DNA from: a virus
Virus record (IMG/VR): IMGVR_UViG_3300042731_006953
Location: 1-32,204 of that record
Strand: one strand, 5' to 3'
DNA length: 32,204 bases
This document shows, piece after piece, positions 1 to 32,204 of the stretch. The translations under genes were made by a program, and so were the position numbers. Positions within the stretch are counted from its first letter, which is position 1; each line of letters starts with the position of its first letter. The notes under the pieces are model-generated. The model made no database searches and was not told the DNA's origin. It worked only from the letters and a program-made list of their open reading frames with translations.

Positions 1-34
1 GCATGATGAGTGCAACAAGACCGAGGTATTGACG

Positions 35-997
35 ATGTCCTATGCGTTAGGAGGGGCGTTTCAGGCGCTTGGATCGGGGCTTAGCGAGATCGGTCGTATC
101 GCAGCTGCGAGGAGACGCGAAGAAGAACAGCGGCGACTCCGTGAGGCGGCGCAGTACGATGTTGACATAATGCAGCCTGGTGTTGTGCCACTCAGAGATA
201 TCGCGAACGCGTCGGCAACGGTACCTGAGGACGCGAGAACGCTATCATCGGGCGTCATGGTCAGTCCTGGCTTGGCCGAGGAACAGGCGATCGCCGCTGA
301 AAGAGATGCGCATCGACGCCAGATGAACTACGATCTCGAGCGGTCGAGATTGGCTGAACAGGAGAGGGCGTACGGTCCCGACGCACGTGGCGAACGGGCA
401 ACCGCTGCCTTTGTGGTCGAGCAGAATCCGGAATTGTTTGCGGGTGCGCCGCGCGATGTCATGCAGAGTCCCAAAGCCATCATGAACGTTGCTCGATACG
501 CAGCGGGACAGCAGCAGCCTGCGCAAGGCGAACGGAATGCGCGACTCAACCTGAACCAAGCTCTGGAATTCGTGAAAGACAAATACGCTACTAGGGATGA
601 GTTCGCTCCGAACAGGATCACGGGTCACTCGGTTCCGCATGAGCAGATGTATCAGATGGCAAGAGAAATGGCGAACACGGGCGAGTTCAGAGAGATATTG
701 CCTGTTGCGCCACCGATGATGGCAAGGCCGCCAGCGGGTTCGGAACAGACAGGTGCACGTGCCGTGGTACCGACAGCTTCTCCGATGAACGCCGAGGTTG
801 ATTCTTCTGCCAGGATGCCAACTGCCGCAACCGAGGATGACGTGTGGAGTCGTTTGGGTGTTCAGCGATCCGAACTGGAAAGAGACATAGCCGAAGCAAA
901 AGAAGAAGGGTTGAGCGACGATCAAATCCTAGCGGGTCTGCGTGGTGCACCTAGAGCCGTACTTGTCGAAGCACGACGGATACTTGGTGGAAGATAA
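35..997 (+). CDS. Hypothetical protein, probably virion-associated (320 aa)
   Basis: I do not recognise a named family. The N-terminus begins with a small Gly/Ala-rich segment (about residues 4-20), followed by a charged, Arg/Glu-rich helical stretch (about 22-45). The middle and end are Ala/Pro/Glu-rich, low in complexity and without cysteines. The ATG at 35 is preceded by GAGGT at about 23-27, so it is preferred to the TTG at 29. The frame is open to the left edge, so a longer protein cannot be excluded. The gene ends in TAATG, overlapping by one base the start of the giant virion-type protein, which suggests translational coupling. By position it resembles the small internal or ejection proteins that precede a very large one in short-tailed phages; this is inference from synteny. 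Confidence 0.6.
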   Translation: MSYALGGAFQALGSGLSEIGRIAAARRREEEQRRLREAAQYDVDIMQPGVVPLRDIANASATVPEDARTLSSGVMVSPGLAEEQAIAAERDAHRRQMNYDLERSRLAEQERAYGPDARGERATAAFVVEQNPELFAGAPRDVMQSPKAIMNVARYAAGQQQPAQGERNARLNLNQALEFVKDKYATRDEFAPNRITGHSVPHEQMYQMAREMANTGEFREILPVAPPMMARPPAGSEQTGARAVVPTASPMNAEVDSSARMPTAATEDDVWSRLGVQRSELERDIAEAKEEGLSDDQILAGLRGAPRAVLVEARRILGGR

Positions 998-3900
998 TGC
1001 CCGACCAAGATCGCTTCGCGAAGTACCGGGAAAATGATCGGTTCGCCAAGTACCGAGAGCAGGATGAGCCCGGCTTACTGCGTCGGGTTGCCGACGTTGG
1101 TTCTACGGTGTTTCAGGCTGTCGCAGATCCCATTGGTTTCACGGCTCGCCAAGTTATCCCGAAGGCCCCTGATATTCTACGGCAGACGGGTCGGGGGCTT
1201 GCCGAGTCGGGGTACGCGACTGCAATCGGTACCACCCAACTCGTTGGTGCTGATGAATTTGCCGAAAACTTGCGGGAAGGTCGTGAAAGCGCACGCGAAT
1301 TCTACGGTGCACCCGAAAGCGGCGTCGGTGCCGTTGCCGGAACCGCAGCACGCATGGCTGGCGATGTTGCTCAGTTCATGGCACCTGGGTCAGCCATTGC
1401 ACGATTCGCGAAGCCAGCCACTACACTCGGAAAGGTGGGCTTAGAGGTTGCGACAGGAGCTCCGCTGGATGCAGCCATAGCCGCGTCAGGACGTGAGGAG
1501 TCCCTTGCAGGTATGGCAGCCGACATCACTGGATCCGAGACGTTGGGGCAAATAGCAGAAAGTCCATTTGGAAGAGCGGCTGTGGATGTTGCCGTTGGGG
1601 CTGGAATAGGCGGTAGCTTGGCTGCCGCGGGTGCTCGCGGTGGTCGTTCGGCGACACGCACCGCAGACGACATTGCATCCACACGACGAGTCATTGACGA
1701 GCCTACTGGAGTGGGGCGATTCGAAAAATACACTGAGCCATCAACGGATGTAGTGGTGCGTGCAGAGCCAGCGCAGGAACCGTCCGTCGTGCAAGTTGCA
1801 ACCGACGCCGTGGAAGTTGGAACCCAACCTAAGGCACTAGATCGGCTTCAGTCGTTACATCGCGAAATGCGTCAGGTTGAGCGAGAAGGCGAACAGGTCA
1901 GCGATGAGTTGTTTGATGAGTTTGAAGTGGCTTTCGAAGAACGTCTCGACCGAATCCAGAATGAGATGGACAAAGTCAAGAAGGATGTATATGAGCAGGA
2001 TGGCCCCGAGGCCCACGCTAGTCTTCTTGATGCGTTTGATGAGTGGATAGAACACAAGGAAGGGAGTGTTCAGGGGATTGGGGGCGATCAAAGCGTGTGG
2101 GATACCGATACACCCGAGTTCCCAACGACAGTCGATGAGACAAGAGAGGCGTTGGCCGATCCCAATATTGTCATCGATGAAACCGGACCATCTGACGCCC
2201 TAGAATCGCGCGTACCGGCTTTGGAGTCTGCGTCCACCCAAGACCCCATCGAAGGCATCGAACGTCAGGTACGCGCTGAGGAGCGTCCAGCGTTAGGTAC
2301 CGAAACGGCACAGCCGGAAGCTGTAGACGATGTCCAGGGCCGCAGCGGTTTCGACGAGTACTTGGCGGACATGACAGAGCGCGGCGACGCAGTGGGTATG
2401 GCTGGGGGCGGTGAGGCTGGATATGTAAACCCAACAGCAGTCGGCAAGGGAATCAAAGCCTTCATTCGTCGGAACTTCACAAGCGCCGGTGATTTGCCGA
2501 AGAAGGTATTCGATCGCATGATCCGCCGTGACGGTGGTGTGAATTCTCTGCAGCGCGAAGTTGCTTACACTCTCCGCGATTTCAGGCGCACTGCGCGCGA
2601 GGTATACGGCACAGCCAATTTGTCGTCAGAACAACTTGAGCAGATAGACACCGCGCTGAAGGGGGAGTCGTCGGTTGTTCCAGAAGAGATGCGATCGGTC
2701 GTTGCCAAGATGCGCAACGATATCGACGACATGAGTCGGCGACTCATTGATGCTGGGGCTATCGATTCGGAGCTTGTACCAGCAGTAACCGACAATCTCG
2801 GCTTGTATGCGACTCGTTCCTACCAGGTGTTCGATGATCCCAAATGGGCCGAGAAGGTGCTGTCAAAGCATCCTGATGTGGCCCGTAAGGTCTGGCACTT
2901 GTTGGAAAACGAGAACCCAAACCTGCCGCGCGAAGAAATCGAAGGGCTTTTCAAGGCGCTCCTCGAGCGTGGTGAGGACAGCCCGCTGGCGTTGATCCAA
3001 CAAGGAAAGCTGGGCAGCAAGGACCTCTCCATCGTCACTCGAAGAAAAGATATCGACCCGGCAATTCGTGCGCTGTGGGGCGAATACCACGACCCTCGTG
3101 TCAACTACGCACGATCGATGACGAAGATGGCGCACCTTTTGGAAAACCACAAGTTTCTCCAAGACGTGCGGTCGGAAGGGCTCGGGCAGTTCTTCTTTGA
3201 AACGCCGATTTCCCGCGAAGGGGTCGACTACGTCCAGCAGTTTGCCGCGGAAGGGTCGAAGACGTTGGAGCCTTTGAATGGGCTCTATACCACCAGAGAG
3301 ATCGCTGACGCGTTTGAAAGGGTAGTCGAATCATCGCCAGCCCCCGACTGGCTGAGGGCATACTTTGGAGTCAATTCGGCAGTCAAGTTTTCGAAGACGA
3401 TCGGATCGTTGATGACGCATGTCCGCAACACAGTCGGCAACGTAGGGTTTGCCGTTGCCAACGGACACTGGCGTGTGGACAAAATGGGTGAGGCCGCAAA
3501 GACAGTTTGGGGCGATTTGTGGGACGTTGGCTTGAAAGACAAAGCGAAGTGGCGCGAGATCTACCGCGAGTTGGTGGATCTTGGAGTTGTGCACGAAAGC
3601 GCGCGTGCCGGCGAATTGCGAGATGCTATTGCGGATGCCATCAGTGATTCTGATACCCTTGTGGGTGGGCTCCCGCAGCGTGTCGCGAAAAAGACTCTGC
3701 GGGGCGCCCAAAACGTCTATCGTGCCGAAGATGACGTGTGGAAGGTGTATGCCTATCACAATGAGTACAGCCGGTACAAGAAACAGCTACCGGACATGCC
3801 CGAAGACGAACTGAAACGGCATGTAGCAGCGATAGTGCGCGACACCTATCCGACATACTCATTGGTACCATATGGCGTGAAGATGGCACGGCGGTTCCCT

Positions 3901-5031
3901 GGTGTTGGAACGTTTGTGTCCTTCCCGGCCGAAGTGGTTCGAACATTAGGGAATTCACTTGCGCTAACGGCCAAGGAATTGAAGGATCCAGCGCTGCGTA
4001 GTATAGGCGCTCAGCGGCTTGCGGGCTTGGCAACCGCCGCAACGTCGGTATGGGGTGCAACGGTGGCATCCCGCCACATGAACGGCATAGACCGCGACAC
4101 GGACCAGGGCGTTCGGCGCTTCTTACCTAGCTGGTCGCAGAACAGCTCTCTGTTCTATCTGAACCGAAACGAAGACGGCAGGGCGCGGTTTGTTGATCTG
4201 AGTTACACCGATCCGTATTCGTACATACGCAAGCCTTTGATGGCGTTCATGCGTGGCGAAGATTGGAACGAAGCCGTTTTGCAGGCCGGTGCCGAAGCGG
4301 CAGAACCTTTTCTTTCCGAAGAGATTCTAGCCGGCAAAGTCTTCGACATTGTACGGAATCGGAAAAAGGATGGAGGCGAGGTTTTCAACCCAGAGGCCTC
4401 TTGGAACGAGCGAGCGCAGGCTATTGGGCTTCACATTCTAGACGCATTGGAGCCAGGTACAATCTCGAGCATGCAACGCATTTGGCGCGGAATTCGAGGT
4501 ACAACTACAGTGCACGGCCGCAGCTATGATCCCGTACTTGAGGCCAAAGCGGTGTTGACTGGATTTCGCATTCAGGAGCTGGACGTTCCGCAAGCCTTGT
4601 CGTGGAACGCTCGAAAGGCGCAGGGACGTATGGGGGATGCGCAGGCGATGTTGAGCAGCGTTGCAGGACGTGGAGGTTCTGTGGACGACGCTGAACTGGA
4701 AAACGCCTACCGTCAAAGCGAGACTTCAAGGCAGGAGATTTTTGAGGGATTGGTCCAGGATGTGGCGGCGGCGCGGAATCTTGGTATGAACAACAGGGAT
4801 ATTCACGATGTGCTGCGTAGCGTCGGGATGTCGAACGACCAAGCTACCGAGGTCATGAACGGTAGTTACCTGCCGTACCGTCCAGGCGATCAATTTCTCG
4901 AACGGAAGGCGAGGGCGGTAGCTAGTACCGCGAATCCTGAGGAACGGCGCGGACTCATACGTGATTACCGTCTTAGGCGCCAGCGTGTACAACAAATGGC
5001 TGATAGCGCCAGGGCCACGCGGAGGCGATAG
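997..5031 (+). CDS. Large virion / DNA-ejection-type protein (1344 aa)
   Basis: This is the longest gene of the window. Its N-terminus has a tandem motif, RFAKYREN-D then RFAKYREQD (residues 6-22), of the kind often seen at the start of phage ejection or polyvalent proteins. Residues of about 100-220 are Gly/Ala-rich and hydrophobic and could interact with membranes. Residues 270-340 are acidic and coiled-coil-like. The long central part is helical, and about 960-1080 has a segment (FVSFPAEVVRTLGNSLAL, then SYTDPYSYIRKPL) that resembles C-terminal domains of phage large polyvalent proteins. I see no lysozyme, ADP-ribosyltransferase or nuclease motif. The C-terminus is strongly basic (ends ATRRR), fitting DNA contact. 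It starts with a one-base overlap on the upstream gene and ends in TAGTG, overlapping the next start. Role as internal or ejected protein is inferred from size and position. Confidence 0.65.
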   Translation: MPDQDRFAKYRENDRFAKYREQDEPGLLRRVADVGSTVFQAVADPIGFTARQVIPKAPDILRQTGRGLAESGYATAIGTTQLVGADEFAENLREGRESAREFYGAPESGVGAVAGTAARMAGDVAQFMAPGSAIARFAKPATTLGKVGLEVATGAPLDAAIAASGREESLAGMAADITGSETLGQIAESPFGRAAVDVAVGAGIGGSLAAAGARGGRSATRTADDIASTRRVIDEPTGVGRFEKYTEPSTDVVVRAEPAQEPSVVQVATDAVEVGTQPKALDRLQSLHREMRQVEREGEQVSDELFDEFEVAFEERLDRIQNEMDKVKKDVYEQDGPEAHASLLDAFDEWIEHKEGSVQGIGGDQSVWDTDTPEFPTTVDETREALADPNIVIDETGPSDALESRVPALESASTQDPIEGIERQVRAEERPALGTETAQPEAVDDVQGRSGFDEYLADMTERGDAVGMAGGGEAGYVNPTAVGKGIKAFIRRNFTSAGDLPKKVFDRMIRRDGGVNSLQREVAYTLRDFRRTAREVYGTANLSSEQLEQIDTALKGESSVVPEEMRSVVAKMRNDIDDMSRRLIDAGAIDSELVPAVTDNLGLYATRSYQVFDDPKWAEKVLSKHPDVARKVWHLLENENPNLPREEIEGLFKALLERGEDSPLALIQQGKLGSKDLSIVTRRKDIDPAIRALWGEYHDPRVNYARSMTKMAHLLENHKFLQDVRSEGLGQFFFETPISREGVDYVQQFAAEGSKTLEPLNGLYTTREIADAFERVVESSPAPDWLRAYFGVNSAVKFSKTIGSLMTHVRNTVGNVGFAVANGHWRVDKMGEAAKTVWGDLWDVGLKDKAKWREIYRELVDLGVVHESARAGELRDAIADAISDSDTLVGGLPQRVAKKTLRGAQNVYRAEDDVWKVYAYHNEYSRYKKQLPDMPEDELKRHVAAIVRDTYPTYSLVPYGVKMARRFPGVGTFVSFPAEVVRTLGNSLALTAKELKDPALRSIGAQRLAGLATAATSVWGATVASRHMNGIDRDTDQGVRRFLPSWSQNSSLFYLNRNEDGRARFVDLSYTDPYSYIRKPLMAFMRGEDWNEAVLQAGAEAAEPFLSEEILAGKVFDIVRNRKKDGGEVFNPEASWNERAQAIGLHILDALEPGTISSMQRIWRGIRGTTTVHGRSYDPVLEAKAVLTGFRIQELDVPQALSWNARKAQGRMGDAQAMLSSVAGRGGSVDDAELENAYRQSETSRQEIFEGLVQDVAAARNLGMNNRDIHDVLRSVGMSNDQATEVMNGSYLPYRPGDQFLERKARAVASTANPEERRGLIRDYRLRRQRVQQMADSARATRRR

Positions 5032-5456
5032 TGTCTGATCTGTCGTTGATGTCTTTCGGTGTGTGGGGACTTCAAAGCGCGGTCGAGCAGATGGAAGCCT
5101 GGGGTATCAGCCGTGAGGCCCTGGCGTTCTTCGGGGCGTATATCACTTTGCTGGGTCAGGGATTCCGGCATCGAGCGAAATCGAAAGACGAGATTGGGAA
5201 AGCAACGGAGCGAATTGCTGCGTTGGAGTCGACCGTTACGTCGCATGTCAGCATCACGCCTCAGACGGAGTCGATCATAACGAGAATCAACCGAAGCGCC
5301 GACGAGACGCGCCGTGAGTTCAGGGACCAGCACGAGGATCTGTGCAATCGAATGCAGGGAATGCTGACGCGAGTGGAGACCGACTACCGCGACCTGGACG
5401 GTCGAGTTCGTGTAGTCGAGCAGGCGCAGGCCGTAAACGACCAGGGGCGGCCATGA
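5031..5456 (+). CDS. Small protein with hydrophobic helix and coiled coil (141 aa)
   Basis: The GTG start overlaps the previous stop (TAGTG), with GGAGGCG just upstream as ribosome site. The N-terminal third has one hydrophobic helix (about residues 28-45, ALAFFGAYITLLGQGF). The rest is a charged helical region with heptad spacing (about 50-135). This layout of one membrane anchor plus a periplasm-sized coiled coil is common for spanins or holin-associated proteins, but there is no diagnostic motif. It is followed at once (ATGA overlap) by a two-helix membrane protein, which makes a lysis cassette plausible. No endolysin is adjacent. Confidence 0.6.
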   Translation: MSDLSLMSFGVWGLQSAVEQMEAWGISREALAFFGAYITLLGQGFRHRAKSKDEIGKATERIAALESTVTSHVSITPQTESIITRINRSADETRREFRDQHEDLCNRMQGMLTRVETDYRDLDGRVRVVEQAQAVNDQGRP

Positions 5457-5713
5457 GCACCCAGCAGATCCTCGCCCAAGGCGTCAAAGACGACCTAAAG
5501 CCACAGAGTCCGGAACATAGAGTTCGGCTTATCGGTGCCGCATTCGTGTCGGGTCTCGGTGGTTTCGATATCGTCATCAGTCGTTTTTTTCGCGACCAGC
5601 CGTGGTCGTGGGAATCGCTGATTCTTGTTCTGTTCGGTGTCGGCATCGTCTTCACTGGCACGATCATCAAACTCGCCAAGGCGCTTTTGCCATGGGTGCG
5701 TAACGGTGTTTGA
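5453..5713 (+). CDS. Holin-like small membrane protein (86 aa)
   Basis: The ATG overlaps the previous TGA (ATGA). Two hydrophobic stretches are visible, about residues 25-42 (IGAAFVSGLGGFDIVI) and about 53-78 (LILVLFGVGIVFTGTIIKLA), with a short polar turn between them and a basic C-terminus. Size, two helices and location behind the virion genes fit a class II holin, but holins share little sequence and the assignment rests on topology and context. The preceding helix-plus-coiled-coil gene and the following single-helix gene may belong to the same lysis unit. Confidence 0.6.
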   Translation: MSTQQILAQGVKDDLKPQSPEHRVRLIGAAFVSGLGGFDIVISRFFRDQPWSWESLILVLFGVGIVFTGTIIKLAKALLPWVRNGV

Positions 5714-5927
5714 CGGATTCGCGCCCACAATTCCAATTGCGGCCTCGATCGGGGCCGCTTTTCTTGGTGGGCTAGGTCTCGGGATCTTTGTGGTGCTATG
5801 CTTTTTCGAAGTGAAACGGGTGCCAGCGAGCGCAAAGCTTGGCGCCAATTCGAAGCGTTTGCGACATCACGCGCATCCGGCTCCACGTCGTGTTTCACGT
5901 GGAACATCAACCGCAGTAACGACTTAG
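5706..5927 (+). CDS. Small single-helix membrane protein (73 aa)
   Basis: The GTG start lies eight bases inside the holin-like gene. Residues of about 9-34 form a Gly/Ala-rich transmembrane helix, followed by a basic Arg/His-rich tail. No strong ribosome site is visible, so expression would depend on coupling. The last third of the reading frame contains the parS-like 16-mer at 5891-5906, so its C-terminal codons may be constrained by that site and not by protein function. Possible third member of the lysis cassette. Confidence 0.5.
   Translation: MFDGFAPTIPIAASIGAAFLGGLGLGIFVVLCFFEVKRVPASAKLGANSKRLRHHAHPAPRRVSRGTSTAVTT
5891..5906. promoter_or_regulatory. parS-like ParB binding site
   Basis: The sequence reads TGTTTCACGTGGAACA; its reverse complement is TGTTCCACGTGAAACA, a full match to the chromosomal parS consensus TGTTNCACGTGAAACA bound by ParB/Spo0J. 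It sits at the junction of the late genes and the replication operon, 55 bases before the -35 box of the strongest promoter in the window. No ParA or ParB gene is visible here. It could recruit host ParB or a ParB encoded elsewhere in the phage. Confidence 0.7.
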
Positions 5928-5960
5928 GCTCATTGACCGCACAAATCGCGTTTTCCCGCC

Positions 5961-5990
5961 TTGACAATTCATACTAAAACACCATATACT
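5961..5990 (+). promoter_or_regulatory. Sigma70-type promoter for the replication operon
   Basis: A consensus -35 box TTGACA (5961-5966) is separated by 18 bases from TATACT (5985-5990). The surrounding 100 bases are AT-rich compared with the genes on either side. The expected start is near 5997, about 34 bases before the excisionase-like gene. This is the clearest promoter in the window and lies in its only sizeable gap between 1 and 13 kb. Confidence 0.75.
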
Positions 5991-6030
5991 CAACAACGTT
6001 TGACATTAAACCGCACGATGGAGTTTGCGC

Positions 6031-6243
6031 ATGGCACAGGAATCTCATGTCAACGCCGATCCTATACTGACGGCTACTGAAGCGGCTGAATACCTACGGT
6101 TGGAATCGACGCAGACGATCTACAACATGGTTGCTCGTGGGGAGTTGCCGCGAACAAAAGTCGGCCGCCAACTTCTGTTTCGCCAGTCGACGCTTGATGC
6201 TCTAGTCGACGCCAAGCTTCCTGTGACACCACAGGACGGGTAG
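6031..6243 (+). CDS. Excisionase-family helix-turn-helix DNA-binding protein (70 aa)
   Basis: The protein has the layout of the excisionase/MerR-like HTH_17 family: LTATEAAEYLRL (first helices), then TIYNMVARGELPRTKVGRQLLFRQSTLDALV (recognition helix, wing and final helix). Such proteins bind DNA as excisionases or as small transcription regulators. The ATG at 6031 is chosen because GGAG lies seven bases upstream; a TTG two codons earlier is possible. It is the first gene behind the strong promoter and heads the recombination/replication operon. There is no integrase nearby, so a regulator role is as likely as excision. Confidence 0.75.
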   Translation: MAQESHVNADPILTATEAAEYLRLESTQTIYNMVARGELPRTKVGRQLLFRQSTLDALVDAKLPVTPQDG

Positions 6244-6248
6244 CAATT

Positions 6249-6491
6249 ATGGATTTCTGGGAACGCCTCGTGTGGTTCTTTGTCGGCTATGGCGTGCGCT
6301 GGTTTGTTGAAGCGTGGGACCGGCGACAGGATGAAATCTCATTCCGGAATGAGAAACTGAACGCGGCCGAGGCCGATTCGGAGTACTACCGACGCCTTGC
6401 CGAGGAGTGCATTCGTACCCAGAAAACCCCCGCCGACGTGTCGCCGACGCGACACTATGAGTCAATAGACGATCTTCTGGGGGATCTCTGA
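6249..6491 (+). CDS. Hypothetical small protein with aromatic N-terminal helix (80 aa)
   Basis: Not recognised. The first 20 residues are rich in Trp and Phe (FWERLVWFFVGYGVRWF) and may form an amphipathic or membrane-bound helix; the remainder is acidic and helical. It starts five bases after the HTH gene and ends in TGATG overlapping the next start. Codons of about 30-36 contain the 18-bp palindrome at 6337-6354, also found twice in the leftward operon. Confidence 0.65.
   Translation: MDFWERLVWFFVGYGVRWFVEAWDRRQDEISFRNEKLNAAEADSEYYRRLAEECIRTQKTPADVSPTRHYESIDDLLGDL
6337..6354. repeat. 18-bp perfect palindrome, copy 1
   Basis: TCTCATTCCGGAATGAGA, identical to the copy at 25493-25510 and sharing its 14-base core with 21567-21580. 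It lies inside a coding sequence about 340 bases downstream of the replication promoter. The symmetry fits an operator for a dimeric repressor. Confidence 0.75.
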
Positions 6492-6751
6492 TGGTATCGG
6501 TTCCTGAGCCTACAGATGATCGGTATTGGGCCGAACAGCAACGGCGTGAGGAAGCAGCCGAGAAAGACGCTGACCGCGTCTTGCAACTCGAGCGCTGCAT
6601 TCAACAGATGGTCGAATACCCGGAACACATGCGTATAGCCGGCGAGGGAATCAGCGATAACGCGGCTCGCAGTGCCTTTCTGAAAGCTTGTACTTCAGCA
6701 GATCAGACTCTACGAGATATCGCGAACATGTATGACGTGGCGGTCCAATGA
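6491..6751 (+). CDS. Hypothetical charged helical protein (86 aa)
   Basis: Not recognised. The N-terminal half is strongly charged and helical with heptad character (about residues 12-40), and the C-terminal half is also helical. Its start overlaps the previous stop (TGATG), and its stop overlaps the next start (ATGA), so it is embedded in the replication operon and probably co-translated with its neighbours. Confidence 0.6.
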   Translation: MVSVPEPTDDRYWAEQQRREEAAEKDADRVLQLERCIQQMVEYPEHMRIAGEGISDNAARSAFLKACTSADQTLRDIANMYDVAVQ

Positions 6752-6840
6752 GCGACGCCTTCGTGCGGTCGATCGCGGCCTTCGTGCTGGCGCTGATGCT
6801 GTTCTACCAAACCAGCAAATGGACAATGACAAAGGAGTAA
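6748..6840 (+). CDS. 30-aa single-helix membrane peptide
   Basis: The ATG overlaps the previous TGA (ATGA). The peptide has a short polar start, a hydrophobic helix of about 15 residues (IAAFVLALMLFY) and a polar tail ending MTKE. The last codons (AAG GAG) also supply a ribosome site for the YqaJ gene that starts five bases later, so it may serve partly as a translational leader. Coding status rests on tight packing and composition. Confidence 0.5.
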   Translation: MSDAFVRSIAAFVLALMLFYQTSKWTMTKE

Positions 6841-6844
6841 GAGA

Positions 6845-7798
6845 GTGACGCTTACAGCAGAGCAGTTAGAGATGCGGAAAGGGGGCGTCTGTGCCTCCGA
6901 GATGGCCGCGATTATGGGGGTGCATCCGCACCAGAACGCTGTCGATGTCTTCTTGGAGAAGACAGGCAAGGCTGAGCCGTTCGAGGGCAACGAATTCACG
7001 TACTGGGGCACCGTGTTGGAACCCGCCATCGCTCAGCGGTATGCTGAGGAGAACGGCGTCGAACTCGTTGAGAGCGATACGTTGGTGCATCCGAAGCATC
7101 CCTGGCTGATGGCAACTCCCGACCGGATCGTGAAGGTTGACCCGGGCCGCGGACTGGAGTGCAAGAATCGTGGTGCGTACAACGTGGATGCCTGGGGCAA
7201 TCCTGGGTCCGACGAGGTGCCCGACGAAGTCGCGATTCAGTGCCACACCAACATGGAAGTCACAAAACTTCCGCGCTGGGATGCTGCCGTTCTCGTCGGG
7301 GGTAACAACTGGCAGTCTTTCGTCCTGGAGTACGACAAAGAGATTGCCGAAGCGATCGTCGACGCCGCTCACGACTTTTGGTTCAATTACGTTCAGGCTA
7401 ATATCTGTCCCGAATTGGATGGTTCGGAATCCAGCACCAACTACGTCGCCCGGAAGTGGAAGACGCACAACGATCTTCTGGTTCCTGCCACTCCGGAAAT
7501 CGCTGCGACTGCCGAGGAGTTGCGTGAGATCCGCGCTCTCCTGAAGGAACACGAGGAGGACGAGGAGCGGCTGAAAAACCTCCTCAAAGATTTCATTGGC
7601 GACCAGGCAGGGGTCAGCCTACCCACCGGCAAGAACATCACCTGGAAGCGTCCCAAGCCACGTCGGAAAACGAAATGGGAAGCGCTTGCCAAAGCTCTTC
7701 AGGGTCACGTCTCGAAGGATGTTTGGGACGATCTGTTGAATACCCACACCGAAGAACAGCAGACCGCGCGTCGGTTCCTCTATCCCCGCAACTGGTAG
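6845..7798 (+). CDS. YqaJ-type phage recombination exonuclease (317 aa)
   Basis: This belongs to the YqaJ/lambda-exonuclease group of PD-(D/E)XK nucleases, which resect double-stranded ends 5' to 3' so that an annealing protein can load. The visible order of motifs fits: GGVCASEMAAIMG near residues 13-25, WGTVLEP (Glu59), ATPDR (Asp93), LECKN (Glu105-x-Lys107) and a following Gln132. The C-terminal third is helical and charged, with a basic patch (KRPKPRRKTK) near 270-280. The GTG start follows AAGGAG with normal spacing. The next gene is the likely annealing partner, matching the usual exonuclease/annealase pairing. Confidence 0.88.
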   Translation: MTLTAEQLEMRKGGVCASEMAAIMGVHPHQNAVDVFLEKTGKAEPFEGNEFTYWGTVLEPAIAQRYAEENGVELVESDTLVHPKHPWLMATPDRIVKVDPGRGLECKNRGAYNVDAWGNPGSDEVPDEVAIQCHTNMEVTKLPRWDAAVLVGGNNWQSFVLEYDKEIAEAIVDAAHDFWFNYVQANICPELDGSESSTNYVARKWKTHNDLLVPATPEIAATAEELREIRALLKEHEEDEERLKNLLKDFIGDQAGVSLPTGKNITWKRPKPRRKTKWEALAKALQGHVSKDVWDDLLNTHTEEQQTARRFLYPRNW

Positions 7799-7808
7799 GA
7801 GAACATCA

Positions 7809-8933
7809 ATGACGGTACCACCCGAAGTAGGCACTATGTCCGAATCGACCGACTTGGTGCCGAAACAGTCAGAAGCTGTAGTCGAAACCAGTGCCACGGC
7901 CGTGGCGGCTCGAGAGAAAGCTGCCGTTGAAGCCAGATTCGTTATGGCGATGAATCGGCCGCGGAATCCTGAGGTCGCCCGTCAGAGCATCCTCAAAGCC
8001 TGTCAGCGTCCACGGTTTGCCGAGTCGGCGATGTATTCGAAACCAGTTGGTGGGCGGGCAATCACCGGCCTGTCCGTTCGGTTTGCAGAGGAAGTGTCAC
8101 GTCTCTGGGGCAACATCCTCATCCAGTCTACCATCACGTTCGATGATCGTGAGCGTCGAATGTACAAGGTGGTTGCGACGGACCTCGAAACCAACACGGC
8201 GCACGACCAAGACGTAGTGGTCGAAAAGTTTGTCGAGCGTCGAAAGATCAAGGATGGCGACGAGGTAATCAGCAGCCGGCAGAACAAGAACGGCCAGACA
8301 GTCTACCTGAAAGCCGCCACTGACGACGAGATCTTGAACAAGTGCAATGCGGCGCTGTCGAAGGCGAAACGCAACCTCGCACTTACTCTCATTCCATCTG
8401 ACATTCGCGAAGAAGCCGAAGAGACGATCATTGCGACCGTCAGGGATCGAGACGCCAAGGATCCGGACGGTGCTCGAAAGAAGCTGTTGGACTCGTTTTT
8501 CCAGCTGGGCGTATCGGCGGATCAGGTGCAGGCGTTGATCGGTAAGCCGTTGCAGCAACTGAACCCGGCTGAGATCCAGTGGCTTCGGGGTGCCTACACC
8601 GCACTGAAGGATGGCGAAGCCTCGTGGGCCGATATCGCGAGCGAGCCCGCATTCAACCGTGGCAGTGAGAAGAAGAAGGAAGAGGGCGACGGCAAGAAAG
8701 GCTCGGCCGGTTTGAAGCAGCGGGTCGCCAAGAAGGCCGACGGAAAGAAGGCGGCCAAGAAGAAGGACGACACGCCAAAGGCCGCCAATGAGGCCGGCAA
8801 CGAACCCCAGCCAGAGAAAGCCAAGGAACTCACCGAGGAACAGGCGGAAGCCGCGGCAATTGCGGATGTCGAGGATGACGAAGAGGCACGGATCCGGGCC
8901 GAAGAAGAGCAGATGGCGCTGGAGGACAAATGA
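7809..8933 (+). CDS. Probable phage recombination (DNA-annealing) protein next to YqaJ (374 aa)
   Basis: A globular region (about residues 38-280) carries the segment RFVMAMNRPRNPEVARQ followed by RPRFAESAMYSKPVGG and SVRFAEEVSRLWGNI. I know this layout from a widespread phage family encoded next to YqaJ or other exonucleases. Its synteny suggests a RecT/Erf-like single-strand annealing role, but I cannot confirm the fold. Residues from about 283 on form a low-complexity tail of Lys, Ala and Glu, first basic (KKADGKKAAKKK) and then acidic, like the flexible tails of ssDNA-binding proteins. TAGGAGAA lies before the ATG at 7809. It ends in ATGA with the next gene. Confidence 0.65.
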   Translation: MTVPPEVGTMSESTDLVPKQSEAVVETSATAVAAREKAAVEARFVMAMNRPRNPEVARQSILKACQRPRFAESAMYSKPVGGRAITGLSVRFAEEVSRLWGNILIQSTITFDDRERRMYKVVATDLETNTAHDQDVVVEKFVERRKIKDGDEVISSRQNKNGQTVYLKAATDDEILNKCNAALSKAKRNLALTLIPSDIREEAEETIIATVRDRDAKDPDGARKKLLDSFFQLGVSADQVQALIGKPLQQLNPAEIQWLRGAYTALKDGEASWADIASEPAFNRGSEKKKEEGDGKKGSAGLKQRVAKKADGKKAAKKKDDTPKAANEAGNEPQPEKAKELTEEQAEAAAIADVEDDEEARIRAEEEQMALEDK

Positions 8934-9241
8934 GCCAGTCCCTAGACAGGATGACTCGCCTTATTGAGATGATCGAATCGGCCCGCAAAACGTTGGCGGC
9001 ATTCGAACGAGAATCCCAGATTATCGAAGCAAACGTCGACCAGTGGGTCCGTGAAAAGAAGCACTTGTCGCGGTTTGCTAGTGGTCGGCAGTACGAGATC
9101 GAAGTCGAGTGTGTTTGTGGCAACAAGGACACAATCGGCTTCACCAGACCGAAGTGCTCTGGCGGCTGTGAACGTCTGATGATCCCGATCGGGGTCCTGA
9201 CGTTCGAAGAAGCATGCGGGCAGAAGTTTTACTCGAAATAG
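8930..9241 (+). CDS. Hypothetical protein with zinc-finger-like Cys cluster (103 aa)
   Basis: The N-terminal 50 residues are helical. The C-terminal half has a possible four-cysteine zinc site, CVCG at about 61-64 and KCSGGCE at about 75-81. The family is not known to me. It is coupled to the annealing-protein gene by ATGA and is followed after 38 bases by the SMC-like ATPase, so it probably acts in DNA processing. Confidence 0.6.
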   Translation: MSQSLDRMTRLIEMIESARKTLAAFERESQIIEANVDQWVREKKHLSRFASGRQYEIEVECVCGNKDTIGFTRPKCSGGCERLMIPIGVLTFEEACGQKFYSK

Positions 9242-9279
9242 GTCAAAGCCCGCGACGGTTACATAACACTGGAGAACAA

Positions 9280-10557
9280 ATGAGCGACGGTATCCATATT
9301 GCCTCTGTCGAGGTCCAGAATTTCCATCGGTTGTCGGTTGCCGAGGTCGAGAACGTTCCGGAAACGGGACTGGTTAGAGTCACGGGCAGGAACGCATCGG
9401 GCAAGACAAGCTTGCTTCGGTCGATCGCCGCAGCCTTGGGCGGTGCCGGCGAGATGTTGCCCGACGCGATCCGTGAGGGCGCCGACGGGGCGTCAGTCTC
9501 TCTCACGCTCACCACCGGATTCACGGTTCAGCGCAAGGTCACCGAGAGCAACCCCAAGGGCTATCTGACGGTTGAGGGGCCGGACGGTGGCAAGTTCAAG
9601 CAGGGGAAACTCAGTGAGTGGCTGGGTGAGCGTTCGTTCGACCCCCTGTCGTTCTTTTCTCTCAAGCCAGATCGGATGCGCGAGGTCTTGTTGTCGCTCA
9701 GTACCGATTCGGAGTTGCCGCAGAAGCTCGCGGATCTTCGGGCAGAGCAACAACGGATCTATGACGAGAGAACTCCGTGGATAGCCCAGGAACGGCGCGC
9801 AAAGCAGGTCAGGAAGCCCGAAGGTATACGACTCCCCCCAGTAGACACCTCTGCCGAGATGGAGCGCCTGACGGCCCTGCAGGAGCAACAGCAGGCCCGG
9901 GAGGAGTGCCATGAATTGGCGCTTGATCGCCTCACAAAAATTCGGTCAACACGCGCCACCATCGACAAACTGCAAGCCGAGATCAATACAATGGAGTCGG
10001 ATATCAAACGGTGGTTTGCCGAACAGAAAGAAGCGTCTCGGCGTCTCGAAAACGAACTGCCAGATGTCGCAGCAGACATCCGCGCCGTAAAAGATCGGAT
10101 CGCTAAGGCCGACACGATCAATGTGCAGCTGGAGCCCTGGAAGGAATGGGACCGCGCGAGAGCCAACGCCAAAGAGGCGGGCGCAGAAACGCAGAAACTC
10201 AGCAAGGCGATCGACCAGGCGAAAGCCAGCGAAAAAGACCTGCTACAGAACGCCGGCATTCCGGTACCCAGTCTGTCGTTCGACATGGAAACCGGCGAGC
10301 CCATGCTTAACGGTCATCCCCTCTCCGGTGCCAGCGGCAAAGAACGCATCGACATGGCCGTCAGCGTGGCGATGGCAGCGAACCCCGAACTCCGGATCTG
10401 TTTGGTAGACGAAGCGCATGCGTTGGATGACGAGTCCATGGAGGCTCTTCATGATCGTGCGGTCGCTCATGGTTTTCAGATCTGGGTGGCTCGTATCAGT
10501 AACCAGGGTGGTTGTGAGATCGTGGTTGAGGATGGCGTAGCGAAGGAATCTGAGTAG
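9280..10557 (+). CDS. SbcC/RecF-like AAA ATPase, mini-SMC (425 aa)
   Basis: The domains follow the SMC/Rad50/RecF plan. The N-terminus has a Walker A motif GRNASGKT (residues 36-43) after the typical VEVQNFHRL strand. The centre (about 170-330) is a coiled coil. The C-terminus has an ABC-type signature-like LSGASGKERID (about 348-358) and Walker B LVDEAHALDDE (about 375-385). Such phage ATPases cooperate with nucleases in DNA end processing or replication. GGAGAACAA precedes the ATG at 9280. At 425 aa it is far shorter than cellular SbcC, with only a short coiled-coil arm. It lies three bases before the next gene. Confidence 0.85.
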   Translation: MSDGIHIASVEVQNFHRLSVAEVENVPETGLVRVTGRNASGKTSLLRSIAAALGGAGEMLPDAIREGADGASVSLTLTTGFTVQRKVTESNPKGYLTVEGPDGGKFKQGKLSEWLGERSFDPLSFFSLKPDRMREVLLSLSTDSELPQKLADLRAEQQRIYDERTPWIAQERRAKQVRKPEGIRLPPVDTSAEMERLTALQEQQQAREECHELALDRLTKIRSTRATIDKLQAEINTMESDIKRWFAEQKEASRRLENELPDVAADIRAVKDRIAKADTINVQLEPWKEWDRARANAKEAGAETQKLSKAIDQAKASEKDLLQNAGIPVPSLSFDMETGEPMLNGHPLSGASGKERIDMAVSVAMAANPELRICLVDEAHALDDESMEALHDRAVAHGFQIWVARISNQGGCEIVVEDGVAKESE

Positions 10558-10560
10558 CCG

Positions 10561-10923
10561 GTGGCCACATTCACGCCCGTTCCGAAGGCGGACCTGAAGG
10601 ACCCGGCCTTTCTCGAGCATTGCCGCGAGCTCTGTCGGCTATGGCGAGTCCCGTGCTTCATCAGCGGAGTACGGGACGGAACGATTGTTCCCCACCACGT
10701 ACGCCCAAAGGCGGTCTGGGGCGACAAGAACAACGTCGTGTTTCTCAGTTCGGCCTACCACGTCGAGCGCAACGACTCCGCACATCGTCTCGGTAGCTAC
10801 ATCGCATTTGACGCAAAACATGGTTGCGATCTCGTCGCCGAGGCGTTTCGGATCTACCAGGAGTATCTGCGAATTTACCGACCCAAAGGAGAAGACAGTG
10901 AAGGTATCAATACCGACGGTTGA
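10561..10923 (+). CDS. HNH/DUF968-like putative nuclease (120 aa)
   Basis: The core reads IVPHHVRPKAVWGDKNNVVFLSSAYHVERNDSAH in several pieces: PHHVR (about residue 43), DKNNVVFLS and a later HVE with a second His. This order of His-His, Asn and His resembles HNH-type and DUF968/Ref-like phage nucleases that cut at recombination intermediates. The zinc-binding Cys pairs of classical HNH proteins are absent. The GTG starts three bases after the ATPase stop. Function is inferred from this pattern and from its place between the SMC-like ATPase and the replication genes. Confidence 0.5.
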   Translation: MATFTPVPKADLKDPAFLEHCRELCRLWRVPCFISGVRDGTIVPHHVRPKAVWGDKNNVVFLSSAYHVERNDSAHRLGSYIAFDAKHGCDLVAEAFRIYQEYLRIYRPKGEDSEGINTDG

Positions 10924-11101
10924 GGTGAACGCCAATCAGTTGATCGCGATCGGCAACGGAGAAATTGCAACCCGGTTGCGGGTTCGGGGCTGGATTGAGG
11001 GTGTCATTCAGAAGGCGCTGGAAGATGTTGTGCCAGAGTATCATAGGGCGCAACTCGCGAAACACGAGGAACGCGACGACGACCTACCGGAAGGGATCTG
11101 A
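10898..11101 (+). CDS. Hypothetical small protein (67 aa)
   Basis: A GTG at 10898 follows AAAGGAGAAG, a strong ribosome site, and overlaps the end of the previous gene by 26 bases. The protein has a short beta-like start (KVSIPTVEVNANQLIAIG) and an amphipathic helix, and ends with an acidic tail (EERDDDLPEGI). Not recognised. Confidence 0.6.
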   Translation: MKVSIPTVEVNANQLIAIGNGEIATRLRVRGWIEGVIQKALEDVVPEYHRAQLAKHEERDDDLPEGI

Positions 11102-11111
11102 GGTATTCGGT

Positions 11112-11273
11112 ATGGCAACCAAAGTTCTAGACAACGAGTCGGCGTACTGGATGGCTCACAAACTAGAGGGATGCGCGAGCAACAACAAGCGCAAAGTGGT
11201 GCTTAGTAAATCCGAGGCGTTGCGAATAGCCGCAACGCTACGACGACTCATTGCGATCCGAACCGACAAGTGA
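11112..11273 (+). CDS. Hypothetical small basic protein (53 aa)
   Basis: A short Lys/Arg-rich protein with two predicted helices (ESAYWMAHKLEG and SEALRIAATLRRLIAI). There is only a weak GAGG ribosome site upstream of the ATG. It lies between the 67-aa gene and the replication initiator, one base before the latter's GTG. Possibly a DNA-binding accessory; no family recognised. Confidence 0.5.
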   Translation: MATKVLDNESAYWMAHKLEGCASNNKRKVVLSKSEALRIAATLRRLIAIRTDK

Positions 11274-11274
11274 C

Positions 11275-12033
11275 GTGCGCGGAGGCTATCTCCCTGCTTG
11301 GCGAAAGATCTTTGATCCATCTCATCCCCTTCATCCATCGAGTACGGGGGAGCCTGCGTGTCGTGCGTTCGCCTGGTTGGACATGTGCAGCATGGCACGG
11401 TTTGAGGACGGAGACTTTCTCAAACGCGGCCAACTATACGGCAGCATCCGGACATTTGCGAAGCGTTGGAACTGGTCGCGCAGTAAGGCGGCTCGCGTGC
11501 TAAAAGAATGGGTGTCAGCAGAGCAAATTGCGGTCAAAACCGTGACGCAAAGTCGGGACAGTCGGCGGGACAGTTATCTGCAAAAACCGGGACAGTCACC
11601 TAGTGTCATAACTATATGCAACTACGACACTTACAACCCGCAGTCCGATGAAGGTGGGACAGTTGGTGGCGAATTGTGGGACGGTTCGTGTTCAAATCGT
11701 GGGACAAGAAGAAGAAATAAGAATGGTGATAAAGAGTATATGGCGGAATTTGAGGTTGTTTGGAAGGCATGGAAGGGGCGTCCCAACAACAACAAGAAGG
11801 CCGCATTCAAAGCGTACAAGGCTCGGCGTCGGAGTGGTGTATCGGCCGAAGACTTAAAGGCGGGAGTGGTACGCTACTACAAGTACCTCAGGGAACAGGG
11901 AAAGCTTGGCACGGAATTCATGAAGACAGCTGCGGCATTTTTTGGACCGAACGAGCATTGGAAGGATAAGTACAACGAGGAACGCAAGGCACAGCCGGAT
12001 CTTCCGTTACTCAATGCCGGAGCGGGTAAATGA
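11275..12033 (+). CDS. Phage replication initiator / helicase-loader-type winged-helix protein (252 aa)
   Basis: The N-terminus (GGYLPAWRKIF, then FAWLDMCSMARF, then GSIRTFAKRWNWSRSKAARVLKEW, about residues 2-85) is the winged-helix domain typical of phage replisome organisers. The middle (about 95-150) is Ser/Arg/Gly-rich and likely disordered. The C-terminus (FEVVWKAWKGRPNNNKKAAFKAY ... FMKTAAAFFGPNEHWKDKY, in pieces) is the helical domain that follows in O/DnaD-like proteins. It should bind the origin and recruit the helicase encoded next. I choose GTG 11275, directly after the previous stop; a TTG at 11251 would add eight residues. The stop overlaps the helicase ATG. Confidence 0.72.
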   Translation: MRGGYLPAWRKIFDPSHPLHPSSTGEPACRAFAWLDMCSMARFEDGDFLKRGQLYGSIRTFAKRWNWSRSKAARVLKEWVSAEQIAVKTVTQSRDSRRDSYLQKPGQSPSVITICNYDTYNPQSDEGGTVGGELWDGSCSNRGTRRRNKNGDKEYMAEFEVVWKAWKGRPNNNKKAAFKAYKARRRSGVSAEDLKAGVVRYYKYLREQGKLGTEFMKTAAAFFGPNEHWKDKYNEERKAQPDLPLLNAGAGK

Positions 12034-12932
12034 GCGATACTGACAGCTTACTTCGTCCCGTTGGCGAACAAACCCTGTACGGGATGTTCAACCGCAACTC
12101 GATGCCCGTCGAAGCGGTACCCACGATGTTGCCGACCTGGAACCAGATGTGTCGGGATGAAGGTGGGGGGGTCGGCCTTGCTCATGGGTGGCATGTCATC
12201 GTTGCCGGCAAGACTGGATCTGGCAAGTCGTTGTTCGGGCTCAATCTTGCAGCCGCCGCAATGAAGAAGAAATACCCGGTTGGGTTCATCTCGCTTGAGA
12301 TGTCGCGTACACAACTGGTGACGCGAGCGCTGTCGATCGTGTCTGGCGAGCGGGTGTCGCGGCTGGAGCCCGGGCCGGACTATGACCAAGAGGTGTTTCA
12401 GCAAGCAGCGCAGCGATGGGTAGACACCGTCGAGAACAAGTTGTTCGTCAACAAGGTCCCGATCCATTCACTTGGCGATATCGAGACGGCGATGGTTCGC
12501 GCATACGAGCAAGACTATGTGCGGTGCTTCATCACTGACTACCTCCAACTCGCCTGGGTGTCGGACGCAAAGGGGCTCCAAGACCAGATAACCGAAGTCT
12601 CCCATAAAATCCGCGGATTGGCTCAGAAGTATCAGCTAGTGTCGATCGGGCTCAGCCAGTACAACCGTGAAACATCGAAGTCGAAAGACCGGCCTGAGGC
12701 GACAGGGTTGATGGGTGGGTCGAGCCTCGAAAACGATGCCGACCAGGTGGTTCTGCTCGACCACACCACGTTCAAGAAGACATCCAAAACCTCGGCAACC
12801 CAAGAGGTGTTGTTGGCCAAGAATCGTCACGGTTCCAAAGGGCGGATCGCCGTGGCTTGGGACTTCACGACCCTGCGGGTCACCGAACTTCAGGAGGGCG
12901 CCGCAGATGACGAAGACGATGCGCCTTTCTGA
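12030..12932 (+). CDS. DnaB-type replicative helicase, ATPase domain only (300 aa)
   Basis: The RecA-like motor of DnaB is clear: Walker A AGKTGSGKS (residues 59-67), the LEMSRTQLVTRALSIVSG motif (about 89-106), Walker B FITDYLQL (Asp170), the SQYNRE motif and the GSSLENDADQVVLLD segment near the end. DnaB proteins are usually near 450 aa; the N-terminal domain that touches primase and loader is missing and replaced by about 50 residues. Such short forms occur in phages. The stop region is acidic (ADDEDDAPF). ATGA couples it to the initiator, and the HNH gene begins inside its last 26 bases. Confidence 0.85.
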   Translation: MSDTDSLLRPVGEQTLYGMFNRNSMPVEAVPTMLPTWNQMCRDEGGGVGLAHGWHVIVAGKTGSGKSLFGLNLAAAAMKKKYPVGFISLEMSRTQLVTRALSIVSGERVSRLEPGPDYDQEVFQQAAQRWVDTVENKLFVNKVPIHSLGDIETAMVRAYEQDYVRCFITDYLQLAWVSDAKGLQDQITEVSHKIRGLAQKYQLVSIGLSQYNRETSKSKDRPEATGLMGGSSLENDADQVVLLDHTTFKKTSKTSATQEVLLAKNRHGSKGRIAVAWDFTTLRVTELQEGAADDEDDAPF

Positions 12933-13263
12933 GTATCACGCCTACCTGCGCTCGCCGGAGTGGGAAGCCAAGAAGCTGAAGATGTTCCAGCTGCGCGGCC
13001 GGCACTGCGAGCGATGTGGCAGCCGGAAGGACATTGAGGTCCACCACAAGACATATAAGCGTCTTGGCCGAGAGCGGTACGAGGACCTGGAAGTGTTGTG
13101 CGGCTACTGCCACGGTCTCGAGGGTGGGTATGAGCGGTTGCACGACGAGCGTGTCGGTGATATCCAGCGGCTGAACGAGAACGATTTCGCACGAGTACTG
13201 AAACGAGTGTTGGTTCGTTCTGACCAGGCGCTCATCGAAGACGCGCAGATGGTAGACGACTGA
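12907..13263 (+). CDS. HNH endonuclease (118 aa)
   Basis: The zinc-supported HNH motif is complete: CERCG (Cys34, Cys37), IEVHHK (His46-His47), then [10 protein letters not shown] (Cys65, Cys68, His69). AGGAGG lies nine bases before the ATG at 12907, which fixes the start although it overlaps the helicase by 26 bases. It may be a free-standing nuclease acting in replication, packaging or superinfection exclusion. Its place directly behind the helicase suggests DNA metabolism; HNH genes are also frequent mobile passengers in phages. Confidence 0.82.
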
Positions 13264-13277
13264 TGCCCCGAGTCCGG

Positions 13278-13314
13278 TACCGTCCGACCGAAAGGAAAAG
13301 AACGTGAGCATTGA
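13278..13314 (+). repeat. Start-region direct repeat, upstream copy
   Basis: TACCGTCCGACCG (13278-13290), a 13-base insert with AAAGGAAAAG as ribosome site, then GTGAGCATTGA (13304-13314). The same two blocks recur fused at 13900-13922, so the pentapeptide gene is bracketed by duplicated start regions. Confidence 0.7.
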
Positions 13315-13894
13315 AATACTGAACCGCTGGACAAAAGCGGTCCTATATAAGAGCGAGGACGCGCAAGACATACGGGCTGCGGTAGTCGCGGCTGTGAACC
13401 GTGGCGCGAATCTCCGTGACGCGGATCTCCGTGACGCGGATCTCCGTGGCGCGAATCTCCGTGACGCGAATCTCCGTGACGCGGATCTCCGTGACGCGAA
13501 TCTCCGTGACGCGGATCTCCGTGACGCGAATCTCCGTGGCGCGGATCTCCGTGACGCGAATCTCCGTGGCGCGGATCTCCGTGGCTTCCAAATCCCACAC
13601 GGCGAACTCGTGGTGTGGAAGAAGGTGCAAGACAAGCTCGTACGGCTACGCATTCCGGAAAAGGCGCGGCGCACCGCGTGTTTTGTGAATCGCAAGTGTC
13701 GAGCCGAGTTCGCCGTAGTGGAATGGATTGAAGACGGCGGCCCGGTGATGAGTGACGGCATGGGAAGTGGTGCGCCGACAACATACGCTGTTGGCGAAGA
13801 GGTACGGCCTGACAAGTATGACGACGACGTGCGGGTCGATTGTTCTCACGGCATACACTTTTTTTTGACGCGTGAAGAGGCGCGGGCGTGGTGA
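13304..13894 (+). CDS. Pentapeptide-repeat protein with DUF5758-like C-terminus (196 aa)
   Basis: The first 33 residues form a short alpha/beta lead ([15 protein letters not shown]). Twelve perfect pentapeptides of the form A-(N/D)-L-R-(D/G) follow (about residues 35-94), enough for a three-coil right-handed quadrilateral beta-helix. The C-terminal 100 residues (from [14 protein letters not shown] to [14 protein letters not shown]) match the domain usually attached to phage and bacterial pentapeptide proteins (DUF5758). Some pentapeptide proteins mimic DNA and inhibit gyrase; whether this one does is unknown, and the short helix makes it uncertain. AAAGGAAAAG precedes the GTG. The repeats are almost identical at DNA level. 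Confidence 0.85.
13406..13585 (+). repeat. Twelve tandem 15-bp units encoding pentapeptides
   Basis: Twelve units of the type GCG(A/G)ATCTCCGTG(A/G)C run without interruption. Only two bases per unit vary, giving Asn or Asp at one position and Asp or Gly at another. The uniform synonymous positions indicate recent expansion by slippage or unequal recombination. Confidence 0.9.
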
Positions 13895-13899
13895 ATTGT

Positions 13900-13922
13900 T
13901 ACCGTCCGACCGTGAGCATTGA
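13900..13922 (+). repeat. Start-region direct repeat, downstream copy
   Basis: TACCGTCCGACC directly joined to GTGAGCATTGA. This copy keeps a GTG but reaches TGA after five codons, so it looks like a fossil start of the gene now represented by the pentapeptide protein, left behind by a duplication or insertion. Confidence 0.65.
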
Positions 13923-13925
13923 GCG

Positions 13926-14198
13926 ATGATTCGACAACACAATTTCGGCGGACCGTTCTGCTGTGTTCGGTGCGGACACGCTAGTCAGTACCAGTACGAG
14001 GGGTCACGCACGCAATGCGAAGAGTGCGGCTACCGCGGCGCGATCCCCGTTACGTGGGATGACTGGCATAGGCGAGCAGATTTGTTGCGACGAAGAAAAA
14101 AGCTAGCTGTATCGGTTACTCCTCCGATGGTCACAGTAAAGGCGATGCCTACGCCACCCCCAAGCCTTTTTAGATGTAAAGGAAAAAACAGTGAGTGA
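13926..14198 (+). CDS. Zinc-ribbon protein (90 aa)
   Basis: Two Cys pairs, CVRCG (about residues 13-17) and CEECG (about 31-35), form a probable zinc ribbon, followed by a basic stretch (RRADLLRRRKKLA) and a Pro-rich tail. No strong ribosome site is seen. The family is not recognised; the basic tail suggests nucleic-acid binding. It overlaps the next gene by eight bases. Confidence 0.65.
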   Translation: MIRQHNFGGPFCCVRCGHASQYQYEGSRTQCEECGYRGAIPVTWDDWHRRADLLRRRKKLAVSVTPPMVTVKAMPTPPPSLFRCKGKNSE

Positions 14199-14412
14199 AA
14201 ACCAGACAAATGTATTGGTGGCCACGTGCGTGACGACTTGTGGATGCGTCTGCGCTACCATCGGCGTAAACATCGGATACTACGTCACAAACGACTCAGC
14301 ATCAGTAACTGTTTTAACGGTGATCTTTATGATTCTAGGGTTGTTGGCTTTCATGGGTGGTATTGTATGGGCAATGCGCGGAGACGAGGTTTCGCATGAC
14401 CCGCGTCGGTAG
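14191..14412 (+). CDS. Small two-helix membrane protein (73 aa)
   Basis: Two hydrophobic segments (about residues 8-31, including four Cys, and about 40-62) flank a short polar loop (VTNDSAS). The C-terminal tail is charged. TAAAGGAAAAAAC precedes the GTG. The gene overlaps both neighbours. Function unknown; not clearly a holin. Confidence 0.6.
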   Translation: MSENQTNVLVATCVTTCGCVCATIGVNIGYYVTNDSASVTVLTVIFMILGLLAFMGGIVWAMRGDEVSHDPRR

Positions 14413-14650
14413 AGCGACAGACGAGCGGCGTGTGCGCGTCAGTATCGAGTATGCGCGGTATCTCGCCGACAAGCAGGGGTTGACCATCCTGCGGCTGCCT
14501 ATCGGTACAGGCGGGCTTGCAAGACGCTACGCTGTGCTTCGTACCGACCTTTGGATGCGGTATGGTATCGAGGCTCCATACATCAAATACCGCGGACTCA
14601 AGACGCTGATAGCCGCCCTGACGCCGCAGAGGCGGGAGGCCGGGGCGTGA
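14396..14650 (+). CDS. Hypothetical basic protein (84 aa)
   Basis: The ATG at 14396 is preceded by GAGG and overlaps the membrane-protein gene by 17 bases. The protein is rich in Arg (VGRATDERRVRVSIEYARYL) and probably alpha/beta. Not recognised. Confidence 0.55.
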   Translation: MTRVGRATDERRVRVSIEYARYLADKQGLTILRLPIGTGGLARRYAVLRTDLWMRYGIEAPYIKYRGLKTLIAALTPQRREAGA

Positions 14651-14660
14651 GAAAGGCGAG

Positions 14661-14939
14661 ATGATGAAACAGAGAGCTACCGATCAAGCGTTACCGTTGA
14701 ATGCTTGGGATGAAGGGATCAAATGGTCGTGCGGTTTTTTGGGACGCAGGCGTATCTGTTTGCGAGCCCGACGCTTCGATTCAGGATCGCGCTTACTGGC
14801 CGTGACGTTCGGCTACGATGGCAGGTACAGCTATTTCGACGGTTACCGCATAGACAACAAGATAGGCATTTCGTTGGGCTGGTGGTGGGGAGATCTAACA
14901 CTTGTTGTCGGATTGGCGACACCTGAAAGGGAAATTTAG
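14661..14939 (+). CDS. Hypothetical protein (92 aa)
   Basis: AAAGGCGAG precedes two adjacent ATG codons. The sequence is probably a small beta-rich fold with an aromatic patch (SLGWWWGDLTLVVG). Not recognised. A 51-base gap follows that contains a possible 15-codon leader and the GAGGAGGTGA ribosome site of the next gene. Confidence 0.5.
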   Translation: MMKQRATDQALPLNAWDEGIKWSCGFLGRRRICLRARRFDSGSRLLAVTFGYDGRYSYFDGYRIDNKIGISLGWWWGDLTLVVGLATPEREI

Positions 14940-14990
14940 ATGCGGCAATCAAGCAATTACCCGCGGCCCCGGCCGCTGAGGAGGTGAGAC

Positions 14991-15284
14991 GTGAAGGAGG
15001 GTGAGATCTGGCTGAGAATCGCCGAAGATGTGGAATGCAACAACCCTGGATATTTCTTAGGGCTGTGTGAGCGGATACAGCACTACCGCGTGTCTGAGTA
15101 CACACGCAACGTACGCACAATAAAGCGCATGGACGCACGCTTGCAGTTGTTCAGGCCCAACGGCGCAGATGACTTCGACTATTGGTGGAGTTCGAAGTTT
15201 GGGCCCACAAATCCGAGTTATCGAGAATCTGAAGCCTGTCGCGTTCTGGCGGCGTGTTTCTTGGCGGCGATGTCCGATGCCTGA
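14991..15284 (+). CDS. Hypothetical protein (97 aa)
   Basis: A very strong ribosome site (GAGGAGGTGA) precedes the GTG at 14991. The protein is helical with aromatic residues (DYWWSSKFGPTNPSYRESEACRVL). Not recognised. Overlaps the following ATG by eight bases. Confidence 0.6.
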   Translation: MKEGEIWLRIAEDVECNNPGYFLGLCERIQHYRVSEYTRNVRTIKRMDARLQLFRPNGADDFDYWWSSKFGPTNPSYRESEACRVLAACFLAAMSDA

Positions 15285-16080
15285 CGCCGACCGCGAGAGG
15301 ATCGAGGGGCCTACGCCAATTCGATGTCCACACCATCCTGATGTTGATTGGGATCATATGCGCGGTTGTCCTGAGTGTTTGAAAGAACTGCGAGATGCGC
15401 CAAAACCGCTGGTCACTGATCGTCAGGCGTACGTGATGGCTGCCGAAATCATGCAATCGACACTGTGGGACGGCCTGGATAATGAGTGCCGAGAAGCGGT
15501 TCGGGCCGCAACAGCAGAAGGCGTTGTTTGGGCTCACAAGTCCCGCGTGCAACCCGAAGGAGGTGATGCCGATGGTGTCGGTGGACCGACACGGAGCACC
15601 GATGTAACTCAGGGAGAGGGGGACTACGACGACTGGTGCGACCACGAAGACGCGCACCTGATCGAAGATTCGCCCGCAGACGATTCCCCGTATCAGAGCG
15701 AAAGCGCCCCCTCTCCCGACCTCGAGCGCGTGCGGGAATTGCGAGCCTTGGTTCCGGAAATGCGGTCCGCTTCGACACTGTGCGGCCCCGGTGAGGAGAA
15801 AGAACTGGCAACAGGTGTGGCGTTGATTGTTGACGAACTGTGCGCGATCATCGAGCGGCTGGCGGGTGAGAACGCCCGTCTCCGTGCCCGTCTGGAGGAG
15901 GCGCGGAAGGTGGTAGAGCCGTTAAAGCGCGAACGAGACGTGTTTGCTGGAAGAGATCCCAAAAGACGAATTATAGGCATGTCGCCATACAAAGACCTTT
16001 CCGGCGACGTTGAACTGTTTGGGAAGATTACCAAGTCACACCTTGAGGCCGCCGCCCGGTTCATTGGAGGAGAACGATGA
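15277..16080 (+). CDS. Hypothetical protein with zinc site and coiled coil (267 aa)
   Basis: Near the N-terminus a His/Cys cluster (CPHHPDVDWDHMRGCPEC, about residues 17-34) may bind zinc. The middle (about 95-150) is acidic and Asp/Ser-rich, probably disordered. The last third contains a coiled coil (RLAGENARLRARLEEARKVV) and ends AAARFIGGER. The ATG at 15277 overlaps the previous stop by eight bases. The next gene, coupled by ATGA, is a short coiled-coil protein that may pair with it. No family recognised. Confidence 0.6.
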   Translation: MPDADRERIEGPTPIRCPHHPDVDWDHMRGCPECLKELRDAPKPLVTDRQAYVMAAEIMQSTLWDGLDNECREAVRAATAEGVVWAHKSRVQPEGGDADGVGGPTRSTDVTQGEGDYDDWCDHEDAHLIEDSPADDSPYQSESAPSPDLERVRELRALVPEMRSASTLCGPGEEKELATGVALIVDELCAIIERLAGENARLRARLEEARKVVEPLKRERDVFAGRDPKRRIIGMSPYKDLSGDVELFGKITKSHLEAAARFIGGER

Positions 16081-16262
16081 GTGACCACATCCGACTCGCG
16101 TATGAGCGCGACGCCCTCCGCGCCCGCGTCGAGGAGTTGGAGGCGGATAACGAACGGCTGCGGAAGGTCGAGGCGGCGGCGAAAACGTTTGTTGCTGCCG
16201 CATATCAAGCGGGGGCTCTTGAGGCCTTTGACGAACTGCGCGCATCCCTGGGGGACTTATGA
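16077..16262 (+). CDS. Small coiled-coil protein (61 aa)
   Basis: Almost entirely one coiled coil (RDALRARVEELEADNERLRK) with an Ala-rich second helix. GGAGGAGAACG precedes the ATG. Overlaps of ATGA on both sides place it in the chain of small genes. Similar coiled coils are found at the end of the preceding protein and in the protein at 16401. Confidence 0.6.
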   Translation: MSDHIRLAYERDALRARVEELEADNERLRKVEAAAKTFVAAAYQAGALEAFDELRASLGDL

Positions 16263-16408
16263 TAGTCATACGATGCCCACGGTGCGGTAGTGACCAAATC
16301 GCCACTAGTACAGCAACGGCAGAAAAACCGCACCTCTGCCTATTATGTGGCCTTACGTTCCGCGCCAACGTACTCAAGGCAATCGCGGAGGGCGGCGACG
16401 ATGGATGA
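16259..16408 (+). CDS. 49-aa zinc-ribbon microprotein
   Basis: The ATG overlaps the previous TGA (ATGA) and the frame closes at 16408. CPRCG (residues 6-10) and CLLCG (27-31) form a complete zinc ribbon, MIVIRCPRCGS at the start being typical. It overlaps the next gene by eight bases. The conserved ribbon and tight packing support coding despite its small size. Confidence 0.65.
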   Translation: MIVIRCPRCGSDQIATSTATAEKPHLCLLCGLTFRANVLKAIAEGGDDG

Positions 16409-17009
16409 CAAAGAACGATTGAACATCGAAAATGACTTGCGACAGTGCCCGTACATTGTACCGGCCAATGGCTGTGCCTGCTCGAATTACGAACACGCAG
16501 CGGAGTGGTTTGTTGAGCGCGGCTACCGTCGCTCCGGGGAGTGCGTGAGTGTGGACCGGCACTGTGGTACGTGCCGGCACCACGGCGAACTTAGTAAAGA
16601 TGGCCAACACACGTATGAGTGTTTACAGCCCATAGACGTAACATGCGTCAACTGGAACAAATGGGACAGCCAAGGAACCTCCGGCTCCCCCGAGGACGAG
16701 GGGGAACTGGTACAAACGCTTGATTCCATCCTTGCCGATTGGGAGAGGTTCGGAGAAATGAACGGCTACGATCAGGCACCGTGGATTGTCAAGGGACTGC
16801 GGGATAGTGGGTTCTGTGTGATCGACACCGCCGAACTCGCGGCGCTGAAGGAGAGGGTGAGAAAGCTTGAGTCGGTACGACGAGTGCCGTTAACGGCGCG
16901 AGTGTTTGGCCCTGCCGCCGACAACGCAAGACGGCAGAGAGAAGAGGCGCAGATGGAAGAGGCGTCGAAAAAACTCGCCGCGCTCGACAAGGAGGAAGGC
17001 TGTGAGTGA
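16401..17009 (+). CDS. Cys-rich hypothetical protein with C-terminal coiled coil (202 aa)
   Basis: The ATG at 16401 follows GGAGGGCGG. The first 90 residues hold many Cys and His in pairs (CACSNYEH; HCGTCRHHGE; YECLQPIDVTCVNW), likely a zinc-binding module that recurs in phage proteins. The middle is acidic. Residues 150-202 are helical and charged (LAALKERVRKLE ... RRQREEAQMEEASKKLAAL). Not recognised as a named family. Confidence 0.6.
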   Translation: MDDKERLNIENDLRQCPYIVPANGCACSNYEHAAEWFVERGYRRSGECVSVDRHCGTCRHHGELSKDGQHTYECLQPIDVTCVNWNKWDSQGTSGSPEDEGELVQTLDSILADWERFGEMNGYDQAPWIVKGLRDSGFCVIDTAELAALKERVRKLESVRRVPLTARVFGPAADNARRQREEAQMEEASKKLAALDKEEGCE

Positions 17010-17265
17010 GATGAACGAATTGTTGGGTGAGATTCAAGGCTTCTTAGAAAAGTCCGCCAACTCGTCACGCCCTGTCGATTACTCAGAAGCGATGGAATTG
17101 CACGACAGAATTGGTGCGATCACGCTGCCTACCGCGCTCTCGCCCACGGTGAGCGAGATCGAACAGCAGAAAGTTGTCTGCCAACACTGCAACCGTGTCA
17201 CCCATGCGGGCTACTCATACAAAGGCACATTTTCCACTACCCGTGCCGCGCTGGAGGGGCGATGA
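17002..17265 (+). CDS. Hypothetical protein with single Cys pair (87 aa)
   Basis: The GTG at 17002 overlaps the previous stop by eight bases; GGAGGAAGG is just upstream. The N-terminus is helical, and VCQHCN (about 58-63) gives one zinc knuckle without a clear partner pair. ATGA overlap with the next gene. Confidence 0.55.
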   Translation: MSEMNELLGEIQGFLEKSANSSRPVDYSEAMELHDRIGAITLPTALSPTVSEIEQQKVVCQHCNRVTHAGYSYKGTFSTTRAALEGR

Positions 17266-17489
17266 GTGACGTACAGATACCCTACGAGGCGTGCGAACTC
17301 GGGAACACGCATGGGCGTGCGCCGGTTGAAATCACATGTCCGTTTTGCGCCACTGTGTTTACTGCCTATAAGTGGTCCCTGGCTGGCAGTGGTAAACGAT
17401 GCCCTGGGTGTCGAGCGATGTTTTCGCTTTGGGGAGCGACGTCGGCGGCTGCATGGAAAGCACTGACGAATCGGAGGGGCGATGAGTGA
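17262..17489 (+). CDS. Zinc-ribbon protein (75 aa)
   Basis: Two Cys pairs, CPFC (about 26-29) and CPGC (about 47-50), make a full zinc ribbon. GGAGGGGCG lies before the ATG, and the same string precedes the next gene. The chain of overlapping ribbons here suggests related small DNA- or RNA-binding proteins. Confidence 0.65.
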   Translation: MSDVQIPYEACELGNTHGRAPVEITCPFCATVFTAYKWSLAGSGKRCPGCRAMFSLWGATSAAAWKALTNRRGDE

Positions 17490-17646
17490 CACAACTACGC
17501 CGCCGATGCCTCCTCAATACGAGTACAAGGGGTTCAAGGCGAGTGTCGATTTCTGGAAGCGCACCGAATACATGAAGATTGTGTTCGATCCGAAAGAACA
17601 CGAGCAGCGACGAATTCGACATCGGTTACAGGAGATGCTGCCATGA
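17482..17646 (+). CDS. 54-aa hypothetical protein
   Basis: CGGAGGGGCG precedes the ATG, which overlaps the ribbon gene by eight bases; the stop overlaps the next start (ATGA). The protein begins Thr/Pro-rich (MSDTTTPPMPPQYEYKGF) and continues with a charged helix (KEHEQRRIRHRLQEML). Coding status is supported by the ribosome site and double overlap. Confidence 0.6.
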   Translation: MSDTTTPPMPPQYEYKGFKASVDFWKRTEYMKIVFDPKEHEQRRIRHRLQEMLP

Positions 17647-18101
17647 CCACCGACCGCAACGTGTTGATCGCCGAACGTGTGATGGGGTGGCGGTGGTTCA
17701 CGGTCGCAACGGTCAACGTGCTCGTGCCGCCGTTCATGGCCAGAGATATGGTTTTACATCCTGCGTTGTACCAAGAAGGCAAGCATGGTTCACAAACCAA
17801 TGGGGAAGATGGCAACTTTTTTTACGATTCAGCGCGGATACCCCCCGAGCACTATCCACCAATTCCCGACCCCGAACACGACCCCGTAGCGTGCCACGAG
17901 GCCCTAGACAAGATGCGCGAGATGGGGTGGGAGAAAGAGTGGCGCGAAGACGACCATGGACACACCGTTGAATTAGCTAAGTGGTACACGGTCGCTGGCA
18001 CACAGCGGTGGCGCACCATCGAAGGAATGTCCGCCATCCCCGGTCCCTTGGGTTTCTGCGACGCCGCGTGTGCGGCGATGGAAAGGGCGGTGGAAGGATG
18101 A
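17643..18101 (+). CDS. Phage ABA-sandwich-like protein (152 aa)
   Basis: The layout matches small phage proteins of the ABA-sandwich type: an N-terminal LIAERVMGWRW, a variable middle with DPVACHEALDKMREMGWEKEW, and a C-terminal segment ending in a Cys-Ala-rich helix (GFCDAACAAMERAV). These proteins are frequent in early or accessory phage regions and their function is unknown. A second, diverged example lies on the other strand at 21779-22255. ATGA overlaps on both sides. Confidence 0.6.
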   Translation: MTTDRNVLIAERVMGWRWFTVATVNVLVPPFMARDMVLHPALYQEGKHGSQTNGEDGNFFYDSARIPPEHYPPIPDPEHDPVACHEALDKMREMGWEKEWREDDHGHTVELAKWYTVAGTQRWRTIEGMSAIPGPLGFCDAACAAMERAVEG

Positions 18102-18376
18102 GTGAAACGACCGAAATAACCGACCTCGATCGTGAATATGGCGTATGGGTTTCTGATATTCCGCTTGATACGTCGGTACAATTTACGTCGGCGTGGTGGA
18201 GTGGTGCGAAAGCACGGCAAGCGAACAAACCACGCTTTACGTGTCCATATCGAGATGTTCGAGCGTGGAACGGGGCCGTCACATTCTCGCGTGCTTTTCG
18301 GCGTTTTTGGCTAGATGGTTGGGACTGTGCTGATGAATTTGCCAAAACCGTCGCCGCCCCCGAGGGGGACGCGTGA
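18098..18376 (+). CDS. Hypothetical protein (92 aa)
   Basis: GGAAGG lies before the ATG. The sequence is aromatic-rich (VWVSDIPLD; FTSAWWSGAKARQ; FRRFWLDGWDCADEF) and without zinc pairs. Not recognised. Coupled to both neighbours by overlaps (ATGA, GTGA). Confidence 0.55.
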   Translation: MSETTEITDLDREYGVWVSDIPLDTSVQFTSAWWSGAKARQANKPRFTCPYRDVRAWNGAVTFSRAFRRFWLDGWDCADEFAKTVAAPEGDA

Positions 18377-18537
18377 GCGAGAAACCGAACCTTTACCTCG
18401 ACGTTGACGGTGTTCTGTGGGTTGTGAAATCGACGGGCGTGATTGCGAGTCCATATGAACGGGCTGCCGCTCCGGGGTTGGGGAGCTTTCTCGCTTTCGC
18501 GTTCGAGCACTACAACGTCAAATGGCTGACATCTTGA
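18373..18537 (+). pseudogene. Truncated HAD-type phosphatase fragment (54 aa)
   Basis: The short frame contains the HAD motif I LYLDVDGVLW (nucleophile Asp, residues 7-16) and, near the end, the strand FEHYNVKWLTS that carries motif II. It stops right there, so the Lys and acidic residues of motifs III and IV are missing. Neither later frame restores them. The GTGA start overlap is intact. It may be a decayed gene or a minimal binding remnant; catalytic activity is unlikely. Confidence 0.6.
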
Positions 18538-18588
18538 TCGCGGCACAGATGGAATTGCGCCGTCGCGCTCAACGCAGGGGGTGAGTGA

Positions 18589-18858
18589 GTGAGCAACCTA
18601 TTTTACACTCCGTATGGTTGGTGGCAGTTCCTAAAACGTTGGTGGCGTGTAGGCCCAATAGTTTCCCGTACCGAGCGGTGTCCGCGTTGCGGTCGCAAGT
18701 TCAGCGATTGGTTTGTATGGACAGACGATCGTAAGTCTGAGTACTGCGGTTACCGTTACTGCTATCCGTGCTATAGGGAAACTCGCGAAGTCATCAGAGA
18801 GTTGGTGATTCCATCTTGGTTTCGACCCGCCCCGCTCGGGCACGAGGGGGAGAGATGA
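18589..18858 (+). CDS. Zinc-binding protein (89 aa)
   Basis: Cys pairs CPRCG (about residues 31-35) and YCYPCY (about 57-62) suggest a zinc ribbon. The N-terminus is aromatic (FYTPYGWWQFLKRWWR). The GTG lies in a GTGAGTGAGTGAGC run with several possible starts; GTG 18589 is in frame with the open region. ATGA overlap with the next gene. Confidence 0.55.
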   Translation: MSNLFYTPYGWWQFLKRWWRVGPIVSRTERCPRCGRKFSDWFVWTDDRKSEYCGYRYCYPCYRETREVIRELVIPSWFRPAPLGHEGER

Positions 18859-19019
18859 AACGACCGCTGAATGCAAAATTGCTTGCCGAATGTATGATGT
18901 GGCTCGGACTGGGAACCGTCATATTCGGAATAATAACCCACGACGATCATACGATCACGCAAGGGTTTGTGATCTTCGTCATGGGTGAGGTATGGGACAT
19001 CAGGGCCAAACTCCCGTGA
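18855..19019 (+). CDS. 54-aa small membrane protein
   Basis: Two hydrophobic stretches (WLGLGTVIFGIIT and FVIFVMGEVW) separated by a polar HDDHT turn, with a basic N-terminus. GGGGGAGAG precedes the ATG, which overlaps the previous stop (ATGA). Function unknown. Confidence 0.55.
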   Translation: MKRPLNAKLLAECMMWLGLGTVIFGIITHDDHTITQGFVIFVMGEVWDIRAKLP

Positions 19020-19042
19020 CCCCGACCGAAAAGGAGACCGAG

Positions 19043-19408
19043 ATGGCGTTGATTATCCCTGAGCCGCCATCAGCTAATCGGTACTGGCGACACACGGCGC
19101 GCGGTGGTCGAGCGATTACATACAAGAGTGCGAAGGCAAAGCAGTATCAATCTGAAGTCAGGACGCGCGCGATGCTGGCGGGATTGCAGCCATTGAATGG
19201 CCCGGTAGAAGTCCACTTGGTGTGGTACCGGAAGGCGAGACGCGGCGATCTGGACAACAGGTTGAAAGTGATTTTCGACGCCCTACAAGGCGCGGCGTAT
19301 GTGGATGACTCGCAGATAGTAGCCATCACAGCCCGGCGCGAAGAAGACAAGAACAACCCGCGGGTCGAGATCGTGGTTCGGCCCCGCGACTCTCACATAA
19401 CGAGGTGA
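19043..19408 (+). CDS. rusA: RusA-type Holliday junction resolvase (121 aa)
   Basis: RusA-family enzymes cut four-way DNA junctions as dimers. The conserved core is present: the N-terminal IPEPPSANRYWR, then RRGDLDNRLKVIFDAL (Asp69, Asp71) and YVDDSQI (Asp88/Asp89), giving the three catalytic acidic positions. Length equals that of the E. coli enzyme. AAGGAGACCGAG precedes the ATG at 19043. It is separated from the recombination genes at 6.8-10.9 kb by the small-gene region but should act with them, resolving branched replication or recombination products before packaging. Confidence 0.9.
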   Translation: MALIIPEPPSANRYWRHTARGGRAITYKSAKAKQYQSEVRTRAMLAGLQPLNGPVEVHLVWYRKARRGDLDNRLKVIFDALQGAAYVDDSQIVAITARREEDKNNPRVEIVVRPRDSHITR

Positions 19409-19415
19409 CACATGG
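19400..19415 (+). repeat. ACGAGGTGACACATGG start repeat, copy 1
   Basis: A 16-base block with ribosome site and start codon of the membrane protein at 19412; identical to 19646-19661. Confidence 0.8.
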
Positions 19416-19630
19416 CAACAAGTAGCAGCAGTTCAGGAGGAGCCGGTTTTGCCGGACTTCTCACAGTGCTGTTTATCGGACTCAAGTTGACCGGCCATAT
19501 CGACTGGTCGTGGTGGTGGGTGTTGTCGCCGCTGTGGATCGCGACGAGTGCTGTGATCGTGTTTCTCGCCGCGTTTGTGCTTATCGGCACGCTTTTGGAC
19601 TCGCGCAAAATCCGCAAGCGTGTCCGGTGA
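19412..19630 (+). CDS. Small phage membrane protein (72 aa)
   Basis: After a Ser-rich start there are two transmembrane helices (GFAGLLTVLFIGLKLTGHI and LWIATSAVIVFLAAFVLIG) joined by IDWSWWWVLSP, and a basic tail. The LKLTGxIDWSWWWVLxPLW motif is widespread in small phage membrane proteins of unknown function. Its ribosome site and start are in a 16-base repeat shared with the next gene. Confidence 0.7.
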   Translation: MATSSSSSGGAGFAGLLTVLFIGLKLTGHIDWSWWWVLSPLWIATSAVIVFLAAFVLIGTLLDSRKIRKRVR

Positions 19631-19643
19631 CTGACTACCCCTA
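19627..19643 (+). repeat. GTGACTGACTACCCCTA direct repeat, copy 1
   Basis: Identical to 19857-19873. In this copy the GTG frame runs only five codons before TAA, a fossil start of the gene at 19857. Confidence 0.75.
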
Positions 19644-19645
19644 AC

Positions 19646-19661
19646 ACGAGGTGACACATGG
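19646..19661 (+). repeat. ACGAGGTGACACATGG start repeat, copy 2
   Basis: Ribosome site and start of the gene at 19658; identical to 19400-19415. Confidence 0.8.
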
Positions 19662-19864
19662 GAGAACTGAAACCTGGCGACGTGGTGGCCATCAAGAAAG
19701 CAGGCAGGTGGTGGGGAGAAGTGGTGCTGCCGCCGTCGCAGTGGTGCGCCTCGTACATGGTTGTAGTGGGCTTGTCCGGTAATGATGGGTGGCTCGCCAC
19801 CACGGCCACGTATACCTACAAACGCGAGGACCTCGAGCCCGTGGGCGTCAACGTCCGTGACTGA
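19658..19864 (+). CDS. Small SH3-like beta protein (68 aa)
   Basis: Strands such as LKPGDVVAIKKAGRWWGEVVL and TYTYKREDLEPVGV suggest a small SH3-like barrel. The gene is bracketed by 17-base direct repeats (19627 and 19857) and begins with the same start block as the upstream gene, so it looks inserted. No family is recognised. The following small protein is also beta-rich and could have the same fold. Confidence 0.6.
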   Translation: MGELKPGDVVAIKKAGRWWGEVVLPPSQWCASYMVVVGLSGNDGWLATTATYTYKREDLEPVGVNVRD

Positions 19865-19873
19865 CTACCCCTA
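19857..19873 (+). repeat. GTGACTGACTACCCCTA direct repeat, copy 2
   Basis: The functional copy: GTG start and first codons (V-T-D-Y-P-Y) of the 53-aa gene. Identical to 19627-19643. Confidence 0.75.
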
Positions 19874-20018
19874 CCGCTGGCACTGGCGCACGAAGCTGCC
19901 GGACCGCCACGGTCAACGATGCCGGATCATCGCGCGCGGCCGGCTCAACTCCGTGATGGTGGAGTTCGAGGACGGCTACCGCGTGGTGACCAGCCGATTC
20001 GCCGTGAGGAAAGTATGA
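19857..20018 (+). CDS. 53-aa SH3-like beta protein
   Basis: The GTG lies eight bases inside the previous gene. Residues such as LPDRHGQRCRIIARGRLNSV followed by MVEFEDGYRVVTSRFAVRKV suggest an SH3-like small barrel of the kind common in phage operons. Composition is Arg-rich. Its start is duplicated at 19627. Confidence 0.6.
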   Translation: MTDYPYRWHWRTKLPDRHGQRCRIIARGRLNSVMVEFEDGYRVVTSRFAVRKV

Positions 20019-20043
20019 AGACAATCCGACAGGGGGAATGGTG

Positions 20044-20289
20044 ATGAAGAAGCTACCGAGTAACCCACCAATTGAAGCGGCGGCCAGCGTGTTGCGCTCT
20101 GGATACATAGCGGAGGTGACAGCAATGGAGGTTGTTTTGATGTGGATCAAGTCATTATCCGATGCTGATTGTATGTCACTCGATGCCGACGTAAAGCGCC
20201 ACATGGCCTACGCAGAGCCGCCATCCGCAGTGCCCGAGGCTATCAGGAGTGCGTTAAGTAGGCGTGTAACCGAGCCGTGGACCGACTAG
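20044..20289 (+). CDS. Hypothetical helical protein (81 aa)
   Basis: AGGGGG at 20031-20036 gives normal spacing to ATG 20044; ATG 20038 would be too close. The protein is helical (AAASVLRSGYIAEVTAMEVVLMWIKSL in pieces) and not recognised. Confidence 0.55.
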   Translation: MKKLPSNPPIEAAASVLRSGYIAEVTAMEVVLMWIKSLSDADCMSLDADVKRHMAYAEPPSAVPEAIRSALSRRVTEPWTD

Positions 20290-20298
20290 GAGGAGAAT

Positions 20299-20640
20299 AT
20301 GAAACGAGGATCCCTTTGGCTCGATTGGGTTGAACTTGGATGCCGAGAATGGGACCTTGAACCCGAGGGCGCTGGCATGGACTGCGATTGGCAGGAAGGC
20401 CCTGGCTTTCGCTGCCACGAGGGCGACTACGCGCATCTTGACAGGCAGTCGCTTGAACTTCTCATCGCGGGTTGCCCGGCGTTTGTGGAGCGCGTTTTTC
20501 GCGATTTGACAGCGGCGGGTTTGTATCGTCAAGGCGTGATGGGGAATCCGTGGGTGCTGAAAACTTGTCGGTATTCTGAACTGCCCGAAACGTTTACTGC
20601 TGGATGTGACACAGAATCGCTAACTATGCCCGCTCCGTGA
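20299..20640 (+). CDS. Hypothetical protein (113 aa)
   Basis: AGGAGGAGAAT precedes the ATG; the same GGAGAATATGA string recurs before the next gene. The sequence is acidic at the N-terminus (CREWDLEPEGAGMDCDW) and then helical, with six Cys but no paired zinc motif. Not recognised. Confidence 0.6.
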   Translation: MKRGSLWLDWVELGCREWDLEPEGAGMDCDWQEGPGFRCHEGDYAHLDRQSLELLIAGCPAFVERVFRDLTAAGLYRQGVMGNPWVLKTCRYSELPETFTAGCDTESLTMPAP

Positions 20641-20647
20641 GGAGAAT

Positions 20648-21061
20648 ATGAGTTATCCATGTCCAATTTGTGGTCAATGCCACGACACAACGGCGTGTCC
20701 GCCGCCACCGCTGAGGTCGCTTCCAGACTTTGGTTCTGTAAGCGTGAACAACACTCCTCTTGAGTTGCTTGGTGTTGTCGATGCGCTGAATGCGCTGACC
20801 GCCGAAATACGAGCGCTCCGTCAACAACTACCCATAACACAGGACGCGGAGGACGATCAGCCGTTACTTATCGACACTCTGCCTGAGACCATGCTGGCAA
20901 GGACTATTGTCGACTCGCTGAATGTTGAGTTGCACCCAGAACAAGATGCGTGCGGTGATCTAGGAGTGTCATACACAATAGCGGTCGATGTTCCAGCGTT
21001 CCTCGCTTCGCTCGGCAAACTTGTTGTTCAGCGTGCGCCCACTAACGCAGAAACCGACTAG
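20648..21061 (+). CDS. Zinc-knuckle hypothetical protein, last gene of rightward operon (137 aa)
   Basis: The start MSYPCPICGQCHDTTACPP holds a compact Cys/His knuckle. The middle is helical (LLGVVDALNALTAEIRALRQQL), and the C-terminus is probably alpha/beta. GAGGAGAAT precedes the ATG. The operon terminator lies 55 bases after the stop. Not recognised. Confidence 0.6.
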   Translation: MSYPCPICGQCHDTTACPPPPLRSLPDFGSVSVNNTPLELLGVVDALNALTAEIRALRQQLPITQDAEDDQPLLIDTLPETMLARTIVDSLNVELHPEQDACGDLGVSYTIAVDVPAFLASLGKLVVQRAPTNAETD

Positions 21062-21115
21062 ATTGCATACGTGTCGTGCGGTGGGTCCCCAGCCTGCCGG
21101 GGTGCCATGACACGA

Positions 21116-21148
21116 AACCCCGCGCTTGGATAGGCGGGGTTGTTTTTT
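21116..21148 (+). terminator. Rho-independent terminator of the rightward operon
   Basis: An 8-bp perfect stem AACCCCGC / GCGGGGTT with a ten-base loop is followed, after one G, by six T. It ends the long rightward operon at the convergent junction with the leftward genes. Confidence 0.85.
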
Positions 21149-21552
21149 GGCGACGACCTGCCTTTACCCTGTCATACCCAGGGGTTGAGCATTTTCCGTG
21201 CACTCTGGCAGGCTTACCGCGTGTGAGTTGTCGCCGGATAGGTCAGGTCCGGCCCCTGTCGAACGCACCACGATTCACACCCAAGCCAGTGGGTGAGTCG
21301 TCTACGACCACAGATTATGCTGATGACAGACCAAGTTGCGGGCACGCAGAGCTTGGATTTGGTGTTTCGCATCAATCTGGACATCTCGTTGAGTCTCCGT
21401 TGAGAGTGCGTCAACGGTGGCGAACGATGTCCGAACGCCATTGTACGCGACTACTTGGCACGTACCCCAATCTACCGAATCAGCGCCAGGACCGCAAATA
21501 GCCCGGCGACGCCCCACCCGGCGTATCCCGCCCAACCGATTGACGGTCGCCC
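21149..21552. other. Convergent gap without a confident gene
   Basis: About 400 bases between the rightward terminator and the end of the leftward operon. On the minus strand a frame of 84 codons (21302-21556) begins with GTG overlapping the previous TGA (GTGA), but its composition is not clearly protein-like. Also on the minus strand, directly after the TGA of the gene at 21553-21798, 26 in-frame codons encode a hydrophobic Gly/Ala/Leu-rich stretch before the next stop. No terminator for the leftward operon is evident. Confidence 0.5.
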
Positions 21553-21798
21553 TCACGGGTCGTTTTTCATTCCGGAATGAGATTTGGCGCGCTCGTCTTG
21601 GCGGATCTTGTCCCAGTCGAGCGCGATGGTTGATTGAGTGGGCCGCTTCCAATGTCCTTGAATTCCGAGCCAAACAAACAGGGATGGAACAGCCCAGAGG
21701 ATGGTGAGGATCAGCACTGCGAAGAGGCCGCCAGCAATCGACCACGCGATGTCCCCGAAGAGCCGGAGCGCGTCGGCTTCATGCGGTTGGAGTTGCAT
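21553..21798 (-). CDS. Small membrane protein, end of leftward operon (81 aa)
   Basis: A long hydrophobic segment (about residues 17-48: IAWSIAGGLFAVLILTILW then PSLFVWLGI) forms one or two transmembrane helices, followed by a basic tail. The ATG at 21798 overlaps the upstream gene by 20 bases; only a weak ribosome site is visible. The last codons run through a copy of the ATTCCGGAAT palindrome. Function unknown. Confidence 0.6.
   Translation of the reverse strand: MQLQPHEADALRLFGDIAWSIAGGLFAVLILTILWAVPSLFVWLGIQGHWKRPTQSTIALDWDKIRQDERAKSHSGMKNDP
21567..21580. repeat. Palindrome copy 2 (14-base core)
   Basis: TCATTCCGGAATGA is perfectly symmetric; one side extends to GAGA as in the 18-bp copies at 6337 and 25493. 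It lies in the last codons of the leftward operon. Confidence 0.7.
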
Positions 21799-22255
21799 CG
21801 CGTTTTCCCATCTTGGCTTTGAGTGCAGCGAGCGCAGCGCGGCAGACCGCAAGCTCGCGAGTGTCAGCGCAGGCCACGGTGGTTGGGTTGTGGAGAATCC
21901 CGACAACGCACGCATATCGCTGCTCAACCGCGGCTATGGTTTCGACGGGAAATGCCGCGGCGCGGCCGATAGTCACATAGAATTGGTAGTAAGATTCCAG
22001 CCGATCCATCACCTCCATCATTGCGGTGCTGTGTGTGCTTACGGCAGGGTAGACCGGTTCTCCCTCGCCTGTTGTCATGAACCTGTCGTACGGCCTCTGC
22101 CGTTCAGATGTGAACTGCTCGCCAACTGGGTGTCCTGGACTGGCTTCAACTACCGTATGTCTGTATATGTCTGGTACTGGACCGATTCCCACGACCTTGC
22201 ATACCAGTTCGTCTAGCTCCGGGCCTGCCGGCATGGTGTCTATGTCGATGGTCAT
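21779..22255 (-). CDS. Phage ABA-sandwich-like protein (158 aa)
   Basis: The N-terminus (MTIDIDTMPAGPELDELVCKVVG) and the C-terminal helix (LAVCRAALAALKAKMG) match the pattern of the phage ABA-sandwich family, with a variable middle including STAMMEVMDRLESYYQFYV. These small phage proteins have unknown roles. A second example is on the plus strand at 17643-18101. The ATG overlaps the stop of the upstream gene (ATGA). Confidence 0.6.
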   Translation of the reverse strand: MTIDIDTMPAGPELDELVCKVVGIGPVPDIYRHTVVEASPGHPVGEQFTSERQRPYDRFMTTGEGEPVYPAVSTHSTAMMEVMDRLESYYQFYVTIGRAAAFPVETIAAVEQRYACVVGILHNPTTVACADTRELAVCRAALAALKAKMGKRDATPTA

Positions 22256-22584
22256 TTAGGCACTCCCAAGATGTCTTGAAGATCCGATACGGCTTCGGGT
22301 GGAAGGTGGTCGCGATACTGGCCCAACCACATGCGCACGTTTAAGTTGCGGTCGTCCTCTTCTTCGTCGCCGCCGAACAGCTGCACTACGCCCGATTCGT
22401 AGATTGCGCGCTTGAGCAGAAACGTGGTGCACTTATGGAATCCAGAGCCATCAGTAGCAACAAGCGTTTCATGGGTGGCGTGTGCGACTTCCCAGCCATC
22501 CTGACCGAACTTGTTCAGGTCGTCCAACATGTGGGGTATATGATCTGTTGGAACCGTTGCGGATTTGTATTCCCACTTCATCAT
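22252..22584 (-). CDS. DUF4177-like protein (110 aa)
   Basis: The first 60 residues (MKWEYKSATVP ... LNKFGQDGWEVAHATHE ... CTTFLLKRAI) have the order of conserved positions of DUF4177: a WEYK strand, an LNxxGxxGWE turn and a final LLKR strand. The domain is small, alpha/beta and of unknown function. An acidic extension (GGDEEEDDRN) and a helical tail follow. It starts at an ATGATG overlapping the previous stop. Confidence 0.65.
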   Translation of the reverse strand: MMKWEYKSATVPTDHIPHMLDDLNKFGQDGWEVAHATHETLVATDGSGFHKCTTFLLKRAIYESGVVQLFGGDEEEDDRNLNVRMWLGQYRDHLPPEAVSDLQDILGVPK

Positions 22585-22910
22585 GAGTTCTTCCTTTCCA
22601 AGGCGTCGATAATGCGGCGGTAGAATCCCGGATCAGCCTCAACTTGGAGATCGCCGACCTTAACACCAGAGAAGTTGCGCTTGGTGGGCAGGCCCAATTC
22701 GTCGCCTAGATCGGCTACCACTGGTTCGCTTTTGGCCCACGTCCCTATCGTCCGGCGAGTGTGGTCGCGACAGGCTTTGATGCAGTCGGGACAGAAGTGG
22801 GGGTGCCAATGCTCCACTTCGATATCAGAGCCAGTTTGTGTAGTGCTCTGCAGGTACTGAGCATACCTATGGCCAGCATCGCACATTTCAATGCGGAATA
22901 TCTCGGTCAT
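22581..22910 (-). CDS. Zinc-binding hypothetical protein (109 aa)
   Basis: The N-terminal half contains MCDAGH (about residue 9) and HFCPDCIKAC (about 37-46), a likely Cys/His zinc site. The C-terminal half is alpha/beta and not recognised. The ATG at 22910 overlaps the regulator stop (ATGA), so it is translated together with the HTH protein. Confidence 0.6.
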   Translation of the reverse strand: MTEIFRIEMCDAGHRYAQYLQSTTQTGSDIEVEHWHPHFCPDCIKACRDHTRRTIGTWAKSEPVVADLGDELGLPTKRNFSGVKVGDLQVEADPGFYRRIIDALERKNS

Positions 22911-23149
22911 GGAGATCCCTCGCTTTCTCCGGCCCACATCTGAATATGCATTACTACGGCCTGTTTCGGTGCGTTTCTGCCCTGCAGCCAGTTGTTGACG
23001 CTTTCGGGCGTGTATCCGAGGCGTTTGGCGAGCTCTTGCTGAGTGATGCCGGGCCCTGCTTTGGGCCCGGTCCGGTGTTTGCGCGCCTCGAGTTCGTTCT
23101 TGTTGGGCGGTATGCGGTCGAGCGCTTCGCGTAGTTCGTCGGGATTCAT
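22907..23149 (-). CDS. XRE/Cro-type helix-turn-helix regulator (80 aa)
   Basis: Residues 35-62 (ITQQELAKRLGYTPESVNNW, then LQGRNAP) are a standard XRE helix-turn-helix with clear recognition helix. The N-terminus is a charged helix. At 80 aa it lacks a dimerisation or peptidase domain, as in Cro-like proteins. It sits in the middle of the leftward operon, five bases after the STAS-like gene and coupled to the zinc protein. It is the best candidate in the window to bind the TCTCATTCCGGAATGAGA palindromes; that link is inference. Confidence 0.8.
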   Translation of the reverse strand: MNPDELREALDRIPPNKNELEARKHRTGPKAGPGITQQELAKRLGYTPESVNNWLQGRNAPKQAVVMHIQMWAGESEGSP

Positions 23150-23154
23150 GGCAA

Positions 23155-23469
23155 TCAGTACCTCAGCGCGGCTTGGATACCGCGGTTGACCGTCTCGCTG
23201 ATGTCGGCTCCGACAAACAGATACTTGCGGAGAAAACCTTCGGCGCCGTGCCTCCGGATAGACTCACCGAAGAGCGCCAGGAAGAAACTCGAGGAGATCG
23301 AGAACGTGTCGTCGGGTACGCACACGACAACGGGGTCGTCGGTTCGGTCGAGTTGGTTGAGTTTGGCGTCGCGTCTGACGAGCGTTCCGCGATCGCGGCC
23401 GGCAAAGACCCGGACTCCGGGCGAGCGGAAATCGTCTAGGTCTATTACTGCGGTGTCGGTGATTTGCAT
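23155..23469 (-). CDS. STAS-like protein, DUF4325 type (104 aa)
   Basis: The middle and end show the DUF4325 pattern: DPVVVCVPDDTFSISSSFFLALFG, a beta strand then the Ser-Ser-Phe turn and helix typical for STAS-like domains, followed by a second strand-helix unit (KYLFVGADISETVNRGI). Such domains are often paired with ATPases or HTH proteins in regulation; here an XRE protein follows. GAGGCG precedes the ATG. Its leader carries a GACCGAACC element and a GC-rich hairpin (23508-23523). Confidence 0.6.
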   Translation of the reverse strand: MQITDTAVIDLDDFRSPGVRVFAGRDRGTLVRRDAKLNQLDRTDDPVVVCVPDDTFSISSSFFLALFGESIRRHGAEGFLRKYLFVGADISETVNRGIQAALRY

Positions 23470-23507
23470 TGTCTAACGCCTCGATTCTTCGTAGATTTCA
23501 GTCTCAA

Positions 23508-23523
23508 GCGCGGTTTGCCGCGC
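23508..23523 (-). other. Hairpin in the leader of the STAS-like gene
   Basis: GCGCGG-CAAA-CCGCGC (minus strand), a 6-bp GC stem with a four-base loop, between the stop of the upstream gene and the start at 23469. No T tract follows, so a terminator is not supported; a leader structure or attenuator is possible. Confidence 0.5.
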
Positions 23524-23529
23524 AACCTC

Positions 23530-23976
23530 TTAGGAGGTTCGGTCTAGGCCCGTCTCACTCGGAGGCGGGCCGTTCCGTTTGGTGGTCATTGTGGCAATGT
23601 GGCGTCTGACACAAAGGGGGTGCCAGCCCTTCGATCGCGTCCACTCCTTTGGCGTGCCTTTGCCGTACGTCGCATCGTTCCACTGGTACTGCCATACACC
23701 GCCCCGTTCGTCGATGGCGAACAGCTCGGCCTTCTCTTCATAGCCACCACCGTACGTGGCCTGCACGAACTTGGGACGGACGAGAATGTCCTTGAGGGTG
23801 CGCATTAGCTCGCCGATCATCTCCAGGGCGTCGCCGACGTCGGTTTCCTCACGCTCAACACAGGACGCATACCAAGCGTTTATGTGGTCCATCAGCATCC
23901 AGGGATCGACGGGCGGTTCCTCAAGCGGTGCAAATCCGTGTATCTCCAGTTTTTCTGGCATCTGCGTTTCCTCCAT
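23530..23976 (-). CDS. Hypothetical protein (148 aa)
   Basis: ATG 23976 is chosen because GGAGGA lies directly upstream. The protein has a Pro/Glu-rich start, a helical region (WMLMDHINAWYASCVEREETDVGDAL in pieces) and a C-terminal part with aromatic strands (GGVWQYQWNDATYG ... GWHPLCVRRHIA). Not recognised. Its last codons include a GACCGAACC element for the next gene. Confidence 0.6.
   Translation of the reverse strand: MEETQMPEKLEIHGFAPLEEPPVDPWMLMDHINAWYASCVEREETDVGDALEMIGELMRTLKDILVRPKFVQATYGGGYEEKAELFAIDERGGVWQYQWNDATYGKGTPKEWTRSKGWHPLCVRRHIATMTTKRNGPPPSETGLDRTS
23536..23544 (-). promoter_or_regulatory. GACCGAACC start-associated element 1
   Basis: Minus strand, 66 bases before the STAS-like gene start, followed by TCCTAAGAGG. 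Confidence 0.5.
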
Positions 23977-23990
23977 GGTTTTCCTCCGTG

Positions 23991-23999
23991 GGTTCGGTC
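23991..23999 (-). promoter_or_regulatory. GACCGAACC start-associated element 2
   Basis: Minus strand, 14 bases before the ATG at 23976, directly before the GGAGGA ribosome site. Confidence 0.6.
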
Positions 24000-24003
24000 C
24001 AAA

Positions 24004-24046
24004 GCCTAGCCGGGGCATTGCAGCCCCGGGCGACTGGGGGCTAGGC
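24004..24046 (-). other. Nested inverted repeat between two leftward genes
   Basis: Outer arms GCCTAGCC (24004-24011) and GGCTAGGC (24039-24046) are perfect inverse complements. Inside, CCGGGGC (24010-24016) and GCCCCGG (24023-24029) form a second stem with a six-base loop. The structure covers the stop codon of the LPD29-type gene and precedes GACCGAACC element 2. Only three T follow, so a classical terminator is doubtful. Confidence 0.55.
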
Positions 24047-24550
24047 GGTTGCTGCGGCGCGTTCGGGCTCGGGTAGTAGGTGCCACAGCGTTGCCGTGCG
24101 GTCCTCGCCAAGCGTTCGGATGATGGCGTAGGGGTGGGCGTAGCCTCCGCCTGCTCTGCGTGGCCAGTCGGGTTCATTGCGTGCAATGTTCTCCGGAGTC
24201 AGGAACGGCGCGAGCTCGGGGTGTTTCTTGATCGCCTCGGCCGCAATGCGGGCTGTGAATTGGTCGGAGTATTCCCGGTCTACGATGACGCCCTGTAGGC
24301 CGTAGCATCCCTCGGGCAACTCGTGGCCGGTACGGTGGTAGCTGTCGTCCATGCCGTCGAACTGGCTTGACTGGAAGCTGTAGCAGGCTGCTTCGACGTT
24401 CGCCTGGCTCGGCCCGTCGGTGTAACTGACGCCCGCCCAGCCGTAGGCTGTGCCGCGGTGCCGGCGCACGCTGAACTTGATGGCCGGCCATCGCTTTTTG
24501 AGTTCGCGCCGGAGGTGCGGGAGTATATCGGATGCGTCGCGCTTAGGCAT
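24041..24550 (-). CDS. LPD29-type protein (169 aa)
   Basis: The N-terminal 100 residues match the large polyvalent protein-associated domain 29: an initial helix (ILPHLRRELKKRWP), KFSVRRHRG, WAGVSYTDGPSQANVEAACYSF in pieces, then SQFDGMDDSY. Stand-alone LPD29 proteins occur in phages and mobile elements and probably act on entry or host contact; the biochemical role is unknown. The C-terminal part has a Pro/Arg/Gly loop (NEPDWPRRAGGGYAHPYAIIR). ATG 24550 follows GGGAGGTG and overlaps the upstream gene by eight bases. Confidence 0.7.
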   Translation of the reverse strand: MPKRDASDILPHLRRELKKRWPAIKFSVRRHRGTAYGWAGVSYTDGPSQANVEAACYSFQSSQFDGMDDSYHRTGHELPEGCYGLQGVIVDREYSDQFTARIAAEAIKKHPELAPFLTPENIARNEPDWPRRAGGGYAHPYAIIRTLGEDRTATLWHLLPEPERAAATA

Positions 24551-24983
24551 GCTGCACCTCCCGGCTTTCGTCCTTCGCCAGGTCGCCGCGCAGGATTGCA
24601 ACAACGTCGAACGCGCCGCTGTCGTTCGTCGGGATTCGTTGCCCGTTGTCGATCCGGGCAAGAACGTCTATGGCTGCGTCGTCGAAGTGCCGACCGGGAC
24701 AGACGCGCGCCAACTGGATTAGCGCCAGCGCTGCCCGGTGCGCCTTGAACCAGTTCGCCCATTGCCGGGGTCGGTGTTCGTCCTCGTAGGGTCGGGGGGC
24801 AACTCCGGGCTGCGGTACGTGTTGGGTATCCGGTAGCGGTATCTCGCCGGCAAAGTAGCGGGCTTGGTAGTGTGGGCTAGTCCCGGTGATCTCGCACTCA
24901 CTCCAGCGGCGAGATTCCTGGAAGCTTTCGAGCGTCGGGAACCGTGTGCTCTTGACCCAGAATATTCCTTGTGGTGTCTCCAT
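24543..24983 (-). CDS. Hypothetical protein (146 aa)
   Basis: The start METPQGIFWVKSTRFPTLES suggests a beta-rich N-terminus. A Pro-rich middle is followed by a helical segment (WANWFKAHRAALALIQLARV) and another helix. The family is not recognised. GAGAGGGATG with a GAG-rich leader lies before the ATG, and GACCGAACC element 3 is 22 bases upstream. Coupled to the LPD29-type gene. Confidence 0.6.
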   Translation of the reverse strand: METPQGIFWVKSTRFPTLESFQESRRWSECEITGTSPHYQARYFAGEIPLPDTQHVPQPGVAPRPYEDEHRPRQWANWFKAHRAALALIQLARVCPGRHFDDAAIDVLARIDNGQRIPTNDSGAFDVVAILRGDLAKDESREVQHA

Positions 24984-25005
24984 CTCAGCATCCCTCTCGG
25001 TTAGT

Positions 25006-25014
25006 GGTTCGGTC
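25006..25014 (-). promoter_or_regulatory. GACCGAACC start-associated element 3
   Basis: Minus strand, 22 bases before the ATG at 24983 and about ten bases after the tRNA-like T-arm sequence. Confidence 0.6.
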
Positions 25015-25023
25015 TGTCCTGCA

Positions 25024-25076
25024 AGGCGCAGCCGGGAGTCGAACCCGGCCGACTGTTAAACGCCGCTGCCTAGCGG
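25024..25076 (-). other. tRNA-like 3' half (T arm plus acceptor-like bases)
   Basis: On the minus strand CCGGG-TTCGACT-CCCGG (25032-25048) is a perfect T arm with the invariant TTCRA loop, followed by CTGCGCC as a 7-base acceptor-like string. No matching 5' acceptor strand (GGCGCAG) or regular anticodon arm is found upstream, so this is not a full tRNA gene. A second hairpin CCGCT-AGGC-AGCGG overlaps the stop of the gene upstream. It may be the remnant of a host tRNA end, such as an attachment-site core. Confidence 0.45.
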
Positions 25077-25462
25077 TTGGTGTTTTCAAGTATTGGGTTA
25101 CTGCCTTGGTGATTCGGGCATTCGTCCAGCGGTCGAAGGTGGCACATGCAATGGGCTTTGCCGGTTTCGGCTTCAAGCCGTAGCGTTCTCGCGCAGCGGC
25201 GGTATGTGCGAGCGTTTACGTCGCCTACCGAATGGCCTGGCTGTGACAGGTCTACGCCCTGCTCGCGATCCCATGCGGCCATACGCTCTGCTGACTCCGC
25301 TTCGCGTTCCCAATGTTCGGCGCTCGCCATCAACTGCTTGGCTTCGGTTGTCAACTCGTCGGCCTCGGGTAGCTGTGCGTTCAGTGCGTCAAGTTGCGCC
25401 ATTGCTTCAGGGTTGAACGTTTGCCGTGCCGGCTCGTCGTATTTGCTAGGATCTTCGTTCAT
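25070..25462 (-). CDS. Hypothetical helical protein with Cys/His tail (130 aa)
   Basis: A GGAGAC ribosome site fixes ATG 25462. The first two thirds are charged and helical (LTTEAKQLMASAEHWEREAE ... ERMAAWDREQG). The C-terminus has HCMCHLRPLDECPNH, a likely zinc site. The gene follows the palindrome at 25493 and GACCGAACC element 4. Not recognised. Confidence 0.6.
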   Translation of the reverse strand: MNEDPSKYDEPARQTFNPEAMAQLDALNAQLPEADELTTEAKQLMASAEHWEREAESAERMAAWDREQGVDLSQPGHSVGDVNARTYRRCARTLRLEAETGKAHCMCHLRPLDECPNHQGSNPILENTNR

Positions 25463-25479
25463 GTGCTGTCTCCGGTTCA

Positions 25480-25488
25480 GGTTCGGTC
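25480..25488 (-). promoter_or_regulatory. GACCGAACC start-associated element 4
   Basis: Minus strand, 17 bases before the ATG at 25462, and four bases downstream of the 18-bp palindrome. Confidence 0.6.
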
Positions 25489-25492
25489 TATT

Positions 25493-25510
25493 TCTCATTC
25501 CGGAATGAGA
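25493..25510. repeat. 18-bp perfect palindrome, copy 3
   Basis: TCTCATTCCGGAATGAGA in a 152-base gap between two leftward genes, just before GACCGAACC element 4. A further half-site ATTCCGG follows at 25511-25518 on the plus strand. This is the only copy located like an operator, upstream of a gene. Confidence 0.75.
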
Positions 25511-25614
25511 TTCCGGCCGAGGTCGATATCACCGCCCGGGTCGCGGCTGCGGAGCTCGCTCAAAACGTCATGAAAGCGCGACAGCGGCAACGTGGCGGTA
25601 GATAGTACGCATGG

Positions 25615-26532
25615 CTACTCGGCCTCAACTATGGTGTAGGTGGGGCGGGAGTGCTCGCCGTGCTGTAGGTAGTACGTCTCGGCGCCCTGCTCGTCGATCC
25701 AGTCCTGAGCCTCGGCGTAGGTCGCATACTCGCGGATGTCGTGGCTGTCGTCGCGGGCAAAATCGTCACGGGGCGCACCGGCCGTGCCAGGATAGTACTG
25801 AGGCTCTGCCCAGATACGGCATGGGCCGTCGTGGGTCACGATCTCGATGTACAACGAGTCATCGTCCCATATCGCCGCCTCAGTCTCTCTCAGCGAGCGG
25901 ATGCAATCCTCGGCCTCGTCCATGGTCGCGCATGTCGCGGTGTCGGCGTCACATCCAGGATACTCCGAGGTCCCGTCCGGCATGCGGACGCGCACGACGT
26001 ATTGACGTGCGACCGTCAGCGCCTCAAGGCCGTCTAGTCCCCACTCAGCGTACCACTCAGCCTGCGATATGCCAGCGTCATATGGCGTATCCCACCGGCC
26101 CAGCTGAGTGTAGATCGTGTGCGAGGGGGGCTCACAAGACACGGACACCGGCCCACTCTCGGCATCTACGTCGATCCACAGACTACCACCTGACGGTATG
26201 GCGTAGCGGTAGATCTTGTAGTGCGGGTGCGACCATGACTCAGTAGCTGTCTCGTCGCTCGGCAGCTCGGCGTACTCCTCGATGATCTCGCGGTACACCT
26301 CGCCGATGTCCAGCGCCTCAACCTGCGCGTCAGTGTAGCCGTGCTCGCGCAGGTCGGCCTCGGCAGTATATGCTCCGGTGATATAGCCCGTAGGTCCGTC
26401 GGCCGTGTCTATCACCTCAGTAGCGGCGCCCTGATCAGACACGTAGTGAGCCACGGCGATCATACGGATGATATCCTGCGGTACGGTGGGGGCTGCGGGC
26501 GTAGCCCGCTCATTGGTGGGTAGGTCTGACAT
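25615..26532 (-). CDS. Very acidic protein of unknown function (305 aa)
   Basis: By hand count the protein has about 61 Asp/Glu against about 17 Arg/Lys, and only one Lys; Tyr and Trp are frequent. It appears to be a succession of small alpha/beta units with Tyr-rich strands (YKIYRYAIPSGGSLWIDVD; QYVVRVRMPDGTSEYPGCD) and helices such as TYAEAQDWIDEQGAE. No family is recognised. AGGAGAC precedes the ATG and GACCGAACC element 5 is 18 bases upstream. It is the first gene of the leftward operon, so it is likely expressed early. Its strong negative charge would fit a DNA mimic, which is speculation. Confidence 0.65.
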   Translation of the reverse strand: MSDLPTNERATPAAPTVPQDIIRMIAVAHYVSDQGAATEVIDTADGPTGYITGAYTAEADLREHGYTDAQVEALDIGEVYREIIEEYAELPSDETATESWSHPHYKIYRYAIPSGGSLWIDVDAESGPVSVSCEPPSHTIYTQLGRWDTPYDAGISQAEWYAEWGLDGLEALTVARQYVVRVRMPDGTSEYPGCDADTATCATMDEAEDCIRSLRETEAAIWDDDSLYIEIVTHDGPCRIWAEPQYYPGTAGAPRDDFARDDSHDIREYATYAEAQDWIDEQGAETYYLQHGEHSRPTYTIVEAE

Positions 26533-26550
26533 GTCGGTCTCCTGTTAGGT

Positions 26551-26559
26551 GGTTCGGTC
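26551..26559 (-). promoter_or_regulatory. GACCGAACC start-associated element 5
   Basis: Minus strand, 18 bases before the ATG at 26532, followed by ACCTAACAGGAG as ribosome site. Confidence 0.6.
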
Positions 26560-26732
26560 GTCTCAGTACACCCCCATACGGACAACAGCCGCAAAAGTTT
26601 CAACCGTTACCATATTGGCAGACCACACGCCAAATTGACAGACACTCTTCCCCAACTCCCCAAATCGCCCTAAATTGATCCATATAAGACATAGACAGTC
26701 TCTATATCCCGCACAAAGCCGGATACACGACC
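26560..26732. promoter_or_regulatory. Divergent promoter region
   Basis: A 173-base AT-richer gap between the leftward acidic-protein gene and the rightward small-terminase-like gene. It should carry promoters for both directions. On the plus strand TTGACA (about 26636) lacks a good -10 at normal distance, and TATAAG and TATATC follow near 26682-26705; no single pair is convincing. An imperfect operator-like inverted repeat ATAGA-cagtc-TCTAT lies near 26690-26704. Confidence 0.5.
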
Positions 26733-27419
26733 ATGACAACCACCGATACAGCTGAGCAAATACCCACCCCGGCATCAAGGGCGCTCGAAAGAAAAAAAAA
26801 GGACGAGGATGCCCAACTTAAGAAACTGCAACGACTTGCAAGACGGAAAAAAGACTCCCCCTTTGGCCACATTGGGCACACCAAGAAACGAGCCTATGTC
26901 ACCGCACTGGCTTTAACCGGTATGCACGGTCGAGCGTGCCGAGTCGCCGGGATCAGCAGAAACACCCCATACACGGATCAGTGGCGCGACGATCAGGAGC
27001 TACAGGAGGCCATCGGCCAGGCTGCCGGTATCGCTGCGGATATGATCGAGGAGGAGCTGTATCGCCGTGGCGTTGAAGGGGTTACGAAGCCGACAGGGTG
27101 GTATAAGGGCGTACCCGGTGGGTACATACAGGAGTACGACACGACGGCGGCAATCTTCCTGCTGAAGGGGCTACGGCCGGAGAGGTACGCGGATCGGCAC
27201 GACGTGCGGTCGGTCTCGGTCCAGCACAAGATCGACTACGCGGCTCTGGCGCGGACTCCCGAGGGGCAGGCGATCATGGACAGGATCATCGCCGGCGAGC
27301 CTGCGCCTGTAGTCATCGCGACGGCCGGTGTACCGGTCCCGATGCTCGAGAGTGGACAGGACAAGGCAAGCGATGGTGTCGCGATGGTGTCGCCGGAAAA
27401 CGGCGATTTAGAGGGCTAG
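26733..27419 (+). CDS. Terminase small subunit-like HTH protein (228 aa)
   Basis: A basic N-terminus with RKKKDEDAQLKKLQRLARRKK leads to a helical DNA-binding part: KRAYVTALALTGMHGRACRVAGISRNTPY is the HTH arrangement typical of phage small-terminase-like proteins, followed by DQWRDDQELQEAIGQAAGIAADMIEEEL and FLLKGLRPERYADRHD, as in that group. The C-terminal 50 residues are low-complexity. It would recognise the packaging site if it is a terminase subunit; no large subunit follows, so another HTH role remains possible. The adjacent long non-coding stretch could hold a packaging site. Confidence 0.55.
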   Translation: MTTTDTAEQIPTPASRALERKKKDEDAQLKKLQRLARRKKDSPFGHIGHTKKRAYVTALALTGMHGRACRVAGISRNTPYTDQWRDDQELQEAIGQAAGIAADMIEEELYRRGVEGVTKPTGWYKGVPGGYIQEYDTTAAIFLLKGLRPERYADRHDVRSVSVQHKIDYAALARTPEGQAIMDRIIAGEPAPVVIATAGVPVPMLESGQDKASDGVAMVSPENGDLEG

Positions 27420-27869
27420 CTTAACATAAGACCTCTTACGCGTAGTACTTTTTGGCGTTTTTCCTAGGGATTCGGACTGGTGACAGTATTATCGGCCTGG
27501 GCGCTGCCGAATCGACAGTCTTGGTGTCATGAGTCGAGATCGGGCCGGCACTCGCCGCGGCACCGAGTCTCGAGGCCGATCGAGCCACCGACCCACCCAA
27601 CCATCCGACCAACCCCCCAGGGGTATGTAGGACCCAGGCCCCCCAAGATAGGTTCCCCGCGTTCATTCGTGCGCTGTTTTTGAGGAGTAGGCGGTAGAAC
27701 TGCGGGTTTTGGTAGTGATTGCGCTTATGGGCCCCTTTTCTGGGGGTGATTTGGGAAATTTTGGTGGGGGATTTTTTGCGGGATGGCGTGAAATAGCTGT
27801 TAGATGTTGCATCTAGCCCGGCCTAGTACTACATTTTGGTGAATTTGGGTGTTGAAACGGGAGTTGAGG
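27420..27869. other. Non-coding stretch with compositional switch
   Basis: About 450 bases without a convincing gene. The first part (to about 27655) is C-rich on the plus strand, for example CCAACCATCCGACCAACC; from about 27660 the plus strand turns strongly G+T-rich (runs such as GGGGGTGATTTGGG), and the following genes keep this bias. TACGCGTAGTACTTTTT near 27438 is a weak terminator candidate for the upstream gene. Such a switch is often found near an origin, packaging site or recent junction. Confidence 0.55.
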
Positions 27870-28091
27870 ATGGTACGAGGGGGTTCAGGGGGTGATTATG
27901 AGCGTTATCCGAACGCGGTTTTGGTGCGAGTGTGGCGTCGTTTTTTGGGGTTGGGGCAGCGAGACGCGTCGGAGCGATTGGGAGTGAGTCGATCGACGTT
28001 ATGGCGTTGGGAGGAGCGTGGTAGTCGGCCTCCTCGTCGGGTTTGGCGTCGGATGTTGGAGGTATTGGTGGACCTATCGAAGGAAAGGTGA
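27870..28091 (+). CDS. Helix-turn-helix protein coupled to the methyltransferase (73 aa)
   Basis: The sequence GQRDASERLGVSRSTLWRWEERGSRPPRRVW is a helix-turn-helix of the XRE type, with a basic N-terminus and a hydrophobic final helix. GGAG lies before ATG 27870. Its stop overlaps the GTG of the methyltransferase (GTGA). A small regulator directly in front of a methyltransferase resembles control (C) proteins, but no restriction enzyme is present here. Confidence 0.7.
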   Translation: MVRGGSGGDYERYPNAVLVRVWRRFLGLGQRDASERLGVSRSTLWRWEERGSRPPRRVWRRMLEVLVDLSKER

Positions 28092-28792
28092 GGTGGTTTG
28101 ATGAGGTTGGGCCCTGTTATGGGAACCGCCTGAATAGGGGGTGTGACATCGAGCCTTACTACGAGGAAGACGGGATCCAGATATTCCATGGGGATTGTAG
28201 GGAGGTGTTGCCGACACTTTCGCCAGTCGATCTAGTGTTGACAGATCCGCCGTACAGCACGGGGCGACCAGAGGGAGAGTTTGCAGCGAATGGTAATGTT
28301 GCCGTATCCCTTCACCTCGCAAGCCGGTTAGCGCCGACAATGGCTGTGTTTGGGACTGCAAGCGGTCGCGGGGTCGAGTTTTTACGTTCTACGATTCGTG
28401 AGTTGCCGCACAATCGAATGCTGGTGTGGCATCGCTCATACGTTAACTCACCGGCAGCTGGGCCATGGTGTTGGGATATTGTGATTATCCACGTTTTCGG
28501 TAAGGGATCATTCGGTAGACCAGAGGTGAGTTCGCTCATTCAAACCGATGGCACGCGCAAGCTTGCCGAAGAGACCGGTCATAGGTCTCCGGTGTTTACG
28601 TCGGTAATGGAGCATTTATACGTGCCATTTGCGCCGGGTGTCGTGCTCGACCCGTTTATGGGCAGCGGTCCGACATTGTTGGCCGCGAAACGCCATGATG
28701 GCAAGGCCATCGGCATCGAGATCGAGGAGCGGTACTGCGAGATAGCCGCCCAGCGGTTGAGTCAACAGGTTTTGAACTTAGAGGGGGTGTGA
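28088..28792 (+). CDS. DNA (N4/N6) methyltransferase, beta type (234 aa)
   Basis: Motif IV DPPY (residues 53-56, in LVLTDPPYSTG) comes before motif I DPFMGSGPTLLAAKR (about 188-202), the order of beta-class amino-methyltransferases. The target bases cannot be told from sequence. The upstream GTG at 28088 overlaps the HTH stop (GTGA); GGAAAGG serves as ribosome site. Length is short but complete. Solitary phage methyltransferases commonly protect phage DNA against host restriction or regulate packaging. Confidence 0.85.
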   Translation: MRWFDEVGPCYGNRLNRGCDIEPYYEEDGIQIFHGDCREVLPTLSPVDLVLTDPPYSTGRPEGEFAANGNVAVSLHLASRLAPTMAVFGTASGRGVEFLRSTIRELPHNRMLVWHRSYVNSPAAGPWCWDIVIIHVFGKGSFGRPEVSSLIQTDGTRKLAEETGHRSPVFTSVMEHLYVPFAPGVVLDPFMGSGPTLLAAKRHDGKAIGIEIEERYCEIAAQRLSQQVLNLEGV

Positions 28793-28829
28793 CAATGCCG
28801 GTATCGCTTTCGAAAGGTGTGGTGTAGGA

Positions 28830-29129
28830 ATGACGGATCCGTGTATTAACGACGTACCGCAAGGTCCTGGAGATCCGAGTCGAGCGACTTTGGCTGGAGC
28901 GACGATGACGGCAGAGGGTTTGAAGAATGGCCTATCTGACCTAGTGAAACGGCTGAAGGTATGTAACGACAGTCTCTTTGGTCTCGACCCCACGGTTCCC
29001 GAGGTAACTGATGTGCCGCGTCTTGAGCAGGGTGCGTTTGCCTCGCGGCTGGAACAACTCAACGAAGATCTTGCCGAAGTGCAGTCTTATTTGGAACGCG
29101 AGGTGAGTCGTTTGGAGAATGGGATTTGA
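28830..29129 (+). CDS. Hypothetical protein with C-terminal coiled coil (99 aa)
   Basis: GTAGGA precedes the ATG. A low-complexity start is followed by two helices; the last 35 residues (ASRLEQLNEDLAEVQSYLER) form a coiled coil. Not recognised. Confidence 0.55.
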   Translation: MTDPCINDVPQGPGDPSRATLAGATMTAEGLKNGLSDLVKRLKVCNDSLFGLDPTVPEVTDVPRLEQGAFASRLEQLNEDLAEVQSYLEREVSRLENGI

Positions 29130-29206
29130 GTTTGGTAGGACTGCGGGTGCCGGCGTTGGCGTAGTCGGGGCGATCCTGGGGTCGTCAAAAGGGTTTCTAG
29201 GACTCT

Positions 29207-29231
29207 GCGGGTTCGAATCCCGTTGCCTGTA
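29207..29231 (+). other. tRNA-like T arm in intergenic gap
   Basis: GCGGG-TTCGAAT-CCCGT (29207-29223) has the shape and invariant loop of a T arm, with TGCCTGT-A after it in the acceptor position. Upstream I find no complementary acceptor strand or canonical anticodon arm, so no complete tRNA. It lies in the 134-base gap between genes ending at 29129 and starting at 29264. Confidence 0.4.
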
Positions 29232-29263
29232 GTGGCGAGTTCAACTGAATCGAGGTGAGCGAG

Positions 29264-29479
29264 ATGGTGTTTTCTGAGAAGCTGATGGCTTTAGTGAATG
29301 CGGAGATCGAAAAGGGTGCACTAAGCACACGGGCGGCGGATGTAGTAGCGAAGTTGCACGAGCAGCATAATGCGTGTGAGTTGAGAGTTCGGGAATTGCT
29401 GGAAGAGAACGAGAAGTTGCAAGAACAGGTCGAGCGTGACCGGTTTAGGGTTTGTGAAGCTAGCGGAACATCTAGCTGA
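29264..29479 (+). CDS. Coiled-coil protein, short paralogue of the next gene (71 aa)
   Basis: AATCGAGGTGAGCGAG stands before the ATG, nearly identical to the block before the next gene. The N-terminus (MVFSEKLMALVNAEIEKGAL) and following helix align with the N-terminus of the 164-aa protein downstream; the coiled coil then ends early (LLEENEKLQEQVERDRF). Probably the truncated or younger copy of a tandem duplication. Function unknown. Confidence 0.6.
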   Translation: MVFSEKLMALVNAEIEKGALSTRAADVVAKLHEQHNACELRVRELLEENEKLQEQVERDRFRVCEASGTSS

Positions 29480-29536
29480 TTGTGGTTATCGTCGCATCGA
29501 GGAGTTCATAGGGACAACGGAATCGAGGTGAGCAAG

Positions 29537-30031
29537 ATGTCGTTACCGGATCAGGTTTTAGCGTTGGTGGATGTGGCTGTGGAGGAGAATACGTTCAGTT
29601 TGGATGCTGTGAAGGGCGTTCAGCGGCTCCGGAGTGAACATGCGGACAACGTAATACGGATCGAGGAGATGCAGAAGTCGATCGACGAACTGGAGGAACG
29701 GGCCGAGAGTTGGGAGAAGCAGTTCCAGGTCGAACGCGGGCGATTCAACGAACTGCAACTCAAGATGGATGAGTACGCGAAGCGCGAGAAGGAATTGGCG
29801 GAGCGCGAGTTCGAGTGTCGGGTTGGAGAAATGCGAGCTGTTGAGATGAATCAACGGCTTATCGATATGAAGGATTTGGTGGGGATGGTCTTTCGGAATC
29901 CGGTGTTGAAGCGAACGGTGACGGAGCCAGTGATGGTACCGCCGCCAAGTTTCGATTCTGGCTCTGGTTACGGGCTCCAGTGCGGTCATGTCGAGTCTCA
30001 CACGCGGACGGAAGAAGAGGAGGAGGTCTGA
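29537..30031 (+). CDS. Coiled-coil protein (164 aa)
   Basis: Starts MSLPDQVLALVDVAVEENTF, related to the preceding gene, and continues as a long coiled coil (about residues 25-100) with heptads such as SIDELEERAESWEKQFQVER. A Pro-rich linker (VMVPPPSFDSGSGYG) leads to an acidic tail (EEEEEV). ATG 29537 is set by the shared AATCGAGGTGAGCAAG block. The TGATG overlap couples it to the next gene. Not recognised. Confidence 0.6.
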   Translation: MSLPDQVLALVDVAVEENTFSLDAVKGVQRLRSEHADNVIRIEEMQKSIDELEERAESWEKQFQVERGRFNELQLKMDEYAKREKELAEREFECRVGEMRAVEMNQRLIDMKDLVGMVFRNPVLKRTVTEPVMVPPPSFDSGSGYGLQCGHVESHTRTEEEEEV

Positions 30032-30294
30032 TGTCGAGAATTGAGTTGTCGTCGCCGATGGCGGCGCCGGGTTCAGAGGATCCGGGTACGGTTGCGGCGG
30101 AGTGGTTGGATGAGGTGTGCGATATGACCTGTGGAATTCTGGGTTGTTCGTACAATGATGTTCTGACGGCGGCCGTGAAGAAGATAGTCGAAGAGGAGAC
30201 GTGGGGCGCGTTGTTGCGGAACGAGCGGTTCATGGAGGTGGTACGGGCGGCGGTACAGGGATCGATTGACGGTTGGTTGGCCGAAAAGGAGTAG
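30031..30294 (+). CDS. Hypothetical protein (87 aa)
   Basis: AGGAGGTCTG is a strong ribosome site; the start overlaps the previous stop by one base. After a flexible start the protein is helical (WLDEVCDMTCGILG ... VLTAAVKKIVEEET). Not recognised. Confidence 0.55.
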   Translation: MSRIELSSPMAAPGSEDPGTVAAEWLDEVCDMTCGILGCSYNDVLTAAVKKIVEEETWGALLRNERFMEVVRAAVQGSIDGWLAEKE

Positions 30295-30299
30295 GCGAG

Positions 30300-30812
30300 A
30301 TGACGTTACTGACGGCTGTTTTGGTGGTTGTCTGTGGTGGTGTTTTGGCGGCATACGTGCTTCGTCGCCCATCGTTTGCACCAGGACTGGAACGAGCGTT
30401 CGAGGGTTTTGGTGACCGGGTCGTATCGGATCTGGCGTCGCGATTCGAGTCGTTGCGGGATCTGGATCGGTTGTCGGCTCGGAAACTGGAGTTGGAGGCC
30501 GAGGTTGCGGCGTTGTGGGCCGAGAAGGCCGATATCGAGAAGGCGTTCGCGCAGAGGCGGCGGGATTTGGAGCACGAGATGGGGCTGCAGAAGAAGGAGA
30601 TGGACGCGGCACTCGAGCGGGGCCAGAAAACGGCCGACCTGGAAGCCGATCGGAAAGTGCTGGAAGCTGAGCGGAAGTTCAACGACGACGTGTTGCAGGC
30701 GAAAGAGGCTGCGTTCAAGGAACAGGTAGCGGACCTGCGCGAGATTGCGGACCGGATGTTCCAGTTGGTACCGGACATGAAGGGCCGGATTGAGTTGAAG
30801 GGGGATGTGTAG
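30300..30812 (+). CDS. Membrane-anchored coiled-coil protein (170 aa)
   Basis: Residues 2-22 (TLLTAVLVVVCGGVLAAYVL) are a transmembrane helix or uncleaved signal anchor. The rest is an almost unbroken coiled coil (about 40-150), charged and Ala/Leu-rich, for example LSARKLELEAEVAALWAEK. GGAG precedes the ATG with normal spacing. Topology resembles RmuC-type or spanin-like proteins, but no family motif is seen. Confidence 0.6.
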   Translation: MTLLTAVLVVVCGGVLAAYVLRRPSFAPGLERAFEGFGDRVVSDLASRFESLRDLDRLSARKLELEAEVAALWAEKADIEKAFAQRRRDLEHEMGLQKKEMDAALERGQKTADLEADRKVLEAERKFNDDVLQAKEAAFKEQVADLREIADRMFQLVPDMKGRIELKGDV

Positions 30813-30815
30813 GAA

Positions 30816-31901
30816 ATGTCGGCGTTCTGGCCAATTGCTGGTCTGTTCGGCGGTGCTGGCGGACCTCTCGGCAACGCCGTGGCACAGCAACAAGAGTGGC
30901 TGCGGGAGGCTGCATTACAGGACGAATTGGCGCAGAAGCGGGCCGAGCTAAAGGCGTTGCGACAGCAGGAACACGCTCGCCAGCAACGGGAATTAGACTG
31001 CCTGTGTCTGTACCCCGAAACGCGGGCCGCACTTGAGCAGCAGAGGTTGCGGCGAATGGAAGAGGATCTAGATGTACGCATCGCGTCCGATCTCGTCCTT
31101 GTGGACGCTGGCGGTGGTTCACCGGAGTACGAGCCGAAAGTGTGCGATTCATGGTTTGACTCCGAGTTGTTCTTGAAAACGCAAGAAATCGAACTCAGAG
31201 CCCGATGTGAAGGCCGCGATCTTTCGCATGAAGACGCGAAACGTGAAGCCCGTGCGGCTCTGATGACCAATCCGGCGTATGTCGCGAAACTGCGCGAGAG
31301 ACACCGTAAGCAACGAGCGGAGTTGGATTCAGCCACACGGCAACTCGGCCTAACACAGGAGCAGCTTAAGGCGGCGACGGATCCGTTGGTTATCCCGAAA
31401 GGGGCGCTATCGGCACCTGTCGATCTAGCCGCGATGGTCGAGGAGACGCGTCGGGTAGGTAGTCGGATGTTGGGGACGGATGATACGACGAGTCAGTACG
31501 GATCGCAGGCGCTTCAGGGTGAGGCGACGAGACACGCTCAGCAGGCCGCCAAGACGGCGATCGCGTTGTTTCGGGCACATGTACGTCCGACACTGTCCAA
31601 GACGGTCGCAGGCCACTTCCTTAATGACCAGGAACGTCGGGCCGCACAGGAATGGGTCGATGCGGCGTGGGAGCGCACGAAACGTTGGTGTCCCCATGAC
31701 TGCGGGCTATCGTACTTTCGTGAAGTAATATTCATGCCGGCTGTCGAGCTTTTCAATGACCAACTTGCCCATGGCATTTACCGACACCTCGAACCAGGCG
31801 ACGTCGAGGGCATGCACACAGAATTCCAACTGCTTTTGCGGACATTCGTAGACAGAAAAAACAACAAAGCACAGACAATACCACGCATTCCGCCCTTTTA
31901 A
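30816..31901 (+). CDS. Hypothetical helical protein (361 aa)
   Basis: Not recognised. A short Gly-rich start (FWPIAGLFGGAGGPLGNAVA) is followed by a coiled coil (about residues 23-85, with ELAQKRAELKALRQQEHARQ). The centre is helical, and the end has scattered Cys and His (KRWCPHDCGLSYF). It starts three bases after the membrane-anchored coiled-coil gene, suggesting that the two act together. Confidence 0.6.
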   Translation: MSAFWPIAGLFGGAGGPLGNAVAQQQEWLREAALQDELAQKRAELKALRQQEHARQQRELDCLCLYPETRAALEQQRLRRMEEDLDVRIASDLVLVDAGGGSPEYEPKVCDSWFDSELFLKTQEIELRARCEGRDLSHEDAKREARAALMTNPAYVAKLRERHRKQRAELDSATRQLGLTQEQLKAATDPLVIPKGALSAPVDLAAMVEETRRVGSRMLGTDDTTSQYGSQALQGEATRHAQQAAKTAIALFRAHVRPTLSKTVAGHFLNDQERRAAQEWVDAAWERTKRWCPHDCGLSYFREVIFMPAVELFNDQLAHGIYRHLEPGDVEGMHTEFQLLLRTFVDRKNNKAQTIPRIPPF

Positions 31902-31915
31902 GAAGGGATAGTCCA

Positions 31916-32204
31916 ATGATCCGAGTTCAGATAGACGAGTGGTTGCATCACGACGACATGTTTGATCGTGAGCCGAAGGCGGAGGATCCGAACGGTCCTC
32001 GAACGAGTCCGGGCCGGATGATGCACTCGCGCACGTTGCTGTTGCAGGACTTCGAGCATCTGGAGGTCGCGCCTGTTGTGGCGTTTCTGAACGGTTTGGT
32101 GGCGCCGCCGTTGTGCCGGTGCGGGCATTCGAAGGAGATGCACACGGGTGGATGCTCAGCGTGGGATCCTGGTGGTTTCGGTACCTGCGACTGCAAGGAG
32201 TACC
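31916..32204 (+). CDS. Partial gene with zinc site, cut by the right edge
   Basis: AAGAAGGGATAG lies before the ATG. The 96 codons visible contain LCRCGHSKEMHTGGC and FGTCDCKEY, a Cys/His zinc-binding pattern common in small phage proteins. The reading frame is open at the window end, so length and family remain unknown. Confidence 0.6.
   Translation, partial: MIRVQIDEWLHHDDMFDREPKAEDPNGPRTSPGRMMHSRTLLLQDFEHLEVAPVVAFLNGLVAPPLCRCGHSKEMHTGGCSAWDPGGFGTCDCKEY

Follow-up and report, generated by a model that had tools for sequence, protein, structure and literature searches.

A chromosomal-type parS site in a phage genome without detectable ParA or ParB: recurrence among viral contigs and possible recruitment of host ParB

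The question raised by this locus is what a centromere site of the bacterial chromosomal type does in a phage genome that contains no recognizable partition genes. A sequence-only reading of the window (the whole stretch of DNA analyzed, 32,204 nucleotides) had pointed out a full-consensus parS site at 5891-5906, and this site is real. The minus strand, TGTTCCACGTGAAACA, matches the consensus TGTTNCACGTGAAACA with 0 mismatches and the plus strand, TGTTTCACGTGGAACA, with one, the site being a 16-bp palindrome; the rest of the window contains one match only, at 3 mismatches. Seven sequences fit the consensus when both strands are considered; for these, Markov models (orders 0 to 4) gave an expectation of 3e-5 to 7e-5 sites (about 5e-5) in the window, which upholds the earlier claim that the site is not expected by chance in 32 kb, and of 6e-5 to 1.4e-4 in the 67.9-kb contig that contains the window.

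The same reading placed the site between the late genes and the replication promoter, and this placement is plausible, with one caveat. A sigma70-like promoter on the plus strand (TTGACA-18 bp-TATACT, 5961-5990; 11 of 12 matches, a consensus match alone) lies 54 bp downstream of the site, but a doubtful 73-aa frame with a GTG start (5706-5927, plus strand) overlaps it. This frame shares 8 bases with the preceding frame and has no PHROG match, and the base composition of its second half is not gene-like. Near its start, a terminator-like hairpin with a T-rich tail behind it (5739-5758, plus strand) could possibly mark the end of late transcription; the hairpin is weak, one having been found against a mean of 0.9 in shuffled sequences. 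As the second half of the frame does not resemble coding sequence and the weak hairpin lies near its start, the site could well be located between genes. Cumulative GC skew of the containing contig was also considered as an indication of a replication origin near the site, and was rejected as it shows no turn there.

Upstream of the site, the plus strand carries an ORF for a 141-aa late protein (5031-5456), which has no Pfam or PHROG match and is possibly part of a lysis cassette, and a putative small hydrophobic late protein of 86 aa (5453-5713), holin-like by appearance only and likewise lacking a PHROG match. Downstream, the first early gene (6025-6243, plus strand) encodes a 72-aa helix-turn-helix protein (Pfam HTH_17, 1.7e-13; PHROG excisionase/regulator, 5.2e-8), and a further early gene (6845-7798, plus strand) encodes a YqaJ-family recombinase/exonuclease (Pfam YqaJ, 9.5e-32). 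Elsewhere in the window, a pentapeptide-repeat protein with DUF5758 is encoded in the early region (13304-13894), and a protein with an LPD29 "large polyvalent protein associated" domain, 72% identical in the related genome G002, is encoded on the minus strand (24041-24661; 4311-4931 of locus L007).

The window lies within a 67,917-bp IMG/VR contig (G001), to which it is identical at 32204/32204 positions. This contig has a 126-bp terminal repeat, ending 18 bases short of the contig end, and the genome is hence close to complete. It contains a single parS, with the next closest sequences 4 of 16 bases away from the full palindrome, and encodes a terminase, a major head protein, YqaJ and a DnaB-like helicase. 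The observation that the window carries no ParA or ParB gene was found to hold beyond it, as profile searches of the contig detected neither ParB_N (PF02195) nor AAA_31 (PF13614; ParA), and the tyrosine integrase family PF00589 was absent as well. Of the 155 candidate frames with 70 aa or more at about 20 to 57 kb of the contig, 89 were scanned against Pfam, the others being mostly overlapping opposite-strand frames and frames scanned earlier; ParA, ParB and integrase were not among the 25 of 35 families listed for this region, which were ordered by members and then E-value, the other ten being weaker than about 0.004. The Pfam/PHROG scan of the late region covered part of its proteins. Two proteins of the contig match HTH_3/HTH_31, the one located being a Cro/C1-type HTH gene. 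Unlike the usual chromosomal parS, this site does not lie on a replicon with detected ParA/ParB, and the presence of a host-type parS in a phage lacking detectable ParAB is well supported at the sequence level. Among named phages, there was no nucleotide match to the region and no capsid match (tblastn), while the terminase matched 92 records, every one below 60% identity (tblastn). A host search with the terminase and a 746-aa late protein returned no relatives among genome contigs; we infer that the site is of the type used by this phage's own host.

Relatives of the phage were collected by searches with the terminase and the same 746-aa late protein, which is portal-like by position only and has no PHROG match. 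A pattern search with up to 2 mismatches showed the site in 2 of 17 related records, namely G001 and G103, and a search of ten records with up to 3 mismatches showed none in the short records G108 and G109. Of the five long genomes of the group, the same two have a full-consensus parS, in positions that differ between them; G002, G112 and G118 are without the site, which is thus dispensable. Terminal repeats were present in G001, G002, G112 and G118, and none was seen in G103 (52 kb). The latter is a diverged relative (terminase ∼49% and 746-aa late protein ∼57% identical; GC 67.5%), and its site, TGTTTCACGTGCAACA, is a full consensus with another central base, located between two minus-strand frames elsewhere in the genome. 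The Markov expectation for this second site was 0.9e-5 to 2e-5. AAA_31 and ParB_N were absent from all five long genomes, and G103 showed one sub-threshold PF00589 match. In the nearest relative, G002 (YqaJ 71% identical), the best place is 3 mismatches from the consensus; YqaJ and the next gene are kept there, and no recognizable homologs of the small genes adjoining the site were found. Conservation of the 16-mer in close relatives, named in the sequence-only reading as a check, therefore gave a mixed answer: the site is missing in G002, but the flanking genes are unrecognizable there too, and a full-consensus site is present elsewhere in G103. Judged from these genomes, the site is gained or lost among relatives and is not fixed to one place.

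The recurrence of the site was evaluated across IMG/VR. The pattern TGTTYCACGTGRAACA was found in at least 120 stretches, as was the exact 16-mer of the window, against 10 and 29 stretches (complete counts) for two control permutations of the same composition with the CACGTG core kept. The exact 16-mer occurs in 30 of the 120 contigs of the TGTTYCACGTGRAACA scan (at least 120 in all), and parS-bearing stretches are in truth probably several times more numerous. Among the largest ORFs from 90 of these 120 parS loci were matches to portal (13), head-tail adaptor (7) and several terminase PHROGs (5 or 6 each), in a tally with overlapping counts and one ORF per locus that covers parS loci and not control loci; many of the parS neighborhoods are hence viral. 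These viral genes around the sites make host contamination a weaker explanation of the excess; single contigs may still be host, and the excess could include some host DNA. ParB_N, counted at E up to 0.001, was found in 8 of 141 parS-bearing records (3/50, 2/41 and 3/50; 7 over the family cut-off) and in 0 of 9 control-motif records, the scan having left out 29 of the 120 first-scan contigs and 40 of the 90 new second-scan loci; as many of the records are fragments, absence of ParB_N in them is not proof. The parS sites lay outside ORFs in 61/147 and 32/106 cases and the control sites in 11/29 and 2/10, and a non-coding bias was dropped as a sign of function since the control palindromes show the same bias. 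Of 210 parS loci, 50 formed one protein-sharing group, the remainder falling into small groups or none.

A cultured phage is also concerned. Eight named phages from the wider kinship were examined, and in one of them, Pelagibacter phage HTVC027P (L397), a parS-like site, CGTTTCACGTGAAACA, is present at 16412-16427, with one outer mismatch and between convergent genes. Neither ParB_N nor an annotated integrase or partition gene was found in HTVC027P, which is described as obligately lytic and devoid of lysogeny-associated genes (PMC12753301). The sequence-only reading had suggested segregation of an extrachromosomal prophage as one purpose of the site. For the phage of the window, this suggestion fits the lack of a detected integrase and the Cro/C1-type HTH gene, but it cannot be the general reason, or the sole one, since an obligately lytic pelagiphage has a near-consensus site.

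Across most bacteria, the protein family known to share the parS site is ParB, and loading of host ParB is for that reason the economical reading of the site. Recruitment of host ParB, as already proposed from the sequence alone, is the best reading and is partly supported; it starts from the sequence of the site, the lack of detectable ParA, ParB and tyrosine integrase, the recurrence in a relative and the excess over control motifs, and it would account for them by ParB binding and a benefit to the phage. In its fuller form, the site would be a borrowed centromere, a genuine chromosomal-type parS that loads host ParB clamps onto unintegrated phage DNA, and we consider the chances of this to be slightly better than even. 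Host ParB would enter the phage DNA at the 16-mer as a CTP clamp and spread from there, and the phage genome would be tethered, condensed or positioned via the host ParB, ParA and SMC apparatus; if the phage persists unintegrated, its genome would be segregated by these proteins too. As the position of the site varies among relatives, the benefit is likely to act on the whole DNA molecule rather than on one promoter. For this phage taken by itself, the benefit may be segregation or positioning, silencing or titration; segregation, silencing and titration were the three purposes offered by the sequence-only reading.

The position of the site was further analyzed in a sample of terminase loci. 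The terminase in many loci of the 50-locus group is related to a cultured pelagiphage terminase, and the sample consisted of the best 80 of at least 600 loci fetched by that terminase; it is biased, the 13 query terminases having been taken from parS-bearing contigs. The site was present in 17 of these best 80 loci (18 sites in 505,518 bases) and each of three control motifs in 0/80; at 90% identity the loci form 77 clusters, with the site in 17/77. The parS scans had already turned up ten of the 17 carriers, and with these 10 contigs excluded the site remained in 7 of 70 loci (443,996 bases). When these 70 loci were compared with the full palindrome, the closest match was perfect in 5 loci and had 2-3 mismatches in a further 5; for a control palindrome, it had 2-3 mismatches in 9 loci and was perfect in none. 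Of the 70 loci, 56 have at least 250 bases upstream of the terminase, and immediately before the terminase the best match was perfect in 3 of these and differed at 4 or more positions in the other 53. Eleven of the 17 carriers, diverged phage contigs (L306, L307, L308, L309, L318, L327, L331, L333, L336, L337 and L342), have the site 33-154 bp upstream of the terminase match start, with two sites in a row in L318; in the other six it lies more than 1 kb from that start. The flanks of the 11 upstream sites were 0.31 and 0.27 identical, about like unrelated DNA. A near-identical site within unlike flanks was withdrawn as a conservation footprint, as the loci had been selected as matches; the 0.99 site identity among the 11 loci arises by construction, and 7 of the 11 were known from the parS scans. 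What stands is the site in 7 of 70 loci not previously known, against none for the control motifs.

These positions bear on another proposal, a silencer or timing switch that depends on ParB: host ParB would nucleate by the early promoter, and its spreading would repress transcription until the phage replicates or titrates ParB. The consensus-like promoter downstream of the site in the window and, in another lineage, the 11 sites closely preceding the terminase match are in its favor, and ParB is reported to repress genes adjacent to parS3 and parS4 in Pseudomonas aeruginosa (PMC5521831). However, the position is not kept, the site of G103 and those of six terminase loci lying elsewhere, and the nearest relative retains YqaJ and the following gene without the site. 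A silencer is considered unlikely, if the most probable of the alternatives.

Arrays of the site were observed in a few records. In L188 (IMGVR_UViG_3300037518_000322, 116,662 bp), 12 parS sites occur at 8906-13878, over 5 kb of small genes within one 13.9-kb stretch; 11 of the 12 are the exact 16-mer of the window in a single orientation, each after A and nearly all before T. Five parS sites each, within ∼1 kb, are present in L043 (2657-3444) and L096 (10535-11462), which have a distantly related terminase-like gene. No ParB_N was detected in these three records. To judge from such arrays, the sites may serve in some phages to titrate ParB or as operators. A decoy function, in which host ParB is titrated and host chromosome segregation or SMC loading upset to the gain of the phage, would agree with ParB_N-free arrays and, requiring no lysogeny, with the near-consensus site in an obligately lytic phage. 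Against this, the phage of the window has one site, as do the stretches examined for 103 of the 120 first-scan loci (at least 120 in all), and a single site would be a weak sponge before phage DNA replication. We regard a decoy function as quite improbable for this phage.

The site could alternatively be an operator of another phage or host DNA-binding protein, the match to parS being coincidental. The phage does encode HTH proteins (HTH_17 and HTH_3), and the 11 non-palindromic sites of L188, in one orientation within a gene-dense stretch, look operator-like. A phage-specific repressor would not, however, explain the same 16-mer in many viral contigs, of which one group accounts for 50 of 210 loci and the others belong to small groups or none, and this explanation appears very doubtful. 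Least probable by our estimate, and barely credible, is a chance match or neutral host-DNA debris, for although three long relatives lack the site and millions of viral contigs guarantee some perfect matches, as the control motifs show, the expectations computed independently for the window and for G103 and the collection-wide excess over control motifs argue against it.

Beyond this phage, recruitment of host ParB through a host centromere site carried without partition genes may be a widespread viral strategy that includes obligately lytic phages, a proposal to which we assign a little less than an even chance. Drafted onto viral DNA in the course of a lytic infection, host ParB would place, condense or protect that DNA or disturb the host chromosome. 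If so, bacterial centromeres would be a common target of viral mimicry. So far, the ParB-parS system has been studied as a device by which bacteria segregate their own DNA; if parS is carried by many phages, and by lytic ones among them, infection would have to be counted in ParB biology (foci, SMC loading and silencing), and parS would offer a handle on the location of phage DNA in the cell. The question could be put to the test in an existing cultured pair, HTVC027P with its SAR11 host.

Sites of this kind can be compared with several known systems. The SGI1 genomic island carries parS mimics that are bound by the ParB of its helper IncC plasmid (PMC10954446). The phage resembles SGI1 in being a mobile element without detected ParAB that bears the parS of another replicon; unlike here, SGI1 uses a plasmid ParABS with binding demonstrated, whereas the present element is a phage with a host-chromosome-type site known from its sequence. 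RedRock-type phages encode both parA and parB, and in RedRock each parS locus consists of repeated copies of an 8-bp motif in an array (PMC7157519). In the proposed view, the present phage would share with them a centromere for an extrachromosomal genome, but it differs from RedRock- and P1-type ParABS phage-plasmids in having a single chromosomal-type 16-mer and no ParA or ParB found in the phage. With regard to the extrachromosomal prophage state of such phage-plasmids, G001 lacks PF00589 and has an HTH_3 gene, and no lysogen is known. With bacterial chromosomal parS, the site shares the same kind of 16-bp palindrome; those sites are normally located on the parAB-encoding replicon, unlike the site of this phage without parAB. 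In P. aeruginosa, any one of four oriC-proximal parS sites suffices for the role of parABS, and a single ectopic parS opposite oriC is insufficient for accurate segregation (PMC4368675). Phage-encoded ParB is treated in a survey of ParB-like proteins from 2025, and ParB-less phages with parS are not mentioned in the part covered (PMC12704722). The open-access literature searched contained no report of chromosomal-type parS in phages without ParB, a mention in the parS survey of Livny et al. (2007) being possible. Mimicry of the parS of another replicon, as in SGI1 and IncC, and phages with their own ParABS are thus already known; what would appear to be new, within the literature searched, is a chromosomal-type parS on a phage without ParB.
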